From Haloprofundus salinisoli (lineage in GTDB: Archaea; Halobacteriota; Halobacteria; Halobacteriales; Haloferacaceae), in contig NZ_CP083663.1 in NCBI RefSeq assembly GCF_020097815.1, forward strand, positions 1,178,001 through 1,242,000: 64,000 bases of DNA, given 5' to 3'. Position 1 is the stretch's first letter; each line of letters begins with the position of its first letter. This document shows positions 1-64,000 of this stretch, one piece after another. A program made the position numbers and the translations under genes. Below the pieces are notes generated by a model. It was not told the origin of the DNA and did no database searches. It was given only the letters and a program-made list of their open reading frames with translations.

Positions 1-372
1 TACGAAACGGTCGTCGTCGACTGCCCGGCGGGGATGCGCGCCGATGTCGGCGTTCCGCTGGCGCTGGCGGACGCGTGCGTCGTTGTCGCCTCGCCGAAAC
101 CGTTCGCGCTCGCCGACGCGGTTCGGAGTCGGGAACTCGCCCGCGAGCTCGATTCGGGTCTCGTCGGCGTCGTGTTGAACCGCGTCGTCGACGACGCCCC
201 CGAACGCACCGTCAGCCGAGCGCTGGGCGCGCCGACCGAAACCGTCCGCGCGGACCCGCGAGTCGGCGAGTCCGTCGAAGACGAGCGTCCCGTCGTTACC
301 GCCGCTCCCGGGAGCGAGGCGGCAGCAGCGTTCCGGCAGGTCGCGGCGGCGGTTCGCGTCTGTGAGCGGTGA
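1..372 (+). CDS. MinD/ParA-like ATPase, C-terminal part (5' end outside window)
   Basis: The reading frame is open from base 1 and ends at a TGA at 370-372, so only the last 123 residues are seen. The segment VVVDCPAGM looks like the switch II/Walker B strand of MinD-type deviant Walker ATPases. It is followed by the VVASPKPFALADAVRS and VGVVLNRV elements that such proteins carry in their C-terminal half. The P-loop would lie to the left of the window. MinD-type proteins hydrolyse ATP at membranes or on partner proteins to position them; the partner here is unknown. A second, P-loop-degenerate MinD homologue lies at 1948-2706. Confidence 0.75.
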   Translation, partial: YETVVVDCPAGMRADVGVPLALADACVVVASPKPFALADAVRSRELARELDSGLVGVVLNRVVDDAPERTVSRALGAPTETVRADPRVGESVEDERPVVTAAPGSEAAAAFRQVAAAVRVCER

Positions 373-394
373 GGTCGAGGGAGAAAGAGTCCGC

Positions 395-1258
395 TCAGTC
401 GCGCAGGTCGTAGTAGGTGCTCCGGAGCGTGACGGGCGTGACACCCGCGGTGTCGGCCGCCTCCTGTTGGGTCACCGCCGCGTCGAGTTCGCGGGCGGCC
501 GCGTAGAGACAGGCGGCGGCGACGCCGCTCGGATTTCGACCCGACGCGAGGCCGCTGTCGTGGCTCTCGGCGGCGAGTTCGCGGGCGCGGCGTTCGACCG
601 AGGAGTCCAAATCGAGCTCGCTCGCAAAGCGCGGGACGTACTCGGCCGGTGAAACGGGCCCGACCGGAAGCCCCAGGTCGCGGTTGAGCGCGTCGTACGC
701 CGCGCCGTGTTCGTTCTCCGTCGCGCGGGCGACGTCGAGCACCTCGTCGACGGTCCGCGAGACGCCGGCGACGCGGCAGGCGGCGTAGACGCACGCCGAG
801 GAGAACCCCTCCAGCGAGCGTCCGCGGAGTAGGTTCTCGTTCTGCGCGGAGCGAAGCAGCGAACAGGCGTGGTCGCGCACGCGGTCCGGCAGCGACAGCG
901 CGCCGGTCAGTCGGCGGATTTCGGTGAAGGCGTACACCTGGTTTCGCTCGCGCTTCGAGGAGATGCGCGCGCGGTTGTGCTGGCGGCGCATCCGCGCCAA
1001 CCGGCGGCGCTTGCGTCCTTTGACACGGGTCGACCGACCGATCTCCGTCGAGAGACCGCGGTCGTGCCGCGAGCGCGTCAGCGGTGCGCCGGTCCGTTCG
1101 GGGTTCGTCTCGTCGTCGGCGAACGAGCGCCACTCGGGGCCGTGGTCGATGTGGTCGGCGGCGACGACGAGGCCACAGTTCGCACACACCGTCTCGCTGC
1201 TATCTTTCCGGAGTCGGCCGTCGCATTCGGGGCAACCGGTCGCCTGTGTCTTGCTCAT
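395..1258 (-). CDS. tfb: Transcription initiation factor IIB (TFB)
   Basis: This is a 287-residue archaeal TFB, which bridges TBP at the TATA box and RNA polymerase. An N-terminal zinc ribbon (CPEC at 9-12, CANC at 25-28) is followed by the B-reader region with GLSTEIGR and a very basic linker (KGRKRRRLARMRRQ). Two cyclin-like repeats follow, with the YAACR and YAAAR helices near residues 158 and 253. Length is near the usual ~300. Haloarchaea encode several TFBs with different promoter preferences; which paralogue this is cannot be told. A TATA-like box on this strand (1282-1291) lies about 29 bp before the ATG, so the transcript is probably leaderless. Confidence 0.95.
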   Translation of the reverse strand: MSKTQATGCPECDGRLRKDSSETVCANCGLVVAADHIDHGPEWRSFADDETNPERTGAPLTRSRHDRGLSTEIGRSTRVKGRKRRRLARMRRQHNRARISSKRERNQVYAFTEIRRLTGALSLPDRVRDHACSLLRSAQNENLLRGRSLEGFSSACVYAACRVAGVSRTVDEVLDVARATENEHGAAYDALNRDLGLPVGPVSPAEYVPRFASELDLDSSVERRARELAAESHDSGLASGRNPSGVAAACLYAAARELDAAVTQQEAADTAGVTPVTLRSTYYDLRD

Positions 1259-1281
1259 ACTCGAAACTCGGTCCCGATGAA

Positions 1282-1291
1282 GTATTTAAAC
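1282..1291 (-). promoter_or_regulatory. TATA-like box of tfb
   Basis: On the minus strand this reads GTTTAAATAC. Its centre is about 29 bp upstream of the tfb ATG, the spacing expected of a haloarchaeal promoter whose transcript starts at the start codon. It is an AT-only island in GC-rich surroundings. Confidence 0.6.
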
Positions 1292-1329
1292 ACGGGAGAA
1301 ATCGCCGGAAATCCGGGTGTGAGGGCCGG

Positions 1330-1358
1330 GAGAGCGTATCGGTCACCGATACGTTCTC
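1330..1358. promoter_or_regulatory. 29-nt near-perfect palindrome between tfb and a divergent gene
   Basis: The arms at 1330-1343 and 1345-1358 pair around a single central base (1344). Only one pair (1334/1354) mismatches. The core half-site is CGTATCGGT / ACCGATACG. It lies upstream of both divergent promoters, about 45 bp from the tfb TATA box. The symmetry suggests binding of a dimeric regulator; the binding protein is unknown. Confidence 0.5.
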
Positions 1359-1427
1359 GTTGTTCGTCGTTGGATATTCTTCTCTGTCGATAACTTTTAG
1401 TGCGAAGGGGCGGCACCTCGGATTCGT

Positions 1428-1943
1428 ATGGGACTGGCCGACATCGCCGCGGGCATCGAGGTGACCGCCGAACAGGAGACGCGCGGCGTTCCCACCGTCG
1501 ACGACACCGGCGTCGCACTCCGAGAGCGGTTCGACGCGCACGCGGAGGCGCTCCCGTGCGAGGCCGACGCGGCCGCGACCGTGTTCGACGCGTACGCGGG
1601 CGGCGCGAGCGTCGGCGAGAGCGCACGCGAGGCGGGCGTCGCCCCGATGACCGCCGCGAAGGCGCTGCACCGCTGCGGCGTGACGGGCGTGACGCCGCTG
1701 GGTCCGACGGCGCGCGAGATTCTTCGGGACTGGCTCGACGGCGAACTCCCCCGAACCGAAGCGCGGACGCTCACCGGCGTCTCGAAGACGGAGTTCGCGC
1801 TCGCGGCGTACGTCGAGACGCACGAGCCCATCGAGGAACTGACCGACGCGACAGCGGGCGAGCTAACGCCCGGCACGAACGCGACGGTGGCGAAACGGGA
1901 TGCGCTGGCGGAGACGATGAGCGACCCCAGCGAGTTTTTCTGA
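1428..1943 (+). CDS. Conserved haloarchaeal protein with two HTH-like segments
   Basis: This is a 171-residue acidic protein with no enzyme motif that I recognise. Two stretches look like helix-turn-helix units: around residues 64-85 (ASVGESAREAGVAPMTAAKA) and around 103-122 (PRTEARTLTGVSKTEFALA). It resembles unnamed proteins found next to tfb or MinD-like genes in haloarchaea, so a DNA-binding or regulatory role is possible but inferred. It is divergent from tfb, with the 29-nt palindrome between them, and convergent with the MinD-like gene, from which it is separated by 4 bp. An AT-rich stretch around 1390-1400 could be its TATA box. Confidence 0.7.
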   Translation: MGLADIAAGIEVTAEQETRGVPTVDDTGVALRERFDAHAEALPCEADAAATVFDAYAGGASVGESAREAGVAPMTAAKALHRCGVTGVTPLGPTAREILRDWLDGELPRTEARTLTGVSKTEFALAAYVETHEPIEELTDATAGELTPGTNATVAKRDALAETMSDPSEFF

Positions 1944-1947
1944 GCCG

Positions 1948-2706
1948 CTACTTCGTCAACCGCCGCAGCGACGACGGAAGATAGCCGTCGACGCTGTCGA
2001 GAACGCTCTGCTCTTCGAATTCGAGGTCGAGTTCCGCCGTCACCGTCGTCTCGGCGGCGTGTGCGACCGTCGGCGCGAACGTCCCGGCGGTGTCGAGCGA
2101 CGCCGGAAACGGCGCGTCGGTGGCGGGGACGAACGCGTCGGCAGCCTCGAACCGCCCGCGAGTGGCGAGCGTCGCGTGCGTCTCGATGCCGAGGTCGGCG
2201 AGTCTGTCGCGGATACGGCGGTTCGCTTCCGCGCCGCGGTCGGTCGCGGGGGCGACGGTGACGACTCGTTGTGCGGCGTCGGCGGCCGCGATCGCCTGAT
2301 TGGCGGCGACCGGGGGGACGTCGAGGAGGACGTGGTCGAAGGCGTCGCCGGCCTCGGCGATGCGTGCCTCGAACCGGCGGGCCGCCTCGGCTGTCTTCGC
2401 GCGGGCGAGACGTTCGAACGGCGCACTGGCCGGAACGCAGGCGACGCGACCGGGAACCCGCTCGGGGAGCGAACACTCGACGAGGCCGGCGTCGAGCGAC
2501 GTCTCGGGGTCGACCAGAAGCCTCGTCATGTCGGGGCGGAGTCGACCGTCGAAGTAGTCCGCCAACCCCTGTGTCGCGAAGGCGGCGTCGAGTATCGCCA
2601 CGTCGCGTCCGTCGTTTGCGAGCGTCGCCGCCAGTTCGAGCGCCGTCCGCGTCGTTCCCGCGCCGCCGGTCGCCCCGACGAGCGCAGCGCAGACCGTGTC
2701 AGCCAT
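1948..2706 (-). CDS. MinD/ParA-fold protein with degenerate P-loop
   Basis: This 252-residue protein has the order of a MinD/ParA ATPase: N-terminal P-loop position (VGATGGAGTTRT, residues 10-21), DHVLLDVPPV at the Walker B/switch II position, and VVTVAPATDRGAEANRR downstream. Both lysines of the deviant Walker A (KGGxGKT) are replaced by threonine (T13 and T18), so normal ATP hydrolysis is doubtful. The start was set at the ATG at 2704-2706. It gives MADTVCAALVG, and a TATA-like GACTTTTAGC (2731-2740, minus strand) lies 29 bp upstream. An upstream in-frame start (MPAPTRR) is possible. It may be a non-catalytic scaffold of the MinD family. Confidence 0.8.
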   Translation of the reverse strand: MADTVCAALVGATGGAGTTRTALELAATLANDGRDVAILDAAFATQGLADYFDGRLRPDMTRLLVDPETSLDAGLVECSLPERVPGRVACVPASAPFERLARAKTAEAARRFEARIAEAGDAFDHVLLDVPPVAANQAIAAADAAQRVVTVAPATDRGAEANRRIRDRLADLGIETHATLATRGRFEAADAFVPATDAPFPASLDTAGTFAPTVAHAAETTVTAELDLEFEEQSVLDSVDGYLPSSLRRLTK

Positions 2707-2730
2707 ACGCCGAGTTGGTGCCGGCATCCG

Positions 2731-2740
2731 GCTAAAAGTC
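2731..2740 (-). promoter_or_regulatory. TATA-like box of the MinD-like gene
   Basis: On the minus strand this reads GACTTTTAGC and is centred about 29 bp before the ATG at 2706. It supports the shorter start and a leaderless transcript. Confidence 0.5.
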
Positions 2741-2806
2741 TACGGTTTTTTGAACAGTTCGGCTGGACGGAAATCTCTCACCGCCGTCTTGGTGGACCGC
2801 CGACGC

Positions 2807-3226
2807 TCACTCGGCGATGTCGTCGGCGATGGCGTCGAGTTCCTCGTCCGAGAGGTCGGGTCGCTCGCCGGCGACGGCGTGAATCGGGCCGCCGCCGTCG
2901 CCGTCGAAGCGCGGGACGAGGTGGACGTGGACGTGCGGGACCTCCTGGCCGGCGGCGCTGCCGTCGTTGACGCCGACGGTGACCGCGTCGGCGTCGACGG
3001 CCGACTCCACGCGCGGGGTGAGTTCGTGGACCGCCGCGAACAGCTCGGCCGCGTCGTCCGCCGAGAGGTCGTCGAGTCGCTCGGCGTGGTCTTTCGGGAC
3101 GACGAGCGTGTGGCCCGCCGCCAGCGGGTTCGCGTCGAGAAACGCCAGCACGTCCTCAGTTTCGTAGACGGTTCGTCCGGGGATGTCGCCTGCGACGATT
3201 TTGCAGAAGATACAGTCGTCGGCCAT
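2807..3226 (-). CDS. HIT family nucleotide hydrolase
   Basis: This is a 139-residue histidine-triad protein. The triad HVHVHLVPR is near residue 94 and contains the catalytic histidine that is adenylylated in this family. The N-terminus CIFCKIVAGDIP is typical of HinT/HIT proteins, with two cysteines that often bind zinc. Such enzymes hydrolyse nucleoside phosphoramidates or dinucleoside polyphosphates; the exact substrate is not known. The start is the ATG at 3224-3226 (MADDCIFCK); a longer frame to 3253 adds nine residues lacking family similarity. The gene appears monocistronic. Confidence 0.92.
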   Translation of the reverse strand: MADDCIFCKIVAGDIPGRTVYETEDVLAFLDANPLAAGHTLVVPKDHAERLDDLSADDAAELFAAVHELTPRVESAVDADAVTVGVNDGSAAGQEVPHVHVHLVPRFDGDGGGPIHAVAGERPDLSDEELDAIADDIAE

Positions 3227-3368
3227 GGTGTGAGCGTCTCTCGCCGTCGGCAAGAAAGTTCTGACGGGGGCGAAGCGGTCGGTGCGGTGGCGCGGTGAGT
3301 CGAGGGGATAAGTCGAGGGGGTGAAGCCTCAGGGTGAGGCGACGACAGGCCGGCGACGCACCGGCGAC

Positions 3369-3986
3369 TCAGGGCAGGTGCTCGGCGATTGCATCGCGGT
3401 ACGTCTCCGTCGTGTAACCCAACCGCGAGAGCCACACCTCCTGATACGACGGGTGCAAGAGCGGCAGCACGCGGACGCCGAGGGTCCGGGAGTCGAATGG
3501 CTCTAACACCCGGTCGAGGAAGCCGTCCAGGCTCTCGTCGTCGAATGCCAGAAGCGTCGCCGTCGCGTGTTTACCGGTCGTGACGACGAGCTCGGGCGAC
3601 ACCTGTCCGAGTTCGGTTTCGAGGTGGACGCGGCAGCTACGCCGCTCCCCGGGCGTCGGTTCGCGGTTCGACCCGTCGTCGCCCTCGGGAAAGCAGTTCA
3701 CTGCGTTCGTGTAGTACGTCCGCTCGGCATAGCCGAGCGACTCGAACAGCGAACGGACGCGACGCCCGGAGTGTTTGGAGGTGTAGGCAAAGCCGGTGTG
3801 GTTACCGCCCTTCCACGTGTCGGCGTCCGGGTCGCCCGCGCCGGGGGCTTCGCCGACGACGACCACGTCGGCGTCTACGGGTCCGTTACCCCACGAGATA
3901 CAGGTGCGCGACTCGACGAGCGCGGGACAGCGTCCACACTCCGGTTCGAGGACGTTCTTCTCGCGTTCGTCGGGGTGGGTGGGCAT
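3369..3986 (-). CDS. Uracil-DNA glycosylase, Fe-S type (family 4/5)
   Basis: This 205-residue enzyme would remove uracil from DNA in base excision repair. Motif A is GEAPGAGD (residues 45-52), motif B is LLHPSYQ near residue 177, and a TN-x-V-x-C segment lies near 93-98. Cysteines C17, C20, C98 and C118 fit the spacing of the [4Fe-4S] cluster in family 4 glycosylases. An insertion with GGNHTGFAYTSKHSGRR follows motif A. The glutamate after GEAPG seen in some family 4 enzymes is replaced here, so the subfamily is not certain. Confidence 0.9.
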   Translation of the reverse strand: MPTHPDEREKNVLEPECGRCPALVESRTCISWGNGPVDADVVVVGEAPGAGDPDADTWKGGNHTGFAYTSKHSGRRVRSLFESLGYAERTYYTNAVNCFPEGDDGSNREPTPGERRSCRVHLETELGQVSPELVVTTGKHATATLLAFDDESLDGFLDRVLEPFDSRTLGVRVLPLLHPSYQEVWLSRLGYTTETYRDAIAEHLP

Positions 3987-4026
3987 TGTGCTGACGTGAG
4001 ATTTGGACCGGGCGGCCGGTTGCCGT

Positions 4027-4236
4027 TCAACGGCCGCGTCGTCGCTCTTCTATCTCCTTCGCCTGTTCGTCGATTTTCGAGAGTTCGCGCACGACTTCGT
4101 CGTCGTTCCCCCCGTGGGCGGTCCGGACCGACAGGTCCAGCGGCGACGGAACGAACCGGGCGTTCTCGTCTTCTTCGGAGTTCTCGCCTCCGCGTCCGAC
4201 GAGAGCGAGGAACACCTCCCAGAGACTACGAACCAT
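4027..4236 (-). CDS. Small conserved haloarchaeal protein, 69 aa
   Basis: This is a short acidic protein with an N-terminal hydrophobic patch (SLWEVFLALVG), a central ARFVPSPLDLSVR motif and a charged C-terminal helix (ELSKIDEQAKEIEERRRGR). It has no recognisable catalytic motif and is too short for a transmembrane protein. Codon use is like that of its neighbours. It looks like a conserved small protein of unknown function, possibly peripheral to the membrane. Confidence 0.6.
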   Translation of the reverse strand: MVRSLWEVFLALVGRGGENSEEDENARFVPSPLDLSVRTAHGGNDDEVVRELSKIDEQAKEIEERRRGR

Positions 4237-4313
4237 ACCGACAGTTCACGTTCGTCAGTCGATAAGTGTTCGCACCGGGTCGACCGGCGCGTGCCGTCGC
4301 CGCCCGAACGTCG

Positions 4314-4544
4314 CTACTCCGTCAGCGGGAGCGCGATACCGAAGACGAACGGCGAGAGCAGTGCGATGGCGATGCCGAGGATCTCCATGTCGAGAAACAG
4401 CGTATCCTGCCACGCGGGGAGCGTTCCGAAGGCGGCGTGGCCGGCGAGTTCGGCGAACGCACCCACCGCAAAGAGGGTGACGCCGAAGAGGAACGCGGAT
4501 TTCGTCAGGCGGGGGTAGTCGAGGTTGCCGTAACGACCGGTCAT
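4314..4544 (-). CDS. Small two-TM membrane protein, 76 aa
   Basis: It has two predicted membrane segments (about residues 16-37 and 50-71) joined by a short loop with a DME motif. The N-terminal GNLDYPRLTK segment precedes TM1 and the protein ends right after TM2. Function is unknown. It is divergent from another small membrane protein at 4634; together they could be a pair, which is only inferred from position. Confidence 0.65.
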   Translation of the reverse strand: MTGRYGNLDYPRLTKSAFLFGVTLFAVGAFAELAGHAAFGTLPAWQDTLFLDMEILGIAIALLSPFVFGIALPLTE

Positions 4545-4633
4545 ACACTCGCTCTACGACCGACCCGAAAAACCGTTTCGCTCTCGCCTCCCGAGAGCGA
4601 AAGAGTGAGGTGGGAGAGACGGAGAGGAGGGAT

Positions 4634-4888
4634 ATGCTCGAATCACTCCTCGAACTGCTGCCGGAGTTCGTCTCGGTGTTGTTCTTCGCCAGCGGCGCTG
4701 CCGCCCTCTCGACGCTCGGCTTCTACATCGAACAGCTCGCGCTCGAAACGATGGCCACCGGCGACACCGTGTTGGCGCTTTGGCTCGCCGTTATCGGACT
4801 GATGGCGTTCTACTTCGGTCCGTATCTGATGGGGTTCACCGAAGCGCTTCCGCGCGGAAAACAGCTTCTCGCTCGTCTGGCCGAGTAG
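4634..4888 (+). CDS. Small two-TM membrane protein, 84 aa
   Basis: The start at 4634 (MLESLLELLP) was chosen because a purine-rich GGAGAGGAGGGAT lies directly before it, a good Shine-Dalgarno match, which is uncommon among leaderless haloarchaeal genes. Two hydrophobic helices lie around residues 10-28 and 44-66, followed by a basic tail. Function is unknown. It ends 9 bp before the convergent prs stop. Confidence 0.65.
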   Translation: MLESLLELLPEFVSVLFFASGAAALSTLGFYIEQLALETMATGDTVLALWLAVIGLMAFYFGPYLMGFTEALPRGKQLLARLAE

Positions 4889-4897
4889 TTCCTGACC

Positions 4898-5749
4898 TCA
4901 GAGCGCGTCGGCGACGACGGACGCAGCGCTGACCGCGCTCACGTCTCGTTCGACCGTGTCCGTTCCGTACACCGCCTCGATACCCGCGGCGGCGAGCTTC
5001 GTCCGCGCGTTCCCCGTGAGCACCGGGTGAACGCAGGTGGCGAAAACGTCGTTCGCGCCCCGGTCGGCGAGCGAACCCACCGCCTCGCTCATCGTCGAAC
5101 CGGTGGCGATGATGTCGTCGACGACCACCACGTCCCGATCGACGACGGAGGCGTCGCTCGGTTCGACGCTCACCTCGCCGGTGTCGTAGTCGCGCGTCTT
5201 CTCGAAGTAGTCGGTGTCACCCGCGCCGTAGACGTCGCGGACGCACTCGGCGAGTTCCTGGGCGCTCTCATCCGGGCCGAGGAACAGCGGGTTTTCGAGA
5301 TTCTCGGGCAAGGGGTCGGCGAGCAGCGACGAGGCGTCGACCGTCTCGCACGGGACATCGAAAAAGTCGGCGACGCTCTCCTCGTGCGGCGTCACGAGCA
5401 CGACGCGGTCGGTGCCGGAACCGATGGCGCGAGCGACGGCGCGAGCGGAGACCGGTTGGCCCCGTTTGAACGCGCTGTCCTGTCGGCTATACCCCATGTA
5501 GGGGACGACGGTGACGACTTCCGTCGCGCCGGCCTCGCGGGCGGCGTCCTGCAACTGCAACAGTTCGAGATGCGCGTCCGAGGAGGTGGTCGCGCAGACG
5601 ACGACGGCCCGGTCGCCGTCGAACCCGGGAATCGAGGCGAGCAGTTCGCCGTCGGGGAAGCGGTCGTACTCCGCGACGGCCAGCGACTCGTCCGTCTCGG
5701 CGGCGATCGCGGCCGACAGCGCCTGCGAGGTGGAACCGGACACTATCAT
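4898..5749 (-). CDS. prs: Ribose-phosphate pyrophosphokinase (PRPP synthetase)
   Basis: This 283-residue enzyme makes PRPP from ribose 5-phosphate and ATP for purine, pyrimidine, histidine and tryptophan synthesis. Visible motifs are YSRQDSAFKRGQPVSARAVA (ATP/Mg flexible loop, about residues 85-104) and the PRPP-binding VVVDDIIATGSTM near 205-217. The length matches archaeal Prs, which is shorter than the bacterial ~315-residue form. It stands alone between small membrane genes and the beta-propeller gene. The rpiA gene at 50775-51461 supplies its substrate. Confidence 0.95.
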   Translation of the reverse strand: MIVSGSTSQALSAAIAAETDESLAVAEYDRFPDGELLASIPGFDGDRAVVVCATTSSDAHLELLQLQDAAREAGATEVVTVVPYMGYSRQDSAFKRGQPVSARAVARAIGSGTDRVVLVTPHEESVADFFDVPCETVDASSLLADPLPENLENPLFLGPDESAQELAECVRDVYGAGDTDYFEKTRDYDTGEVSVEPSDASVVDRDVVVVDDIIATGSTMSEAVGSLADRGANDVFATCVHPVLTGNARTKLAAAGIEAVYGTDTVERDVSAVSAASVVADAL

Positions 5750-5819
5750 AGGTGCGTCTCCTCGTTCCGGCCTAAACCCGTTTTCGTTACCGTCGCGCGG
5801 TGGGTCCGTCTCTCACTGC

Positions 5820-6635
5820 TCACTCCTCGGTGAAACGGACGCCGACGCCCGCGATGCCGTCGAGGCCGAGCGTCTGCGAGCGCCAGCCGTCGCCGACGTC
5901 CAGAAGCAGCGTCCCCGCCTCGGTGACGGCGTACGTCGCCGGACCGTAGGCTACGCCGGCGACGAGGTCGTCGACGGGCACGTCGACGGTCTCCCACTCG
6001 TTCTCCTCCGTGCGCGAGAAGACGCGACCGTCGCCGACGGCGTGGGCGCGCCGCCCGTCGCTCGCCACGACGCGGAACGACCCCGAGAGCGCCTCCATCC
6101 AGCCGTTTCCGAGCGCGTAGAGGCCGGAGCCGGTCGCCGCCAGCGGGACGCCCGCCGCCGACACGTCGCGGGCGTCGTCGAGACCGACGTGCGAGAGCCC
6201 CTCGCCGTCGACCCGGTAGACGCCGTCGGCGGCCGCGACGAGCGCGCCGTCCATCGCTTGCGGGTTCTCGACTTCGCCCACGACTGTCCACGTCCTCGAA
6301 TCGTCCGCCGCGTCGACGGGGCGGCGCGCGACGCGACCGGATTCGTCGGCGGCGAGCAGCGCCTCGCCGTCGAAGCCGACGGCGACGGCCGACCCGAATC
6401 CCATCTCCTCGAACCCTTCGCCGTCGCCGTCGAGGAGCACCGCGTCGTCGGTGGCGACGGCGACTCGGCTGCCGTCGGTGGCGACGTCGAGCGCCGTGCA
6501 CCGGCGGTCGATGCCGAAGCCGCCGATTCGGTCGTCGGAGACGTCGACGACGACGACGCCGAGCGCCGCGGCGACGAACAGCTCCGTCTTGCCGGTTTTG
6601 TCGGCGTAGACTCGCTTCTCGTCGATGGTTGGCAT
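5820..6635 (-). CDS. HVO_0234-like beta-propeller protein
   Basis: This 271-residue acidic protein is made of repeated short strands (for example VRFTEE, LLLDVGDGWRSQTLGL, VYRVDGEGLSHVGL). It resembles the haloarchaeal HVO_0234 family predicted to form a beta-propeller. No signal peptide or membrane helix is visible, so it should be cytoplasmic. No catalytic residues can be assigned. Its place next to prs and near trm1 is the arrangement I recall from related haloarchaea. Confidence 0.75.
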   Translation of the reverse strand: MPTIDEKRVYADKTGKTELFVAAALGVVVVDVSDDRIGGFGIDRRCTALDVATDGSRVAVATDDAVLLDGDGEGFEEMGFGSAVAVGFDGEALLAADESGRVARRPVDAADDSRTWTVVGEVENPQAMDGALVAAADGVYRVDGEGLSHVGLDDARDVSAAGVPLAATGSGLYALGNGWMEALSGSFRVVASDGRRAHAVGDGRVFSRTEENEWETVDVPVDDLVAGVAYGPATYAVTEAGTLLLDVGDGWRSQTLGLDGIAGVGVRFTEE

Positions 6636-6816
6636 ACGTCCGTAGTCGCAGGGGAGAGGCGAAAGCGTTCCGTCTTCAAACTCTCAACGTGAGTAGAGTG
6701 GAAACCTGTATATTTGAAGCGACGGGAGATCATCAGTGATTTGAGAATAGATAGATAATAACTCACACAGACGCAACCGACTCGCGCCGACAATCACGCG
6801 GCAACACAGTCCAGAC

Positions 6817-6969
6817 GTGTCCCAGAAAGTACTCCTCATCTGCAAACACTGCACACGGGCGCTACCCGGCGAGAAGCGCGACGACGGAACGCTCCGACCG
6901 TACGGGGTAAAGTACTGCCCCGACTGTCGGCGCGCCGATTTCGAGGTCAGAGGACTCGGAGACTCCTGA
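6817..6969 (+). CDS. Small CxxC...CxxC zinc-finger protein, 50 aa, GTG start
   Basis: The frame from GTG 6817 to TGA 6967 encodes 50 residues with ICKHCT near residue 8 and YCPDCR near residue 35, the pattern of a one-domain zinc ribbon. Nearly all codons end in G or C. No other start codon exists between the GTG and the upstream in-frame stop, and the upstream 6730-6765 region is AT-rich and could hold the promoter. It resembles the very small CPxCG-type zinc-finger proteins known from haloarchaea. Function is unknown; such proteins are often regulators. Confidence 0.6.
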   Translation: MSQKVLLICKHCTRALPGEKRDDGTLRPYGVKYCPDCRRADFEVRGLGDS

Positions 6970-6981
6970 CCAGGGGGCGGG

Positions 6982-7338
6982 TCAGAGGAACTCGCGCACG
7001 TCGGAGTACCACATGTCGTGGTAGTCGACGAGCTCCAACGCGTCGGCGATGTCGACGGCGAGCGCGTGCCAACACCGCTGGTCGGGGTCGTCGGGGTCGA
7101 GATTGTACGAACTGTCCTTGCAGGTACAGCCGCCCTCTTCAACGACGTACTCCTCGGCGTAGCCGACGACGACGGTGAAATCCCGGTAGCGCTTGACGCG
7201 GCGCTCCGAGACGGCCTCGATGGCCTGCGTCGCTCGCGTCCCGTGCACGGAGACGAGCGTCTCGACTGCCGGGCCGGTGAGCTTTCCGGCCTCCGCGAGT
7301 GCGGCCTGCCAGTCGTCGTCGCCGTCGCCGCCGTTCAC
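6982..7338 (-). CDS. SWIM zinc-finger domain protein, GTG start proposed
   Basis: The C-terminal half carries a SWIM motif: GCTCKDS, then a DPDDPDQ spacer, then RCWHALAV, the CxC...CxH pattern that binds zinc and can bind DNA or protein. The segment [16 protein letters not shown] precedes it. I propose the GTG at 7336-7338, which gives [18 protein letters not shown] and 118 residues. The frame stays open and coding-like for at least 57 more codons upstream (to about 7509), but with no ATG, GTG or TTG before it runs into trm1, so the true 5' end is uncertain. It is divergent from trm1. Confidence 0.7.
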
Positions 7339-7614
7339 GACGCCGGATTCTCGGGGCCCCCACAAAACGCGTTCGATGCTGGTGGCGACGAGGCGGTGTC
7401 GCTCCGGGCCGACGACTCCGACTTGGATTCCCTCGGGGCCCTCACAGTAGAGTGCGTAACACCCGGCAGCGTACGGGTGCTGGTCCCCGTAGAGCAGCGT
7501 CGCGTCGGCGCGGTTTCGGTTCGGATTCTCGCGGCGAGTATCAACTCCGCATGCGCGCGATGCAGAGCGAACCCGGACCGCGTCACTTTTCGCCGCCGGC
7601 GGGCGACTCCGAGT
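7339..7614. other. Unassigned 276-bp stretch between SWIM gene and trm1
   Basis: No complete gene is assigned. The minus-strand frame of the SWIM gene continues through 7339-7509 with coding-like codon use but without a start codon; it encodes segments such as [14 protein letters not shown] and [15 protein letters not shown]. This may be a truncated 5' part of the SWIM gene or a start codon I do not recognise. 7510-7614 holds the trm1 promoter region. Confidence 0.4.
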
Positions 7615-8739
7615 ATGCAGATACGCGAAGGCGGCGTCGACATCGAAGTCGCCGACTCCCGCGACGGGGCCAGCGAGGGCGCGGGCGACGGGGTGTTCTT
7701 CAACCCGACGCAGGAACTGAACCGCGACGTGACGGTGGCGACGCTCCGCGCGTACAGAGAGCGAGAACCGCGCGCGGAGACGTACCTCGACGGGATGACC
7801 GCGAGCGGAATTCGCGCCGTCCGCGCCGCCGCCGACGGCTGGCGCGTCACGGGTGCGGACATCGATTCGGAGGCTATCGAGCTCGCGCGGTCGAATTTGG
7901 AGCGGAACGGGCTGGAGGGCGAGATCGTCGAACGGAACGTCAACGCCCTCCTCTACGGGGACCGCGAGGTGTACGACGTGGTCGACGTCGACCCGTTCGG
8001 GACGCCCATCCCCTTCGCGGACGCGGCGCTGTCGAACGCGCGGAATCTGGTCTGCGTCACCGCCACCGACACCGCGCCGCTCTGCGGGGCGCACCAGAAC
8101 AGCGGCATCCGAAAGTACTCGACGCTCCCGCAGAACACCGACTTCCACGCCGAGATGGGGCTTCGCGTCCTCCTGTCGGCGCTGGTTCGGACCGCCGCGC
8201 GCTACGATATCGCGGCGAAGCCCGTTCTCTCGCACGTGTCGCGTCACTACGCGCGGACCTATCTCGAACTCGACCACCGCGCGACGAGCGCCGACGCGCT
8301 CGTCGAGCAGTTGGGCTACGTCCACAGCTGCGAGGACTGCCTCGCCCGGACGCACGAGTTCGGTCTGCTGTCGCATCCGCCGGAGACGTGTCCCCACTGC
8401 GAGAGCAACCGCCTGCTGTCGGCCGGGCCGATATGGCTCGGCGAAACTGCCGAAAGCGAGTTCGCGCTGTCGGTCCGCTCGCACCTCGACGACGAGATGG
8501 AGACGAAAAAACGCGCGGCGCGGATGCTGTCGGCCATCGCCGAGGAGCTGGACGAACCGACGCACTACGACCAGCATCGGCTCTGCAAGCAGTGGAACCG
8601 CTCGGCGAACGCGATGGACGAGTTCCTCTCGGACCTCAGAGACGCCGGGTTCGAGGCGTCGAAGGCCCACTACAGCGGCACCGCGTTCAAGACGAACGCG
8701 AGCGTCGCCGAGATGCGCGAGGCGACGCGACCGGAGTGA
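7615..8739 (+). CDS. trm1: tRNA (guanine(26)-N2)-dimethyltransferase
   Basis: This 374-residue enzyme dimethylates G26 of tRNA using SAM. The Rossmann methyltransferase domain shows [16 protein letters not shown] (SAM-binding motif I, about 58-73) and [12 protein letters not shown] (motif IV, about 122-133). The C-terminal part has the zinc-binding CEDC (about 242-245) and CPHC (about 260-263) typical of archaeal and eukaryotic Trm1. The start was set at ATG 7615 ([12 protein letters not shown]); the open frame further upstream has no family similarity. Length agrees with archaeal Trm1. Confidence 0.95.
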
Positions 8740-8842
8740 GCTGAACGTCGAGACGACCCGCGACGTCGACGGCGCGATACGCTCGCCGCCGCTGCTGATA
8801 GTGTCCATCGATTACTTGTAGATAGTTGCTGAACACTGCCAT

Positions 8843-10102
8843 GTGTCATCGGCATCTCTCAACTCGTCTTCCGGTTACCTCGGTACCGCGCGGGCCATCG
8901 TGACGGAGGTGCAGGAGCGCGAAGTGACGTTTCTGGCAGCGAGCATCTCCTACTACGCGTTCGTCTCGCTGATACCGCTGTTAGTGCTCGCCGTCGTCCT
9001 CGCGGGACTCGTCGGGGGCGAATCGCTGAGAACCGAAGTCATGGCGCTGGCCGAGCAGTACCTCGTTCCGTCGGCGCAGGATGCGGTTGTCAGCGCACTG
9101 ACCGACCAGGCGGCTCAGGGCGGCCTCGGCGTGGTGAGTCTCCTCCTCACGACGTGGGGTGCGCTCAAACTGTTCCGCGGCGTCGACACCGCCTTCTCGC
9201 GGGTGTACGGCTCCGAAACCGGCGGCATCGCCGACCAAGTGAAGGACGGTCTCATCGTCATCGGTGCCATCGGCGCGGGCGTCGTCGGCGTCATCACCGT
9301 CAGTGCGGTCATCGCTCTGCTGCCGATTCCGTATATCGGTCTCATCGGACCGCTCATGCTGCTTCTGACGCTCTGTGTGGCGTTCTTCCCGCTGTACTAC
9401 GTCTTTCCGGACGTGGACGTCACCCCCAGAGAGGTGCTCCCAGGAACGGTGTTCGCCGCCGTCGGGTGGTCGGTTCTGGGCGCGGTGTTCGGCATCTACG
9501 CCGCCGCCTCCAGCGGCGTCGGCGGGCTGCTCGGCGGTATCCTGCTGCTTCTCACCTGGTTCTACTTCGGCGGCACCATCATCCTCGTCGGCGCGGTGGT
9601 GAATGCCGTTCTCTCGAACCGTCTCACGGACCGGCAGGTACAACAGGAAGGGGCCCGACAGGAGAAACCAACCGACATGTCCGAGGAGGAGGTCAAACGG
9701 GACGAGGACGTCGAACCGAGCGGTGCGCCTGACATCTCCGAACTGTCGCGTCGGGTCGAGGAGCTACAGGCGGAGCTCGACGCCTTCGAGTCGGACGTCG
9801 ACGAGCGAACCGTCAAGAAACCGGAGTTGGAAGCAGAGCTCAAACGGTACGTCCGCGGCCGAATGCGCCGCGGGAAGGCCCGCGGCTGGGGTCCGTACCT
9901 CGTGCTCCTCTACGGGACGGTGCTGACGCTCGGGGCGTTCTACTACCTCGGCGAAGCGCCGCTCATCGCCGTGCTGGCGATGCTCATCATCTTCCTGTCG
10001 ACGCTCGGTCTCTACGTCATCTTCGTCGTCGTCGGCGTCGGGCTCAACGCGCTCGGCGTTCCGAGTCGGGCCGCCGACTGGGTCCGCAAGCGACGCTCCT
10101 AA
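8843..10102 (+). CDS. YihY/BrkB-like inner-membrane protein
   Basis: This 419-residue membrane protein has six hydrophobic helices in the first ~265 residues, including the family-typical SISYYAFVSLIPLLVLAVV. A charged, acidic coiled-coil-like linker with EELQAELDAF-type heptads follows, then two more helices near the C-terminus. The start is a GTG at 8843. The YihY/BrkB family (once called RNase BN) is a polytopic membrane family of unsettled role. The cytoplasmic linker and extra C-terminal helices are additions to the core domain. The gene is followed by the PAP2 gene after 25 bp, probably the same transcript. Confidence 0.85.
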   Translation: MSSASLNSSSGYLGTARAIVTEVQEREVTFLAASISYYAFVSLIPLLVLAVVLAGLVGGESLRTEVMALAEQYLVPSAQDAVVSALTDQAAQGGLGVVSLLLTTWGALKLFRGVDTAFSRVYGSETGGIADQVKDGLIVIGAIGAGVVGVITVSAVIALLPIPYIGLIGPLMLLLTLCVAFFPLYYVFPDVDVTPREVLPGTVFAAVGWSVLGAVFGIYAAASSGVGGLLGGILLLLTWFYFGGTIILVGAVVNAVLSNRLTDRQVQQEGARQEKPTDMSEEEVKRDEDVEPSGAPDISELSRRVEELQAELDAFESDVDERTVKKPELEAELKRYVRGRMRRGKARGWGPYLVLLYGTVLTLGAFYYLGEAPLIAVLAMLIIFLSTLGLYVIFVVVGVGLNALGVPSRAADWVRKRRS

Positions 10103-10127
10103 GCGAGTCGCACCGAAACAGCAACCG

Positions 10128-11045
10128 ATGCGTGGACTGGGTCTCACCGAGACGCTCTCGAACCTTCCGGAGTCGGCCGTCGCCGTGTTCGCGCTCCTCA
10201 CGCAACTCGGCGACGTCTGGTTTCTCTTCGCGGTACTCGGCTTCCTGTACTTACTCGCCGGCGAGCGAGTCGCCTCGAATCCCCGACGAGCGGGTGCGCT
10301 GCTGGTTGCGCTCTCCATCGGCGCGCTGGCGCTGACGCTCGCGCTGAAGGCGGTATTCGCGTTTCCGCGGCCGCCAGACGCGGGGACGGCGTCGATCCCG
10401 ACGTGGATACCGCCGATGCTGGAGGCGGCGTACCTCGACGTCGCCACGGGCAGTGGCTTCGGATTTCCGAGCGGGCACGCCATCGGAACGACCGTCGCCT
10501 ACGGCGGCGCGGCGGCGGTGCTCGACGTCTGGAACCGGCGCAAGCGGACGCTCGTCGCGGGGACGGTAATCGGCCTCGTCTGTCTCGCGCGACTCGTCCT
10601 CGGGGTCCACTATCTCGTGGACGTAGCCGTCGGCGTCGGCGTCGGGATGGCGTATCTCGCGGTGGCGCTCCGCATCGCCGACGGCGACCCCGCCCGCGCG
10701 TTCGCCGTCGCGGCAGTTGCGGCCGCGGTCGGACTCGCCGCGGTGGCGTACAGCGGCGTCCCATCGGAACTCGGTCCGGTTGCGATGGCGCTGGGCGCGG
10801 CGATAGCCGGCGGGGTCGTGTGGGGGCGTCTCGACGCCTCCGGAACGGCCGTCTCGTTCCCCGTGGCGGTCGTCGGCGTCGTCCTCTCGGGGGTGCCGTG
10901 GACGACCGCGTACTTCGCGGAACCGGGTCTGGTCGCCTCGCTCGTCGCGGGGGCGGTGGGAATCTCGCTTCTCGTGGCCTTGCCGACGCTGGCGGCGCGT
11001 GTCGGTGGCGAAAAAAGCGGCGGTGGAACGTCTCGGACGACCTGA
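10128..11045 (+). CDS. PAP2-family membrane phosphatase
   Basis: This 305-residue polytopic protein has the three phosphatase signatures of the PAP2 superfamily. They are LKAVFAFPRPP (K-x6-RP, about 65-75), FPSGHAIG (PSGH, about 113-120) and ARLVLGVHYLVDVAVG (SR-like...H-x3-D, about 149-164), with the histidine pair that forms and resolves the phosphoenzyme. In the third motif the usual SR is AR. Likely substrates are lipid phosphates or polyprenyl diphosphates at the membrane. It converges on glnA with a 9-bp gap. Confidence 0.85.
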   Translation: MRGLGLTETLSNLPESAVAVFALLTQLGDVWFLFAVLGFLYLLAGERVASNPRRAGALLVALSIGALALTLALKAVFAFPRPPDAGTASIPTWIPPMLEAAYLDVATGSGFGFPSGHAIGTTVAYGGAAAVLDVWNRRKRTLVAGTVIGLVCLARLVLGVHYLVDVAVGVGVGMAYLAVALRIADGDPARAFAVAAVAAAVGLAAVAYSGVPSELGPVAMALGAAIAGGVVWGRLDASGTAVSFPVAVVGVVLSGVPWTTAYFAEPGLVASLVAGAVGISLLVALPTLAARVGGEKSGGGTSRTT

Positions 11046-11054
11046 GTCGACCGT

Positions 11055-12425
11055 TTAGAACGTTTCGAGGTAGCGGTCGAGCTCCCACTGGGAGACGTCA
11101 ATGCGGAAGTCGTCGTACTCCTGCGACTTCGCCTCGTGGAACTTCTCGTAGATGTGTTCGCCGAGCGCGCTCTGGACGACCTCGTCCTCTTCGAGCGCGT
11201 CGAGCGCCTCGCCGAGGTTCGACGGGAGCGTCTCGATGCCGTACTCTTCGCGCTTCTGTTCGTCGAACTCGTAGATGTTCTCGCGGACGGGGTCGGGCGC
11301 TTCGAGTTCCCGCTCGATGCCGTCGAGCCCGGCGTGGATGAGCGCGGCGAGCGCGAGGTACGGGTTACACGACGGGTCGGGGAAGCGCGCTTCGATACGG
11401 CTCGCGGCCGGGACGCGCGCGGCCGGTTTGCGGATGAGCGCCGAGCGGTTGCGGTCGGACCAGGCGACGTAGACGGGGGCCTCGTAGCCGGGGACGAGGC
11501 GCTTGTAGCTGTTCACCGTCGGATTCGAGACGGCGGTGATGGCGGGCGCGTGTTCGAGGATGCCCTGGAGGAACTGTTTCGCGGTCTCCGAGAGGTTGAA
11601 CTCGTCGTCGTCGTCGTGGAACGCGTTCTCGCCGTTTTCGAACAGCGAGATGTGGGTGTGCATCCCCGAGCCGTTGATCTTCGCGATGGGCTTTGGCATG
11701 AACGTCGCGTGCAGGTCGTGTTCGGCGGCGATGGCGCGAACGACCGTGCGGAACGTGCCGACGTTGTCGGCCGTCGTCAGCGCGTCGTCGTAGGTGAAGT
11801 TGATCTCGTGTTGGCCCTCGGCGACCTCGTGGTGGCTGGCTTCGATCTCGAAGCCCATCGATTCGAGGCCGTAGATGATGTCGCGACGGACGTCGGAGGC
11901 GAGGTCTTTCGGCGCGAGGTCGAAGTAGCCGCCGGCGTCGTTGGTCTTCGTCGTCGCGCGGCCCTCCTCGTCCTCCTCGAAGAGGAAGAACTCGGGTTCG
12001 GGCGCGGCGTTGATGTCGTAGCCCATCTCTTCGGCGCGGGCGATAGCCTGCTTCAGCACGTAGCGGGGGTCACCCTTGAACGGTTCGCCCGTCGAGGTGT
12101 TGATGACGTCGCAGATGAGTCGGGCGGATGCGCCCTCCTCGCGCTGCCGCCACGGCAGAATCGCGAACGTCGACGGGTCCGGCTTGAGGCGCATGTCGGA
12201 CTCCTGGATGCGCACGAACCCTTCGATGCTCGATCCGTCGAAGTAGATGCCTTCGGTGAACGCCTTTTCGGCCTGACTGGCCGGGACGGCGACGTTCTTC
12301 ACCGTCCCGAGAATGTCGGTGAACTGCAGGCGGAGGAAATCGACGTTCTGCTCCTCGATCTCGTCGATGACTCCCTGCGCTTCGGCACTCAACCCCCCGT
12401 CTGGAGATACGTTTTCGTCCGTCAT
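11055..12425 (-). CDS. glnA: Glutamine synthetase
   Basis: This 456-residue type I glutamine synthetase makes glutamine from glutamate, ammonia and ATP. Motifs include [50 protein letters not shown] and [17 protein letters not shown] in the usual order. The start was set at ATG 12425 ([11 protein letters not shown]), preceded at 12455-12463 by a TATA-like CTTTATACT on this strand; an upstream in-frame ATG lies on the promoter. It is divergent from lrp. Lrp is known to control glnA in Halobacterium, so coregulation is likely here. Confidence 0.96.
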
Positions 12426-12454
12426 GTTTCTGGACAGCCAATGCGTGTACACCC

Positions 12455-12463
12455 AGTATAAAG
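12455..12463 (-). promoter_or_regulatory. TATA-like box of glnA
   Basis: On the minus strand this reads CTTTATACT, about 34 bp before the glnA ATG, which allows a leader of only a few bases. It argues against the longer reading frame that begins at 12452. Confidence 0.5.
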
Positions 12464-12499
12464 ACCTTATCGCTTACCGCAAAACGTCCGACATCGGGG

Positions 12500-12525
12500 T
12501 AGAATTGGATATTCGTTAAATTCTA
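12500..12525. promoter_or_regulatory. Inverted repeat TAGAATT-N12-AATTCTA between glnA and lrp
   Basis: The perfect 7-bp arms are at 12500-12506 and 12519-12525. The repeat overlaps the likely TATA region of lrp (GTTAAATT at 12515-12522) and lies 27 bp from the lrp start. A dimeric Lrp/AsnC protein encoded next to it is the natural candidate for binding; this is inferred from position and symmetry. Confidence 0.5.
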
Positions 12526-12551
12526 ATGCCCCCAGTGTGTGCGTGGGTGTG

Positions 12552-13010
12552 ATGACGTACGAAAACCTCGATGCAAAACTCATCAACGCACTGCTCGGCG
12601 ACGGGCGTGCGAGTCTCCGCAGTCTCGCCGAAGAACTGGACGTGTCGGTCACGACCATCTCGAACCACCTCCGCGATCTGGAGGCGGAAGGCGTCGTCGA
12701 AGGCTACACCCCCATCGTCAACTACGGCGCGCTCGGCTACGACGTGACGGCGATCATCCAACTGAAAGTCGAGGGGAGCGCGCTCCCCGACATCACCGAC
12801 CGCCTGCAGGAACAGAAGCAGATGATTTCGGTGTACGAGGTGACGGGCGACTACGACGTCATCGCCATCGGCAAGTTCACCGACACCGACGGCATGAACA
12901 GGCAGATCAAGGAGCTGCTCACCGACGCCGACATCCGCGAGTCGAACACGAGCGTCGTTCTCAACGCCGTCGTCGAGAACCAGCAGTTCGACCTCGACAT
13001 CGAGGAGTAG
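12552..13010 (+). CDS. lrp: Lrp/AsnC family transcriptional regulator
   Basis: This 152-residue Lrp has an N-terminal winged helix ([20 protein letters not shown], about 23-42) and a C-terminal RAM/AsnC domain with [15 protein letters not shown] (about 93-107), where effector amino acids bind at dimer interfaces. The start is at ATG 12552 ([10 protein letters not shown]); an earlier start would add only MCVGV. Its head-to-head place with glnA suggests that it senses an amino acid, perhaps glutamine, and controls glnA and itself. Confidence 0.93.
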
Positions 13011-13179
13011 ACGCGGCGCGAGTTGGCTCGTTTCTCGGTGAACCACGTCCGCTACCTTCGAGTGTAACTGCTCGATAGCGCCTCGACCGCGACACCGTCC
13101 GGGGACCCCCCCGGGGCCGATAGAGGGGAGATCCTGTGTTGCGCACGCGAGGGTGGCACCCGCCGGCGACTCGAGCGAA

Positions 13180-13189
13180 GAGATATCTC
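13180..13189. promoter_or_regulatory. 10-bp palindrome GAGATATCTC upstream of the SnoaL-like gene
   Basis: A perfect palindrome lies 26 bp before the start of the SnoaL-like gene, at TATA-box distance. It could serve as promoter element, operator or both. The rest of the 204-bp gap after lrp shows a C/G-rich run around 13095-13116 but no gene. Confidence 0.35.
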
Positions 13190-13214
13190 GTTTCGAGGCG
13201 AATATCTAGTTCGT

Positions 13215-13721
13215 ATGACACAGACAGAATCGGGCGTAGAGACGAATGCGAGTCGCTTCGAGCGGATTATCGAGGAGGTCTGGGCCGGGGAGCTCTCCGG
13301 GTTCGACGACCTCTTCGCCGCCGATGCGGTGGTTCACACCCCGTTCGGCACGTTCGAAGGACGCGACGCCTACCGAACGTATCTCGAAGAGAGTTTCGGT
13401 GTCGTCCCGGACTTCGAGACCGAACTCCACGAGGTGTTCGAGACTGGCGAGACGGTCGCAGCGCGGTTCACCCAACGCGGGACTCAGACGGGGGCGGCGA
13501 CCGAGATCGGCCTCCCGGCGACCGGCGAGTCGTTCGAACTCTCCGGGGCGAACTTCGCCCGATTCGAAGCGGGTCGGTGCGTCGAGATGTGGACGATTTG
13601 GGACCGGATGGCGTTTCTCGAACAGCTGGGTCTCTTCCCCGACTCGCCGGGAAAGTTCGTCCGTCTCCTGGGACTGCGGCTGCGGTCCCGTCTCGGACGC
13701 TCTCGCGGCGGAGTCGCGTAG
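13215..13721 (+). CDS. SnoaL/NTF2-like polyketide cyclase-fold protein
   Basis: This 168-residue protein has the SnoaL/ester-cyclase pattern: an N-terminal helix pair, DLFAADAVVHTPFGTFEGR (about 37-55), a phenylalanine-rich PDFETELHEVFETGETVAAR segment, and EMWTIWDRMAFLEQLG near the end. The fold is a cone-shaped alpha+beta barrel that binds small hydrophobic ligands or steroids. The substrate cannot be told. A basic C-terminal tail (RLRSRLGRSRGG) extends past the fold. A GC-rich hairpin with T run follows the stop. Confidence 0.8.
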   Translation: MTQTESGVETNASRFERIIEEVWAGELSGFDDLFAADAVVHTPFGTFEGRDAYRTYLEESFGVVPDFETELHEVFETGETVAARFTQRGTQTGAATEIGLPATGESFELSGANFARFEAGRCVEMWTIWDRMAFLEQLGLFPDSPGKFVRLLGLRLRSRLGRSRGGVA

Positions 13722-13738
13722 CCCACGGCGCTTCGTTC

Positions 13739-13775
13739 GCGGGCGGTGTTTCGCCCGCGGGCGGACCCCTTTTGA
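13739..13775 (+). terminator. Possible hairpin terminator after the SnoaL-like gene
   Basis: GCGGGCG at 13739-13745 pairs with CGCCCGC at 13752-13758 around a 6-nt loop; CCCCTTTT follows at about 13766-13773. It lies 18 bp past the stop at 13721. Archaeal termination depends mainly on T runs, so the hairpin's role is uncertain. Confidence 0.35.
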
Positions 13776-13866
13776 GGGCGACGACTCGACACTGAGTAAT
13801 CGAAGCGGGTCAGAACGCAGAGATGCCGATTTACGCCGCCAGACGACGTGTCGCAAGCGAACCGAA

Positions 13867-14031
13867 GTGAGCAACAGGGTGACCTGCCGGGAACACGGAT
13901 TCGACTGCGACTTCGACATCGTCTCGGAGGACGAAGCCGAACTCATCGAATTCGTCCAGACACACGCGAAGTCGAACCACGGTATCTCGCCGTCGGAAGA
14001 GGACGTACGAAAGATGATACACGCGGCGTGA
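13867..14031 (+). CDS. DUF1059 small protein, 54 aa, GTG start
   Basis: This short protein has the DUF1059 pattern: VTCREHGFDCDFDIVSEDE at the N-terminus, then FVQTHAKSNHG, then EEDVRKMIHAA. The two cysteines (CREHGFDC) and the AKxxHG motif are typical. Two GTG codons (13867 and 13879) are possible starts; I chose the first, which gives MSNRVTCREHG, with 54 residues. The family is widespread and of unknown function. Confidence 0.8.
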   Translation: MSNRVTCREHGFDCDFDIVSEDEAELIEFVQTHAKSNHGISPSEEDVRKMIHAA

Positions 14032-14117
14032 ACCCCCCGGAAGACGAAATAAACGCTCGGTTTTTGACGGCTAGCAGCGAGAGAATACTTACTACGAACT
14101 AGTCGGAACAGTAACGT

Positions 14118-14609
14118 ATGCGTCCCAGTACCCGGTCCATCGGCGTCGCTGCCGGCGGAATTCTCGCTGCGCTTGCGACGTTTGTTTACAGTTGGTCTAC
14201 ACTCTCGTCTGCCTCAACGGGACCGCGCGGCGACGGGTTCGTCGCCGGACTGCTCGTCGCTTTCGGACTCGCCTTGGGACTCGCAGCGACGTTCGTCGCT
14301 GCAAGCGCATTGATTTTGGCGGTGGCCGAGCGGTTTGCGCGTCTCGAACCGCGCCAACGACTCATACTGCAGTTGGGGGCCGCGGCGAACGTCGCCGGAA
14401 CGGTATTGTTGTTCCTCGGCTCAGGTCTCGGGAGACTCCCTCAGTGGTTCGAAACTTCGGTTTCGGTCAGTTTCTTCGATGTCACACTGTATCTGTGGGG
14501 AGCATGGGTTGCTCTCACACTCGTCGGGACGGCAGTATCCGTTCTCGGTGGCCTCTGGACGATCGCCGGAGCGCTGATGCAGCGGCGCTCCGCTCGGACA
14601 AGTGTCTAA
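14118..14609 (+). CDS. Four-TM membrane protein, 163 aa
   Basis: It has four hydrophobic segments, about residues 8-27, 44-71, 83-101 and 121-150, separated by short loops; the R/K-rich loop RFARLEPRQR follows TM2. It has no transporter or enzyme motif. The codons are slightly less GC-rich at the third position than in neighbouring genes, and the preceding promoter region (14060-14105) is AT-rich. Function is unknown. Confidence 0.65.
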   Translation: MRPSTRSIGVAAGGILAALATFVYSWSTLSSASTGPRGDGFVAGLLVAFGLALGLAATFVAASALILAVAERFARLEPRQRLILQLGAAANVAGTVLLFLGSGLGRLPQWFETSVSVSFFDVTLYLWGAWVALTLVGTAVSVLGGLWTIAGALMQRRSARTSV

Positions 14610-14648
14610 ACACCGAAAACGGAGGGAGTACGAGGTTCTAATGGATTC

Positions 14649-15734
14649 TCATTCGAAGTCTTCTTCGAAGACGAACGTGCCGTTACGCTGCACCACGTCG
14701 CCGTCGACTTCGATGGCGGAGTTCTCGCTCATGTCGACGATCATGTCGACGTGCTCGGCGGACTCGTTGAGTTCGTTCTCCTCGCCGACGCACTCCTCGT
14801 AGGCGCTGCCGACGGCCATGTGGACGGTGTCGCCCATCTTCTCGTCGAACAGCATGTTGTAGGTGAACTGGTCGATGGCGCGGTTCATCCCGATGCCGAG
14901 TTCGCCGAGGTAGCGCGACCCCTCGTCGGTGTCGAGGATGCTCGAAAGCAGTTCCTCGTTGCGCTCGGCGCTGTAGGAGACGACCTTTCCGTCCTCGAAC
15001 GTCAGGCGCGCGTCCTCGATTTCGCGGCCGTAGCGGTACAGCGGCATGTCGAAGTAGACGTCGCCCTCGACGCTGTCCTTGACCGGCGCGGTGAACACCT
15101 CGCCGCCGGGGAGGTTCGCCTCGCCGTAGTCGTTGATGGTCTCGTTGCCCGCGAGACGCATCGTGAGGTCGGTCTCCTCGCCCGACCGGATGCGCACCTC
15201 GTCGGCGTCGTTCATGATGTCGACCATCTGCTGTTGGAACTCCCGCTGGGCGGCCCAGTCGAGCGTGACGGCGTCCCAGACGAAGTTCTCGTAGGCTTCG
15301 GTGCTCATTCCGGCGAGCTGGGCGTGGCCCGTCGTCGGATACTGGGTGAGACACCACGTCTTCGAGAGGCGCTCGTGGAGAATTTCGCGCTCGGCGCGGC
15401 GGAAGGCGGCGTTGGTCTCGGGGTCGACGTCGGCTTTCTCGGAGACGTTGCCGCCGCTTCGCGCGACGATGTAGACGTCCATCTCCTCGTAGAGCGCGAG
15501 TTTGTGCGCCGGGGTGTCGAAGTCGTCTTCGCGCGCGCGCAGGAACGCCCGCTCGGCGCGGTCGGAGTTGTTGAGGTAGATGGGGTTCGCCCCGCGGTCG
15601 CCGATGAGTTCGTGGAGCGCGACGGCGAGGTCCTCGGCCTCGCTCGGCATGTGGACGACGACGTTGTCGCCCGCTTCGATATCCGTCGAGTGATCGACGA
15701 TGGTCTGTGCGTGTTCGCGGATACGCGGGTCCAT
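14649..15734 (-). CDS. Aminopeptidase, M29 family
   Basis: This 361-residue M29 (AmpS/PepS-type) metallo-aminopeptidase has the glutamate/histidine/aspartate ligands of the dinuclear metal site in the C-terminal half: NLPGGEVFTAPVKDSVEG (about 223-240), the HMAVGSAYEECVGEENELN segment (about 310-328) and EHVDMIVDM near 334. The N-terminal domain shows GDNVVVHMPSEAEDLAVAL. Such enzymes release N-terminal residues from peptides in the cytoplasm. The start is the ATG at 15732-15734. Confidence 0.9.
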   Translation of the reverse strand: MDPRIREHAQTIVDHSTDIEAGDNVVVHMPSEAEDLAVALHELIGDRGANPIYLNNSDRAERAFLRAREDDFDTPAHKLALYEEMDVYIVARSGGNVSEKADVDPETNAAFRRAEREILHERLSKTWCLTQYPTTGHAQLAGMSTEAYENFVWDAVTLDWAAQREFQQQMVDIMNDADEVRIRSGEETDLTMRLAGNETINDYGEANLPGGEVFTAPVKDSVEGDVYFDMPLYRYGREIEDARLTFEDGKVVSYSAERNEELLSSILDTDEGSRYLGELGIGMNRAIDQFTYNMLFDEKMGDTVHMAVGSAYEECVGEENELNESAEHVDMIVDMSENSAIEVDGDVVQRNGTFVFEEDFE

Positions 15735-16058
15735 GGGTCGGGGATTCTTTCGGTGGGGGGTTACGGTTTTCGGAGTTGTCGTCTGCGTTTCGTGAATTCG
15801 GGGCGAAGAGGATGGGTCCGTGTGTGGATGCTCACGTAGAGGTCGAGACCGCTACGAGATAGACCATAAGTGCAGGTTGTGTCGCTGCATCCGGGCGCGC
15901 CGAGAGACCGCACAGCACCGCACCAGCCACATCCTCCCCAACCGATTCGCTCACGTCTCTGCTTCGCGTCGACGCTCACTCATCCCTCACGCGCGACCCG
16001 TCGCCACGAAGGGCGACGGAGCCGCGCGCCACCGCTGTCGCTGGCCGTAGACTGGTAC
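15735..16058. repeat. 324-bp gap with a repeat-like, hairpin-rich stretch
   Basis: No gene is supported. The left part (15735-15860) is the upstream region of the aminopeptidase. 15890-16040 is unusually structured: CGTCGCC (15999-16005) pairs with GGCGACG (16012-16018) around a 6-nt loop, flanked by GCGCG (15991-15995) and CGCGC copies (16023-16029). The stretch resembles the intergenic repeat-like sequences I associate with haloarchaeal genomes, but only one copy is seen here. It lies just past the 3' end of the CARF-like gene and could help end its transcription. Confidence 0.35.
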
Positions 16059-16838
16059 TCACGTGACCAGATGCCGGAACGCCCGGAGCGCGTTCTCGCC
16101 GTCGCTCGTGAGCGTGACGTGCGTCCGGCGGCCGATTCGCTCGGTTTCGACGTAGCCGCGGGCGAGAAGCGGGTCGAGGACGCGCGAGTCGAGCAGTCGG
16201 TAGTAGGCTTTCTCGGTCGTCGCCTCCGAGGTCGCGACGAAGTCGAAGTCGTGTTCACGCGCGAAGTCGATGAGGTCCTTCTTGTTCGGTCCGCGGGAGC
16301 GGCCGCCGGGGCCGGTCGCCTCGTCGGTCTCGGCGCCGATGTACGAGAGGAACGCGACGAGCGTCGGCGAGGGCGCGTCGATGGGATACGTCGGGAGCGC
16401 GAACACCGACTCGACCGCGTCGTGCAGTGGCTCCGCGGGGACCGCCCGGCCGTCGGGCCCGTAGTCGGGTTTGGCGTAGAACGGTGTCGCGCCGGTCGCC
16501 ATGCAGGCGATCATCCCCGCGATGGCGGTTACTTTGCTGCCGCCCGAGAGGTTGACGAACACCTCGTCGTCGGCGTGGTCGTCGATGGTCCCGGCGATGC
16601 TTCCGAGCGCGTCGTAGAGGTCGAAAATGTCGCATGTTCGGAGTTCGAGGTCGATACGATCGTTCCCCTCAAGTTCGGCGAGAAACGCGTCCAGATAGTC
16701 GATATCGGCGGCATCGACGTGTTCGATGGCGACGACCTTGTCCGCGCGCCACCGAAACACCGGGTCCCGAAACCGAGCGTACTCGAACCCGAGCGGAACC
16801 ACCTGCACACGCAGCGGAATCGAGTCGTTCGGAGTCAT
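16059..16838 (-). CDS. CARF-like/HFX_2341-type winged-helix regulator
   Basis: This 259-residue protein has an N-terminal Rossmann-like domain of DUF6293/CARF type, with VNLSGGSKVTAIAGMIACMA (about 94-113) and FYAKPDYG (about 119-126), and a C-terminal winged helix (about 175-259) ending LTSDGENALRAFRHLVT. CARF domains of CRISPR systems bind cyclic oligoadenylates at such a SGGSK/T site; for this stand-alone family the ligand is not established. No cas operon lies nearby. It may sense a nucleotide ligand and act at promoters. Start at ATG 16836-16838. Confidence 0.8.
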   Translation of the reverse strand: MTPNDSIPLRVQVVPLGFEYARFRDPVFRWRADKVVAIEHVDAADIDYLDAFLAELEGNDRIDLELRTCDIFDLYDALGSIAGTIDDHADDEVFVNLSGGSKVTAIAGMIACMATGATPFYAKPDYGPDGRAVPAEPLHDAVESVFALPTYPIDAPSPTLVAFLSYIGAETDEATGPGGRSRGPNKKDLIDFAREHDFDFVATSEATTEKAYYRLLDSRVLDPLLARGYVETERIGRRTHVTLTSDGENALRAFRHLVT

Positions 16839-16914
16839 ACCGGGCGCTCGGTACCGTCAATCATCAGCGTATCGAACTGGCGACAGGGGTCGGCGGAGAC
16901 GACGCCGAGTTCGC

Positions 16915-17835
16915 TCATCGGCGTTGAACCGCGAACGCGCCCGCTGCCGCGAGCAGCAGGCCGACCCACGCGGTCGGCGAGAGCGGTTCGCCGAGAAAGA
17001 GCCAGCCAAGAACCGCCACTTGGACGAGCATCGTGTTGTTGATGGCGCTCGACTCGACGGCCGAGAGCGTCCGCAGCGTTCGGTTCCAGAGCGTGAACGC
17101 AAACGCCGTGTTGACGGCCGCGAGCCACCCGACGATGAGCCACGACCGATGCGACAGCACGGGAACGCCTTGGAGCGTCGTCCCGACGGCGAGAAGCAAC
17201 CCGCCGCCGACCGTCATCGAGAGCGTCGTCACGACCAGAGGTGAAGGACCGTCGCGGTTGACGCGGCGGCCGAGAAGTGCGGCTGCCGCGTTGCCGCCGA
17301 GGGCGGCGGCGGCCGCCGCGAGCCCCGTTCCCGCACCGTCGCCGCCCACCGTAACCGGACCGACGTACAGGCCCGCGCCGACGACGAGGGCGGCGACGCC
17401 GACCCACTGCCGAACGGTCGGTCGCTCGGCGAGGACGGCGACGCCCACGATGGCCACGACGACGGGTGTGAGCGTGAGCGCGAGACTGACCGTCGCCGCC
17501 CGCAGCGAGACGAGGGCGACGAACTGTGCGCCCTGCGTCAGCGCGTACATCGTCACGCCGAGCGAACCGATCACAATCCACTCGCGCCGCGAGAGACCCC
17601 GTACCGACGAAAGGCTTCCGCGGCAGAGCAGCAGCGGCCACAGGAGAACCGCCGCCAGCGCGTACCGGAGACCGGCGAACGTCAGCGGTGGTATCGATTC
17701 GAGCCCGGTTCTGACGAGCACGTACGAACTCGACCACAGCAGCGTGACGAACAGCGCCTCAGCGACGGCGCGCGCGTGCGGCGTGGGCCGTCGGAACCAC
17801 GTTCGTCGGGGCGTCGTTTCCGAATCAGTGTTCAC
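16915..17835 (-). CDS. EamA/DMT-superfamily transporter
   Basis: This 306-residue membrane protein has ten predicted helices arranged as two EamA repeats. FVTLLWSSSYVLVRTGLESI begins the first, and LLGRRVNRDGPSPLVVTTLS with GWLFLGEPLSP lie in the second. Such transporters export amino acids, nucleotides or drugs; the substrate is unknown. I chose the GTG start at 17833-17835 (MNTDSETTPRRTW) because residues further upstream in the open frame are not membrane-like. The gene stops at 16915, some 77 bp upstream of the CARF-like gene's start on the same strand. Confidence 0.85.
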   Translation of the reverse strand: MNTDSETTPRRTWFRRPTPHARAVAEALFVTLLWSSSYVLVRTGLESIPPLTFAGLRYALAAVLLWPLLLCRGSLSSVRGLSRREWIVIGSLGVTMYALTQGAQFVALVSLRAATVSLALTLTPVVVAIVGVAVLAERPTVRQWVGVAALVVGAGLYVGPVTVGGDGAGTGLAAAAAALGGNAAAALLGRRVNRDGPSPLVVTTLSMTVGGGLLLAVGTTLQGVPVLSHRSWLIVGWLAAVNTAFAFTLWNRTLRTLSAVESSAINNTMLVQVAVLGWLFLGEPLSPTAWVGLLLAAAGAFAVQRR

Positions 17836-17994
17836 ACCGAATCGTTCCGAACGAGGTTGATAGCGACGTTGCGTTACGGTCGTTACTATCGATACCGTTC
17901 GGGGGACGGGCACGCCGATTCGAAGCGGTCGGAGAAACCACAACCGTCGCCGAGACCCGCGACTATTTGCGCGTCCGGCGAGAGGACTCCGACG

Positions 17995-19020
17995 ATGATA
18001 GACCTCCGCAGCGACACCGTCACGAGGCCGAGCGAGGAGATGCGCGAGGCCGCCCGCGACGCCGACGTCGGCGACGACGTCTACCGCGACGACCCCACAG
18101 TCAACGAACTCGAACGCCGCGCCGCCGACCTCGTCGGCAAGGAAGCCGCTCTGTACGTCCCTTCGGGGACGATGGGGAACCAGATCGCCGCCAGAGTCCA
18201 CACCGACCGCGGTCAGGAACTGCTCTGCGACGAGGAAGCCCACGTCGTCAAGTGGGAACTCGGCGGTATCGCCCAACTCTCCCAACTGCAGGTCCGGACC
18301 ATCGACTGCGGCGACCGGTGCGTTCCCACGCCCGAGCAGGTGCGCGAGCGCTACGTCGAAGAGGACCTCCACCGACCCGGCACCGGCTTGCTGACGCTCG
18401 AAAACACCCACAACAGCCGCGGCGGCGTCGCCGTCCCGAAGGAGCACATCGACGCCGCGGCCGAGGCCGCCCACGACCTCGGCGTGCCGGTCCACCTCGA
18501 CGGCGCGCGCATCTTCAACGCCGCCGTCTCGCTCGACGAGGACCCGAAGGCGCTCGTCGAGAACGTCGACAGCGTGATGTTCTGTCTCTCGAAGGGCCTC
18601 GGCGCGCCCGTCGGCTCGGTTCTCGCCGGCGACGCGGCGTACATCGACCGCGCGCGCCGTACGCGAAAACTGCTCGGCGGCGGGATGCGGCAGGCCGGTG
18701 TCATCGCCGCGCCCGGCCTCCTGGCGCTCGAAAACGTCGACCGACTCGCCGAGGACCACGAGAACGCCCGAACGCTCGCGGCTGGACTGGACGATCTCCC
18801 GGGTCTCACCGCCACCGTCCCCGACTCGAACATCGTCGTCGTCGACGTGGCCGGCGCGGGTCTCACCGCGAACGAGTTCGTCGACGCCTGCGTCGACGAG
18901 GGCGTCGCCTGCGGCGCGTTCGGCGACACGACCGTCCGACTCTGCACGAACTGGGGCGTCTCGGCGTCAGACGTCGAGGACGCGCTCGACCACATCGCCG
19001 CGGCCGTCGAGTCGGCGTAG
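17995..19020 (+). CDS. Low-specificity L-threonine aldolase
   Basis: This 341-residue PLP enzyme splits L-threonine or allo-threonine into glycine and acetaldehyde. MIDLRSDTVTRPSEEMREA is the family N-terminus, VPSGTMGNQIA the cofactor-phosphate region, ENTHNSRGG follows, and SVMFCLSKGLGAPVGS contains the PLP lysine (about residue 200). RRTRKLLGGGMRQAG is also conserved. The start at ATG 17995 is fixed by the family N-terminus. It converges on the histidine kinase with a 63-bp gap. Confidence 0.94.
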   Translation: MIDLRSDTVTRPSEEMREAARDADVGDDVYRDDPTVNELERRAADLVGKEAALYVPSGTMGNQIAARVHTDRGQELLCDEEAHVVKWELGGIAQLSQLQVRTIDCGDRCVPTPEQVRERYVEEDLHRPGTGLLTLENTHNSRGGVAVPKEHIDAAAEAAHDLGVPVHLDGARIFNAAVSLDEDPKALVENVDSVMFCLSKGLGAPVGSVLAGDAAYIDRARRTRKLLGGGMRQAGVIAAPGLLALENVDRLAEDHENARTLAAGLDDLPGLTATVPDSNIVVVDVAGAGLTANEFVDACVDEGVACGAFGDTTVRLCTNWGVSASDVEDALDHIAAAVESA

Positions 19021-19083
19021 AACTGCACCGTTCGAGAGCGAGACTCACTTCGAGCGGGTTGCTCGCCGCGCGGATGCGACGGT

Positions 19084-21498
19084 TTACTTGCCGCGCGCGG
19101 CGCGGTTCGTATCGAGCGTCGGAAACGCCTCCTCCGAGAGGTCGGCGTCGGATGCGTCGGCTTGCTCGCCCGCTTCGTCGGTGACGAAGTGGAAGCAAGC
19201 GCCGCCGTCGGGGCTGTCGCAGACGGTCACCGACCAGTCGTGCGCCTCCGCGATAGTGCGGACGATGTGGAGGCCGACACCGATGCCGTCGCCACCGGTC
19301 GAAAAGCCGCGGTCGAAGACGCGTTCACGGTCGGCCTCGTCGACGCCGGGGCCGTCGTCGGCGACGAAGAACCCGTCGTCGGCCGGACCGACCGAGACGG
19401 TGACCGCGTCGCCGCCGTGTTCGATTGCGTTGCGAAAGAGGTTCTCAAACAGTTCGCGCAGTCGGCTCTCGTCGGCGTCGACGGGTATCGGCCCCTCGGA
19501 GTGAATCGTCGCGTCCGCGGTGTCGACGCCGCTCCACGCCCGCGCCGCGATCTCGGTGGCGTCCAGCGGCGTCCGCTCCTCGACGGTTCGGCCCGCCCGC
19601 GCCAGCGAGAGCAGGTCGTCGATGAGGTCGTCCATCCGGCCCAACGACCGCTCGACGGCCTCGAACGACTCCTCGGAGCCGGTCTCGCGCGCGAGCGAGA
19701 GGTGGCCGACGGCGACCGACAAGGGGTTTCGCAGGTCGTGAGAGACGATGTGGGCGAACTCCTCTAACTGCTCGTTCTGTCTGGTGAGGCGCTTCTCACG
19801 GCGGGTTCGCTCGGTGATGTCGGTGTAGATGGCGAAGCCGGCGACGTTCGTCTCGCCGATGGCCAGCGGGACGACGTGGAGCAGGAACTCCCGCGGGCCG
19901 TCGGCCGTGAGTCGTCGACATTCGCGGCGCAGATTCTCGCCGTCCTGCAGTTGCCGGTTGAGTCGCGGGGCGGAGCTCGGGTCGGCTTCGTCGACGCTCT
20001 CGCCGACGATGTACTCGTCGACGTTCTCGCCGACGATGGTGTCGGCGTCGTAGCCGAATATCTCCTCGAACGCCGAGTTGACGCGCCTGACGATGGGTTC
20101 GCCGTCGACGAACTCGTAGGCGACGGCGGCGTCGGGGACGTTCTCGAACAGCGCGCTGAATCGGTCGCGCTCGGCGGTGAGTTCCTGTTCTCTCGTGCGG
20201 AGCGCCCGCTCGGAACGGATGCGCGACTGCGTCGTCCGAACGTAGGAGACCAGAATCTCGGCGAACTCCAGATCCTTTTCGTCGAACGCGCCGGGCGTCG
20301 CCGACAGCGCTTGAAACACGCCCGCGTCGCCGATGGGGATGCTGAGTACCGACCGATAGCCCGAGTCTACGGGGTCGGCGCGCCGGTCGCTTCGAACGTC
20401 TTCGACCAGAAACGACCTGTTTTCACGGAGCGTTCGACCAGTAACGCCGTAGTCGACGGGAATGGCGGCCATCTCCCAGTCGGGAGAGCGGTCGGACTCC
20501 GCGCGGACGACGAACCGACCGTCCTCGACCGTCCGGACGTAACAGGAGTCGAGCGAGAGCACGTTCTCGGCGGCGGCGATCGCGCGCCGGTACAGTTCGT
20601 CTTCGTCCGCACAGCCGACGAGATCCGCCGTAGCGTCGTGAAGGCGGGCGATGTCCTCGCGGCGCTGCCGAAGCGCCTCCTCCGAGCGGATGCGAGACAG
20701 CGTCTCCGTCGCGTACGTCACGAGCAGCTCCGCGAGGTGGAGGTCCGTCTCGTCGAACGCGTCGGGCCGGGTCGCAGTCGCCTGAAAGACTGCGTCGTCG
20801 CCGAGTGCGACGCTGATACCCGACCGGTAAGCGGGGTCCGAGGGTTTGGCCAGCGGGTGTGCACGCAGGTCGTCGACGAGCAACGACTCGCCGGTTCGGT
20901 ACGTCTGCCCCGCGACGCCGTCCGACACTGGAATCTCGTCGACGTGCGCCGACGGCGGCCGAATCGCCTTCGGGACGACCCACTCGTCGACCGCGTCGTC
21001 GTCCAGCCGCGCGGCCGTCGGTTCGCTTTCCACGACGGCAACGAAGCAGGTGTCGAACGCGAGAATGCGGCAAGCGATGTCGACGGTGGAGTGGTACAGT
21101 TCGTCGGCGGAGCGAGCGGCGATGAGCGTCGCGGCTCCCTCGTGTAGTTTGGCGATTCGACGGCGATTTACGCTGTCGTTGCGGCGCGTCGCCCACCGAA
21201 CCTGCGCCGGCAGCACCGACGGCGTCTCGGCGGGCGCGAACGCGTCGTATCGCGCTGGTCTGTCGACCGTAGTCGGCGACCCGTGCGTACAGAGAACCGT
21301 CGGAATCTCGCGCGCGGCACCCGAGAGTGAGAACGTGTCGGTGAGAACGAGACAGTCGACGTCCGCGAGGTGGTCGTCGACGGCATCGAAGCCGCATCGG
21401 CGGACCGAGAGCGTCTCGTCGGCGTCGAGGACCGTATCGACGCTCTCGACTGGAGCGTCTGCGACGAGAAGTACCCTGACCGACGGTTCGGATGACAT
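19084..21498 (-). CDS. Multi-sensor histidine kinase (GAF-GAF-PAS-HisKA-HATPase)
   Basis: This is an 804-residue soluble sensor kinase. Rough domains: 1-100 receiver-like N-terminal region (VRVLLVADAPVESVD), GAF near 125-275, second GAF near 290-440 (YVRTVEDGRFVVRAESD), PAS near 465-575 (SALFENVPDAAVAYEF), HisKA near 590-650 with HDLRNPL carrying the phosphorylated His, and HATPase_c near 690-785 with NAIEHGG, DDGPGV and GIGVGLHIV. No membrane helix is seen, so the signal is intracellular; GAF and PAS domains often sense redox state, light or small ligands. No response regulator lies beside it. The start was set at ATG 21496-21498. Confidence 0.92.
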   Translation of the reverse strand: MSSEPSVRVLLVADAPVESVDTVLDADETLSVRRCGFDAVDDHLADVDCLVLTDTFSLSGAAREIPTVLCTHGSPTTVDRPARYDAFAPAETPSVLPAQVRWATRRNDSVNRRRIAKLHEGAATLIAARSADELYHSTVDIACRILAFDTCFVAVVESEPTAARLDDDAVDEWVVPKAIRPPSAHVDEIPVSDGVAGQTYRTGESLLVDDLRAHPLAKPSDPAYRSGISVALGDDAVFQATATRPDAFDETDLHLAELLVTYATETLSRIRSEEALRQRREDIARLHDATADLVGCADEDELYRRAIAAAENVLSLDSCYVRTVEDGRFVVRAESDRSPDWEMAAIPVDYGVTGRTLRENRSFLVEDVRSDRRADPVDSGYRSVLSIPIGDAGVFQALSATPGAFDEKDLEFAEILVSYVRTTQSRIRSERALRTREQELTAERDRFSALFENVPDAAVAYEFVDGEPIVRRVNSAFEEIFGYDADTIVGENVDEYIVGESVDEADPSSAPRLNRQLQDGENLRRECRRLTADGPREFLLHVVPLAIGETNVAGFAIYTDITERTRREKRLTRQNEQLEEFAHIVSHDLRNPLSVAVGHLSLARETGSEESFEAVERSLGRMDDLIDDLLSLARAGRTVEERTPLDATEIAARAWSGVDTADATIHSEGPIPVDADESRLRELFENLFRNAIEHGGDAVTVSVGPADDGFFVADDGPGVDEADRERVFDRGFSTGGDGIGVGLHIVRTIAEAHDWSVTVCDSPDGGACFHFVTDEAGEQADASDADLSEEAFPTLDTNRAARGK

Positions 21499-21816
21499 GG
21501 GAGACAGTATTACTCCAGTGAGTGTTCCAGCAGCAATATAATGATTCCGGAGCAAGTCGACCGACGAGAAAATCCAAATACGTCATCTTCTGGGCCCGAG
21601 AGATGGCTATTCGGGCGGCTCGGGGTCCGATACCGCATCACGAGGGGCCGTCGCGCCATCGCAGCAAGCGTCCGTCGGGAAGCCCTCGGGTCTGGGTCCT
21701 CTCCAGAGCTTCGGGAAGGTACGCCCATCGCCTAACGCTTGCTCCCGACGAATCGATCGGAGAGCGCGCCCGGCGTTCCCGAACCCTTTTAGCCGGTCAT
21801 GGGCCAAACAGAACCA
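21499..21816. other. 318-bp gap before alaS with long-range complementary segments
   Basis: No ORF is supported. Two complementary pairs occur. AGCAAGCGT (21663-21671) can pair with ACGCTTGCT (21735-21743), and CGTCGGGA (21673-21680) with TCCCGACG (21743-21750). The pairs cross, so they would be alternative folds or a pseudoknot. TCTGG/CCAGA (21691-21695/21703-21707) forms a hairpin between them. This could be a small structured RNA or a regulatory leader. The left end is the histidine kinase promoter region. Confidence 0.35.
21785..21792 (+). promoter_or_regulatory. TATA-like box of alaS
   Basis: CCTTTTAG is centred about 28 bp upstream of the ATG at 21817. It favours that start over the ATG at 21799, and a leaderless transcript. 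Confidence 0.5.
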
Positions 21817-24585
21817 ATGAGCAGTCTCGAATCGGAGTATCGTCTCGACTATTTCGAGGAGAACGAGTTCGATCGCAAGGAGTGCGTCTCCTGCGGTGCC
21901 CACTTCTGGACGCGGGATCACGACCGCGAGACGTGCGGCGAACCGCCGTGCGACGAGTACAGTTTCATCGGCGACCCCGGGTTCGCCGAGTCGCACACGA
22001 TGGAGGAGATGCGCGAGGAGTTCCTCTCCTTTTTCGAGGAGAACGGCCACACCCGCATCGAACCGTACCCGGTCGCGGCGAACCGCTGGCGCGACGACGT
22101 GCTGTTGACGCAGGCGTCCATCTACGACTTCCAACCGCTCGTCACGTCGGGCGAGACGCCGCCGCCGGCGAACCCCCTCTGTATCAGCCAGCCGTGCATC
22201 CGGATGCAGGACATCGACAACGTCGGCAAGACGGGTCGGCACACGATGGCGTTCGAGATGATGGCCCACCACGCGTTCAACGCACGCGAGGAGGTCGGCG
22301 ACCAGTACGCCTACGAGGGCGAGGTGTACTGGAAGGACGAGACGGTACAGTACTGCGACGAGTTCTTCGAGAGTCTCGGCGCGAACATCGAGGAGATCAC
22401 GTACATCGAGGACCCGTGGGTCGGCGGCGGCAACGCCGGACCCGCCATCGAAGTCATCTACAAAGGCGCAGAGCTGGCGACGCTCGTCTTCATGTCGATG
22501 GAACAGGACCCCGACGGCGAGTACGAGCTGAAGGACGGCAACCGCTACTCGCCGATGGACACGTACATCGTCGACACCGGCTACGGCCTCGAGCGCTGGA
22601 CGTGGATGAGCCAGGGGACGCCGACGGTGTACGAGGCCGTCTATCCCGACATGATTCGGTTCCTCAAGGAGAACGCGGGAATCGACCACAGCGACGAGGA
22701 AGAGGGGCTCGTCCACCGCGCCGCGAAACTGGCGGGCGTCATGGACATCGACGAGGCCGAGGACATGAAGACGGCGCGTTCGGAGATCGCCGAGCAGCTC
22801 GACGTCGACGCCGACGAGTTGACGGCGCTGATGCGGCCGCTGGAGGACATCTACGCCATCGCGGACCACTGCCGGGCGCTCGCGTACATGTTCGGTGACG
22901 GCATCGTCCCCTCGAACGTGGGGACAGGCTACCTCTCGCGGATGGTCCTCCGACGAACGAAGCGGCTGGTCGACAACGTCGGCGTCGACGCGCCGCTGGA
23001 CGAACTCGTCGACATGCAGGCCAAGCGCCTCGGCTACGAGAACCGCGACACGATTCGGGACATCGTCCGCACCGAGGAGCGCAAATACAGAGAGACGCTC
23101 GAACGCGGCGGCCGCCGCGTCCGCCAACTGGCCGAGGAGTACGCCGAGAGGGGCGAGCCGATTCCGACGCAGGAGCTCATCGAACTGTACGACAGCCACG
23201 GCATCCAGCCGGACATGGTGCGGGAGATAGCCGACGAGCGCGACGTCGACGTCGAGATTCCCGACGACTTCTACTCGCTCGTCGCCGCGCGCCACGAGAC
23301 GCCCCAGCAGACCGAGGAGGCGACCGAGCGCGACCAACGGTTCTCGGACCTGCCCGAAACCGAACAGCTCTACTACGACGACCAGGAGCGCACGGAGTTC
23401 GAGGCCGTCGTCCTCGACGTGTTCGAGCGCGAGGACGGCTACGACGTCGTGTTGGACCAGACGATGTTCTACCCCGAAGGCGGCGGCCAGCCCGCCGACT
23501 ACGGCCACCTCGTCTCCGACGACGGCTCCGTCGAGGTGAGCGACGTCCAGCGCCGCGACGGCGTCATCCTCCACCGGACCGACGCCGACCCCGGTAAGGG
23601 CGAGTTCGTCCGCGGCCGGGTCGACATCGACCGCCGCCGCAGCCTCATGCAGCACCACACCGCGACGCACATCGTCGGCTACGCGGCCCGAGAGGTCGTC
23701 GGCGACCACGTCCGGCAGGCGGGTGCGCAGAAGGGTGTCGAGCGGTCACGCTTCGACATCACCCACTACGAGCGCCTCACGCGCGAGCAGGTCGAGGAGA
23801 TAGAGCGCGTCGCCAACCGACTCGTCCGCGACAACATCCCGGTGAAACAGGAGTGGCCCGACCGCAACGACGCCCAGGAGAAGTACGGCTTCGACCTCTA
23901 CCAGGGCGGCATCCCGCCAGGCGAGCAGATTCGACTCATCCAGGTCGCCGACGACATCCAGGCCTGCGGCGGCACCCACGTCAAGCGCACCGGCGACATC
24001 GGCACTATCAAAATTCTCTCGACCGAGCCGGTGCAGGACGGCGTCGAGCGTATCGTCTTCGCCGCGGGCGACGCCGCGATTCGCGCGACCCATCAGACGG
24101 AGAACGCGCTGTACGAGGCCGCGGAAGTTCTCGACGTCAACCCCGAGGACGTCCCCGAGACCGCCGAGCGGTTCTTCACCGAGTGGAAGGAGCGCGGCAA
24201 GCAGATCGACCGCCTCAAGCGGGAACTCGCCGAGGCGCGCGCCGCGGCCGAGGCCGAGGAGATAGACGTCGGCGGCACGCCAGCAGTCGTCCAGCGATTC
24301 GACGGCGACACCGACGAGCTCCGCGCGACGGCCAACGCGCTCTCCGAGGAGGGGAAAGTCGCCGTGCTCGGCAGCGGGGCCGGCGGCAGCGCCCAGTTCG
24401 TCGTCAGCGTCCCCGACGGTGTCGCCATCAACGCCGGCGAAGTCGTCGGCGAACTCGCCGGGATGGTCGGTGGCGGCGGCGGCGGCCCCGCGGACTTCGC
24501 GCAAGGCGGCGGTCCGAACGCCGACGACCTCGACGAAGCGCTCGAACGCGCGCCGGACGTGCTCCGGAACGTCCTGAACGCGTAG
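21817..24585 (+). CDS. alaS: Alanine--tRNA ligase
   Basis: This is a 922-residue archaeal-type AlaRS. The N-terminal zinc region ([20 protein letters not shown]) is specific to archaeal forms. Class II catalytic motifs follow ([34 protein letters not shown] near residue 370), then the editing domain with [20 protein letters not shown], where the H-x3-H zinc site lies, and [13 protein letters not shown], and a C-terminal DHHA1 domain ending with a [16 protein letters not shown] motif. The start was chosen at 21817 from TATA spacing; ATG 21799 is the alternative. It is followed by a hairpin/T6 terminator. Confidence 0.96.
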
Positions 24586-24601
24586 GCGGGTACGCTTTTT
24601 T
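24580..24601 (+). terminator. Hairpin plus T6 run ending alaS
   Basis: GCGTA (24580-24584) pairs with TACGC (24591-24595) around a 6-nt loop, followed by six T (24596-24601). The stem includes the alaS stop codon. It looks like a bacterial intrinsic terminator; archaeal polymerase would respond mainly to the T run. Confidence 0.5.
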
Positions 24602-24651
24602 CGCGATCCGCAGACGCAACGCTGACGGTGTCGACGCGTGAGCTACCGACA

Positions 24652-25440
24652 ATGGCTACTGCAACGAACGGCAGCGTCTCGCTTCACTACCAGACCGACG
24701 GCGACGGCGAAACCGTCGCGTTCGTCGGCGACGCGGGGTACGGCGCGTGGCAGTGGGGCTGGCAGCACGCCGCCGTCGCCGGTCCGTTCGAGAGCCTCGT
24801 CTACGACCAGCGCGGCGTCGGGCAGTCGGACGCTCCGGACGGATCGTACACCGTCGGCGAACTCGCACAGGACCTCGAAGTCGTCCTCGCAGACCACGGC
24901 GTCCGGAAGGCGCATCTCGTCGGCGCGGGTCTCGGTGGGATGGTCGCACTCCGGACCGCGCTCTCGTCGAACCGCGTGGCGAGTTTGACGCTTCTGAGTA
25001 CCGCCGCGACGGGAGATGGGTTGGAGTTCACGCCGCTGTACGGGAGTCCCGACGACCGAGACGACCTCCGCCGGGCGACCGAAGCGGCCCTCTCGTCGTC
25101 GTTCGTCGAGCGCCATCCCGACGCCGTCGACCGAATCGTCGCGTGGCGCGCCGACGAGGACGCGTCGCCGGGGGCGTGGGACGCACAGACGAGCGCCGTC
25201 GAGCGATTCGACGTGAGCGACCGACTGTACGAGGTGACGGTTCCGAGTCTCGTCCTCCACGGGACCGCGGATTCGACGTGGCCCGTCGAACGCGGCCGCG
25301 AGCTCGCCGACGACCTCCCGCGAGGGACGTTCGAGGCAGTCGAGGACGCGGGTCACCTCGTCGGCGTCGAGGCGTCGAAGGACGTCAACGACTGCCTCCT
25401 GGCGTTTCTAGAGGACCACTCCGACGTGGAGTACCTCTGA
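24652..25440 (+). CDS. Alpha/beta-hydrolase-fold protein lacking the nucleophile
   Basis: This 262-residue protein has an alpha/beta hydrolase fold: VAFVGDAGYGAWQWGWQHA at the oxyanion region, LVYDQRGVGQSD (49-60), a nucleophile elbow, SLVLHGTADSTW (D207) and EDAGHLVG (H235). The elbow reads GAGLGG (91-96), with glycine 93 where Ser, Cys or Asp should act. Acid and base are kept but the nucleophile is missing, and the usual HGxPG near the oxyanion hole is altered. It may be a non-hydrolytic member of the fold, such as a lyase, dioxygenase-like or binding protein. Start ATG 24652 (MATATNGS). Confidence 0.85.
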   Translation: MATATNGSVSLHYQTDGDGETVAFVGDAGYGAWQWGWQHAAVAGPFESLVYDQRGVGQSDAPDGSYTVGELAQDLEVVLADHGVRKAHLVGAGLGGMVALRTALSSNRVASLTLLSTAATGDGLEFTPLYGSPDDRDDLRRATEAALSSSFVERHPDAVDRIVAWRADEDASPGAWDAQTSAVERFDVSDRLYEVTVPSLVLHGTADSTWPVERGRELADDLPRGTFEAVEDAGHLVGVEASKDVNDCLLAFLEDHSDVEYL

Positions 25441-25514
25441 GACGCGCCACACAGACGTCGGCAGGATTCGCCCGGACGCAACGCCTTTCAGGCCCGAGAG
25501 CCTGATGCTCCAGC

Positions 25515-26231
25515 ATGAGCAGACTCCGCTTTGCGCTTCTCGACGCCTCTCACGGCAGCGAAAGCACCAGACGAAACTTCAGACGCGAACTCGACGCCGA
25601 CCTCGTGGAGTTCGCCGCCAGCGAGGGAGAGCTGCCCGACAGCTACGAGTACGACGGCGTCGTCGTCACCGGTTCCCGCGCGTCGGTGTACTGGGACGAA
25701 GAGTGGATTCCGCCGCTCGTCGACTACGTCGCCGAGGCTGCCGAGAGAGACATCCCGATTCTCGGCGTCTGTTACGGCCACCAAGTGCTCGCAGAGGCGC
25801 TCGGCGGCCGCGTCGGCGGGATGGACCAGTTCGAAATCGGTTACAACGAGATCGAACACCTCGACAACGACCCGCTGTTCGACGGCATCGGCGAGCGCTT
25901 CACCGTCTTCACGACTCACGGCGACGCCGTCCTCGAACTGCCGCCGGGTGCGGAGCTACTGGCCAAAAACGAGTTTGGCGTCCACGCCTTCCGAAAGGGC
26001 AACAGCTACGGCGTGCAGTTCCACCCCGAGTACGACACGGAAACCGCGCGCGAGGTGACCGACGGCAAGCGCGAGCGACTCGGCGACGAGCGGGTCAACA
26101 CGGTGCTCGCGGGCATCACGACTAAGAAGTTCGACGCCGCCTGCGAGGCTAAACAGTTGTTCGACAACTTCGTCGCGCACGCGAAGCGCGTCCGCGAGGA
26201 ACGCCGCACCAAGCGGGCGGCCGAAATCTGA
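25515..26231 (+). CDS. Class I glutamine amidotransferase (GMP-synthase-like)
   Basis: This 238-residue stand-alone GATase1 has the nucleophile elbow GVCYGHQ (cysteine near residue 84) and the VQFHPEYD triad histidine and glutamate near residue 170. It resembles the GMP-synthase-like amidotransferases that release ammonia from glutamine or act on gamma-glutamyl compounds. No synthetase subunit is adjacent, so its acceptor is unknown. The C-terminal ~60 residues extend past the GATase fold with a lysine/arginine-rich helix (HAKRVREERRTKR). Confidence 0.88.
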   Translation: MSRLRFALLDASHGSESTRRNFRRELDADLVEFAASEGELPDSYEYDGVVVTGSRASVYWDEEWIPPLVDYVAEAAERDIPILGVCYGHQVLAEALGGRVGGMDQFEIGYNEIEHLDNDPLFDGIGERFTVFTTHGDAVLELPPGAELLAKNEFGVHAFRKGNSYGVQFHPEYDTETAREVTDGKRERLGDERVNTVLAGITTKKFDAACEAKQLFDNFVAHAKRVREERRTKRAAEI

Positions 26232-26283
26232 AGGGACGCGAAGTAACAAGACACTTATCAATTTCGACGGAACTGACGCGGTG

Positions 26284-26814
26284 ATGTCCTCCAACAAGCG
26301 GCGCAAATTCCTCGCAACCTGTGGAGTCGCCGCCGGGTCGCTGGCGACTGCTGGCTGTCTCGGAACCGACGTCTTCTCGTCACCGACCGTCGTCGCGGCC
26401 GTCGAGTGGAAGAACGTCCGTGTGACCGACGAGCGGAGCAACCGTCCGTACGCAGAAGTCCGGCCGACAGACGGCCCGGTCGTCAACCGCGCACCGATTT
26501 CGCTCGGCCTTCAGACGATTCGATACGACGACGACGGGTCGTCGACTTTCGAAGACGGCTCGCTTTCGGTCAGCGAGGGGATGGCCACGACGTTGGGGTC
26601 CGCGTACGAACGAGTCGAGTACAGCATCGTTCTCACGCTGTACGAACCCGAGAACGTCGCGGACGTACCGACGGGGAACTCCTACGGCTACCGAATCGAC
26701 CGAGAGGGCTTCAACCGCGTCGACCCGGGAAACCGGGTCGTTTTCCGCTTCGAGAAGCGCGACGACCTCCCGTATATCGCCGACGTGGTGGACGTGACGG
26801 CCGGAGAGTCCTAG
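26284..26814 (+). CDS. Tat-exported lipoprotein of unknown function
   Basis: This 176-residue protein begins with a twin-arginine signal (NKRRKFLATCG) followed by a lipobox LATAGC, so it should be exported folded and anchored by lipid at the cysteine, as is usual for haloarchaeal lipoproteins. The mature part is beta-rich, with TIRYDDDGSSTFEDGSLSV and YSIVLTLYEPENV, and has no catalytic motif. ATG 26284 was taken as the start; a GTG lies immediately before it. Function is unknown. Confidence 0.75.
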   Translation: MSSNKRRKFLATCGVAAGSLATAGCLGTDVFSSPTVVAAVEWKNVRVTDERSNRPYAEVRPTDGPVVNRAPISLGLQTIRYDDDGSSTFEDGSLSVSEGMATTLGSAYERVEYSIVLTLYEPENVADVPTGNSYGYRIDREGFNRVDPGNRVVFRFEKRDDLPYIADVVDVTAGES

Positions 26815-26892
26815 CGCCGAGACGACCCGTCCGGCGCGTCAACAGGCAACATTTGCGAACGCTTTTTCACACGACGCCGCGCAGAGTCGTAC

Positions 26893-28110
26893 ATGCTCGA
26901 TTACGTAGATCTGGAGGCCGACCTCGACGAGGAGGAGCGGATGATTCGCGACACCGCCCGCCGATTCGTCGACGAGAAGGTCAAGCCGGAGATCGGCGAC
27001 CACTACGAGGCGGGGACGTTCCCCGAGGAACTCATCGGTGAGATGGGCGAACTCGGCTTCTACGCGCCGAACCTCGACGGCTACGGCCTCCCGGACGTGG
27101 GCGAGCGCGCCTACGGACTGCTGATGCAGGAGTTGGAGGCCGGCGACGCGGGCATCCGGTCGATGGCGAGCGTGCAGGGTGCGCTCGTGATGTACCCCAT
27201 CCACGCTTTCGGCAGCGAAGAGCAGAAAGAGCGCTGGCTGCCGGATCTGGGAACCGGCGACGCCGTCGGCTGTTTCGGGCTGACCGAGCCGAACCACGGG
27301 TCGAACCCCGCGGGGATGGAGACCCGTGCGGAGCGCGACTCCGCCGAGGAAGCCTCGGCTGACCCCCGAGAAGCGACGAACGCTTCTCGGGACGGCGACG
27401 AGTACGTCCTCAACGGCTCGAAGACGTGGATCACGAACTCGCCCATCGCCGACGTCGCCGTGGTCTGGGCGCGCGACGCCTCCGCCGACGGGTCACCGAT
27501 TCGCGGCTTCCTCGTCGAAACCGACCGCGACGGCGTGACGACGAACAAGATAGACGACAAACTCTCGATGCGCGCGTCCATCACGGGCGAAATCGGTCTC
27601 AACGACGTCCGCATTCCCGAGGAGAACGTCCTCCCGGGCGTCGAGGGGCTGAAGGGCCCGCTGTCGTGTCTCACGCAGGCGCGGTTCGGCATCGCGTGGG
27701 GCGCGGTCGGGGCCGCGCGCGACTGTTTCGAGACGGCGCGGCAGTACGCAACCGACCGCGAGCAGTTCGGCGGTCCCATCGCGCGCTTCCAGATTCAACA
27801 GGAGAAACTCGCGGAGATGGCGACTCAAATCACGACGAGCCAACTGCTGGCGTACCGTCTCGCCGAGTTGAAAGAGCGCGGCGATCTCCGATCCGAGCAG
27901 GTGTCGATGGCCAAGCGCAACAACGTGCGGATGGCGCGCGATCAGGCGCGAATCGCCCGCGAGATGCTCGGCGGCAACGGCATCACGACCGACTACTCGC
28001 CGATGCGGCACCTCTCGAATCTGGAGACGGTGTACACCTACGAGGGTACCCACGACATCCACACCCTGGTGTTGGGGAAGGATCTCACCGGGATTGCGGC
28101 GTTCGAGTAG
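26893..28110 (+). CDS. Acyl-CoA dehydrogenase (glutaryl-CoA-dehydrogenase-like) with inserted segment
   Basis: This 405-residue flavoenzyme oxidises acyl-CoA and passes electrons to ETF. Motifs: GCFGLTEPNHGSNP (about 117-130), KTWITNSPIADVAVVWARD, RFGIAWGAVGAARDCFETA, YATDREQFGGPIARFQ, GGNGITTDYSPMRHLSNLE and VYTYEGTHDIH, whose Glu is the catalytic base in the glutaryl-CoA-DH group. Residues 150-167 (SAEEASADPREATNASRD) interrupt the usual ERD-GDEYVLNG junction and are encoded by two perfect palindromes (27343-27359 and 27365-27391). The 3' end overlaps a 56-bp tandem repeat. The extra residues probably sit in a surface loop. Confidence 0.93.
   Translation: MLDYVDLEADLDEEERMIRDTARRFVDEKVKPEIGDHYEAGTFPEELIGEMGELGFYAPNLDGYGLPDVGERAYGLLMQELEAGDAGIRSMASVQGALVMYPIHAFGSEEQKERWLPDLGTGDAVGCFGLTEPNHGSNPAGMETRAERDSAEEASADPREATNASRDGDEYVLNGSKTWITNSPIADVAVVWARDASADGSPIRGFLVETDRDGVTTNKIDDKLSMRASITGEIGLNDVRIPEENVLPGVEGLKGPLSCLTQARFGIAWGAVGAARDCFETARQYATDREQFGGPIARFQIQQEKLAEMATQITTSQLLAYRLAELKERGDLRSEQVSMAKRNNVRMARDQARIAREMLGGNGITTDYSPMRHLSNLETVYTYEGTHDIHTLVLGKDLTGIAAFE
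27340..27393. repeat. 54-bp in-frame palindromic insertion in the acyl-CoA dehydrogenase
   Basis: Two perfect hairpins lie in tandem. GCCGAGG/CCTCGGC (27343-27349/27353-27359, 3-nt loop) is the first; an 11-bp stem CCCGAGAAGCG/CGCTTCTCGGG (27365-27375/27381-27391, 5-nt loop) is the second. The element length is a multiple of three and GAC flanks it on both sides. It encodes 18 residues not expected in the family. Confidence 0.6.
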
Positions 28111-28245
28111 TGTGTCGCGAGATATCGCAATCGCGGTGAGCAACCGGGATTGCGGCGTTCGAGTAGTGTGTCGCGAGATATCGCAATCGCGGTGAGCAAC
28201 CGGAATTGCGGCGTTCGAGTAGACGTGTCGTGAGAAATCGCGGCC
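28088..28245. repeat. 56-bp tandem repeat, about 2.8 copies, overlapping a stop codon
   Basis: Units start at 28088, 28144 and 28200. The first two are virtually identical; the third diverges after 25 bases. Each unit begins with CCGGGATTGCGGCGTTCGAG followed by TAG, the last codons and stop of the acyl-CoA dehydrogenase, then a segment with CGCGA/TCGCG complementarity. The first copy is inside the gene, the others follow it. Confidence 0.85.
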
Positions 28246-28410
28246 GCGTCGACAACGAGTCCGACTATCTTACAGTCAATTTCTGAACCACTTTTCTGGA
28301 TACGCCGCAGACGTTGGAAATCGGGCACCTCTTCCGGTTGGGGATGTACGTTTCGGTTGTGACACGGGCGGGCAGGCTTTACCTGTCGACGACGTAGCGT
28401 CGGACGAGCC
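28246..28410. other. Upstream region of the 95-aa gene
   Basis: No ORF is supported here. CTTTACC at 28377-28383 lies about 31 bp before the ATG at 28411 and is the likely TATA box. A TTACAGTCAATTTCT stretch near 28270 is locally AT-rich. Confidence 0.4.
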
Positions 28411-28698
28411 ATGACCACTCCAGCGTACAACGGCTCAGCCGAACTCGACCTCACGCACGCCGAGTCGTGGGTCGTCCACGCCGCCGTTCTCGCGGCCATC
28501 GAGCGCACGCTCGACACTGGGCAGAGACCGATGCAGGAACACGCCCTCCGCGAGAAGGTCGAAGAGGACGAAACGTTCACCGGCAGCGAACTCCGGAGAC
28601 TCCGACAGATGCTTGCGACGTATCTGGATTCCGCACCCGAACGTGACGTCGAACCCGGCGAAGCCGTACTCGGCTACATCCGCCGAACCATCGATTGA
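28411..28698 (+). CDS. Small helical haloarchaeal protein, 95 aa
   Basis: This acidic, helix-rich protein has LTHAESWVVHAAVLAAIERTL followed by EHALREKVEEDETFTGSE and RRLRQMLATYLDSAPERDV. No known catalytic or metal motif is seen. It resembles small conserved haloarchaeal proteins of unknown function. A TATA-like CTTTACC lies 31 bp upstream. Confidence 0.6.
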   Translation: MTTPAYNGSAELDLTHAESWVVHAAVLAAIERTLDTGQRPMQEHALREKVEEDETFTGSELRRLRQMLATYLDSAPERDVEPGEAVLGYIRRTID

Positions 28699-28752
28699 CA
28701 GTCGCCCTCGGTCCCCGAACCGAGCGAACGCGCCGCCGTCTCGCCGCCCCCG

Positions 28753-29109
28753 TCAGATCGACGACCGGCTGACGAGACGTCCCCACACCGCCCGTCGGTC
28801 GGCGGCCCATCGATAGAGTCGCTCGCGGACCGACGGATACGCCGGTACTCGCCGAAGTACCGAGAACACTCCTTTGAAGACGGGATGTGACGCCGCGAGC
28901 GCTCGCTCCGCGGCCGCCCCGCAGGAGTAGACCGTGTCGTCGATGAGGAGGTGCGCGCACGTCTCGTAGTCCGCCGGAAGGTGAGTGAGGTGGTCGTCCG
29001 TGAGTTCTGCGAAGCCGACCAGCTCGAACCCCCCGTAGCGGCCGGCGACGACGGCACACCACGTGCAGAAACCGCAGTCGTCGTCGTACACGAGACGTGG
29101 CGCGGACAT
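28753..29109 (-). CDS. DCC1-like thiol-disulfide oxidoreductase (DUF393)
   Basis: This 118-residue protein has the DUF393 N-terminus RLVYDDDCGFCTWCA, where the DxDCxxC motif gives the family its name (DCC). The redox-active cysteine pair is C13/C16 (DCGFC), with C19 close by. The family has a thioredoxin-like fold, and the substrate is unknown. The C-terminal VRERLYRWAADRRAVWGR is typical of the family. Confidence 0.85.
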   Translation of the reverse strand: MSAPRLVYDDDCGFCTWCAVVAGRYGGFELVGFAELTDDHLTHLPADYETCAHLLIDDTVYSCGAAAERALAASHPVFKGVFSVLRRVPAYPSVRERLYRWAADRRAVWGRLVSRSSI

Positions 29110-29151
29110 ACGCTCCCGTTCGACGGCCGCTCCCTTAATGTTCTCCGTTTT

Positions 29152-29628
29152 TCACTCCTCCCAGTAGCTGACGGTGTCGTCGCGGCGGTAGTAGCCCTCG
29201 ACGACTCGCGGGGCGTCGCTGCCGGGGGCCGACCCGGCGAAGATGCCGATCTTCCGCGAGTCGGGGTAGACGCTCACCTCCGGATCGTCCATCGTCGACA
29301 GCATCAGGTAGCAAAGCGGTGTCTCGGACTCGTTGCGGACCCGGTGGGCGCTCTCCTCGCCGGCCGGGAGGGCGACGTAGTCGCCTTCGCGCAGGTCGTG
29401 CTCGTCGCCGTCGAGGCGGAGTATGCCGCGACCGGAGAGCACGTAGATGGCCTCCTCGTTGCCCGTGTGAAAGTGGTACGGCCACGAGTTACCGCCGGGC
29501 GGGAGTTCGTAGAGGCTACAGCCGAGACGCTTGCCGCCGGCGGCGCTGGCGAGTTTCTTCCGGCGAAAGTGGGTGTCGTCGCGCTCGGTCTCGCTCCAGT
29601 CGAGGTCGTCGTCGTTGACAGGTTCCAT
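29152..29628 (-). CDS. Cupin-domain protein
   Basis: This 158-residue single-domain cupin has its metal-binding first motif in PYHFHTGNEEAIYVLSGRG (about 50-68) and second motif in GDYVALPAGEESAHRVRN (about 82-99). The histidines and glutamate of G(x)5HxH(x)3-4E(x)6G are all present, so a bound metal is likely. The function may be a sugar or small-molecule isomerase, or a sensor. The start was set at ATG 29626-29628 (MEPVNDDDLDW). Confidence 0.85.
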   Translation of the reverse strand: MEPVNDDDLDWSETERDDTHFRRKKLASAAGGKRLGCSLYELPPGGNSWPYHFHTGNEEAIYVLSGRGILRLDGDEHDLREGDYVALPAGEESAHRVRNESETPLCYLMLSTMDDPEVSVYPDSRKIGIFAGSAPGSDAPRVVEGYYRRDDTVSYWEE

Positions 29629-29724
29629 ACGCCGAGTTCGGCACCGACCGCTATCAATCCAGATGAGAAAACCACTTGATTCGACCGAATCGAGGGATGA
29701 GAACGCCTTCTGAGAGCATAAAAT

Positions 29725-29764
29725 CTCGCGGAGACGCCGTCGTTTCACTCCGCTCGCGGAGACG
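29725..29764. promoter_or_regulatory. Direct repeat CTCGCGGAGACG x2 before the ferredoxin gene
   Basis: Copies at 29725-29736 and 29753-29764 are 28 bp apart, close to three helical turns, and the second ends 4 bp before the TATA-like CTTAAGTAG (29769-29777). That box is 27 bp before the ferredoxin ATG. The arrangement suits an activator or repressor site. Confidence 0.4.
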
Positions 29765-29781
29765 TGCGCTTAAGTAGCTGA

Positions 29782-30120
<339 letters not shown>

Positions 30121-30220
30121 GCGAGCCGTCGTTTCTCCGCGCGACAGTCACCAGCGACTGATAGTCCGGTACGCCGACCGATGTGTAGTTAGAACTTCGT
30201 GGCCGTGGCACGTGACCTGT

Positions 30221-30682
30221 ATGACCTCTGAAGATGTCACGGACACGCTGAAACAGGCGTACATGGACGAGATCGAGACGGTGATGAACTACCTGACGAA
30301 CTCCATCGTCCTCGACGGCGTGAGCGCCGAGGAAGTCAAGGAGTCGCTCCACGAGGACATCCAGGAGGAACTCAGTCACGCGGAGATGCTCGGTGAACGC
30401 CTGAAACAGCTCGACGAACAGCCACCGGGCTCCGCCGAGTTCAAACCCAGCCAGGAGACGCTTCAACCGCCGGAGGACACGACGGACGTGTACTCCGTTA
30501 TCGACGGCGTGCTCGACGCCGAGGAGGACGCCATCGAGACGTACCGGACGCTCATCAAGCAGGCCGAGGAGGCGGGCGACCCCGTCACCGAGGACATCGG
30601 CGTGACCATCCTCGCCGACGAGGAGGCTCACCGCACCGAGTTCCGCGGCTTCAAAAAGGAGTACAAGGGCGACCGAGCGTGA
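30221..30682 (+). CDS. Ferritin-like (rubrerythrin-type) four-helix protein
   Basis: This 153-residue all-helical acidic protein carries carboxylate/histidine ligands in a ferritin-like spacing. They are EIETVMNY (about 16-23), EELSHAEML (about 46-54), EEDAIETYRTLI (about 100-111) and ADEEAHRTEF (about 131-140), giving two ExxH motifs for a di-iron centre. No rubredoxin domain is seen. It could store iron or reduce peroxide. Start ATG 30221, since the longer frame passes through the intergenic gap. Confidence 0.85.
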   Translation: MTSEDVTDTLKQAYMDEIETVMNYLTNSIVLDGVSAEEVKESLHEDIQEELSHAEMLGERLKQLDEQPPGSAEFKPSQETLQPPEDTTDVYSVIDGVLDAEEDAIETYRTLIKQAEEAGDPVTEDIGVTILADEEAHRTEFRGFKKEYKGDRA

Positions 30683-30702
30683 GAGACGGCGGATAAGTCG
30701 GT

Positions 30703-32931
30703 TCAGTCGGCCGTCGCCGGACGACCGTCTTCACCGACCGACGACGCTCGCGCTTCCTTCGCGTCGAGCGCTTCGATGAGCAGCTCGGCGACGTCGACGA
30801 TTTCGAGGTCGTCTTCGAAGTTCCCCGTCTTTCGGCCGTCCTCGTACATCGTCATGCACATCGGGCAGGCGACGACGAACTTCTCGACGGCCGACCCGGC
30901 GTCGGTGTCTTCGAGCGCCTCGCGGAGCCGTTCTTCGCTGGGTTTCGGCTCTTCGTCGAACTCCATCCAGAGACCGCCGCCGCCGCCCCCGCAGCAGAAG
31001 GAGTCGGCGCGGTTGCGCGGCATCTCGTAGAGGTCGCAGCCCGTCGCGCGGATGATGTCGCGCGGGGCTTCGTACACGTCGTTGTAGCGGCCGAGATGGC
31101 AGGGGTCGTGGTAGGTGACCGTGTAGTCGAGCTCCGTGCCGTCGAGACCGAGGCGGCCGTCGTTGACGAGCTGTTCGACGACCTGCGACCAGTGGTACAC
31201 CGGAATTTCGCCTCCCTGGTTCCAGAACTCGTCGTACTCGAACGGCATCACGGGGTCGTCGGCGAACTCGCCGAAGTCGATCTCGGGGTACTCGTTCTTC
31301 ATCGTGTTGTACGAGTGCGGGTCCGTGCAGACGATTTTCTCGAACTCGCACTCCTCGAACGTCTCGACGTGGTGGCCGGCGAGTTCGAGGTAGAGGAACT
31401 CCTCGCCGACGCGACGGATGTCGTTGCCGTCGAACTTCTCGTCGTCGAAGAGGATGCCGAAGGAGACGCCGGCGCGCTCGAACAGCGTGGCGAGAGAGCG
31501 CGCGACCTTCTTGTTCCGGTCGTCGTAGCTCGGGTAGTCGCCGACGTACCAGAGGAACTCGACTTCCTCCTCGCGGGCGTCGGTGAGCTCGAAGTCGAGG
31601 TCCGTCGCCCAGTCGGCGCGCTTGCGCGGCGGGTCGCCGAACGTGTTGCCCTTCTGCATCAGATTACCGAAGACGTCCTGCATGTTCGACTGCACCGCCC
31701 CCTCGTCGGTGAGCTGGCGGTTCATCCGCGTGAAGGAGTTCAGGTGCTCGATCTCGACCGGACAGGCGTCCATGCAGGCCATACAGGCCATGCACGACTC
31801 CATCGTCTCGGCGGCGATAACCGCGTTCCCGCCGTCGGCGACGATGGGTTTCTGCTCGGTCTCGCCGGCGTCGAGCGACTCGCGGTAGGATTTCAGGTCG
31901 AGAATCACGTCGCGCGGGTCGAGCGGTCGGCCGGAGGCCTTCGCCGGGCAGACCGACGAACAGCGGCCGCACTTCGTGCAGGCGTCCTGGTCGAGTATCT
32001 CCTTCCAGGAGAAGTCGTCGATGGAGTCGGCGTTGACGTGGTCCAGGTCGGCGGGGACGCCCGGGAGGCGCTTTCCCGCCCGCTCGTCGCGGGTGACGAC
32101 GTTGGCGAACGACGAGAGCATGTGGAACGGCTTCGCGTAGGGAATCCACGCGATGAAGCCGAGCGCGAGAAGCGAGTGACTCCACCAGCCGAACCAGTAC
32201 AGCGACTCGGCCTGTCCGGCCGACATCCCCGCGCCGTCGAAGACGAGCGCGAGGAAGTAGCCGACGAAGCTCACCGTCTCGAACTCGGGGAAGCCGGTGC
32301 CGACGATGCGGAGGGCCTCGATGAGGTAGCCGCCGACGCCGAGCAGAAACAGCGTCCAGATGAACGCGTCGTCCTCCATCGAGGTGTGTTTTCCCCAGAG
32401 TCGGTCGTGACGGACGACGTACCGTCGGTACAGCGCCATGGAGACGCCGACGACGAACAGAAAGCCCATCGCGTCCATCACGAGCGAGTACGAGAGGTAG
32501 AACTCGCCCCGGAAGAACGACCCCTGGCCGAGCAGTTTCGTCCAGAGGTCCATATCCACCATCAGGATGGTCGTCCCGATGAGCAGCGTCAGAAAGCCCC
32601 AGAGGATGAACGCGTGCATCACGCCCGCGTAGAGGTCGCGGTCGAACTGCTTCTCGTTCGAGAGGACGATTCGCGCCGCGGTGTTAACTCGCTCGGGGAG
32701 GTTGGTGAGACGGTCGAAGGGTTCGTCGCTGCCCCGGGTGTAGCGGGCGAATCGCTCGTAGACGCCGTAGGCGAAGACCAGAATCACCAGCGCCGCCAGC
32801 CAGTAGAAGACGGCTTCGCCGACGTGGCTGATGGTCCAGAACGTCTCCCGCGTCGGCGTCCCCGACTGCAGGAGCGTCGCTGGAACGCTCGGAGACGGCG
32901 CGAGCATGCCGCCTACCTGCAAATCTATCAT
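30703..32931 (-). CDS. HdrD-like Fe-S oxidoreductase fused to NarI-like membrane domain (EMO-type)
   Basis: This 742-residue protein has four or five membrane helices in the first ~260 residues, resembling a NarI b-type cytochrome. Two [4Fe-4S] motifs follow (CTKCGRCSSVCP near 315, CMACMACMDACP near 380) and a cysteine-rich CCG domain (YHDPCHLGRYNDVYEAPRDI, then CCGGGGGGLW). The first CCG repeat lacks its cysteines. The order matches proteins proposed to pass electrons from ETF to menaquinone during fatty-acid oxidation. The start was set at ATG 32929-32931; a TTG two codons upstream is possible. Confidence 0.88.
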   Translation of the reverse strand: MIDLQVGGMLAPSPSVPATLLQSGTPTRETFWTISHVGEAVFYWLAALVILVFAYGVYERFARYTRGSDEPFDRLTNLPERVNTAARIVLSNEKQFDRDLYAGVMHAFILWGFLTLLIGTTILMVDMDLWTKLLGQGSFFRGEFYLSYSLVMDAMGFLFVVGVSMALYRRYVVRHDRLWGKHTSMEDDAFIWTLFLLGVGGYLIEALRIVGTGFPEFETVSFVGYFLALVFDGAGMSAGQAESLYWFGWWSHSLLALGFIAWIPYAKPFHMLSSFANVVTRDERAGKRLPGVPADLDHVNADSIDDFSWKEILDQDACTKCGRCSSVCPAKASGRPLDPRDVILDLKSYRESLDAGETEQKPIVADGGNAVIAAETMESCMACMACMDACPVEIEHLNSFTRMNRQLTDEGAVQSNMQDVFGNLMQKGNTFGDPPRKRADWATDLDFELTDAREEEVEFLWYVGDYPSYDDRNKKVARSLATLFERAGVSFGILFDDEKFDGNDIRRVGEEFLYLELAGHHVETFEECEFEKIVCTDPHSYNTMKNEYPEIDFGEFADDPVMPFEYDEFWNQGGEIPVYHWSQVVEQLVNDGRLGLDGTELDYTVTYHDPCHLGRYNDVYEAPRDIIRATGCDLYEMPRNRADSFCCGGGGGGLWMEFDEEPKPSEERLREALEDTDAGSAVEKFVVACPMCMTMYEDGRKTGNFEDDLEIVDVAELLIEALDAKEARASSVGEDGRPATAD

Positions 32932-33026
32932 ACTCAATCACCGGGGTACGGACCGGTTAAATCTTGCCACCGGCTTCGCCGCGCGAGAGAGCACGAAGCG
33001 GGCGGGAGCGATAGACGGCGTGGCGG

Positions 33027-33731
33027 TCAGAGAAGCGCCCACAGCGCGAGAACTACCGCGACGGCAAACCCGAGCGAGTCCAGACAGCCGAACCGCAGCG
33101 TCGGGAGCGTCGGATTCCACGCGAAACAGCGGGCGCGAAGCGCGAGCGACAGTCGGTCGGCCCGGCCGAACGCGCGGTTCAGTCCCGCAACCGACGTGAG
33201 TCGAATTCGCTCGACGACCGGTCGCTCGTCGCCGAGGCGGGCGGCCATCGCCTCGCGCGTCCGCTGCAGATCCGAGAGTAGGAGGGGAAAAAAGCGGAAG
33301 ACGAGCGCGATTCCCATGCCGAGAAACGGTCCGAGTTTGCCGGGGACGGTACGCTGGATGGCCGCTCGGGTGTCGCGGACGGGCGTCGACCGAACGTAGG
33401 CGGCGGTGACGAACAGCACGAGGAGTGCGCGATAACTGGCGAGTGCGGGGTCGTAGGCGTCGGCGACGACGACCCACAGCGGCCCGAGCGTCAGCGCCGA
33501 GACGAGCGGTCCGGCGACCAGAAACGGGAGGACGAACCGATACTCCCGGAGCGCCGCCAGCGGCGAGAGACCTGAAGAGAGGAGAAGCGCGGCGGTCACA
33601 GCCGAGAGCACGAGGAGGCCTCTCGGCGTCTCGTGAGCGAACGCGGCGGCGACGAAGGCGAACTGCACGAGCAGTTTGGTCCGCGGGTCGAGACGGTGGG
33701 CGAGCGAGTCGCCGGGCATGTAGCTCAACAC
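33027..33731 (-). CDS. bioN: ECF transporter T component, biotin (BioN-like)
   Basis: This 234-residue membrane protein is of the CbiQ/EcfT family. An N-terminal SLAHRLDPRTKLLVQFAF leads into five to six helices, and the coupling motifs lie in the cytoplasmic part (MAARLGDERPVVERIRLTS, with ARLGDE near 152; ALRARCF near 196). It connects the ATPase to the substrate-binding BioY. The start is a GTG at 33729-33731, overlapping the bioM stop by 7 bp; ATG 33717-33719 is the alternative. It is the last gene of the bio cluster. Confidence 0.85.
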   Translation of the reverse strand: MLSYMPGDSLAHRLDPRTKLLVQFAFVAAAFAHETPRGLLVLSAVTAALLLSSGLSPLAALREYRFVLPFLVAGPLVSALTLGPLWVVVADAYDPALASYRALLVLFVTAAYVRSTPVRDTRAAIQRTVPGKLGPFLGMGIALVFRFFPLLLSDLQRTREAMAARLGDERPVVERIRLTSVAGLNRAFGRADRLSLALRARCFAWNPTLPTLRFGCLDSLGFAVAVVLALWALL

Positions 33732-34444
33732 GAGTCGGCGGGCGGGACGCGCACGTCGAGGTCCGCGAGCGCTTCGCGGGTCGACGCCGATTCGGGGTCG
33801 CCGTCGACGACGACCCGCCCGTCGGCCATCGCCACGACCCGGTCCGAGAGCGAGAGGAGGTCGCGCAGGTCGTGCGTGACGACGACGACGCTCGTCCCCC
33901 TCGCGTGAAGCGACCGGAGGCGGTCGAGAACCGAGCGCCGCGCGGGTTCGTCGAGGCCGGTGAACGGTTCGTCCAGCACGAGGTGCGTCGGGTCCATCGC
34001 CAGCGCGCCCGCGATAGCGACGCGTTCGCGCTCGCCCCCCGAGAGGTCGGCCACGCGCTCGTCTCCTCTCCCTTGGAGGTTGACCGCCGAGAGCGCGGCG
34101 TCGACGCGACGGTCGATTTCGGGGCGAGAGAGGCCGAGGTTCTCGGGCCCGAACGCCACGTCCGCACCGATAGTAGCCGCGACGAGTTGGTCGCGCGGGT
34201 CCTGAAACACCATCCCGACGGCTGTTCGGGCGGCGACGAGGTCCTCGTGGACTGCTGTGCCGTCGACCGACACCTCGCCCGCGTCGGGGTCGAGGAGGCC
34301 GTTGAAGTGGCGGACGAGCGTCGACTTTCCCGACCCATTCGCGCCGACGAGCAGGACGAACTCGCCGTCGTCGACGGTGAGCGACACGTCGTCGACGGCG
34401 ACGGTGTCGCCGTAGCGGTGCGAGAGGTTTCGGACCCGAATCAT
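33725..34444 (-). CDS. bioM: ECF transporter ATPase, biotin (BioM-like)
   Basis: This 239-residue ABC ATPase has Walker A GANGSGKS (about 34-41), Q-loop GMVFQDPRDQL, signature LSGGERERVAIAGALA (about 135-150) and Walker B LVLDEPFTGLDEP, then the H-loop VVVTHDLRD. Its product would energise the bioY/bioN transporter. It begins directly at the bioY stop and overlaps bioN, so the three genes are surely one operon. Confidence 0.93.
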   Translation of the reverse strand: MIRVRNLSHRYGDTVAVDDVSLTVDDGEFVLLVGANGSGKSTLVRHFNGLLDPDAGEVSVDGTAVHEDLVAARTAVGMVFQDPRDQLVAATIGADVAFGPENLGLSRPEIDRRVDAALSAVNLQGRGDERVADLSGGERERVAIAGALAMDPTHLVLDEPFTGLDEPARRSVLDRLRSLHARGTSVVVVTHDLRDLLSLSDRVVAMADGRVVVDGDPESASTREALADLDVRVPPADSC

Positions 34445-35029
34445 CTACGCGGCGGCGATGGCGTCCGAACGGACGATGCCGACGGCGGCGGCGATTTTCA
34501 GCGCGTCGGTGGGGAGGAACGCGGCCGCGCCGACGGCAAACGCCTCGCCGACGCCGATACCGAGGACGGCCATCAGCCCGGCCACCCCGAGCGCGTAGAT
34601 GACGACGGTACCGGCGACCATCGCACCGACGAGCAGCGGCGTGCTCGCCGCGCGGTAGTCGCGGAGTGAGACGCCGCGGTGGACGACGACGCCGACGAGG
34701 GCGGCGGCGACGGGGTACGACCAGAGGTAGCCGAGCGTCGGGTCCGCCAGCAGCGAGCCGAAGCCGGCACCGCCGCCCGCGAAGACGGGGACGCCCGCCG
34801 CGCCGGCGGCGAGGTACAGCACCATCGCCGCGCCACCCCAGACGGGGCCGAGCATGATTCCTGCGAGGAAGACGCCGAGCACCTGCAAGGTGACCGGCGC
34901 GGGAGAGATGGGATTCGGAAACGAGACGTAGGCGAACGCGCCCATCAGCGCCGCGAACAGCGCGGCGCGGGCGACGTTTTTCACCGTCTCGTCGCCGACG
35001 AGTTCGACGTTGTCCGTCGATGTAGCCAT
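34445..35029 (-). CDS. bioY: Biotin-binding S component BioY
   Basis: This 194-residue membrane protein has six helices with the BioY features PAPVTLQVLGVFLAGIMLGP (about 43-62) and YLAAGAAGVPVFAGGGAGFG (about 72-91), which form the biotin pocket. The start is ATG 35027-35029 (MATSTDNVELVGD). It is the first gene of bioY-bioM-bioN and is preceded by a BirA-like operator and TATA box, so biotin repression is expected. Confidence 0.93.
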   Translation of the reverse strand: MATSTDNVELVGDETVKNVARAALFAALMGAFAYVSFPNPISPAPVTLQVLGVFLAGIMLGPVWGGAAMVLYLAAGAAGVPVFAGGGAGFGSLLADPTLGYLWSYPVAAALVGVVVHRGVSLRDYRAASTPLLVGAMVAGTVVIYALGVAGLMAVLGIGVGEAFAVGAAAFLPTDALKIAAAVGIVRSDAIAAA

Positions 35030-35041
35030 GGTTCGATTGTC

Positions 35042-35073
35042 TCGTAAACCCACTTTAACACCACGGTTTACGA
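35042..35073 (-). promoter_or_regulatory. BirA-type biotin operator upstream of bioY
   Basis: TCGTAAACC (35042-35050) and GGTTTACGA (35065-35073) form a perfect 9-bp inverted repeat with 14 bp between. The known BirA operator in bacteria and archaea is TTGTAAACC-N14/15-GGTTTACAA; the match differs at one position per arm. The spacer holds the TATA-like GTTAAAGT (minus strand), centred about 27 bp before the bioY ATG, so bound BirA would block TBP/TFB. Confidence 0.75.
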
Positions 35074-35136
35074 CACTCTGTACTCCGTGTGAGTTGGCAG
35101 TAGGCTTTTGTACGGCAGGGATGTCTAATAGCCACC

Positions 35137-35736
35137 ATGGACGAGAAGACGGCGGAACTCCGGGACATCTTCATCGATACCACCGGTTCGGACACCGTCA
35201 CTGAGAGTCAGGAGGAAAAGCGGGGATCCCTGACCGAAGACGAGGAGAACATCGAGCGCCGACTCGACGAACTCGTCACGAGGATGCGGAGTCGCTACGA
35301 GTTCACGAGCGACCTCGAAACCGCGACGCTCGTGCAGGTCGTTCGCGGATTCTACGACGAGCAGTCGAACGAGGAACTGGCCGCAGAACTGAATCTCGAC
35401 GAGTCGGAACTGTTCGACGCGCGGATGGACCTCCACCTCGTGAGTGAGTCGGACCGCGACGCGCCGTTCGCACTCGACGACCTTCGGACGCTCGTCGTCG
35501 ACGACGTGCCGATGAGCGAACGGGCCGCCGAACTCGACAGCGACGAGGCGACCGTCCGTCGGTACTCGGCCGTCGTGGAAGCCGACCAGCGCTCGACGCG
35601 GGCGAACGACCGCTTCCGCGACGAGTTCGCCGAACTGCTCACCGACTCGGACCTCTCGGCGCGTCTCGCCGAGACCGCCCGCGAGGACGGCCTGAAAGAG
35701 GCGACCGAAGACATCGAGACGAACGTATCCTTCTAA
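35137..35736 (+). CDS. Conditioned-medium-induced protein 4 (Cmi4)-like
   Basis: This 199-residue acidic protein begins MDEKTAELRDIFIDTTGSD and contains two HTH-like stretches (SNEELAAELNLDESELFDAR near 85-104; SERAAELDSDEATVRRYSAV near 128-147). This is the pattern of haloarchaeal proteins annotated as conditioned medium-induced protein 4. Such proteins were found among genes responding to spent medium; the mechanism is unknown. It is divergent from bioY with the BirA operator between them, although only bioY shows the TATA within the operator. Confidence 0.7.
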   Translation: MDEKTAELRDIFIDTTGSDTVTESQEEKRGSLTEDEENIERRLDELVTRMRSRYEFTSDLETATLVQVVRGFYDEQSNEELAAELNLDESELFDARMDLHLVSESDRDAPFALDDLRTLVVDDVPMSERAAELDSDEATVRRYSAVVEADQRSTRANDRFRDEFAELLTDSDLSARLAETAREDGLKEATEDIETNVSF

Positions 35737-35765
35737 ACCGACCTTTTTCTTCGTCGGATTTCCTC

Positions 35766-35782
35766 GCGTGGCGGAGCCACGC
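35766..35782. repeat. Hairpin in the gap after the Cmi4-like gene
   Basis: GCGTGGC/GCCACGC pair around a 3-nt loop, 30 bp past the stop at 35736; a CTTTTTCTT run (about 35743-35751) lies between. The T run may end transcription and the hairpin may help. The remaining gap to 35939 holds GGCCGCTCGCTCGGCCTTCG-like self-complementary sequence and no gene. Confidence 0.4.
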
Positions 35783-35939
35783 TGCGGGAACCCTCCTCGA
35801 AAAACGTCGATGAAAAAGGCCGCTCGCTCGGCCTTCGGCCTCGCGTGCGGAACGGTAAACTGGGTGGACCACTTTCGAACCGCTCCGCACAGTACTCGCC
35901 CGCATCGCAACACCACCAGCCGTAGGTTCAAGTACCGAA

Positions 35940-36626
35940 ATGGGACCAATCTGTTTCGTGCCAACGTTCACAGACCTTTCGCGGGCGACGTACTGCCCGC
36001 GGCAACTGTACTACGCCCGCCGCGACGACAAGCGCGGGCCGCCGCCGGAGGTCGCCGAGGTGCGAGAGTTGGCGTTTCGTTACGAGGAACTGCTCGATGC
36101 CGACGACGAGACGATTCGAGCACTCCCAGTCGCCGTCGAACCCGACGACTACCGCGGGGCGCTCCGCCGCCTCCGCGAACGCGACGAGTGGACGGCCCTC
36201 TGCGACCCGAGAGAGCGCGAGCGTCTCCTCCGCGGGAGGGACGCCCGCGGCATCGCGCACAAGATTCTCCCGGGCGAGTCCGAAGACGACCCGCCGGTTC
36301 CGACGCTCGTCTCGCCCGGAGAGCCGCCCGAGCAGGGAGTGTGGAAGCCGCAGAAAGTGCGCGCCGTCGCCGCGGCGAAAGCGCTCTCCTGGGAGCAAGA
36401 GCGCGAAGTGCCGCGGGCGCTCGTCGAGTATCCGGCGGTCGGCGTCGTCCGAACGGTTCGGCTGACGACCCGAGCGAAGGCGGTGTACCGCACCGCGGTT
36501 CGGACGGTTCGGTCGATGGACGGTCCCCCGCCGCGACTCCGCGGCAGCGACAAGTGTTCGTCGTGCGAGTATCGGAGTCGGTGCGGCGTCAGAACGCGGT
36601 CGCTGCGGTCGCTGCTCGGGCTGTGA
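35940..36626 (+). CDS. Stand-alone Cas4/Dna2-like Fe-S protein
   Basis: This 228-residue protein has the cysteine layout of Cas4: C19 in ATYCPRQLYY and C206, C209, C215 in KCSSCEYRSRC, ligands of a [4Fe-4S] cluster. The middle resembles the RecB-like nuclease region, but I do not see a clear D...ExK catalytic set (VPTLVSPGEPPEQGVWKPQ lies where it should be). No CRISPR array or cas gene is in the window. It may be a repair-linked relative of Cas4. A GTG at 35958 (MPTFTDLSRA) is an equally good start. Confidence 0.8.
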   Translation: MGPICFVPTFTDLSRATYCPRQLYYARRDDKRGPPPEVAEVRELAFRYEELLDADDETIRALPVAVEPDDYRGALRRLRERDEWTALCDPRERERLLRGRDARGIAHKILPGESEDDPPVPTLVSPGEPPEQGVWKPQKVRAVAAAKALSWEQEREVPRALVEYPAVGVVRTVRLTTRAKAVYRTAVRTVRSMDGPPPRLRGSDKCSSCEYRSRCGVRTRSLRSLLGL

Positions 36627-36644
36627 GCGCTGACACCGGAGCGT

Positions 36645-37232
36645 TCACTCTCGCGCCAGCCACGCCTCGATGTCGTCGGCGCGCGCCCCGCGGCGATGGA
36701 TGACGTTCTCGCCCACGTCGACTACCGTGCTCTCGGTGCCGGGCGTCTTGCCGCCGTCGAGGACGGCACCCACCGCATCGCGGATTTCCGGGTCGAGTTC
36801 GTCGACGCGGCGGACGCTCCCGGCCCCGCTCCGGTTGGCGCTGGTCGCGGTCAGCGGCGTCGGCGCGAGTTGCGAGAGGAGTTCGAGCGCCAACTCGTGG
36901 TCCGGGACCCGGATACCGACGCGCTCGCGACCGGCGGTGAGAACGTCCGGAACCCTCTCCCGGCGAGCGGTGACGACGGTGACCGGACCCGGGAGGAACT
37001 CACGCATGAATCGCACTTCGCGGTCAGTCGGGTCGGTGTGCGACAGCGCCGCGTCGACGCTCGGGACGCCGAGCGACAGCGGCTTGTCTCGGGCCCGACC
37101 CTTCAACTCGAACACCCGCTCGACGGCATCGGCGTCGAGGGCGTTCGCGCCGAGTCCGTACACCGTCTCCGTCGGGTAGACGACCGCCTCCCCGCGTTCG
37201 ACGGCGGTGGCGGCGTCTGCGACTGTGTCCAT
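36645..37232 (-). CDS. tsaC: L-threonylcarbamoyladenylate synthase
   Basis: This 195-residue Sua5/YrdC-domain enzyme makes threonylcarbamoyl-AMP from threonine, bicarbonate and ATP for the t6A37 modification of ANN-decoding tRNAs. Motifs: VVYPTETVYGLGANALD (about 19-35), KGRARDKPLSL (about 45-55), RVGIRVPDHELALELL and LTATSANRSGAG (about 127-138), and STVVDVGEN. It lacks the C-terminal Sua5 domain. Start ATG 37230-37232 (MDTVADAAT). Confidence 0.93.
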   Translation of the reverse strand: MDTVADAATAVERGEAVVYPTETVYGLGANALDADAVERVFELKGRARDKPLSLGVPSVDAALSHTDPTDREVRFMREFLPGPVTVVTARRERVPDVLTAGRERVGIRVPDHELALELLSQLAPTPLTATSANRSGAGSVRRVDELDPEIRDAVGAVLDGGKTPGTESTVVDVGENVIHRRGARADDIEAWLARE

Positions 37233-37254
37233 GTCCGTGGATAGCCGGTCAGGG

Positions 37255-37260
37255 AAAAAA
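37255..37260 (-). terminator. T6 run after the glutaredoxin-redoxin pair
   Basis: On the minus strand this reads six T's, 35 bp past the redoxin stop at 37295 and just before tsaC. Such runs end transcription in archaea. Confidence 0.5.
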
Positions 37261-37294
37261 GCGTGCTGCGTTCGGTCGGCGCTCGAGCTCGCGC

Positions 37295-37804
37295 TCAGAC
37301 CAGGTCGTCGATGGCCGATTCGACTTCGTCGTAGTCCGGGAAGTCGGGCCACTCGCTTGCTACCCAGGCGTACTCGACGGTCCGGTCGTCGTCGAGCAGA
37401 AACACCGCCGGGCGGGCCTCGCTCACGCCCGCCATCCCGTCGAGGTCGTTCTCGACGCCGTAGTCGGCGGCGACGCCGTTTTGTGGGTCCGAAAACAGCG
37501 AGTACGGCATCTCGCGCTCCTCGATGAGCGTCTTGTGCTCGTACGGCGAGGAGATGGAGAGGCCGACGACGGTCAGCCGGTCGCCCCACTGTCGGTCGCG
37601 CATCTCGTTCCACATGTACGTCGCCGGGAACGCGCCGTCCATCGCGTAGAAGACGAGGAGGACGGGGCCGTCGTCGGTGAGCTCCGAGAGCGACGCGTCC
37701 TCCCAGAACTCGGTGTTGACGAGCGGGCGGGTGAAGTCGGGTGCCGTGTCGCCGACGTCGACGTGGTCGGTCTCGGGGAGGTCGACGACCTCGAAGTCGG
37801 CCAT
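37295..37804 (-). CDS. Peroxiredoxin-fold protein without cysteine
   Basis: This 169-residue redoxin-domain protein has the AhpC/TSA order: VGDTAPDFTRPLVN, then PVLLVFYAMDGAFPATYMWN where the peroxidatic cysteine should be, then LFSDPQNGVAADYGV. The protein contains no cysteine at all. The active-site loop reads GAFPATYMWNE, so thiol peroxidase activity is not possible. It overlaps the glutaredoxin gene by one base (TAATG), so the two are cotranscribed. It may be a structural or regulatory partner. Confidence 0.85.
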   Translation of the reverse strand: MADFEVVDLPETDHVDVGDTAPDFTRPLVNTEFWEDASLSELTDDGPVLLVFYAMDGAFPATYMWNEMRDRQWGDRLTVVGLSISSPYEHKTLIEEREMPYSLFSDPQNGVAADYGVENDLDGMAGVSEARPAVFLLDDDRTVEYAWVASEWPDFPDYDEVESAIDDLV

Positions 37805-38070
37805 TACGCCGCACCCCCGTCGCCGTACGTCTTGTCGAGGTACTCGACGATGTTCGCCGACTCCGACATCGTCAGGCCGGTGTTCTCGTCGACGATGGCC
37901 GGGACGGTTCGTTTACCCGAGATTCGCTTGACGACGTTGCGCTGGGAGTGCATCGGTTCGATGAACCGCGACCGGTAGTCGAGGTCGTACTCCTGGAGTT
38001 TGCGGACGACGCGCTCGCAGTACGGACACGCCTGTAGTCGGTACAGGGTAATCGCAGGTTCGTCTGACAT
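37804..38070 (-). CDS. Glutaredoxin / GST N-domain protein with CPYC
   Basis: This 88-residue thioredoxin-fold protein has the active site CPYC (about 14-17), RTVPAIVDENTG (cis-proline loop) and SESANIVEYLDKTYG. The length fits a glutaredoxin. Haloarchaea use gamma-glutamylcysteine instead of glutathione, so the reductant is probably that thiol or a thioredoxin reductase system. The start was set at ATG 38068-38070 (MSDEPAITLYR). First gene of the pair with the cysteine-free redoxin. Confidence 0.88.
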   Translation of the reverse strand: MSDEPAITLYRLQACPYCERVVRKLQEYDLDYRSRFIEPMHSQRNVVKRISGKRTVPAIVDENTGLTMSESANIVEYLDKTYGDGGAA

Positions 38071-38173
38071 ACGATACGGTAAGGACGTTCGCGGCCTAAG
38101 CGCTTCGCTCGCGGAACCCGACTGCTGAGGAGGACAACTCTTAATTCGAGTCCAAGATAAGAACACGTGTCAC

Positions 38174-39589
38174 ATGGGTTTGCCGTTGCTACTTACAGCT
38201 CATTCTCTGTCTCTTCAGTCCGCACAAGCGATTGGTCCCATCCCGGTCAACTCGACGACCGTCGCCGTCGCCGGTATCGTCACCATCGGGATTCTCATCA
38301 CGCTGTCGGCGTTTTTCTCCTCCTCGGAGATCGCGATGTTCTCGCTGGCGATACACCGCGTCGACTCGCTCGTCGAAGACAACGTCCCGAACGCGAAGAC
38401 GGTGCAGTCGCTGAAGCAGAACCCACACCGCTTGCTCGTGACGATCCTCGTCGGCAACAATATCGTCAACATCGCCATGTCCTCCATCACTACCGGGTTG
38501 CTGGCGTACTACAACTTCAGTGGCCTCGAATCGGTGCTCATCTCGACGCTCGGCATCACGACGCTCGTGTTGCTGTTCGGCGAGAGCGCGCCGAAGTCCT
38601 ACGCGGTCGAGAACACCGAGTCGTGGGCGCTGCGCATCGCTCGTCCCCTGAAGTACTCCGAGTACGTCCTCTACCCGCTGGTCGTCTTCTTCGACTACCT
38701 GACGCGGGTCGTCAACAAAGTCACCGGTGGACAGTCCTCCATCGAGTCGTCGTACATCACCCGCGACGAGATTCAGGACATGATCGAGACGGGCGAGCGC
38801 GAGGGCGTCATCGAGGAGGAGGAGCGCGAGATGCTCGACCGCATCTTCCGCTTCACGAACACCATCGCCAAAGAGGTGATGACGCCGCGTCTCGACGTGA
38901 CCGCCGTCCCGAAGGACGCCACCATCGAGGAGGCCATCGAGACGTGCGTCCAGGCCGACCACGAGCGCATTCCCGTCTACGACGGCAACCTCGACAACAT
39001 CATCGGCATCGTCAACGTCCGCAACCTCGTCCGTGAACAGCACTACGGCGAAGGTGGCAGCGACCTTAGCGACGTGGTTAACCCGACACTGCACGTTCCC
39101 GAGTCGAAGAACGTCGACGAACTGCTCGCGGAGATGCAGGACAACCGCCTCCAGATGGTCGTCGTCATCGACGAGTTCGGCACCACCGAGGGTATCATCA
39201 CGCTCGAAGACGTCGCCGAGGAGATCGTCGGCGACATCCTCGAAGGCGACGAGGAGGAGGCGTTCGACACCGTCGACGAACGCACGACGCTCGTGCGCGG
39301 CGAGGTCAACATCGACGAAGTGAACGAAGTGCTGGAGCTCGAACTCCCGGAGGGCGAGGAGTTCGAGACGCTCGCGGGCTTCATCTTCAACCGCGCGGGT
39401 CGACTCGTCGAGGAGGGCGAGGAGATCGAGTACGACGGCGTCGTCATCCACATCGAGGAGGTCGATAACACCCGCATCATGCGCGCGCGTATCACGACAC
39501 CCGAATCGACGACCGAGAACGAAGAGGAGACGGAGGAAGAAGACGACCGCGAGCAGTCCTCGGAACCCGACCAACCGCGTCGAACGTGA
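38174..39589 (+). CDS. CNNM/CorC-type membrane protein (DUF21-CBS-CorC_HlyC)
   Basis: This 471-residue protein has a DUF21 domain with four helices (FFSSSEIAMFSLA, LVTILVGNNIVNIAMSS, LVLLFGESAPKSYAVE), two CBS repeats (EVMTPRLDVTAVP; ERIPVYDGNLDNIIGIV) and a C-terminal CorC_HlyC domain (ETLAGFIFNRAGRLVEEGE), then an acidic tail. CNNM/CorC proteins are linked to Mg2+/Na+ exchange across the membrane. The CBS pair may bind adenine nucleotides. The N-terminus has a hydrophobic leader-like start. Confidence 0.92.
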   Translation: MGLPLLLTAHSLSLQSAQAIGPIPVNSTTVAVAGIVTIGILITLSAFFSSSEIAMFSLAIHRVDSLVEDNVPNAKTVQSLKQNPHRLLVTILVGNNIVNIAMSSITTGLLAYYNFSGLESVLISTLGITTLVLLFGESAPKSYAVENTESWALRIARPLKYSEYVLYPLVVFFDYLTRVVNKVTGGQSSIESSYITRDEIQDMIETGEREGVIEEEEREMLDRIFRFTNTIAKEVMTPRLDVTAVPKDATIEEAIETCVQADHERIPVYDGNLDNIIGIVNVRNLVREQHYGEGGSDLSDVVNPTLHVPESKNVDELLAEMQDNRLQMVVVIDEFGTTEGIITLEDVAEEIVGDILEGDEEEAFDTVDERTTLVRGEVNIDEVNEVLELELPEGEEFETLAGFIFNRAGRLVEEGEEIEYDGVVIHIEEVDNTRIMRARITTPESTTENEEETEEEDDREQSSEPDQPRRT

Positions 39590-39715
39590 GGCGCGTCGGA
39601 CGACGGTCGGGACAGTACGCGACCGCGACGGCGAACCGGTCGCTGGTCGACGATTCCCGACGTTATCACTACCCCCCGCCATCCAGTTCACGCCGGAAGC
39701 GGCGGAGAGGCGGTC

Positions 39716-40918
39716 TCACGCCGACAAGAGCATCTCGATGCCGGTGAAAAGTCCGTAGCCGAGCGCCAGTGCAAGCGCCAGCGACCCGACCCACGCGAGT
39801 ACCGTGTACAGCATCTTCTGTCGACTCACGCCGCTGCCGCCGGCGGCGTAGCCGCTGCCGATGATGGCGCTGACGATAATCTCGTTGAACGAGACGGGGA
39901 TACCGAAGGCGACGGCCGCCTGCGCGATGGCGAACGAGGGGATGAGCGCGGCGATGGACCGACGCGGGCCGAGCGAGGAGTAGTCCTGAGCGATGGCCTT
40001 TATCATCCGGGGCGCGCCGGTCCACGACCCCGCCAACAGCCCGAGTCCGCCGCCGACGAGGACGACTACCAGCGGAATCGGCGTCGACGGGCCCAGAAGG
40101 GGGACGAGCGGGCCGATGGCGAGGCCGACCTGACTGCCGCCGGCCGAGAAAGCGACGAGTCCGCCGAGCGCCAGGAGAAACCGCCGCTGCCCGGCGGCGG
40201 CGTCGCGTACCATCTCTCGGTAGAGTGCCGCGACGACGAGCGCCGCGAGCACGAGCGTGACGAGGATGCGGCCGACCGGGAGTCCCGACACCGACGGGAT
40301 GCCGAGGCGGGTCGCCGTCGCGACGGCGATACTCGCTCCGGCGCTTCCCGGCCCGAGCACCGAGAACTGGACGTTGGCGACCAGCGCGCCGACGAGACCC
40401 GCGAGAAACGGAACCGCGAGGCGCTCGGCGACGCGTTCGCTTCGGAGCGTCTTGGCCGTCGCGTAGGCGATACCGCCGCCGACGAACGGCGTGAGCACCC
40501 ACAGCGCGACGATTTCCTGGTACTTCGCCCAGGCAGGCGCGCCGCCGAGGGCGAGCCCCACCCCGACGACGGCACCGGTGACGGTGAACGCCGTGGCGAT
40601 GGGGTAGCCAGTGAAGACGCCGACTGCGACGAGCGCGGCGGCCGTCAGCAGTCCGACCGTCGCCGCGATGGCCGACAGCTCGACGCCGACGATGAGTTCG
40701 GTTCCGACCGCCTCGGTGACGCTCGCGCCCTGTAGCACCGCGCCCGCGAAGCCGAGAATGCCGACGATGAAGCCCGCGCGCATCACCGAGATAGCGTTCG
40801 CTCCGACGGCGGGGGCGAACGGCGTCGACCCCGACGACCCGGCCCCGATGGCCCACGCCATGAACAGACTGGCGAGGGCCGCAACGGCGAACGTCGCAAC
40901 CGTCTCGACGGCTACCAT
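39716..40918 (-). CDS. PiT-family inorganic phosphate transporter
   Basis: This 400-residue membrane protein has about ten helices in two inverted halves. It shows the PiT signatures GANAISVMRAGFIVGILGFA (about 39-58, with GANxx) and, in the second half, GSGYAAGGSGVSRQKM. It would bring phosphate in with H+ or Na+. It converges with the CNNM gene (126-bp gap) and has the small 62-aa membrane protein gene upstream on the same strand. No PhoU lies beside it. Confidence 0.9.
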   Translation of the reverse strand: MVAVETVATFAVAALASLFMAWAIGAGSSGSTPFAPAVGANAISVMRAGFIVGILGFAGAVLQGASVTEAVGTELIVGVELSAIAATVGLLTAAALVAVGVFTGYPIATAFTVTGAVVGVGLALGGAPAWAKYQEIVALWVLTPFVGGGIAYATAKTLRSERVAERLAVPFLAGLVGALVANVQFSVLGPGSAGASIAVATATRLGIPSVSGLPVGRILVTLVLAALVVAALYREMVRDAAAGQRRFLLALGGLVAFSAGGSQVGLAIGPLVPLLGPSTPIPLVVVLVGGGLGLLAGSWTGAPRMIKAIAQDYSSLGPRRSIAALIPSFAIAQAAVAFGIPVSFNEIIVSAIIGSGYAAGGSGVSRQKMLYTVLAWVGSLALALALGYGLFTGIEMLLSA

Positions 40919-41009
40919 TCTGTTCTTTGCTGTGCGCGCAGCTTACAAGTGCCTACCGGGAGTCGGCGAGTTTCGAGGCGAGTTCGGCTCGTCCGAGGCG
41001 CGGGTCGAG

Positions 41010-41198
41010 TCAGCGTTGGCGCCCTTCCTGATACCCCTGCTGGAGGCCCGTGACCGTCCGACGGACGAAGAGGTACATGAAGAAGACGAAAAGCAGCATG
41101 GCGAGAACGAGGCCGACGAACACCGGGTCGTTCCCGAGCGCCTCGACGACGGTGTCGACGAGAGACCCCTGGGCGACGACGGACGAGGATTCAGACAT
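41010..41198 (-). CDS. Single-TM small protein, 62 aa
   Basis: This short protein has one strong membrane helix (FVGLVLAMLLFVFFMYLFVRR, about residues 28-48), a polar N-terminus and a basic C-terminus (QQGYQEGRQR), so it is probably inserted N-out/C-in. The start is ATG 41196-41198. It lies 91 bp upstream of the PiT gene on the same strand and could be part of that unit. Function is unknown. Confidence 0.6.
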   Translation of the reverse strand: MSESSSVVAQGSLVDTVVEALGNDPVFVGLVLAMLLFVFFMYLFVRRTVTGLQQGYQEGRQR

Positions 41199-41296
41199 AG
41201 CGACCACTCGCCGCGGCGGCCCTATAGCCGTTTCGCCCGGGAGAGACGCCGACGTGAGGGGAACGCTCTTGTGTGCCGCCTCAGAACCGTGGGTCG

Positions 41297-42277
41297 ATGG
41301 CCGGCCTGTTGCCCTCCACTCCGGACACCTCCGACGCAGACCCCGGCGACCCACGCGTCATCGGCCTCGACAGCGACGCCGCCGACGAGCTGCTCTCGGC
41401 GCTGTCGTCGCGGACCGCCCGGCGCGTCCTCGCGGCGCTGCACGAGGAACCGACGACGCCCGCCGCCCTCGCCGAGCGCGTCGACACGTCGCTGCAGAAC
41501 GTCCAGTACCACCTCGGCAGCCTCGAAGACGCGGGTATCGTCGAAGTCGTCGGCACCGCCTACTCCGAGAAAGGCCGCGAGATGAAAGTGTACGGCCCCT
41601 CCGACAGTGCCTTGGTCGTCGTCGCCGGCCGAGAGGAGGAGACGAACGGCCTCCGCGCGCTCCTCTCTCGGCTCGTCGGCGGCGTCGGCGTGCTCGGCGT
41701 CGCGAGTCTCGTCGTCGACCGCCTGCTCGGCGGCCCGACGGCCGACTTCTCGCCGTTCGCCACCGGCTCCGAGGGCGGGGCCGGGGGCCAGAGCGGCGAG
41801 TACACGGCCGGGTCGGGTGACGGCGACAGCGCGACCGGCGGAGGTGGTGTCGGCGGCGACGCGGGAGACGGCGCGGACGCCGAGGAGAGTGACGACGGCG
41901 ACGCCGGCGAGTACGACGTCAGCGCCGACGGCAACGAGAGCGTGACGGTCTCGGAACCGACCGAAACCGCAGACGCGACGACCGCCGGAGCGCCGGAAGC
42001 GGAGACGACGGTGGAGGAGGGTGCGGCGGCGACGCGGACGCCGGCGGAGACGGCGCAGTCCGACGCGGCGACCGAGACGTTCGCCGAGACGGCGGCCGAC
42101 GGCGGGAGGACGACGACGCAGGCGGCCGCCGACAGCGCGACGGAGGTGTCGGGCGAACTGCTCGACGCCGGCGGACAGTCGCTCGTCGACGTCCTCGCCG
42201 TCTCGCCGGGCTTTCTGTTCTTTCTCGGCGGCGTCGCGGTGCTTCTGGTCGCGCTGTACGTGCGTTCTCGCCGATAG
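41297..42277 (+). CDS. Membrane-anchored ArsR-type winged-helix protein
   Basis: This 326-residue protein has an N-terminal ArsR-like winged helix (TARRVLAALHEEPTTPAALA, then QNVQYHLGSLEDAGIVEVV, about 40-85). A possible helix near 124-144 (RLVGGVGVLGVASLVVDRLL) follows, then ~150 residues of low-complexity D/E/G/A/T sequence, and a C-terminal helix (PGFLFFLGGVAVLLVALYV). If both helices cross the membrane, the linker would face outside and the DNA-binding domain inside. The ligand and target genes are unknown. ATG 41297 (MAGLLPSTPD) is preferred to ATG 41273. Confidence 0.8.
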   Translation: MAGLLPSTPDTSDADPGDPRVIGLDSDAADELLSALSSRTARRVLAALHEEPTTPAALAERVDTSLQNVQYHLGSLEDAGIVEVVGTAYSEKGREMKVYGPSDSALVVVAGREEETNGLRALLSRLVGGVGVLGVASLVVDRLLGGPTADFSPFATGSEGGAGGQSGEYTAGSGDGDSATGGGGVGGDAGDGADAEESDDGDAGEYDVSADGNESVTVSEPTETADATTAGAPEAETTVEEGAAATRTPAETAQSDAATETFAETAADGGRTTTQAAADSATEVSGELLDAGGQSLVDVLAVSPGFLFFLGGVAVLLVALYVRSRR

Positions 42278-42514
42278 GTAAAACGAGCGTTTGACCTTAC
42301 GGTGCGTATTTGACATCTGGGCCGATAGATGAGAGTGCAACCGCCTCGCTTCGGCCCACCGTGACCGTCGCCCCCCTCGGCGTCGCGCCGGTCCGCGTGT
42401 CGACCGAACGGACCGACGGGGCGGTTCACGGCCCTCCACCCTCCCGGCCCTCCACTCGCCCTCCTCCCTCTCACCCTCAGCATCCTCAGCATCCGAAATC
42501 CCCGGCTGCGTCGG
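42278..42514. other. 237-bp convergent gap with pyrimidine-rich tract
   Basis: The gap lies between the ends of the ArsR-type gene and the phosphoesterase gene. 42428-42490 is a long C/T-rich run (for example CCTCCCTCTCACCCTCAGCA). AAACG/CGTTT near 42284 could form a small hairpin after the ArsR-type stop. No ORF is supported. Confidence 0.4.
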
Positions 42515-43027
42515 CTACTTCGGGTCGATGCGGAACGTCTCGAACGCGTCGCCGTCCGGCGTGCAGAGGTGACCGCGGAGGCCAGCGCCTTCGGGCACCA
42601 ACTCGGCGTGCGCCGCCCGGTAGCCGCGCGGTTCGGCGTGACTGCCCGGGTTCAGAAGCGCCAGCGGTCCCGTCGCGTCGAACCCCGGTCGGTGGCTGTG
42701 GCCGTAGATGACCGCGTCGGCGTCGCGTTCGCGCCCGAACAGCGTGAGCGCCGTGTCGCCGCCGCGGCGGGTGTGCGTGACGGCGAAGCGAACGCCGGCG
42801 TACTCGACGGTCCGGGCGGCGGGCAGTCGCTTGCGGATTCCGGTGTCGTCGTTGTTGCCGGAGACGCCGCGGAACGTCGCGGACTCGTCGACGAACGCGT
42901 CGAGCACCGTCTCGGTCATGAAGTCGCCGGCGTGGACGACCATCTCTGCGTCGCGGACGGCCTGCAGCGTCCTGCCTCGTAACCGATGCGACTCGGTCCC
43001 GTGTGTGTCGGAGACGACGGTGAGCAC
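42515..43027 (-). CDS. YfcE-type metallophosphoesterase
   Basis: This 170-residue phosphodiesterase has the calcineurin-like metal ligands in order: SDTHG (about 6-10), HAGDF (about 32-36), GNND (about 57-60), THTRRG and YGHSHRPGF (about 108-116), ending LLNPGS. Such small enzymes act on phosphodiesters or cyclic nucleotides; the natural substrate is often unknown. The gene is divergent from the CDF transporter. Confidence 0.92.
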   Translation of the reverse strand: MLTVVSDTHGTESHRLRGRTLQAVRDAEMVVHAGDFMTETVLDAFVDESATFRGVSGNNDDTGIRKRLPAARTVEYAGVRFAVTHTRRGGDTALTLFGRERDADAVIYGHSHRPGFDATGPLALLNPGSHAEPRGYRAAHAELVPEGAGLRGHLCTPDGDAFETFRIDPK

Positions 43028-43069
43028 AGCGGGTGTAAGGACCGGCGGATACTGAAACTACCCGCTGGC

Positions 43070-43085
43070 TTGCCCGTGCGGGCAA
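43070..43085. promoter_or_regulatory. Palindrome TTGCCCG-TG-CGGGCAA upstream of the CDF gene
   Basis: Perfect 7-bp arms surround a 2-nt centre. It sits directly before a TATA-like GGCTATCAG (43089-43097), which is 27 bp from the CDF ATG at 43120. The place and symmetry suit a metal-responsive repressor or activator; no regulator is encoded beside it. Confidence 0.45.
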
Positions 43086-43119
43086 AACGGCTATCAGTTA
43101 GTGTTGTGACCGATTGACC

Positions 43120-44064
43120 ATGGCAGGGAGCAAATCGGTCGTCATCGCCGCGCTGATAGCCAACGGGGCTATCGCGATTCTAAAGTTTCTCGGCTTTCTC
43201 GTGACCGGCAGCCCGTCGATGCTTTCAGAGACGTATCACTCCATCTCCGACACCGGTAATCAGGTGTTCCTGCTCGTCGGCATCCGTTTCAGCGGCAAAG
43301 ACCCGACCAGACAGCACCCGTTCGGCTACGGGAAGTCACAGTTCTTCTACAGCTTCCTCGTCGCGGTGATGCTGTTCGGCATCGCCGGCTGGGAGAGCGC
43401 CAAGCACGGCTACGACGCCATCATGCACCCCGGGCACGGCGCCGGGTATCAGATGATCGAGCTGCTCGGAGTTACGTTCAACTCCGTCTGGGTGAACGTC
43501 GTCATCCTCGTCGGTGCCATCGCCTTCGAGACGTACGCGTTCGTGAAAGCCAACGCCGAGCTCCAGAGACAGATAGACGAGTACGGGTGGAGCGGCATCC
43601 CCGAAGCGTTCCGCAAGACCAGCGACGTGACGACGCTCACGGCGTTCACCGAGGACGCTATCGCACTCGGCGGGGCGGCTATCGCGCTGGTCGGCGTCCT
43701 GCTGTCGTACATCCTCCAAGCGCCGATTTACGACGCGGTTGCGTCGCTCGTCATCGGGTTCCTGCTGATGGGCTTTGCCATCGCGCTGGCGTGGGAGAAC
43801 AAACGCCTGCTCATCGGCGAGAGTCTCCCGAAAGACGTCGAGGAGAAACTCCGCGCAGTCGTCGCCGAGCATCCGGGCGTGACGGGTATCGACAGTTTCC
43901 GCTCGGTGTACGTCGGTGCCGGAAAAGCGCTCATCACCGTGGAAGCGAAGTTCGACGGCGAGCTCATCACGGGCGACATCGACACCGATATCGCAGAGAT
44001 AAAGTCGAAACTCGAAGCGGCGGACGACCGCGTCTCGTACATTAACATTGAACCTGAGGCCTGA
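43120..44064 (+). CDS. Cation diffusion facilitator (metal exporter)
   Basis: This 314-residue CDF protein has about six helices. The family's TM2 motif HSISDTGNQVFLLVG (about 42-56) carries His and Asp, HPFGYGKSQFFYSFLVAVM follows, and TM5 has LTAFTEDAIALGGAAIAL (about 174-191) with the D/E ligands. The C-terminal cytoplasmic domain is RAVVAEHPGVTGIDSFRSVY. It would export Zn2+, Fe2+, Mn2+ or similar ions by antiport. Start ATG 43120; a TTG six bases before is in frame. Confidence 0.92.
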   Translation: MAGSKSVVIAALIANGAIAILKFLGFLVTGSPSMLSETYHSISDTGNQVFLLVGIRFSGKDPTRQHPFGYGKSQFFYSFLVAVMLFGIAGWESAKHGYDAIMHPGHGAGYQMIELLGVTFNSVWVNVVILVGAIAFETYAFVKANAELQRQIDEYGWSGIPEAFRKTSDVTTLTAFTEDAIALGGAAIALVGVLLSYILQAPIYDAVASLVIGFLLMGFAIALAWENKRLLIGESLPKDVEEKLRAVVAEHPGVTGIDSFRSVYVGAGKALITVEAKFDGELITGDIDTDIAEIKSKLEAADDRVSYINIEPEA

Positions 44065-44112
44065 ACGACGCAGGAACTCTTCGGGGCGAACGGCGTCTCA
44101 CGAAACGAGTCG

Positions 44113-44199
44113 CTAGCTCGGGTCGGTGAACGCGAGAAAAACGCACTTGGTACGACAACTGTCGCACCGAGGCGCCGGTGTCCGAGTTATCGACACCAC
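44113..44199 (-). CDS. Possible 28-aa leaderless peptide with CxxCxxxC
   Basis: From GTG 44197-44199 this frame runs 28 codons to TAG at 44113-44115 and reads MVSITRTPAPRCDSCRTKC, then VFLAFTDPS. The only strong TATA box in this gap (TTTATATATC on the minus strand, 44223-44232) is 29 bp upstream of the GTG, the leaderless spacing. The CxxCxxxC cluster is zinc-finger-like. The gap lies between two convergent genes, so a promoter here is otherwise hard to explain. It is too short for certainty. Confidence 0.4.
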   Translation of the reverse strand: MVSITRTPAPRCDSCRTKCVFLAFTDPS

Positions 44200-44222
44200 C
44201 CCGTCTCTGAATACTACCGATT

Positions 44223-44232
44223 GATATATAAA
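44223..44232 (-). promoter_or_regulatory. Strong TATA box between CDF and rfcS
   Basis: TTTATATATC (minus strand) is among the best TATA matches in the window. It lies 29 bp from the GTG of the 28-aa peptide gene. Read on the plus strand it would give an RNA antisense to the rfcS 3' end instead. Confidence 0.5.
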
Positions 44233-44305
44233 TTCTGCTGATGTTCTCAGTGGTCGAAACGAGCCGTCGAACGGACGACGCGACCAGGAGCGTCGACGCG
44301 AGTCG

Positions 44306-45274
44306 TCAGTCGTCGAGCGCCAGCGACGCCAGAAGCGCCTCCAGTTGGACCTGCTCGTTCGCACCTTCGGTGATGCGGTAGTCGGCCTCGCCGATGCGCT
44401 CCATCAGGCGGACCGCCGCGCGGTCGTCGAGGTCGAACTCCCACACCGAGCGGTGCAGTTGGTCGATGATGTCGCCGCCGGCCATCCCCACGTCGGTGAG
44501 CAGGTGGTCGAGTTTCGAGCGCGCGGCCGCGAAGTCGCCGTCGAGCGCCCGGGTCACCATCTCCTCGATGTCCTCGGGGCGGGCGGTGGAGGTGATCGCG
44601 TAGACGGCCTCCTCGTCCACCGTCTCGCCGGTGGTCGCCGCCGCCTGCAGCGAGTTGATGCCGCGGCGCATGTCGCCGTTGGCCGCGTAGACGAGCGCGT
44701 CGGCCCCCTCGTCGGTCAGGTCGATTCCCTCCACCTCGGCGATGTGGCGGACCGTCTCCTCGACGGCCGCGTCGCCGAGCGGCGAAAAGCGGAACACCGC
44801 ACACCGCGATTGGATGGGGTCGATGATCTTCGAGGAGTAGTTACACGAGAGGATGAAGCGGGTGTTGTCGGCGAACTGCTCCATCGTCCGGCGCAGCGCC
44901 GACTGGGCGTCGTTGGTCAGCGAGTCGGCCTCGTCGAGGAAGATGATGCGGTAGTCGTGGCCGCCGAAGGAGGCGCGCGCGAAGTTCTTGATGCGGTCGC
45001 GCACCACGTCAATGCCGCGCTCGTCGGAGGCGTTGAGTTCCAGGAAGTTCCCCCGCCAGTCCTCGCCGTACACCTCGCGGGCGATGGCGGTGGCACAGGT
45101 CGTCTTCCCGACCCCCGCCGGCCCCGCGAACAGCAGGTGCGGCAGGTCGCGTTGTTCGATGTAGCTCTGGAGGCGTTCGACGATACGGTCCTGTCCGACC
45201 ACCTCGTCGAGCGTCTGCGGGCGGTACTTCTCGATCCAGATTTCTCGACCCGGCGTTCCCTCGGCCTCGCTCAT
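44306..45274 (-). CDS. rfcS: Replication factor C small subunit
   Basis: This 322-residue AAA+ clamp-loader subunit loads PCNA at primer junctions. Walker A GPAGVGKT (about 51-58), FLDEADSLT (Walker B, about 115-123), and the SRC motif [10 protein letters not shown] (about 154-163), which supplies the arginine finger, are present. Many archaeal rfcS genes carry inteins; none is seen. It is divergent from samp2 with 106 bp between. Confidence 0.96.
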
Positions 45275-45380
45275 ACCATAGCAAGGAGTCGGTCACCCCA
45301 TAAACTCCCCGAGACGACCGCGCAGTGAGAGGAAAGCACCGGACGGAAACGCTGAAACCGCCCCGGACCCCATCGCGGAT

Positions 45381-45587
45381 ATGGACGTGAGCGTGGAAGT
45401 CGTCGGCGAGGGGAGCCACGAGGTGACCGTTGCCGGCGACGCGACGTACGCCGACCTGGTCTCTGCCGTCGACCTCAGCCCCCACGAGGTGTCGGTGCTC
45501 GTCGGCGGCCGCCCGGTGCCCGAGGACCAACCCGTCGAGGCCGACCGGGTGAAGATACTTCGGCTCATCAAAGGCGGGAGTCGGTAG
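45381..45587 (+). CDS. samp2: Ubiquitin-like small archaeal modifier SAMP2, with extra SR tail
   Basis: This 68-residue beta-grasp protein is close to Haloferax SAMP2, with VEVVGE, TYADLVSAVDLSPHEVSVLV, RPVPEDQPVEADRVK and LRLIKGG. SAMP2 is joined to target lysines and donates sulfur for tRNA thiolation after activation by the E1-like UbaA; the functional C-terminus is the di-glycine. Here the frame reads GGSR then TAG (45585-45587), so GG is at 65-66 and two residues follow. The product would need trimming before activation. The samp2-rfcS order fits the known Haloferax locus. Confidence 0.92.
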   Translation: MDVSVEVVGEGSHEVTVAGDATYADLVSAVDLSPHEVSVLVGGRPVPEDQPVEADRVKILRLIKGGSR

Positions 45588-45681
45588 GCGCACGTCGAGA
45601 GCGCCGGTACGAGGGAGAGAGGACGACGCGCGAGACGGCTTGGCCCCCAGATTTTTCGCCGTTCTCGCCGAATGAGCGCCC

Positions 45682-46170
45682 ATGAGCGCCAACGCGGACC
45701 TCGACTTCGAACTCCCGAACGTCGGCCCCGGCCCGGACCCGCTCACGCTCGGGTCGCTCGCCGACGTGAACGAGGCGGTCGTCATCCTCTTTCAGCGCGA
45801 TTTTTACTGCGGCAATTGCCGCCGCCAGGTGACGGCCGTCTCGGAGCGCTACGCCGAGTTCAGAGAGCGAGGCGCGGAGGTCGTCTCCGTGCTCCCGGAG
45901 TCGCCGGGGCGCGCCCGCGACTGGCTCCGCGACGGCGCATCGTTCCCGCTCGTCGCCGACGAAGAGAGTCGCCTCGGCGACCGGTACGGCCAGCGCGTCC
46001 GCTTCGGCGCGGTCGGCCGCCTCCACGACTTCGTGGGTCGGATGCCGACCACGGTCATCGTCGACCTGCGCGAGCGCGACCCACCCCGGCGCGCCTACGT
46101 CCACCGCGGGGCGACGCCGTGGGACCGCCCGACCATCGACGAGCTACTCGCTGAACTCAACCGGCTGTGA
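45682..46170 (+). CDS. Peroxiredoxin/AhpC-TSA-like protein with CGNC
   Basis: This 162-residue thioredoxin-fold protein has ILFQRDFYCGNCRRQVTAVS, with C43 at the peroxidatic position and C46 as a nearby resolving partner. ESPGRARDWLRDGASFPLV and DFVGRMPTTVIVD follow. The CxxC is more like Prx-like2 or thiol-disulfide reductases than classical 2-Cys peroxiredoxins. Its stop overlaps the start of the following GNAT gene (GTGA), so they are cotranscribed. Confidence 0.85.
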   Translation: MSANADLDFELPNVGPGPDPLTLGSLADVNEAVVILFQRDFYCGNCRRQVTAVSERYAEFRERGAEVVSVLPESPGRARDWLRDGASFPLVADEESRLGDRYGQRVRFGAVGRLHDFVGRMPTTVIVDLRERDPPRRAYVHRGATPWDRPTIDELLAELNRL

Positions 46171-46556
46171 GCGACGGAGAACGAGAGACCACCGTCCGCG
46201 TCGCGGAGACAGACGAACTCGTCGACGTGATGCGTGTTCTCGACGGCGCGGTGCTCGAACTCGACGCCGAGAGCGTCCGGAGACGACTCGGCACCGACTC
46301 GGTGCTCGTCGCCGAGCGGAGCGGTCACGTCGTGGGCGCGCTCGTCCGCGACGACGACCACGTCGACGCCGTCGCCGTGCGCCGACAGCACCGGGCGGCG
46401 GGCGTCGGAACCGCCCTCGTCCGCGACGCGCTCTCTCGAACCGGCCACCTCACGGCGGAGTTCGACCCGCGAGTACGCGAGTTCTACGAATCACTGGGGT
46501 TCGAGATACGCGAGCGAAACGGGCGACTGTGGGGCGAGAAGCGAGCGCGCGACTAA
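46167..46556 (+). CDS. GNAT N-acetyltransferase
   Basis: This 129-residue GNAT enzyme has the acetyl-CoA site RRQHRAAGVGTALVRDAL (about 72-89), of the Q/RxxGxG/A type, and a C-terminal REFYESLGFEIRER. The substrate is unknown. It starts with a GTG that overlaps the stop of the peroxiredoxin-like gene by three bases. Its 3' end overlaps the convergent GNAT gene by 4 bp. Confidence 0.85.
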   Translation: MSDGERETTVRVAETDELVDVMRVLDGAVLELDAESVRRRLGTDSVLVAERSGHVVGALVRDDDHVDAVAVRRQHRAAGVGTALVRDALSRTGHLTAEFDPRVREFYESLGFEIRERNGRLWGEKRARD

Positions 46557-47035
46557 TCGGTCCGACCGCCGTCGCGGGCGGCTTCGAGGACCGTCGCGGT
46601 CGGTGCGCGCATGCAGACGGCCGACTCGGGGCAGAGTTCGGCGAACTCGGTCGTCTCTCGTATCGTCGCCGGGGCGTCGTCTCGCGTGCACCGTCGGAAA
46701 CCGAGCGACTCGAAGTAGCCGGGTGCGGTCTCGGTGAGGAGATACAGCGTTTCGGCATCCCGCTCGGCGGCGTGGTCGGCGGCCGCGGCGGTGAGCGCAC
46801 GCCCGTATCCCGACCCGCGGGCGTCCGCTACGACGGCCACCGAACGGAGGAGAGCGGCGTTACCGTGCAGTTCGACCCCGCTGACGCCGACGGGCTCGCC
46901 GTCGACGGCGGCCACGAAGAACTGCGCGGGCGCTGTCCGCACGTCGTCCGCCAGGAGTCCGGCCCGGCGGAGCATCGACGCGACGGAGTCGAGCGCCGAC
47001 TTCGAGGCCGGTCGGACCGAGAGATCGCGGGACAT
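46553..47035 (-). CDS. GNAT N-acetyltransferase, ArsN2-like
   Basis: This 160-residue GNAT protein has GVSGVELHGNAALLRSVAVV, then ARGSGYGRALTAAAADHA (acetyl-CoA loop) and APGYFESLGFRRCTRDDAP. The pattern recalls the ArsN2 acetyltransferases of arsenic operons, but no ars genes are nearby. The substrate is unknown. It lies 6 bp from the phosphohexomutase gene on the same strand, likely the same transcript. Confidence 0.85.
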   Translation of the reverse strand: MSRDLSVRPASKSALDSVASMLRRAGLLADDVRTAPAQFFVAAVDGEPVGVSGVELHGNAALLRSVAVVADARGSGYGRALTAAAADHAAERDAETLYLLTETAPGYFESLGFRRCTRDDAPATIRETTEFAELCPESAVCMRAPTATVLEAARDGGRTD

Positions 47036-47041
47036 CGGCTC

Positions 47042-48412
47042 TCAGACGAGCGACGCGACGAGCGTACGGCCCTCGACGAGCAGGTCGGTGACGCTGTCGG
47101 CGCTGTCGGATTCGGCGTAGACGCGCATCTTCGGTTCCGTGCCGCTCGGGCGGACGAGCAGCCACGACCCGTCTTCGAGCAGGAGTTTGAACCCGTCGAG
47201 CGTGACGACCTTCGAGACGTCTCGGCCCGCGACCTCGTCGGGAATCTCGCCGGAGAGGTCTTCTAAGACGCGCGCCTTCTCCGAGTCGGGGCAGTCGACG
47301 CTCACCTTGTCGGCGTAAATCTCGCCGTGTTTGGCTTCGAGGCGGTCGACCCGCGAGTCGAACGACTCCTCGGCGGCGATGGCGGCCGCGAGAAGCGAGA
47401 CGAGGACGCCGTCTTTCTCTCTGATGTGCCCGCGGACGCTGAAGCCGCCCGACTCCTCGCCGCCGACGAGCGCGTCGTGTTCGCTCATCGCCTGCGCGAC
47501 CCACTTGAACCCGACCGCCGTCTCGACGACCTCCTCGCCGTGGGCTTCGGCGATCCGGTCGATGAGGAACGTCGTCGACACCGTCCGGATCGCCGGTCCC
47601 GACTCCTCCTCCAGTAGCGCGTCGTACAGCGCGGCGAAGAAGAGGTTCTCGTCGAGAAAACCGCGTTCGGGCGTGACGACGGCGAGTCGGTCCGCGTCGC
47701 CGTCGTTGGCGATGCCGAGGGCCGCGTCGTGTTCGGAGACGGCCGAGACGAGGTCGGAGAGCAGTTCCTCGCTCGGTTCCGGTGACTCGCCGCCGAACGT
47801 CGGGTCGTCGTCGCAGCGGAGGCGAATCACCTCGGCCCCGGCCGATTCGAGCAGGGCGTCGGTGACGCCGCGGCCGCTGCCGTGCATCGCGTCGTAGACG
47901 ACGGTCGTCCCCGAGAGGTCCGCTTCGACGAGGTCGCGGGCGTGGTCGGCGTGCTCGGAGACGAAGTCGACGCGCCGCACCTCGCCGCGGTCGTCGACGG
48001 GGTCGCGCGGTTCCGCGAGACGCTCCTCGACGGCCATCGTCACCTCCGGGAGCGCGGGCGCGCCGTTCTCGGGGATGAACTTCACGCCGTTGTACTCCGG
48101 CGGGTTGTGCGACGCCGTCACCATCAGCGCGCCCGAGAGACTGCGCGAGACGATGTTCCACGCGAGAACGGGCGTCGGGCAGTCGCGTTCCGGCAGCAGA
48201 ACGTTGAACCCGTTGTCCGCGAGCACCTCGGCGAGACTCTCGGCGAATCCGGGCGAGGACTCGCGGGCGTCGTAGCCGACGGCGACGGGGTCGTCGTACC
48301 CCTCGTCGCGGAGGTAGTCGGCGACGGCCTGTCCGACGATGCGGACTCGGTCGTCGGTGAACGTATCGAGCGTCGCTCGCCATCCGTCGGTTCCGAAAGA
48401 GATCGCGTCCAT
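47042..48412 (-). CDS. Phosphoglucomutase/phosphomannomutase family (GlmM-type)
   Basis: This 456-residue alpha-D-phosphohexomutase has the phosphoserine loop VTASHNPPEYNGVKF (about 94-108), the metal loop IANDGDADRLAVV (about 234-246), the sugar loop GGEESGGFSVRG (about 315-326) and the phosphate-binding RPSGTEPKMRVYA (about 422-434). It interconverts hexose-6-P and hexose-1-P or glucosamine forms for nucleotide-sugar synthesis. The sugar cannot be decided by sight. All four domains are complete. Confidence 0.93.
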   Translation of the reverse strand: MDAISFGTDGWRATLDTFTDDRVRIVGQAVADYLRDEGYDDPVAVGYDARESSPGFAESLAEVLADNGFNVLLPERDCPTPVLAWNIVSRSLSGALMVTASHNPPEYNGVKFIPENGAPALPEVTMAVEERLAEPRDPVDDRGEVRRVDFVSEHADHARDLVEADLSGTTVVYDAMHGSGRGVTDALLESAGAEVIRLRCDDDPTFGGESPEPSEELLSDLVSAVSEHDAALGIANDGDADRLAVVTPERGFLDENLFFAALYDALLEEESGPAIRTVSTTFLIDRIAEAHGEEVVETAVGFKWVAQAMSEHDALVGGEESGGFSVRGHIREKDGVLVSLLAAAIAAEESFDSRVDRLEAKHGEIYADKVSVDCPDSEKARVLEDLSGEIPDEVAGRDVSKVVTLDGFKLLLEDGSWLLVRPSGTEPKMRVYAESDSADSVTDLLVEGRTLVASLV

Positions 48413-48580
48413 ACGGTTACGTCCCGGGCAGCGGCAAAAAAACCACCTGCAGGCTTCGAGTCGAAACGGCGGGCGACGAACCGAACGCCGCGGTGGGCGG
48501 GCGAGCTCGGCGTGTCAACGACCAGACGGCATATGCGACCGTTCAATGCCCTTTTGAGCGCTCGTACCGAAACGAAAGTA

Positions 48581-49168
48581 ATGACACGCGTCGTCGCAGT
48601 GTCCGGGAGTCGCCGTGACGGAAGCTACACCCGCGAGGCACTGAAGTATGCGCTGAACGCCGCCGCCGAGACCGGCGTCGAAACCGACTTCATCGACCTC
48701 GGTGCGGTCGACCTCCCGCTCTACCACCCCGACAAAGACGAACAAGGCGAGTCCGCCGACCTCATGCGCCGCATGCGCGAGGCCGACGGCGTCCTCCTCG
48801 GGTCGCCGGTCTACCACGGGTCGTACTCCTCGACGTTTCGCAGTTTCCACGACTACTGCTCGTTCGACGAGTACGAGGACACGGTCGTCGGTCTGCTGGC
48901 CACTGCCGGCGGCGGCTCCTACGGGAGCACGCTCGAACACATGCGCAGCACGGTCCGCGGCGTCCACGGCTACGTCGTCCCGAACCAGGTCGGCATCCGC
49001 AAAGCCTACGAGAAGTTCGAGGGCCGAAGCGAGCCGGCGACGAACGGGCAACCGGCGTACGAACTCGTCGACGAAGCGCTCGAAGAGCGAATCGAGAAAC
49101 TCGGTCGAACGGTGGCCGAACACGCACGACAGATGAGCGCCGGGAACAGTCCGTTCACGAGCGAGTGA
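48581..49168 (+). CDS. NAD(P)H-dependent FMN reductase
   Basis: This 195-residue flavodoxin-like reductase has VAVSGSRRDGSYTREALKYA (FMN-phosphate loop, about 5-24), LLGSPVYHGSYSSTFRSF (about 72-89) and LLATAGGGSYGSTLEHMRST (about 106-125). Such enzymes reduce flavins, quinones, azo compounds or metals. Start ATG 48581 (MTRVVAVSGS). Confidence 0.9.
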   Translation: MTRVVAVSGSRRDGSYTREALKYALNAAAETGVETDFIDLGAVDLPLYHPDKDEQGESADLMRRMREADGVLLGSPVYHGSYSSTFRSFHDYCSFDEYEDTVVGLLATAGGGSYGSTLEHMRSTVRGVHGYVVPNQVGIRKAYEKFEGRSEPATNGQPAYELVDEALEERIEKLGRTVAEHARQMSAGNSPFTSE

Positions 49169-49277
49169 GCGTCGATGGCCGCAATCGCGGAGGTCCGGTC
49201 GCGCAGCGTCCGAACGCGGCCGAGCGTGTAGGGGATGTCCGTCCTCTGGAGGAAGTCGTGACACGACAGACGGCCGT

Positions 49278-49520
49278 TCAGTCGCCGTCGACGAGGCGCT
49301 CCTTCTGTCGCCGCGAGAGCTGTTTTATCTCGTACTCCCGCCGCATCGCGGCGGATTTCGAGGGGTACGACTCCGAGTGGACGAGTTCGACCGGCGTCCG
49401 ACCGCGGGTGTACTTCGCACCGTCGCCCGCGTCGTGCTCGGCGACGCGTCGCTGTACGTCGGTCGTGTAGCCGGTGTAGTAACTGCCGTCGGCGCACTCG
49501 ACGACGTAGACGTAGTGCAC
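49278..49520 (-). CDS. GIY-YIG nuclease-domain protein, 80 aa
   Basis: This single-domain protein has [17 protein letters not shown], where the GIY and YIG elements read YVY and YTG, then [17 protein letters not shown], which carries the catalytic arginine, and [18 protein letters not shown] with the metal-binding glutamate. Length and order fit the UhbX/UPF0213-like family. Whether it cuts DNA is not known. The start is GTG 49518-49520. Confidence 0.9.
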
Positions 49521-49589
49521 AGACCGACGCAGACGGCGGCAGCGCTAAACGGCGTCGGTTCGGCGTAGAAGGCTTCGCGTGGTGGTGAG

Positions 49590-50357
49590 TTACGTTTCGC
49601 GGGCGCTACCGACGGCTTGCGCGATAAGACCGGCCTGCGCGCCCGCGACGAACCCGGCGTCGACGTTGACGACCGAGAGCACCGAACACGACTGGAGCAT
49701 CCCCAAGAGCGCCGCCTCGCCCTCGCCGCCGAACCCGTAGCCCACGGAGACGGGCAGCGCGATGACGGGCGCGTCGACCATCCCGGCGACGACGGTGGGG
49801 AGCGCGCCCTCCCGCCCGGCGGCGACGACGAGCGCGTCGGCCGCGCGGAGCGCGTCGCGCTGATCGAGGACGCGGTCGATGTTGGCGACGCCGACGTCGC
49901 TGATGCGGTCGACGTGCGCGCCCATCTCTCGGAGGACCGCCGTCGCCTCGCCCGCGGCGGCGGCGTCGGAGGTGCCGGCGGTGACGACGGCCACCGTCGC
50001 GTCGAGCGACGGACGCTCGTGGTCAGGCGCACGCGCGACGAGGGTGCGTGCGCGCTCGTCGGTCTCGACTGTCGCGTCGGGAACCTCCGCGTCGACGCGC
50101 GTGCGGACGGTTTCGACCGTCGCTCCGTCGGTTCGGGTGACGAGCGCCCTACCGGTCGTTTCGATCGCTGTGAGAACGAGCGACGCCGTCTCCTCGGGCG
50201 TCTTGCCGTCCGCGAGAATCGCCTCCGGGACGCCGCGTCGGTGCTCGCGGGCGGCGTCGAAGCGCCCCGCGTCGGTACTCGCATAGCCCGACAGTCGGGC
50301 TTCGGCCGCCGCCGGCGAAAGCTCGCCGGCCGCGACGGATTCCAGGATGTCTCGCAT
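49590..50357 (-). CDS. larB: Pyridinium-3,5-biscarboxylic acid mononucleotide synthase LarB
   Basis: This 255-residue LarB carboxylates nicotinic acid adenine dinucleotide, the first step of the nickel pincer cofactor used by lactate racemase. Motifs: RDILESVAAGELSPAAAEAR, RRGVPEAILADGKTPEE, VVTAGTSDAAAAGEATAVL, VVAAGREGALPTVVAGMVDA and the glycine-rich GYGFGGEGEAALLGML. LarE is encoded at 63015-63908 in this window; LarC and a LarA-like racemase are not. Confidence 0.92.
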   Translation of the reverse strand: MRDILESVAAGELSPAAAEARLSGYASTDAGRFDAAREHRRGVPEAILADGKTPEETASLVLTAIETTGRALVTRTDGATVETVRTRVDAEVPDATVETDERARTLVARAPDHERPSLDATVAVVTAGTSDAAAAGEATAVLREMGAHVDRISDVGVANIDRVLDQRDALRAADALVVAAGREGALPTVVAGMVDAPVIALPVSVGYGFGGEGEAALLGMLQSCSVLSVVNVDAGFVAGAQAGLIAQAVGSARET

Positions 50358-50486
50358 AGCCGATGCTCCGCCCGCAGGGCACTCGTAACTGTCGTTTCCG
50401 GCCCAACGACCCCGTAGTACTTAAATCCAACGGCGGATTTGGGCGCGAACGACCGCGAGGGGGGCTGACGGCGCAATTTGGGAAAT

Positions 50487-50498
50487 CTTATTAATAAG
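50487..50498 (+). promoter_or_regulatory. TATA box CTTATTAATAAG of the mini-histone gene
   Basis: This is a 12-bp perfect palindrome centred 26-27 bp before the ATG at 50519. It is ideal leaderless spacing and one of the clearest promoters in the window, suggesting a strongly expressed gene. Confidence 0.7.
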
Positions 50499-50518
50499 GG
50501 CCCGGTAGCCACGCCTGC

Positions 50519-50686
50519 ATGGCAGACCTTATCGTCAAGGCAGCTGTTAAGGAAGCGCTCGATGACAAAAACGTCGCATCGGATTTCTACGATGCGCTCG
50601 ACGAGGAAGTCAAAGAGCTTCTCGACGACGCCGCCCGTCGCGCCGAGGACAACGACCGAAAGACGGTCCAGCCGCGCGACCTCTAA
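50519..50686 (+). CDS. DUF1931 histone-fold mini protein, 55 aa
   Basis: This 55-residue protein starts MADLIVKAAVKEALDDKN and continues with EEVKELLDDAARRAEDNDR and KTVQPRDL. It matches the DUF1931 family, whose known structure has a histone fold. The half-length suggests a single short histone-like unit that would pair with itself. Whether it binds DNA is unknown: its surface is acidic. It has a strong TATA box upstream, a T7 run just after, and converges with rpiA. Confidence 0.8.
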   Translation: MADLIVKAAVKEALDDKNVASDFYDALDEEVKELLDDAARRAEDNDRKTVQPRDL

Positions 50687-50705
50687 ATCGGCGAATAAAC
50701 CACCA

Positions 50706-50712
50706 TTTTTTT
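50706..50712 (+). terminator. T7 run after the mini-histone gene
   Basis: Seven T's lie 20 bp past the stop at 50684-50686. A T run is the archaeal termination signal. Confidence 0.6.
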
Positions 50713-50732
50713 CGCAGCCACGACCGGCAGCG

Positions 50733-50762
50733 ACGGCGTTCGCGTCTTGAGGCGAACGCCGT
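50733..50762. terminator. 11-bp perfect hairpin between mini-histone gene and rpiA
   Basis: ACGGCGTTCGC (50733-50743) pairs with GCGAACGCCGT (50752-50762) around an 8-nt loop, followed by TT on the plus strand. It is placed between convergent genes, 12 bp from the rpiA stop, so it could end transcription from either side. Confidence 0.5.
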
Positions 50763-50774
50763 TTGCGAGTGGTG

Positions 50775-51461
50775 CTACCGCGTCTCGACGCGCACGTCGT
50801 CGTCACTGCCGACGTGAACCTCGTCGGCGAGACCGACGAACAGGCCGTGTTCGACGACGCCGGGGATCGCCGAGAGCGTCCGCGAAAGCGCCGCCGCGTC
50901 GGTTATCTCGCCGAACTCGCAGTCGAGCACGAAGTTGCCGTTGTCGGTGACGACCGGCCCGTCCTTCCGCTCGGCCTCCCGAAGCGTCGGGTCGCCTCCG
51001 GCGTCTCCGACGGTCGCGGCGACCGTCGAGCGCGCGTCCGGCAGCACCTCTATCGGAACCGGATGCGAGAGCGTCTCCGCGAGTTTGGAGGGGTCGGCGA
51101 CGACGACGAACCGGTCGGCGAACGCGTCGACGACCTTCTCGCGGGCGTGGGCCGCGCCGCCGCCTTTCACGAGGTCGAATCCCGCTACCTGGTCCGCGCC
51201 GTCGATAGCGAGGTCGACGGCGTCGATTTCGTCGAGCGAGGTGAGCGGAACGCCGACGTCGCGGGCGAGTTCCCGCGAGGCGAACGAAGTGGGGACGCCG
51301 CGCACGTCGAGTCCGGCGTCGACCTTCCGCCCGAGCGCGCGAATCGCGTGCACCGCCGTGCTTCCCGTCCCGAGTCCGACGACCATCCCGTCGGTCACGA
51401 GGTCGGCCGCGCTCTCGCCCGCGCGCCGTTTCGCCTCGTCGCTGCCGCCCGTCGTCTTCAT
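50775..51461 (-). CDS. rpiA: Ribose-5-phosphate isomerase A
   Basis: This 228-residue RpiA interconverts ribose 5-phosphate and ribulose 5-phosphate. Motifs: VVGLGTGSTAVHAIRALG (about 28-45), DGADQVAGFDLVKGGGAA (about 87-104) with the catalytic Asp/Lys region, and VTDNGNFVLDC near the end. It feeds prs (4898-5749) with substrate in nucleotide synthesis. It is divergent from the TIM-barrel gene. Confidence 0.95.
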   Translation of the reverse strand: MKTTGGSDEAKRRAGESAADLVTDGMVVGLGTGSTAVHAIRALGRKVDAGLDVRGVPTSFASRELARDVGVPLTSLDEIDAVDLAIDGADQVAGFDLVKGGGAAHAREKVVDAFADRFVVVADPSKLAETLSHPVPIEVLPDARSTVAATVGDAGGDPTLREAERKDGPVVTDNGNFVLDCEFGEITDAAALSRTLSAIPGVVEHGLFVGLADEVHVGSDDDVRVETR

Positions 51462-51635
51462 AGACGAAGCTTCGGCGACGACGACAAAAACGCTCCGGGG
51501 TTCGGCGGCGGCCGTCCGGTGTGTGAGTCAGTGCGCTTTCGCAGACACTCCGGCTGCGAAGTCACTCCGCGTAGCCGACGAGTAATCAATCGTCTGACCT
51601 ATATGGCCGCACACGAAATTACGGCTGAACAGCCG

Positions 51636-52424
51636 ATGACCGACATCAGATGTGGATTCGTCACGCAGACGCACTCCGGCGACGTGACAGCGTCCGAAGC
51701 TGTCGAACAGGCCGACGCGTTCGGCTTCGACTTTCTCGAACTGTACATGGACGGCGCGACGGAGCGGAGCCGATTGGACCGCGACTCGTTCGCCGCCGCC
51801 GTCGCCGGCGCCGACCTCGACCTACTCGTTCACCTCCCGTTCGTCGACCTGGACCTCGGGACGCCCCGCGACGGCGTCCGGGAGGCCGCGCTCGCCGAAC
51901 ACCGCGCGTGTCTCGACGCCGCCGCGGAGATGGACGCCAAAAAGGCCGTCCTCCACGCGAGCACGCACGCGACGTACCCCGAGTGGGACGCCGAGACGAC
52001 CCACCCGCGGATGCTCGACGCGATACGGCAGTTGGACGACCACGGACGGGAGGTCGGCGTCGAGGTGTGCGTCGAGAACCTCCCCGGCGTCTCCTTCACC
52101 GTCCACGAGTTCGACCGCGTGTTCGAGGAGACCGACGCCTCGATGACGTTCGACACCGGTCACGCCCGCGTCGACGGGATGGACGCCGAGGCGTCGGCGG
52201 CGTTCCTCGACGACCACCGCGACCGCGTCTCGCACGTCCACGTCAACGACGCCCGGGGCGCGCGGGACGAACACGTCCCGACCGGCTCCGGAACCACGGA
52301 CTTCGAGACGGTTCTCGCGCCGCTTCTCGACGACTGGAGGGGCACCGTTTCCGCGGAAGTGTACACGTTCGACGCCGACTACCTCGAACTCAGCAAACGA
52401 AAACTGGACGAGGTACTCGCCTGA
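51636..52424 (+). CDS. Sugar phosphate isomerase/epimerase-like TIM barrel
   Basis: This 262-residue xylose-isomerase-like (AP_endonuc_2) TIM barrel has GFVTQTHSGDVTASEAVEQA, LLVHLPFVDLDLGTP, KAVLHASTHATYP, VEVCVENLPGVSFT, SMTFDTGHARVDG and HVHVNDARGARDEHVPTGSG. The metal ligands of the family (E near 152, D near 184, H near 216, plus H/E) are present, so Mn2+ or Zn2+ is likely. The substrate is unknown. A TATA-like CCTATATGG (51598-51606) covers the alternative ATG at 51603, so ATG 51636 is preferred. Its stop is followed by 2 bp before the TagF-like ATG. Confidence 0.8.
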   Translation: MTDIRCGFVTQTHSGDVTASEAVEQADAFGFDFLELYMDGATERSRLDRDSFAAAVAGADLDLLVHLPFVDLDLGTPRDGVREAALAEHRACLDAAAEMDAKKAVLHASTHATYPEWDAETTHPRMLDAIRQLDDHGREVGVEVCVENLPGVSFTVHEFDRVFEETDASMTFDTGHARVDGMDAEASAAFLDDHRDRVSHVHVNDARGARDEHVPTGSGTTDFETVLAPLLDDWRGTVSAEVYTFDADYLELSKRKLDEVLA

Positions 52425-52426
52425 GG

Positions 52427-53779
52427 ATGCGAGACGAGGAGTTGCCACACGGGGAGGTCACGGGCGGACGCGACGAGTCAGAGACGGACAAGGCGGAGAC
52501 AGGCGAAGCGGACGAGGCAGAGACTGTCGGGGCGGACGAGTCCGACGAGGCAGACGAGACGCGCGACGGAAACGGAATGGAGGGGCGAACTCGTCAGCAA
52601 CGGTGGCTCTACTACGTCTCGTTGTTCTTCGAGGCCGTCGCCGTCGCCGTCGTCGGCGCGGTCACCCGACGGGTCGGTCGCGACGACTCGCTATGGGTGT
52701 TCGGCGCGCGCGGCGGCACCGACTTCTGCGAGAACAGCAAGTATCTCTACCTCTCGGTCGCCGACGACAAACCCGACGTTCGGCCCGTCTGGGTGACGAA
52801 GAACCGGGCTATCGTCCGCGAACTCCAACGCCACGGCTACGAGGCGTACCACGCCTTCTCGCCGCGCGGCGTCTGGGTACAGCTCCGGGCGGGAGCGGTC
52901 TTTCTGACGCACAACCTCAAGGACGTGAACCGATTCGCCGTCGGCGGGGCGACGCTCGTGATGCTGTGGCACGGCGTGCCGCTGAAACACATCTCGTGGG
53001 ACGCCGAACTGGCCGAGCGCCCCCGACCGGTGCGAGCGCTCTCGCGCTACCTCTACGACCAGTACGACCTCGTCTCGCTCACCGGGTCGGGCGCGCGCGA
53101 GTCGTTCCGAACGGGGTTCGGCCTCCCGGACGACCGACTCGTCGTGACGGGCTATCCGCGGACCGACGTGTTCTTCGAGTCGGTGCCCGGGGCGACGCTC
53201 TGCACCGACGAGACGGAACTGCAGCGGGTACAGCGTCTCGCGGAGGACCACCGGGTGTGGCTCTACATGCCGACGTTCCGCGAGAACCCGTCGGCGCAGG
53301 CGTCCGAGCACGTCGACTTCGCCGCGCTCGACCGACTGTTCGCGGCGCACGACGCCTATCTCGTCGTCAAACTCCACCCGAAGGAGCGGCTGGACGCCGA
53401 CATCTCGGCGTTCGACCACCTGCTCGAACTCCCCGCGGGGGTCGACGTCTACCCGCTGCTGCCGGCGACGGACGGCCTGATCACGGACTACTCGTCGGTG
53501 CTGTTCGACTACCTGCTTCTCGACAGACCGGTGATTCGCTACGCGTACGACCTCGAGGCGTATCGGGCCGAACGAGGCTTCTACTACGACTACGAGGCGT
53601 TGGTGACCGGGCCGACCGCACGGGAGTTCGACGACCTGCTCGACGCGCTCGAGGGGCCACTCGACGGCGGCGACGACTACGCGGCCGAGCGTCGCGCCGT
53701 TCGAGACCGGTTTTTCGACCACGACGGCGGCGGCTACGCCGACGCCGTGTACGAGGCGGTGAGCGAACGACGTGGTTGA
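52427..53779 (+). CDS. CDP-glycerol glycerophosphotransferase-like (TagF/TagB domain)
   Basis: This 450-residue protein has an acidic N-terminus with degenerate EADEAET repeats (about 22-45), one hydrophobic helix near 60-82, then a complete glycerophosphotransferase domain. Motifs: VMLWHGVPLKHISWD (about 182-196), VVTGYPRTDVFF, WLYMPTFREN, VVKLHPKERLD, LITDYSSVLFDYLLLDRPVI and AERGFYYDYEALVTGP. In bacteria these transfer glycerol-phosphate from CDP-glycerol onto teichoic acid chains. It follows the TIM barrel by 2 bp. The archaeal acceptor is unknown. Confidence 0.9.
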   Translation: MRDEELPHGEVTGGRDESETDKAETGEADEAETVGADESDEADETRDGNGMEGRTRQQRWLYYVSLFFEAVAVAVVGAVTRRVGRDDSLWVFGARGGTDFCENSKYLYLSVADDKPDVRPVWVTKNRAIVRELQRHGYEAYHAFSPRGVWVQLRAGAVFLTHNLKDVNRFAVGGATLVMLWHGVPLKHISWDAELAERPRPVRALSRYLYDQYDLVSLTGSGARESFRTGFGLPDDRLVVTGYPRTDVFFESVPGATLCTDETELQRVQRLAEDHRVWLYMPTFRENPSAQASEHVDFAALDRLFAAHDAYLVVKLHPKERLDADISAFDHLLELPAGVDVYPLLPATDGLITDYSSVLFDYLLLDRPVIRYAYDLEAYRAERGFYYDYEALVTGPTAREFDDLLDALEGPLDGGDDYAAERRAVRDRFFDHDGGGYADAVYEAVSERRG

Positions 53780-53948
53780 CAGTCAACCGAAAAGTAAAGA
53801 ACAGTGTGGGGGTGACCTCGGGTGTGAACCGCCACGATGGGCCGTGACGGGTGTTGAACTCCGGAGAGATATAGTCAGCTATGAGGGATATGTACACTAA
53901 CGGAGATAGTTTGATGTACGTGACGGTACACACTGTAAACACGAACGC

Positions 53949-54890
53949 ATGGCACAGCTAGTAGGGCCGAAAACGACGACTGGGACGAAAGCGGATGTGT
54001 CGCTCATCGCCCACCGCGGGTTTGCGGGCGTCTACCCTGAGAACACGCGGGCGGCGTTCGGACGTGCCGTCGGTGCCGACGGGACGACGATAACGCCGCA
54101 GGCCGACGTCGTCGAACTCGACGTGATGCCGACGGCGACGGGCGAAGTCGTCGTCTTCCACGACACCGACCTCGGTCGACTGACGAACGCGCCGGCGACG
54201 CTGGCCGACCAGAAAGTGTGGGAGACGCCGTACGAGACGCTTCGGAAACTCGACGTGCTCGGCACCGGCGAGTCGGTGCCGCTGCTCGCCGAAATACTCG
54301 ATATGATCCCCGAGTCCGTCGGTATCAACGTCGAGTTCAAGAACCCCGGCGTCGACGACGTCCGGTACGGGTCTCTCGACGCCGACGAGCTCGTCGAACG
54401 ACGCGCGGTGTGGGAACCGTTCGTCGAACGTACGCTCTCGGAGTTGGCCGTCTCCTCCCACGAGGTGCTGGTGTCGTCGTTCCACGAGGGGGCGCTCGCC
54501 GCCGTCCGCGAGCTGGACGGCTCGGTCCCCATCGCGACGGTGTTCTGGGACGACATCGAGGCGGGCTTTCGGACCGCCAGACGCCACGACTGCGAGGTGC
54601 TGCACGTCCCGTGGAACATGGTGTACGGAACCGAGCTGTTCAACGCCGACTACCACGCCGGGCCGTTCGACCCCATCGACCTGGTCGAACTCGCCCACGA
54701 GGAAGGACGGCGCGTAAACGCCTGGACCGTCGAGAGTTGGTACCAGGCCGACCAGCTCCGGCGGGCTGGCGTCGACGGCATCATCGCCGACTACCCGAAC
54801 CTGCTACAGTACGGTGCGAGTGGGGGTGTCACACCCGACTCGACGGCGGCGGAACCGCCACTGCAGTCCCCGGACGCGCCACCGCAGTAA
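53949..54890 (+). CDS. Glycerophosphodiester phosphodiesterase
   Basis: This 313-residue GDPD-family enzyme has SLIAHRGFAGVYPENT (about 18-33), VVELDVMPTATGEVVVFHDT (about 57-76) with the catalytic His and acidic metal ligands, GINVEFKN (about 122-129), and VNAWTVESWYQADQLRRAGV near the C-terminus. A short C-terminal tail is S/P/T-rich. It would free glycerol-phosphate from diesters; with TagF and the NTase-HAD fusion nearby it may recycle polymer units. No signal peptide is seen. Confidence 0.92.
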   Translation: MAQLVGPKTTTGTKADVSLIAHRGFAGVYPENTRAAFGRAVGADGTTITPQADVVELDVMPTATGEVVVFHDTDLGRLTNAPATLADQKVWETPYETLRKLDVLGTGESVPLLAEILDMIPESVGINVEFKNPGVDDVRYGSLDADELVERRAVWEPFVERTLSELAVSSHEVLVSSFHEGALAAVRELDGSVPIATVFWDDIEAGFRTARRHDCEVLHVPWNMVYGTELFNADYHAGPFDPIDLVELAHEEGRRVNAWTVESWYQADQLRRAGVDGIIADYPNLLQYGASGGVTPDSTAAEPPLQSPDAPPQ

Positions 54891-54995
54891 GTGTTAAAGT
54901 AGACGTACGTCATATTCACTTGATTTTCTCTTAGAATTTTAATTCAGTTACACGTTAATCCTCACTTATTGTCCCTCGCGTGGTACACATCGGGA
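54891..54995. promoter_or_regulatory. AT-rich gap before the NTase-HAD gene
   Basis: 54891-54975 is far more AT-rich than its surroundings, with runs such as TTAGAATTTTAATTCAGTTA and TTGATTTTCTCTT. The palindrome GACGTACGTC lies at 54902-54911. It probably holds a GDPD terminator and the NTase-HAD promoter. No ORF is supported. Confidence 0.4.
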
Positions 54996-56519
54996 ATGAC
55001 ATATCCGAACACTGCAGTCATTCTCGCCGCGGGCATCGGGTCTCGACTTCGGCCGATAACGCTCCGCAAGCCGAAGTGTAGCGTCACCGTCGACGGCACG
55101 CCGATTCTGGCGTACCAACTCCGGGCGTACGCCGAGGCGGGTCTCGACGAAACGGTCGTCGTCGCCGGCTATCTGGCCGAGAAGACGCGGGCGTTGGCCG
55201 AACGCGTCGCCGCCGATTACGAGGGGTTCTCCGTCACGGTCGTCGAAAACGAGGTGTACGCCAACACGGACAACATGTACTCGCTGTCGCTCGTCGAGCC
55301 GCTTCTCGACGGCGAACCGTTCTTCCTAAGCAACGGCGACGTGGTGTTCGACCCCGAGGTGATAACGAAGCTGGCCGACGTCGACGTCGACAGCGCCATC
55401 GCCTGCGACACCTCGCTGTTCTCCGAGGAGGCGATGAAAGTGACCGCCGACGACCGCGACTGCATCTCTAGCATCTCGAAAGAGTACACGAGTTCGGAAG
55501 CGCACGCCGTCTCCATCGACGTGTATCGATTCTCGGGGACGTTCTCGGCGGCGCTGTTCGACGAGATCGAACGGAGCGTCGAACAACACGGCGAGTACGG
55601 CGGGTGGACCGAACTCGCCATCGACCGACTGCTCAAAAGCGGCCGCTTCGACGTCGACCCCGTCGACATCGCCGGCGCGGGCTGGGTCGAAATCGACAAC
55701 CTCGAGGACCTCGCGGAGGCCGACCGGCAGTTCGCGTCGCTGAGTCCGCTCGGCGAGAAGCGGGCGGCGTTCTTCGACCTCGACGGCACCGTCTACCTCG
55801 GCGACGACCTCATCGCCGGCGCGGCGGAGGTCGTCTCCGAGCTCCGGGAGGCGGGCGTCGACGTGTTCTTCCTCTCGAACAACTCCTCGCGGTGGAAACC
55901 CGGTTACGCCGAGAAACTCCGGACACTGGGTATCTCGGCGACACCCGAGTCGGTCATCCTCTCGACGGACGGCGTCATCGCCTACCTCGAATCGATCGGC
56001 ACCGAAGAGACGTACGTCGTCGGCACCGAGGCGATGCGCGACGCGCTCCGCGAGCGCGGTTTCGCCGTCGAATCCGACGAGCCGACGCACGTCGTCGTCG
56101 GCTTCGACACCGAACTCACCTACGAGAAAGTTCGCCGCGCGACGCTGGCCATCCACGACGGGGCCGAGTTCCTGCTCGCGCACCCCGACGCGGTCTGTCC
56201 GACCAACGAGGGGCCGATTCCCGACTGCGGCTCTATCGGCGCGCTCGTCGAGACGGCCGTCGGCCGCCCCCCGGCGCACGTCTTCGGCAAACCCAACCCG
56301 GAGATGCTTCTGCCCACGATGGAGGAGTACGGCTACGAACCCGACGAGGTGGTTGTCGTCGGCGACCGACTCAAAACCGAGCTTCAGATGGCCGACCGAA
56401 TCGGCTGCGAGTCCGTCTGCGTGCTCACCGGCGACGCCAACCGCGCCGATGTCGAGGCCAGCGACATCGTCCCGTCGCTGGTCGCGCCGTCGATAGCGAC
56501 GCTCTCGGAGTACATCTGA
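54996..56519 (+). CDS. Nucleotidyltransferase-HAD phosphatase fusion
   Basis: This 507-residue two-domain enzyme begins with an NTase domain of LicC/IPCT type (about 1-245): VILAAGIGSRLRPITLRKPK, then NEVYANTDNMYSL, then WVEIDNLEDLAEAD. The second half (about 250-507) is a HAD-IIA phosphatase with FFDLDGTVYLGDD (nucleophile Asp), FLSNNSS, VFGKPNPEML and VVVGDRLKTE. LicC-type enzymes make CDP-choline; others make CDP-inositol or CDP-glycerol. The fused phosphatase may provide the substrate. Its neighbours suggest glycerol-phosphate chemistry. Start ATG 54996 (MTYPNTAVILAAG). Confidence 0.88.
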   Translation: MTYPNTAVILAAGIGSRLRPITLRKPKCSVTVDGTPILAYQLRAYAEAGLDETVVVAGYLAEKTRALAERVAADYEGFSVTVVENEVYANTDNMYSLSLVEPLLDGEPFFLSNGDVVFDPEVITKLADVDVDSAIACDTSLFSEEAMKVTADDRDCISSISKEYTSSEAHAVSIDVYRFSGTFSAALFDEIERSVEQHGEYGGWTELAIDRLLKSGRFDVDPVDIAGAGWVEIDNLEDLAEADRQFASLSPLGEKRAAFFDLDGTVYLGDDLIAGAAEVVSELREAGVDVFFLSNNSSRWKPGYAEKLRTLGISATPESVILSTDGVIAYLESIGTEETYVVGTEAMRDALRERGFAVESDEPTHVVVGFDTELTYEKVRRATLAIHDGAEFLLAHPDAVCPTNEGPIPDCGSIGALVETAVGRPPAHVFGKPNPEMLLPTMEEYGYEPDEVVVVGDRLKTELQMADRIGCESVCVLTGDANRADVEASDIVPSLVAPSIATLSEYI

Positions 56520-56690
56520 GGCGCTCGACTCCACTGCCCGCCAACGCTTCCGCCTACCTCCGACGCTTTGAGCGTCGAGTCCGTACGCTTGGTACCGACG
56601 GCCGCGCGCCGAGGAGTTCTGAAGCGTCGCGTCGCTGCCACCGTGAGAACACATCACAGTCGCTGACTCTCCGGTCAGGTCGAGAAATGG

Positions 56691-56699
56691 CTTATTGAC
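56691..56699 (+). promoter_or_regulatory. TATA-like box of the SDR gene
   Basis: CTTATTGAC is centred about 29 bp upstream of the ATG at 56724. The rest of the 204-bp gap 56520-56723 shows GCGACGC-like repeats and no ORF. Confidence 0.5.
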
Positions 56700-56723
56700 A
56701 GCACCGTTGCAAATTCTCCCGCG

Positions 56724-57497
56724 ATGGAAGACATGCTAGCCGACAAGGCGGCGGTCATCACCGGTGCATCGAGCGGGAACGGCCGAGCGACGGCGATGGC
56801 GTTCGCCCACGAGGGTGCAGACATCGTCGTCGCCGACATTCGCGAGGAACCGCGAGAGGGCGGGACGCCGACGCACGAGAAGGTACAGGAGGAGACCGAC
56901 GCCGAGGCGACGTTCGTCGAGTGCGACGTGTCGAACACCGACGACCTGAAGAACGCCGTCGAGGCCGCCGAGGAGTTCGGCGGTGTGGACGTGATGGTGA
57001 ACAACGCGGGCATCTTCCGCAGCGAGGCGTTCGCCGACGTCACCGAAGACCAGTTCGACCAGATGTTCGACGTGAACGTCAAAGGCGTCTTCTTCGGCAC
57101 GCAGGCGGCCGCGGCGCGGATGCGCGAGAACGGCGGCGGCAGCATCATCAATCTCTCCAGCGTCGCCGGACTGGAGGGCTCCGGCGACTACGTCACCTAC
57201 TGCGGGACGAAGGGCGCAGTCCGGATGCTGACGTACGCGACGGCGAGTGCGCTCGGCGGCGACGGCATCCGCGTCAACGCTATCCATCCGGGCCTCATCG
57301 AGACGAAGATGACGACCGAGGACGTGCCGATAATCGGCTCCGAGAGCGAAGAGCAGTTCATGAAACAGATTCCGGCCGGACGTTCCGGTCAGCCGGAGGA
57401 CGTCGCAGACGTGGCGCTGTACCTCGCCAGCGACCTCTCGGACTACGTCACTGCCGAGTCCATCGTCGTCGACGGCGGCCTGTCGAACACGCAGTGA
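56724..57497 (+). CDS. SDR-family NAD(P)-dependent oxidoreductase
   Basis: This 257-residue classical short-chain dehydrogenase has the cofactor site AAVITGASSGNGRATAMAFA (about 9-28), NNAG (about 93-96), the catalytic serine in INLSSVAG and the YxxxK in VTYCGTKGAVR (about 155-165), and VNAIHPGLIETKM. The GASSGNG pattern in place of GASxGIG is an asparagine variant. Typical substrates are alcohols or sugars. It may belong to the neighbouring glycerol-phosphate cluster, but this is only position. Confidence 0.9.
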   Translation: MEDMLADKAAVITGASSGNGRATAMAFAHEGADIVVADIREEPREGGTPTHEKVQEETDAEATFVECDVSNTDDLKNAVEAAEEFGGVDVMVNNAGIFRSEAFADVTEDQFDQMFDVNVKGVFFGTQAAAARMRENGGGSIINLSSVAGLEGSGDYVTYCGTKGAVRMLTYATASALGGDGIRVNAIHPGLIETKMTTEDVPIIGSESEEQFMKQIPAGRSGQPEDVADVALYLASDLSDYVTAESIVVDGGLSNTQ

Positions 57498-57541
57498 GAA
57501 TCGGCGGGGAAATTACACGGGTGGCGACCGAACGTGCCACC

Positions 57542-58117
57542 ATGCTCGGTCGAACGAGGAGCGAAGTGGAGGTCGCCGTCTCGTGGCTGCTGGTCGCCGC
57601 TCTGGTCGCGGTGAGCGTCGTGGGGCTCAGAAGCGGTGCGGACGCGACGACGACGTTCGCGTTCCTCTCGGCGCTGTTGGCCGCGGCTCCGGCGCTCCTC
57701 ACTCGGGAGCGACGCGCAACGCTTCCGTGGAGCGTCGTCGGACTGGCGGTCGTCGCGGCAGTCGGACAGCGGTTCACGCCGTTCGGCGTCGTCTCGACGT
57801 ATCTCTGGGTCGTCGCCGTGACACTCATCCTCATCGTCGACCTGGAGGCGTTCACCGAAGTCGAGATGTCGCCGCGGTTCTCGGCGGCGTTCGTCGCCAC
57901 GACGACGATGGCCGTCGGTGCCGTCTGGACGGTTCTACGCTGGGTCTCGGACGCCTACTTCGGAACGTCGTACCTCGGCGGCGTCGACCCCGTGATGTGG
58001 GAACTCGTTGGCGCGACGGCCGTCGGGGTGGTCGTCGGCGTCGTGTTCGAGTACGGCTTTCACGAGGCCGTCGACGAGGGCGTCGAGCGTCGCCTCGGTG
58101 GGGGTGAACGCCGATGA
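57542..58117 (+). CDS. Membrane protein, 191 aa, unknown function
   Basis: It has about five hydrophobic segments, near residues 14-30, 37-52, 60-77, 81-96 and 113-130, then FGTSYLGGVDPVMWELVGAT and a sixth segment, ending in a charged tail. No transporter motif is recognised. It overlaps the next gene by 4 bp (ATGA at 58114-58117), so the two are one translationally coupled unit and may form a complex. Confidence 0.75.
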   Translation: MLGRTRSEVEVAVSWLLVAALVAVSVVGLRSGADATTTFAFLSALLAAAPALLTRERRATLPWSVVGLAVVAAVGQRFTPFGVVSTYLWVVAVTLILIVDLEAFTEVEMSPRFSAAFVATTTMAVGAVWTVLRWVSDAYFGTSYLGGVDPVMWELVGATAVGVVVGVVFEYGFHEAVDEGVERRLGGGERR

Positions 58118-58746
58118 CGGTACTCACGGAGCGTCTGGGCGTTCCAGCCGTTTATCAGCATGGCGCGGTCCGGCTGATGCAGCTGGCCCTGGCGGGTATC
58201 GCCGCCTACGGCGTCGTCAGCGGACAGTTCGGACTCGTCGTCAACGGAACGCTCCCGCTGCTCGTCACATTCCTGCCGGCGGTGCTACGGCGCGACTACG
58301 GCCTGCCGATGAACGCGGGGTTGACGCTGTGGGTGACGACGGCGGTGTTTCTCCACACGCTCGGGATGGTCGGTCTGTACGATGTCTTCGGCTGGTACGA
58401 CCAACTGACGCACGTGCTCTCCGGCAGCGTCGTCGCCGGATGCGGCTACGCCGTCACGCGGGCGCTGGAACTGCACTCCGACGACGTGGAGTTCCCCGAC
58501 GAGTTCGTCTACGTCTACATGTTCGTCTTCGTGCTCGCGTTCGGCGTCGTCTGGGAGATACTGGAGTTCTCGACGGAGGTGGCCGCGCGGGTGTTCGGCG
58601 GGCAGGCGTACCTGGCGATTCACGGCGTTCGCGATATCGCGCTGGATTTCGCCTCGAACGGAATCGGAGCGTTCGTCCTCGCGGTGCTCGTCCGCGGCGT
58701 CAGAACGCGCTTTCCGGGGGCGCTGGCCCGCGAGATGGACGAGTGA
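58114..58746 (+). CDS. DUF2238-like membrane protein, 210 aa
   Basis: This polytopic protein has about six helices and the segment YDQLTHVLSGSVVAGCGYAV (about 95-114) followed by VWEILEFSTEVAARVFGG (about 149-166) and DIALDFASNGIGA (about 178-190). The acidic and His residues in the membrane helices and the DQLTHxxSG pattern recall the YjdF/DUF2238 group. The substrate is unknown. It starts inside the stop of the preceding membrane protein gene. Confidence 0.8.
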   Translation: MTVLTERLGVPAVYQHGAVRLMQLALAGIAAYGVVSGQFGLVVNGTLPLLVTFLPAVLRRDYGLPMNAGLTLWVTTAVFLHTLGMVGLYDVFGWYDQLTHVLSGSVVAGCGYAVTRALELHSDDVEFPDEFVYVYMFVFVLAFGVVWEILEFSTEVAARVFGGQAYLAIHGVRDIALDFASNGIGAFVLAVLVRGVRTRFPGALAREMDE

Positions 58747-58764
58747 GAACCGAAATGCGGGAGG

Positions 58765-59892
58765 TCAGTCGAGACGGTCCAACACCGCGTCGGGGTCGTA
58801 CGAGAGCGTCAGCGTCCGCGAGCGGCCGCGGCCCTCGACGTTGGCGTAGTCGGCTTTGATGACGCCGAGTTGGTCGAGTTTGTTGATGATCTCGGAGTAG
58901 CGCGTGTAGCCCAGTCCCGTGTCGGCGTGGAACGCCTCGAACACTTCGCCCGCCTGCTCGCCGTTGTGGTCGGCGAGCACCCCGACGAGCGCGCGTTCGG
59001 AGTCCGACAGCCCGCGGAGGCTGCGCGAGAGGTGGACGTACTTCGACTTGTCGTAAGCGTGTTCGACGTCTTCGAGCGTCACCGTCCGCGAGGCGCGCAT
59101 CTCGGCGTTCAGTCCCGCCCGGCGGAGTAGATCGATGCCGACGCGGAGGTCGCCGCTCTCGGCGGTGAGTTCGGCGACGCGGTCGAGTTCGGGCGCGCCG
59201 ATGACGCCGTCGTGGAAGCCGATTCGGGCGCGTTCGCGGAGGATATCGACGATCTCGTCGGTGTCGTAGACGGGAAAGTACACCTCCTCGGGTCGGAAGA
59301 CGCTCTGGACGCGGGTGTCGAGTTCGTCCATGATGTCCAAAGAGAGGTCCGAGGAGATGATGATGACGCCGATGCGCGCGCCGCTGTGCGCCTCGTGGGC
59401 CCGAAGCAGCGAGTACAGCGTGTCCGAGGCCTCGTTCTCGTAGAACAGGTAGTTCACGTCGTCGAGCGTCACGACGAGCACGTCGTCCTCCTCGACCAAC
59501 CGGTCGGTGATCTGGCCGAACAGCTTCTTGAACGAGATACCCGACGACGGCGGTTCGTACTCGAAGATGCTCTCGAACAGGCGCGAGAAGACGGCGTAGC
59601 GCGTCGAGTCGACCTGACAGTTGACCCGAACCGTGCGCACGTCCGTCTGCCCGCTGAGTTCGCCGAACAGCTTCTGAACGGCGGTCGTCTTCCCGGTCCC
59701 CGGCGGACCGCGAACCATCGTGTTGAGCGGGCGTGCGCCGCGAACGGCCGGACGAAGCGCGTACTGCAGGCTCTGCAGTTGGCTCTCGCGGTGGCGGAAC
59801 GTCTCTGGAACGTAGTCGATCTCGAAGACGTGTTCGTCTCTGAACACCGTCTCGTCCCACGAGAGCATCCCCCCGTCGGGGTCGTCAGCCAT
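58765..59892 (-). CDS. Orc1/Cdc6-type replication initiator
   Basis: This 375-residue AAA+ initiator binds origins and loads helicase. Walker A RGPPGTGKTTAVQKLF (about 61-76), Walker B VVTLDDVNYLF, sensor-1 VIIISSDL, and sensor-2 SGDLRVGIDLLRRAG, followed by a C-terminal winged helix (LGYTRYSEIINKLDQLGVIK). Haloarchaea have many Orc paralogues, some not linked to an origin. I see no origin-like repeats upstream (59893-60020). Start ATG 59890-59892 (MADDPDGGML). Confidence 0.93.
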   Translation of the reverse strand: MADDPDGGMLSWDETVFRDEHVFEIDYVPETFRHRESQLQSLQYALRPAVRGARPLNTMVRGPPGTGKTTAVQKLFGELSGQTDVRTVRVNCQVDSTRYAVFSRLFESIFEYEPPSSGISFKKLFGQITDRLVEEDDVLVVTLDDVNYLFYENEASDTLYSLLRAHEAHSGARIGVIIISSDLSLDIMDELDTRVQSVFRPEEVYFPVYDTDEIVDILRERARIGFHDGVIGAPELDRVAELTAESGDLRVGIDLLRRAGLNAEMRASRTVTLEDVEHAYDKSKYVHLSRSLRGLSDSERALVGVLADHNGEQAGEVFEAFHADTGLGYTRYSEIINKLDQLGVIKADYANVEGRGRSRTLTLSYDPDAVLDRLD

Positions 59893-60020
59893 CACTTTCA
59901 CCACGCTTCGGCGGCTACTTAACCGTTTGCCAACTCCGGAGTGAAAGTGAAAGAAGCCGTCACAGCGATTGAGAGAGCCTAAACATACACTTAAACGAAT
60001 TTGAATGTTCGGACGAGCGT

Positions 60021-62039
60021 TCAGAACTTCTCCAGCAGTCGCGCGTAGAACCCGCGACGCGACATCGCCTCGTCGCCGCGGCCGTTCGCTCGTTCGGCGT
60101 CGTCTCGCGCCTCGCCGGCCAGTTTCTCGACGATGAGTTCCGGCGTCGAGCGCGCGAGGTGGCCCTTGACGGGTGAGCGGTTCACCCGAAGTTCCCCGTC
60201 GACGAGGCCGACGGCCTCGATACCGTCGACGGCGACGTCGAAGTCGGTGGTCTCGCGTATCTCGTCGGCGAGGTGGGAGACGAACACGCCGGTCGTTCCC
60301 TGTTCGTGGAGCGCTTCCAGAATCCCGGCGATGATGCGGGCGCTCGCGCCGGGTTCGGTGATGCTCTCCAGTTCGTCGACGAGGACGAGACGGCCCGACG
60401 CGCCGGTTGTGAGCGCCGCGAAGTCGCGGAGCGTGCTCTCGAACGCCCCGGCGTCGAGCGTCCCCTGACTTTTTGCGTAGTAGTGGAGTTCGGAGACGCG
60501 TTCGAGGCGGGCGCGTTCGGCCGGGACGGGCAGCCCCATCTGTCCGAGGATAACGACGACGGCGACCAGATCGAGCGTCGACGTCTTCCCGCCGCTGTTG
60601 ACGCCCGACAGGAGCGTCACGCCGGAGACGCCGTAGTCGACGGGGTCGACCTCCTCGAACGACACGTCCAGGAGGGGCGAGCGGCCCGCCTCGAACTCGA
60701 ATCCCGAGCCGGAAAACGCGGGAAGCGCGCAGTCGAAGTCGCGGGCGAACCGGGAGACGGCGAGTTCGACGTCGAGTTCCAGCGCATCGGCGACGAGCGT
60801 CTCGACGGGGTCTCGGAGCGCCGCCAAGTCGGCCGCGAGGTCGGCTTTCAGCGTCGCCGCGCGGCGATCACGGCCGGCTTTCAACTCCGTCCGGAGTCTG
60901 GAGACGGCCTCCTCGTTGTGGCCGACCGGGAAGGTCGGGTCGCCGCCGAAGACGCGTTCGGCGAGGTCGTACTCGCCCTCCTCCAGCAAGAGCGCGTCTG
61001 CGAGGTGTTCGCGGGCCGTCTCGACGGCGGTATCGTACTCGTCGGCGAGTTCGCGCGAGAGCAAGCTATCGACGCGCGCACCCTGTTCGACGAGCGAGAG
61101 GAAGTCCTGGCCCTGGATGGTCACGTCCTGCTCGCTGATGGCGGTTCTGAGGTGGTCGTTGGCCGCCGACTCGGCGGTCGAGACGGCCGCGTCGAGATCG
61201 TCGACGGCGGCGGTGAGGCGGTCGAGTTCCGCGTCGCCGACGAGTTCGCCGTTCTCGTCGACGCGCGTCAGCGCGTCGCGGAGGTTCTCGGGCGAACAGG
61301 CCGGGTCGAGGCCGGCGGTCTCGTGAACCGACACGGCCGCGAGCAGACGCTCGCGGTTTTCCGCGAAGAAAGCGAGCAGGCGCTCGGGGACGATCTCCTC
61401 GGGCTGGTCTGCGGCGTCGGGGCGGACGCGCACGTCGCCGTCGACGTCGACGCCCGCGAACGCCTCGTCGAGGGCGACGACCGTCGAGTACGACCGCGCG
61501 AGTTCCGCGAGGTCGTGGGCGTCCTCGACAATTTCGACCGAGAGTTCCGGAAACGTCGCCTTCGCCTCGGCGTATCGCTCGGCGTCGACCGTTGCGAGAC
61601 AGCGCTCGCGGACGCGGAGATTCGACGGCGCGCGGAGCGCCTCCACGTCGGCGAGGGCGTCGAGGACCGCCGGATCGGGCGTGCGTTCGAGCGCCGATTC
61701 GACGAACGTCCTGACCTCCTCGATTCTGGACTCGGAGGCGGTCGGGAACAGCGTCTCCAGGCGCTTCTCGGCGTATTCGGTGACCGCGCGCTCCTGTAGC
61801 AACCCGAGGACGTCGCGGTAGAGTTCGCGGGCGCGGTCGGTCGCCAGGAAGTCGCCGTCGTCGCCGTGTTCGGCTCGAATCGCCGCGCGAGCGATGGCGG
61901 CGGCGCGTCCTTCGGTGATACCCGGCGCACGCGAGAGCGTCGCCACGTCGCCGTCTCTGAGCGCCGACTCGGCGTCGTCGAGTTCGGCGAGCGAGGCGGC
62001 GGTCTTCTCGCCGACTCCCGGGATGGCCTCGAACTCCAT
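60021..62039 (-). CDS. HhH-MutS family ATPase (MutS2/MutS5-like)
   Basis: This 672-residue protein has an N-terminal helix-hairpin-helix (FEAIPGVGEKTAASLAEL, about 3-20; SRAPGITEGRAAAIARA) and a long helical clamp-like middle. A C-terminal MutS ATPase follows, with Walker A LLSGVNSGGKTSTLD (about 482-496), VLVDELESITEPG (Walker B) and VFVSHLADEI. It lacks the MutS1 mismatch-binding domain and the Smr nuclease of bacterial MutS2. Function could be recombination control or removal of DNA structures. It is on the same strand as orc1, 128 bp apart. Confidence 0.9.
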   Translation of the reverse strand: MEFEAIPGVGEKTAASLAELDDAESALRDGDVATLSRAPGITEGRAAAIARAAIRAEHGDDGDFLATDRARELYRDVLGLLQERAVTEYAEKRLETLFPTASESRIEEVRTFVESALERTPDPAVLDALADVEALRAPSNLRVRERCLATVDAERYAEAKATFPELSVEIVEDAHDLAELARSYSTVVALDEAFAGVDVDGDVRVRPDAADQPEEIVPERLLAFFAENRERLLAAVSVHETAGLDPACSPENLRDALTRVDENGELVGDAELDRLTAAVDDLDAAVSTAESAANDHLRTAISEQDVTIQGQDFLSLVEQGARVDSLLSRELADEYDTAVETAREHLADALLLEEGEYDLAERVFGGDPTFPVGHNEEAVSRLRTELKAGRDRRAATLKADLAADLAALRDPVETLVADALELDVELAVSRFARDFDCALPAFSGSGFEFEAGRSPLLDVSFEEVDPVDYGVSGVTLLSGVNSGGKTSTLDLVAVVVILGQMGLPVPAERARLERVSELHYYAKSQGTLDAGAFESTLRDFAALTTGASGRLVLVDELESITEPGASARIIAGILEALHEQGTTGVFVSHLADEIRETTDFDVAVDGIEAVGLVDGELRVNRSPVKGHLARSTPELIVEKLAGEARDDAERANGRGDEAMSRRGFYARLLEKF

Positions 62040-62132
62040 TCGCCCGCGATTACCGCGCCGGGTGATAAAAACGTTCGCGGAGCGACGCGACGAAAGCAGG
62101 CGGCGGCGAGCGACGAAGGCGGACTCCGAGGC

Positions 62133-62477
62133 TCACTCGTCGTCGAAGGCTGCGTCCTCGAAGTTGTCGTTCGCCAGTTCGTCGATGAGGTTTTCGGTGT
62201 TAGCCTTCGTCTCCTCGTCGATGTCGTCGATAGCGCCGACGCCGTGGCCGCCGCTCTTTGCGGTCTGCAGCGCGCGTTTGTTCAGATCGCCGTCGGGGTC
62301 GACGACCGGGAGTTTGAGGTCGGTGAACGTTTCGGGCGGAAAGCCCGATGCCGAGAGCAGAAAGTGGTCGGCGATCTCCGAGAGCTCGTCCGTCTCGAAG
62401 TCCTGTTCCTGCGGCGCGTCCCACTCTCCCTCCGTCGTCCCCGAGAACTCGGGTTCGTGGAGCTCGTAGTCGGTCAT
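62133..62477 (-). CDS. Small acidic haloarchaeal protein, 114 aa
   Basis: This acidic protein has FLLSASGFPPETFTDLKLPVV, then DLNKRALQTAKSGGHGVGA and DEETKANTENLIDELANDNF. No catalytic motif or membrane helix is visible. It resembles conserved haloarchaeal proteins of unknown function. Start ATG 62475-62477 (MTDYELHEP). Confidence 0.65.
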   Translation of the reverse strand: MTDYELHEPEFSGTTEGEWDAPQEQDFETDELSEIADHFLLSASGFPPETFTDLKLPVVDPDGDLNKRALQTAKSGGHGVGAIDDIDEETKANTENLIDELANDNFEDAAFDDE

Positions 62478-62566
62478 CGTCTCCGCGTAGAACGTCGACA
62501 CCGGCTACTGTCAGCGTTGGGCCTGAAAAGCCGTGGATGGGGTCGGGTTTCGACCGACCAGGACGG

Positions 62567-62884
62567 CTAGTTCTCGCCGGACGCCGACTCGTCGTCGGCG
62601 CTCATGCCGGGGAGGTGCGCCTTCGCGTAGTCGGTGAGCTCGTCCCACTCGAAATCGTCGAGGACGTCGCTCAGGCCCTCGTCGTCGCCGAGTCGCTGGC
62701 GATCGGTCCAACTCGGTGCGTCGGCTCCCTCCTGCATCTCGGCCGTGAGTCGCTCGTTGGACGCGTCGTCGTAGTAGACGGGCACGCCGCGAGCGGTCGT
62801 CCCGACGTAGTTCGCGCCGTCGTGCTCGTTCGGGAACCCGCCGAGGTTGTTCGTCGTGTCCGCCGTTCCGGGTGTCTTTCTCAT
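62567..62884 (-). CDS. Small acidic haloarchaeal protein, 105 aa
   Basis: This acidic protein starts MRKTPGTADTTNNLGGFPNE and continues with GVPVYYDDASNERLT and a helix DDFEWDELTDYAKAHLPG. No known domain is recognised and no membrane helix is visible. Start ATG 62882-62884, as in-frame sequence upstream reads into the larE promoter region. Function is unknown. It is divergent from larE. Confidence 0.65.
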   Translation of the reverse strand: MRKTPGTADTTNNLGGFPNEHDGANYVGTTARGVPVYYDDASNERLTAEMQEGADAPSWTDRQRLGDDEGLSDVLDDFEWDELTDYAKAHLPGMSADDESASGEN

Positions 62885-63014
62885 CTCGGCCACCTCACGT
62901 CGAGTAGGGTCGCCAGCAAAGTGTTTGTTGGGGCCGAACGCTCGCACCCGGACGCCGGGGCGGAGGCCGTGCCGTGGACAACGGGCTTTTGACGCGGCGC
63001 GGCCAACGGCGGTC

Positions 63015-63908
63015 ATGGACCTCGATGCGAAAGTCGACGCCGTCGTCGACGCCCTCGCCGACCGCGAGGGCGTCGTCGTCGCGTTCTCCGGCGGCGTCGA
63101 TTCGAGCGTCGTCGCTGCGCTCGCGTACGACGCTCTCGGTGACGACGCGGTCGCCTGTACCGCCAAAAGCGAGACGCTCCCGGCCGAAGAGCTCGACGAC
63201 GCGAGGCGCGTCGCCGAGGAGATCGGCATCCGGCACGAGCTCGTAGAGTTCTCCGAACTCGACAACCCCGACTTCGTCGCCAACGACGGCGAACGGTGTT
63301 ACCACTGCCGGACGATGCGCCTCGGCAAGATGTACGAGACGGCCCGCGACCTCGGCATCGGCACCGTCTGCGACGGCACGAACGCCTCCGACCCCGGCGA
63401 AGGACACCGGCCCGGCCTCCGCGCGGTGAAGGAGTTGGAGGTGTTCTCGCCGCTTCTGGCCCACGACGTGACGAAGGCGGAAGTCAGAGAGATCGCCGAC
63501 CGCTACGGCCTCTCAGTCGCGGACAAACCGTCGATGGCCTGCCTCTCCTCGCGGATTCCGACCGGCCTCGAAGTGACCGAGGAGCGGCTGACCCGCGTCG
63601 AGAAGGCGGAGCGACTGCTGCGAACGTGGGGGTTCTCGCAGTTCCGCGTCCGCGACCACGACGGCCTCGCGCGCATCGAGGTCGCCGAAGAGGAGTTCGA
63701 GCGGGCGCTCGACGGCGACTTCGTTCGCGCGGCGCGCGAGCATCTCTCCGAGGTCGGCTTCGACCACGTGACGCTCGACCTCCACGGCTACGCCACCGGA
63801 AGCGTCAGTCCGGCGAACGCGGCGTACGAGGCCGGCCAAGAGGGGGACGACGACCCACTCGTCGCCGACGTGTTCGCCCGGGAGTATCCGGTCGGTGAAG
63901 ACGACTGA
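63015..63908 (+). CDS. larE: ATP-dependent sacrificial sulfur transferase LarE
   Basis: This 297-residue PP-loop enzyme inserts sulfur into the nickel pincer cofactor. The PP-loop is VVAFSGGVDSSVVAALAY (about 21-38), followed by ERCYHCRTMRLGKMY (about 94-108), CDGTNASDPGEGHRPGLRA (about 118-136) and SMACLSSRIPTGLEVT (about 174-189). The last holds the cysteine (about 177) that supplies sulfur in LarE of lactobacilli. Cysteines at 96 and 99 also occur. larB lies 13 kb away (49590-50357). Confidence 0.92.
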   Translation: MDLDAKVDAVVDALADREGVVVAFSGGVDSSVVAALAYDALGDDAVACTAKSETLPAEELDDARRVAEEIGIRHELVEFSELDNPDFVANDGERCYHCRTMRLGKMYETARDLGIGTVCDGTNASDPGEGHRPGLRAVKELEVFSPLLAHDVTKAEVREIADRYGLSVADKPSMACLSSRIPTGLEVTEERLTRVEKAERLLRTWGFSQFRVRDHDGLARIEVAEEEFERALDGDFVRAAREHLSEVGFDHVTLDLHGYATGSVSPANAAYEAGQEGDDDPLVADVFAREYPVGEDD

Positions 63909-64000
63909 GTCGGCGGCGCGCTCTTTCGCGCTTCTTCAGGGGCCTCTCCGGAGACACGCCCTCGCCCCCTGCACGTCGGGACGCCGGAGTGACGAGGTCG
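63909..64000. other. Window end, no gene seen
   Basis: No ORF or clear signal is supported in these 92 bases after larE. Confidence 0.4.

Follow-up and report, generated by a model that had tools for sequence, protein, structure and literature searches.

A conserved haloarchaeal gene cassette predicted to activate and transfer a polyol phosphate

Do some haloarchaea add phosphodiester-linked polyols to their cell envelope by way of CDP-activated donors, a chemistry deemed a bacterial hallmark? The question is raised by four intact open reading frames on the + strand at positions 51636-56519 of the window (the whole stretch of DNA analysed, 64,000 nucleotides). The original prediction read these frames, at the same coordinates, as four successive genes for a TIM barrel, a TagF-like transferase, a glycerophosphodiester phosphodiesterase (GDPD) and a nucleotidyltransferase-HAD fusion, and the open frames and Pfam matches agree. 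If the reading is correct, the cassette is a compact, testable enzyme set that includes an apparently undescribed cytidylyltransferase-HAD fusion.

The four genes and their predicted activities

PF04464 enzymes move polyol phosphates from CDP-polyols. The predicted TagF/TarF-type CDP-polyol phosphotransferase (52427..53779, +, 450 aa) belongs to this family (Glyphos_transf, 2.6e-68), matching positions 11-365 of the 367 in the profile with 231 bits against a cut-off of 22.1 (Pfam search). By alignment with Staphylococcus epidermidis TagF (PDB match, 5.6e-30), its H182 and H317 correspond to TagF H444 and H584. Both histidines are among the motifs that are invariant across 39 haloarchaeal relatives, and the DYSS region is conserved in haloarchaeal relatives too; the catalytic motifs of the original prediction hold. 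The haloarchaeal protein matches TagF from residue 355 of the latter onward and lacks its N-terminal domain; it is single-domain and aligns end-to-end with TarF. Its best partial NCBIfam match is TarL. The N-terminus is acidic, and a hydrophobic helix at about residues 59-83 precedes the PF04464 domain, suggesting that the protein is attached to the membrane.

The fusion (54996-56519, +) is one 507-aa chain matching NTP_transf_3 (4e-14) and Hydrolase_6 (1.4e-24), with an alternative TTG start at 54969. Both domains were modelled with high confidence (pLDDT 91.8, pTM 0.88). Profile searches with the first domain (54996..55742), a LicC-like (MobA-like) nucleotidyltransferase, gave a full-length match to LicC (1jyk, E 1.2e-21; positions 1-236 of 248), with further full-length matches to PntC (6pd1, 2.7e-16) and IPCT (4jd0/2xme/4mnd). 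Sugar nucleotidyltransferases align mostly to its N-terminal part only. The GxGSR loop and the PK, NxYSL-type and EID signatures are retained. Since its strongest full-length matches are cytidylyltransferases, we predict that this half uses CTP. The second domain (55743..56519) is a HAD-IIA (C2-cap) phosphatase that scores 126.4 bits against TIGR01460 (cut-off 100.15) and retains all four motifs (DxDGT, SNNS, GKP, GDRL); its Foldseek matches are 1vjr, PH1952, NagD and the glycerol-phosphate phosphatase Rv1692. A phosphatase fused to a phosphate-using enzyme is paradoxical unless another phosphate is its target.

Known GDPD enzymes act mainly on glycerophospho groups. The GDPD of the cassette (53949..54890, +, 313 aa; PF03009, 5.9e-30) has the HR, E.D and HD catalytic residues, and H22, R23, E56, D58, H71, E129 and K131 are invariant in 19 cassette orthologs. 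No signal peptide was evident in the protein. Relatives occur in 267 of the 292 haloarchaeal genomes surveyed, so the enzyme alone is little informative; its place within the cassette fits glycerol phosphodiester turnover.

The TIM barrel gene (51636..52424, +, 262 aa), which ends 2 bp before the transferase gene, encodes a xylose-isomerase-like AP_endonuc_2 protein (PF01261, 8e-32). Its best NCBIfam match is CbiR (1.6e-24), but its 86.7 bits fall under the equivalog cut-off of 105, and identity with this cobamide phosphodiesterase was rejected. Foldseek placed it structurally nearest to ketose 3-epimerases, with UlaE also near. E147, D173, H176, H200, H202, H213 and E241 are invariant in 16 cassette orthologs and may bind metal. 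On sequence and fold it is a candidate polyol/ketose epimerase or phosphodiesterase.

A scan of the locus for promoter, terminator and RNA-family signals gave nothing of note.

Conservation of the cassette among haloarchaea

Among the 292 haloarchaeal genomes sampled, the fusion occurs in 21, spanning five GTDB families, and all 21 carry a PF04464 gene, a family found in about 43 of the sampled genomes (hypergeometric p = 3.6e-6 for co-occurrence of fusion and TagF, genus level). Of these 21 genomes, 18 have TagF, 19 the GDPD and 16 the TIM barrel within 20 kb of the fusion. The set of four protein families is found again in other haloarchaeal families, its genes in a rearranged order, and the TIM barrel gene is tightly linked either with TagF or with the fusion. 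Its close orthologs (E < 1e-100, n=16) are all in fusion genomes; the matches to other TIM relatives are weaker by some 20 orders of magnitude. The gene set of the original prediction is thus conserved across families, and the cassette is a real, conserved functional unit. A contig search found the full-length fusion in Halorussus amylolyticus, Haladaptatus litoreus, Halorussus halobius and Halohasta salina. Remoter relatives of the fusion (about 33% identity) occur in three genomes (G301, G310 and G333) from another family within this phylum; the remaining cassette genes were not found on the stretches examined there.

In the TagF tree, 20/21 cassette proteins cluster in one part. In one fusion genome (G105) TagF lies about 28 kb from the fusion and belongs to another branch, and one TagF within the cassette group (L085) lacks an adjacent fusion. 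Raw pairwise distances of the four cassette proteins, uncorrected for the species tree, give r = 0.84-0.90. The best reading is that the cassette is horizontally mobile among haloarchaea. Other haloarchaeal TagF genes often adjoin a stand-alone nucleotidyltransferase, so that the pairing of nucleotidyltransferase with TagF has two forms.

Beyond common SDRs, few neighbours are common to cassettes of different families, and the surrounding genes vary by family. In the window, rpiA and an SDR-family oxidoreductase gene flank the cassette. The SDR (56724..57497, +; PF13561, 1.1e-65), downstream of the fusion, is a doubtful member: a protein 44-45% identical to it adjoins TagF in cassettes of one family (f8; L047, L054), and SDRs lie near several others, but relatives are common and the gene is not conserved across families, so it was dropped as a fixed member.

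Proposed function and competing readings

On balance, we favour a cassette that transfers a CTP-activated small polyol phosphate to an acceptor at the membrane and has its own hydrolases for turnover. The polyol phosphate is most likely glycerol phosphate; we infer CTP use, the glycerol, its sn-1 or sn-3 form, the acceptor and all of the reactions. The nucleotidyltransferase half of the fusion would form a CDP-polyol, with CDP-glycerol the most likely product. The hydrophobic N-terminal helix would keep the TagF/TarF-type enzyme at the membrane, where it would pass the polyol phosphate to a lipid or lipid-linked glycan in phosphodiester linkage, and the GDPD would cleave this bond or its fragments intracellularly. 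The HAD-IIA half may set the polyol-phosphate pool, or yield the substrate through loss of a second phosphate. The TIM barrel may provide or edit the polyol precursor, or be a second phosphodiesterase. Of the original proposal that the set makes, transfers and breaks down CDP-activated glycerol-phosphate-like units, the functional set stands, and the cytidylyltransferase-type enzyme and GDPD fit it, with glycerol the most likely unit.

The PF04464 family covers the polymerases TagF and TarL as well, and the transferase might by repeated action build a true teichoic-acid-like poly(glycerol phosphate), as originally proposed. Turnover of such a polymer has a bacterial precedent in the exolytic GDPD of Bacillus subtilis, GlpQ, which breaks down sn-glycerol-3-phosphate wall teichoic acid (PMC7086022). 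However, the source genome has exactly one PF04464 gene, and no separate primase and polymerase of this family were found in it. TagA/WecG (PF03808) is absent from the genome, though a control search detected PF03808 in B. subtilis, and no conserved transporter was found in the cassette neighbourhoods. A single phosphoglycerol decoration fits one single-domain PF04464 protein and the lack of WecG/TagA equally well. We therefore regard single-unit decoration as no less likely than a polymer, and a polymer made by this one enzyme as doubtful.

The fold of the TIM barrel counts against a pure glycerol pathway, which would not need an enzyme near ketose 3-epimerases, and may point to a non-glycerol polyol. 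The unit could then be the phosphate of some other polyol or one derived from a ketose (for example ribitol, arabinitol or tetritol), which the TIM barrel and a dehydrogenase would prepare and the HAD domain would relieve of a second phosphate before cytidylylation. The tight linkage of the TIM barrel gene, the flanking rpiA and SDR genes, and TarL, whose donor is CDP-ribitol, all favour this reading. Against it, the closest sequence family of the TIM barrel is a phosphodiesterase, the substrate preference of known GDPDs points to glycerol, the SDR is unconserved across families, and rpiA adjoins the cassette in the window's genus alone, for which reason it was dropped as a pathway member and ribitol hint. 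A non-glycerol unit thus appears rather unlikely.

An archaeal teichoic-acid analogue built on the other enantiomer is an unlikely reading. The fused cytidylyltransferase-phosphatase would convert sn-glycerol-1-phosphate to CDP-1-glycerol, from which the unit would be passed to lipid or S-layer glycans of the archaeon. The product would be the enantiomer of bacterial wall teichoic acid, and the phosphodiesterase would likewise be specific for the sn-1 form. With this cassette one could ask which enantiomer of glycerol phosphate serves an organism with sn-glycerol-1-phosphate lipids.

TagF-type enzymes with known activity use membrane acceptors, which, with the helix that suggests membrane attachment, argues against a soluble phosphodiester solute (a glycerophospho-compound) made without modifying any surface acceptor. 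Salt balance in haloarchaea also relies mainly on KCl. The solute is therefore very unlikely, even though IPCT, a relative of the nucleotidyltransferase, serves inositol-phosphate solutes as well as lipids, and CDP-1-glycerol is mentioned in archaeal glycerophosphoinositol synthesis (PMC8262930). Finally, haloarchaea commonly have GDPD, HAD-IIA and AP_endonuc_2 proteins, but that the four genes are mere neighbours with unrelated housekeeping roles is extremely improbable and was rejected, since the set stays linked despite rearrangement across families with differing surroundings and a fusion without TagF was never seen in the sample.

Relation to known systems

The haloarchaeal transferase has in common with bacterial TagF, TarF and TarL the PF04464 family, the catalytic histidines, a TarF-like single-domain length and an expected CDP-polyol donor. 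Unlike bacterial wall teichoic acid sets, the cassette has one PF04464 copy, no TagA linkage-unit enzyme and no PF01467 TagD, and it would work at an archaeal membrane. Its partner cytidylyltransferase is of the LicC type, not TagD; PF01467 has four matches elsewhere in the genome, and is also found in 14/14 controls. Haloarchaea are not known to have peptidoglycan, the anchor in wall teichoic acid systems. Full-length alignment and shared signatures link the nucleotidyltransferase half to LicC (CTP:phosphocholine cytidylyltransferase), PntC and IPCT; its fusion to a HAD-IIA phosphatase and its pairing with TagF set it apart from them. The TIM barrel resembles CbiR and the ketose 3-epimerases (AP endonuclease 2 superfamily) in fold and in conserved His, Asp and Glu; it scores under the CbiR cut-off, however, and belongs to a separate, tight group of proteins that goes with the fusion. 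Pneumococcal Gtp1-3, with CDP-2-glycerol, are a parallel to which we give no weight as evidence.

The claim that an archaeal version would be new does not hold at the level of annotation. Methanobrevibacter ruminantium M1 has tagF and tagD annotated under teichoic acid biosynthesis (PMC7772410, PMC5816558), so a PF04464 transferase is present in an archaeon there too, but in a methanogen and with a different cytidylyltransferase named. The parts of these accounts consulted describe neither the fusion nor the cassette, and both appear undescribed in the literature searched. Glycerol phosphate transfer from CDP-glycerol by a PF04464 domain, as expected here, is also seen in the Gram-negative TagF-like capsule polymerases with their CDP-glycerol enzymes (Cps3D, Bcs3; PMC8262930); those polymerases are large and multidomain, the haloarchaeal protein a single short domain.

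Composition and recurrence of the four-gene cassette

In a 3.42-Mb haloarchaeal genome, four open genes occupy 51636-56519 of the window (+ strand). The first encodes a 262-aa TIM barrel; the gene for a 450-aa TagF-like protein (PF04464) starts 2 bp past it, followed after 169 bp by a GDPD (313 aa) and after a further 105 bp by a fusion (507 aa) of a LicC-like nucleotidyltransferase (NTase) with a HAD-IIA phosphatase. Pfam and NCBIfam gave the family assignments of the original prediction, and the catalytic motifs it described are intact. The TagF-like protein carries H182 and H317 at the aligned positions of H444 and H584 in S. epidermidis TagF; both are invariant across 39 haloarchaeal relatives. 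The signature residues of the GDPD (HR, E.D, HD and E.K), the NTase half (nucleotide loop, PK and EID) and the HAD half (DxDGT, GKP and GDRL) are likewise retained. The gaps 5' of the GDPD (53780-53948) and of the fusion (54891-54995) are AT-rich, which suggests that these two genes have promoters of their own and hence that the set may be split over more than one transcript. The promoter scan of the locus used a sigma-70 model, and archaeal promoters are outside its reach.

The four genes are a real unit. Among 292 haloarchaeal genomes spread across the class, 21 from five GTDB families contain the full-length fusion. PF04464 relatives were found in 47 at a loose cut-off (~43 convincing), including 21/21 fusion genomes. 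Co-occurrence gave p of about 2e-20 by genome; because genomes are not independent, the genus-level value (p = 3.6e-6) is fairer. The gene set, whose conservation the original prediction had left to be checked, recurs. All 16 close TIM barrel orthologs are in fusion genomes, and the next relatives score ~20 orders of magnitude weaker.

Regions of 20 kb around the fusion and around other TagF genes were compared. Within 20 kb of the fusion lie TagF (18/21), GDPD (19/21) and the TIM barrel (16/21). The order is TIM-TagF-GDPD-fusion in the window's genus and Halohasta-type genomes, and TagF-GDPD-fusion-TIM in most genomes of family f6 (Halorussus and relatives), where the TIM start approximately meets the fusion end. 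In family f8 the GDPD is divergent to same-strand fusion-TagF, followed by an SDR-family oxidoreductase (SDR). One genome of family f4 has TIM-TagF-fusion with an opposite-strand gene, manganese catalase-like by eye, between TagF and fusion. Clustering of neighbouring genes found little else common to different families, common SDRs excepted. Cassette TagF proteins cluster in the haloarchaeal TagF tree, the exceptions being region L085 (inside) and genome G105 (outside). Their groupings cut across family boundaries, which suggests horizontal transfer of the cassette. Pairwise distances of the four proteins correlate at r 0.84-0.90, uncorrected for the species tree.

Nucleotide and polyol

A profile of 17 NTase halves aligned with LicC, PntC and inositol-1-phosphate cytidylyltransferases along practically the full length of the domain, and with sugar-phosphate nucleotidyltransferases mostly along the N-terminal part. 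This supports, without proving, the predicted use of CTP. Many other haloarchaeal TagF genes adjoin a stand-alone MobA-like NTase (identity roughly 30-36%), often amid glycosyltransferase genes, so the NTase-TagF pairing exists in two forms. Near the stand-alone pairs in haloarchaeal glycan clusters (regions L086-L112), a ~300-aa protein recurs (neighbour cluster 6; L089:8220-9194, L090:10531-11505, L101:11484-12365, L102:8401-9324, also L107 and L108); Pfam scans of two members gave no match. Distant NTase-HAD fusions (~33% identity) were also seen in MAGs from another family of the same phylum (L125, 9461-10978; L126, 6048-7547; L127, 1254-2753), some near glycosyltransferase-like genes. Their nucleotide loop reads AANDN instead of AAGIG, so this NTase half may have changed in function.

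The cassette is best read, with moderate confidence, as one for CDP-activated polyol-phosphate transfer. PF04464 enzymes take CDP-polyols, and with a GDPD in the set, glycerol is our first guess for the polyol. The guess is complicated by the TIM barrel, whose predicted structure comes closest to ketose 3-epimerases; a different polyol, a reading that overlaps with others, is considered unlikely. By sequence, the family nearest to the TIM barrel is the phosphodiesterase CbiR (PMC7733943), with a score below cut-off. The HAD half is similar to HAD-IIA phosphatases in general, among them the glycerol-phosphate phosphatase Rv1692. It could empty the polyol-phosphate pool, or strip a second phosphate ahead of activation.

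Polymer or single unit

A glycerol-phosphate polymer had originally been proposed; the CDP-activated polyol-phosphate transfer in that proposal is supported and the polymer is not. The genome holds one PF04464 gene, and a search of it found no TagA. The TagF-like protein matches only the C-terminal domain of TagF (residues 355-707) and aligns with TarF end to end. Neighbour-gene clustering found no export or flipping gene conserved in the cassette. Addition of just one phosphopolyol to a lipid or glycan acceptor is thus no less probable than synthesis of a chain, and a true polymer, which overlaps with other readings, appears doubtful. A hydrophobic N-terminal helix in the TagF-like protein and its relatives suggests, from sequence, that transfer would occur at the membrane.

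The cassette would share its working principle with bacterial CDP-polyol phosphate transfer but lacks some features that define wall teichoic acid synthesis, and is therefore classed with the PF04464/CDP-polyol systems, as a variant, rather than with teichoic acid synthesis. No description of the haloarchaeal cassette or fusion was found in the open-access literature, subscription papers being mostly outside the search. At the level of annotation an archaeal version is not new, contrary to the original prediction: two reports already describe annotation of PF04464 (TagF) and TagD in the archaeon Methanobrevibacter ruminantium (PMC7772410, PMC5816558).

Other genes in the window

A 672-aa protein (60021-62039, - strand) is MutS-like by eye (GVNSGGKTS and DELESITEPG), and NCBIfam gave no match to it at 1e-40. 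An ORC1/Cdc6-type replication initiator (58765-59904, - strand, 741 bits) may mark a nearby replication origin. LarB (49590-50357, - strand, 232.7 bits against a cut-off of 175) and LarE (about 63015-63908, + strand, 289 bits against 150), of nickel-pincer cofactor biosynthesis, lie ~13 kb apart.
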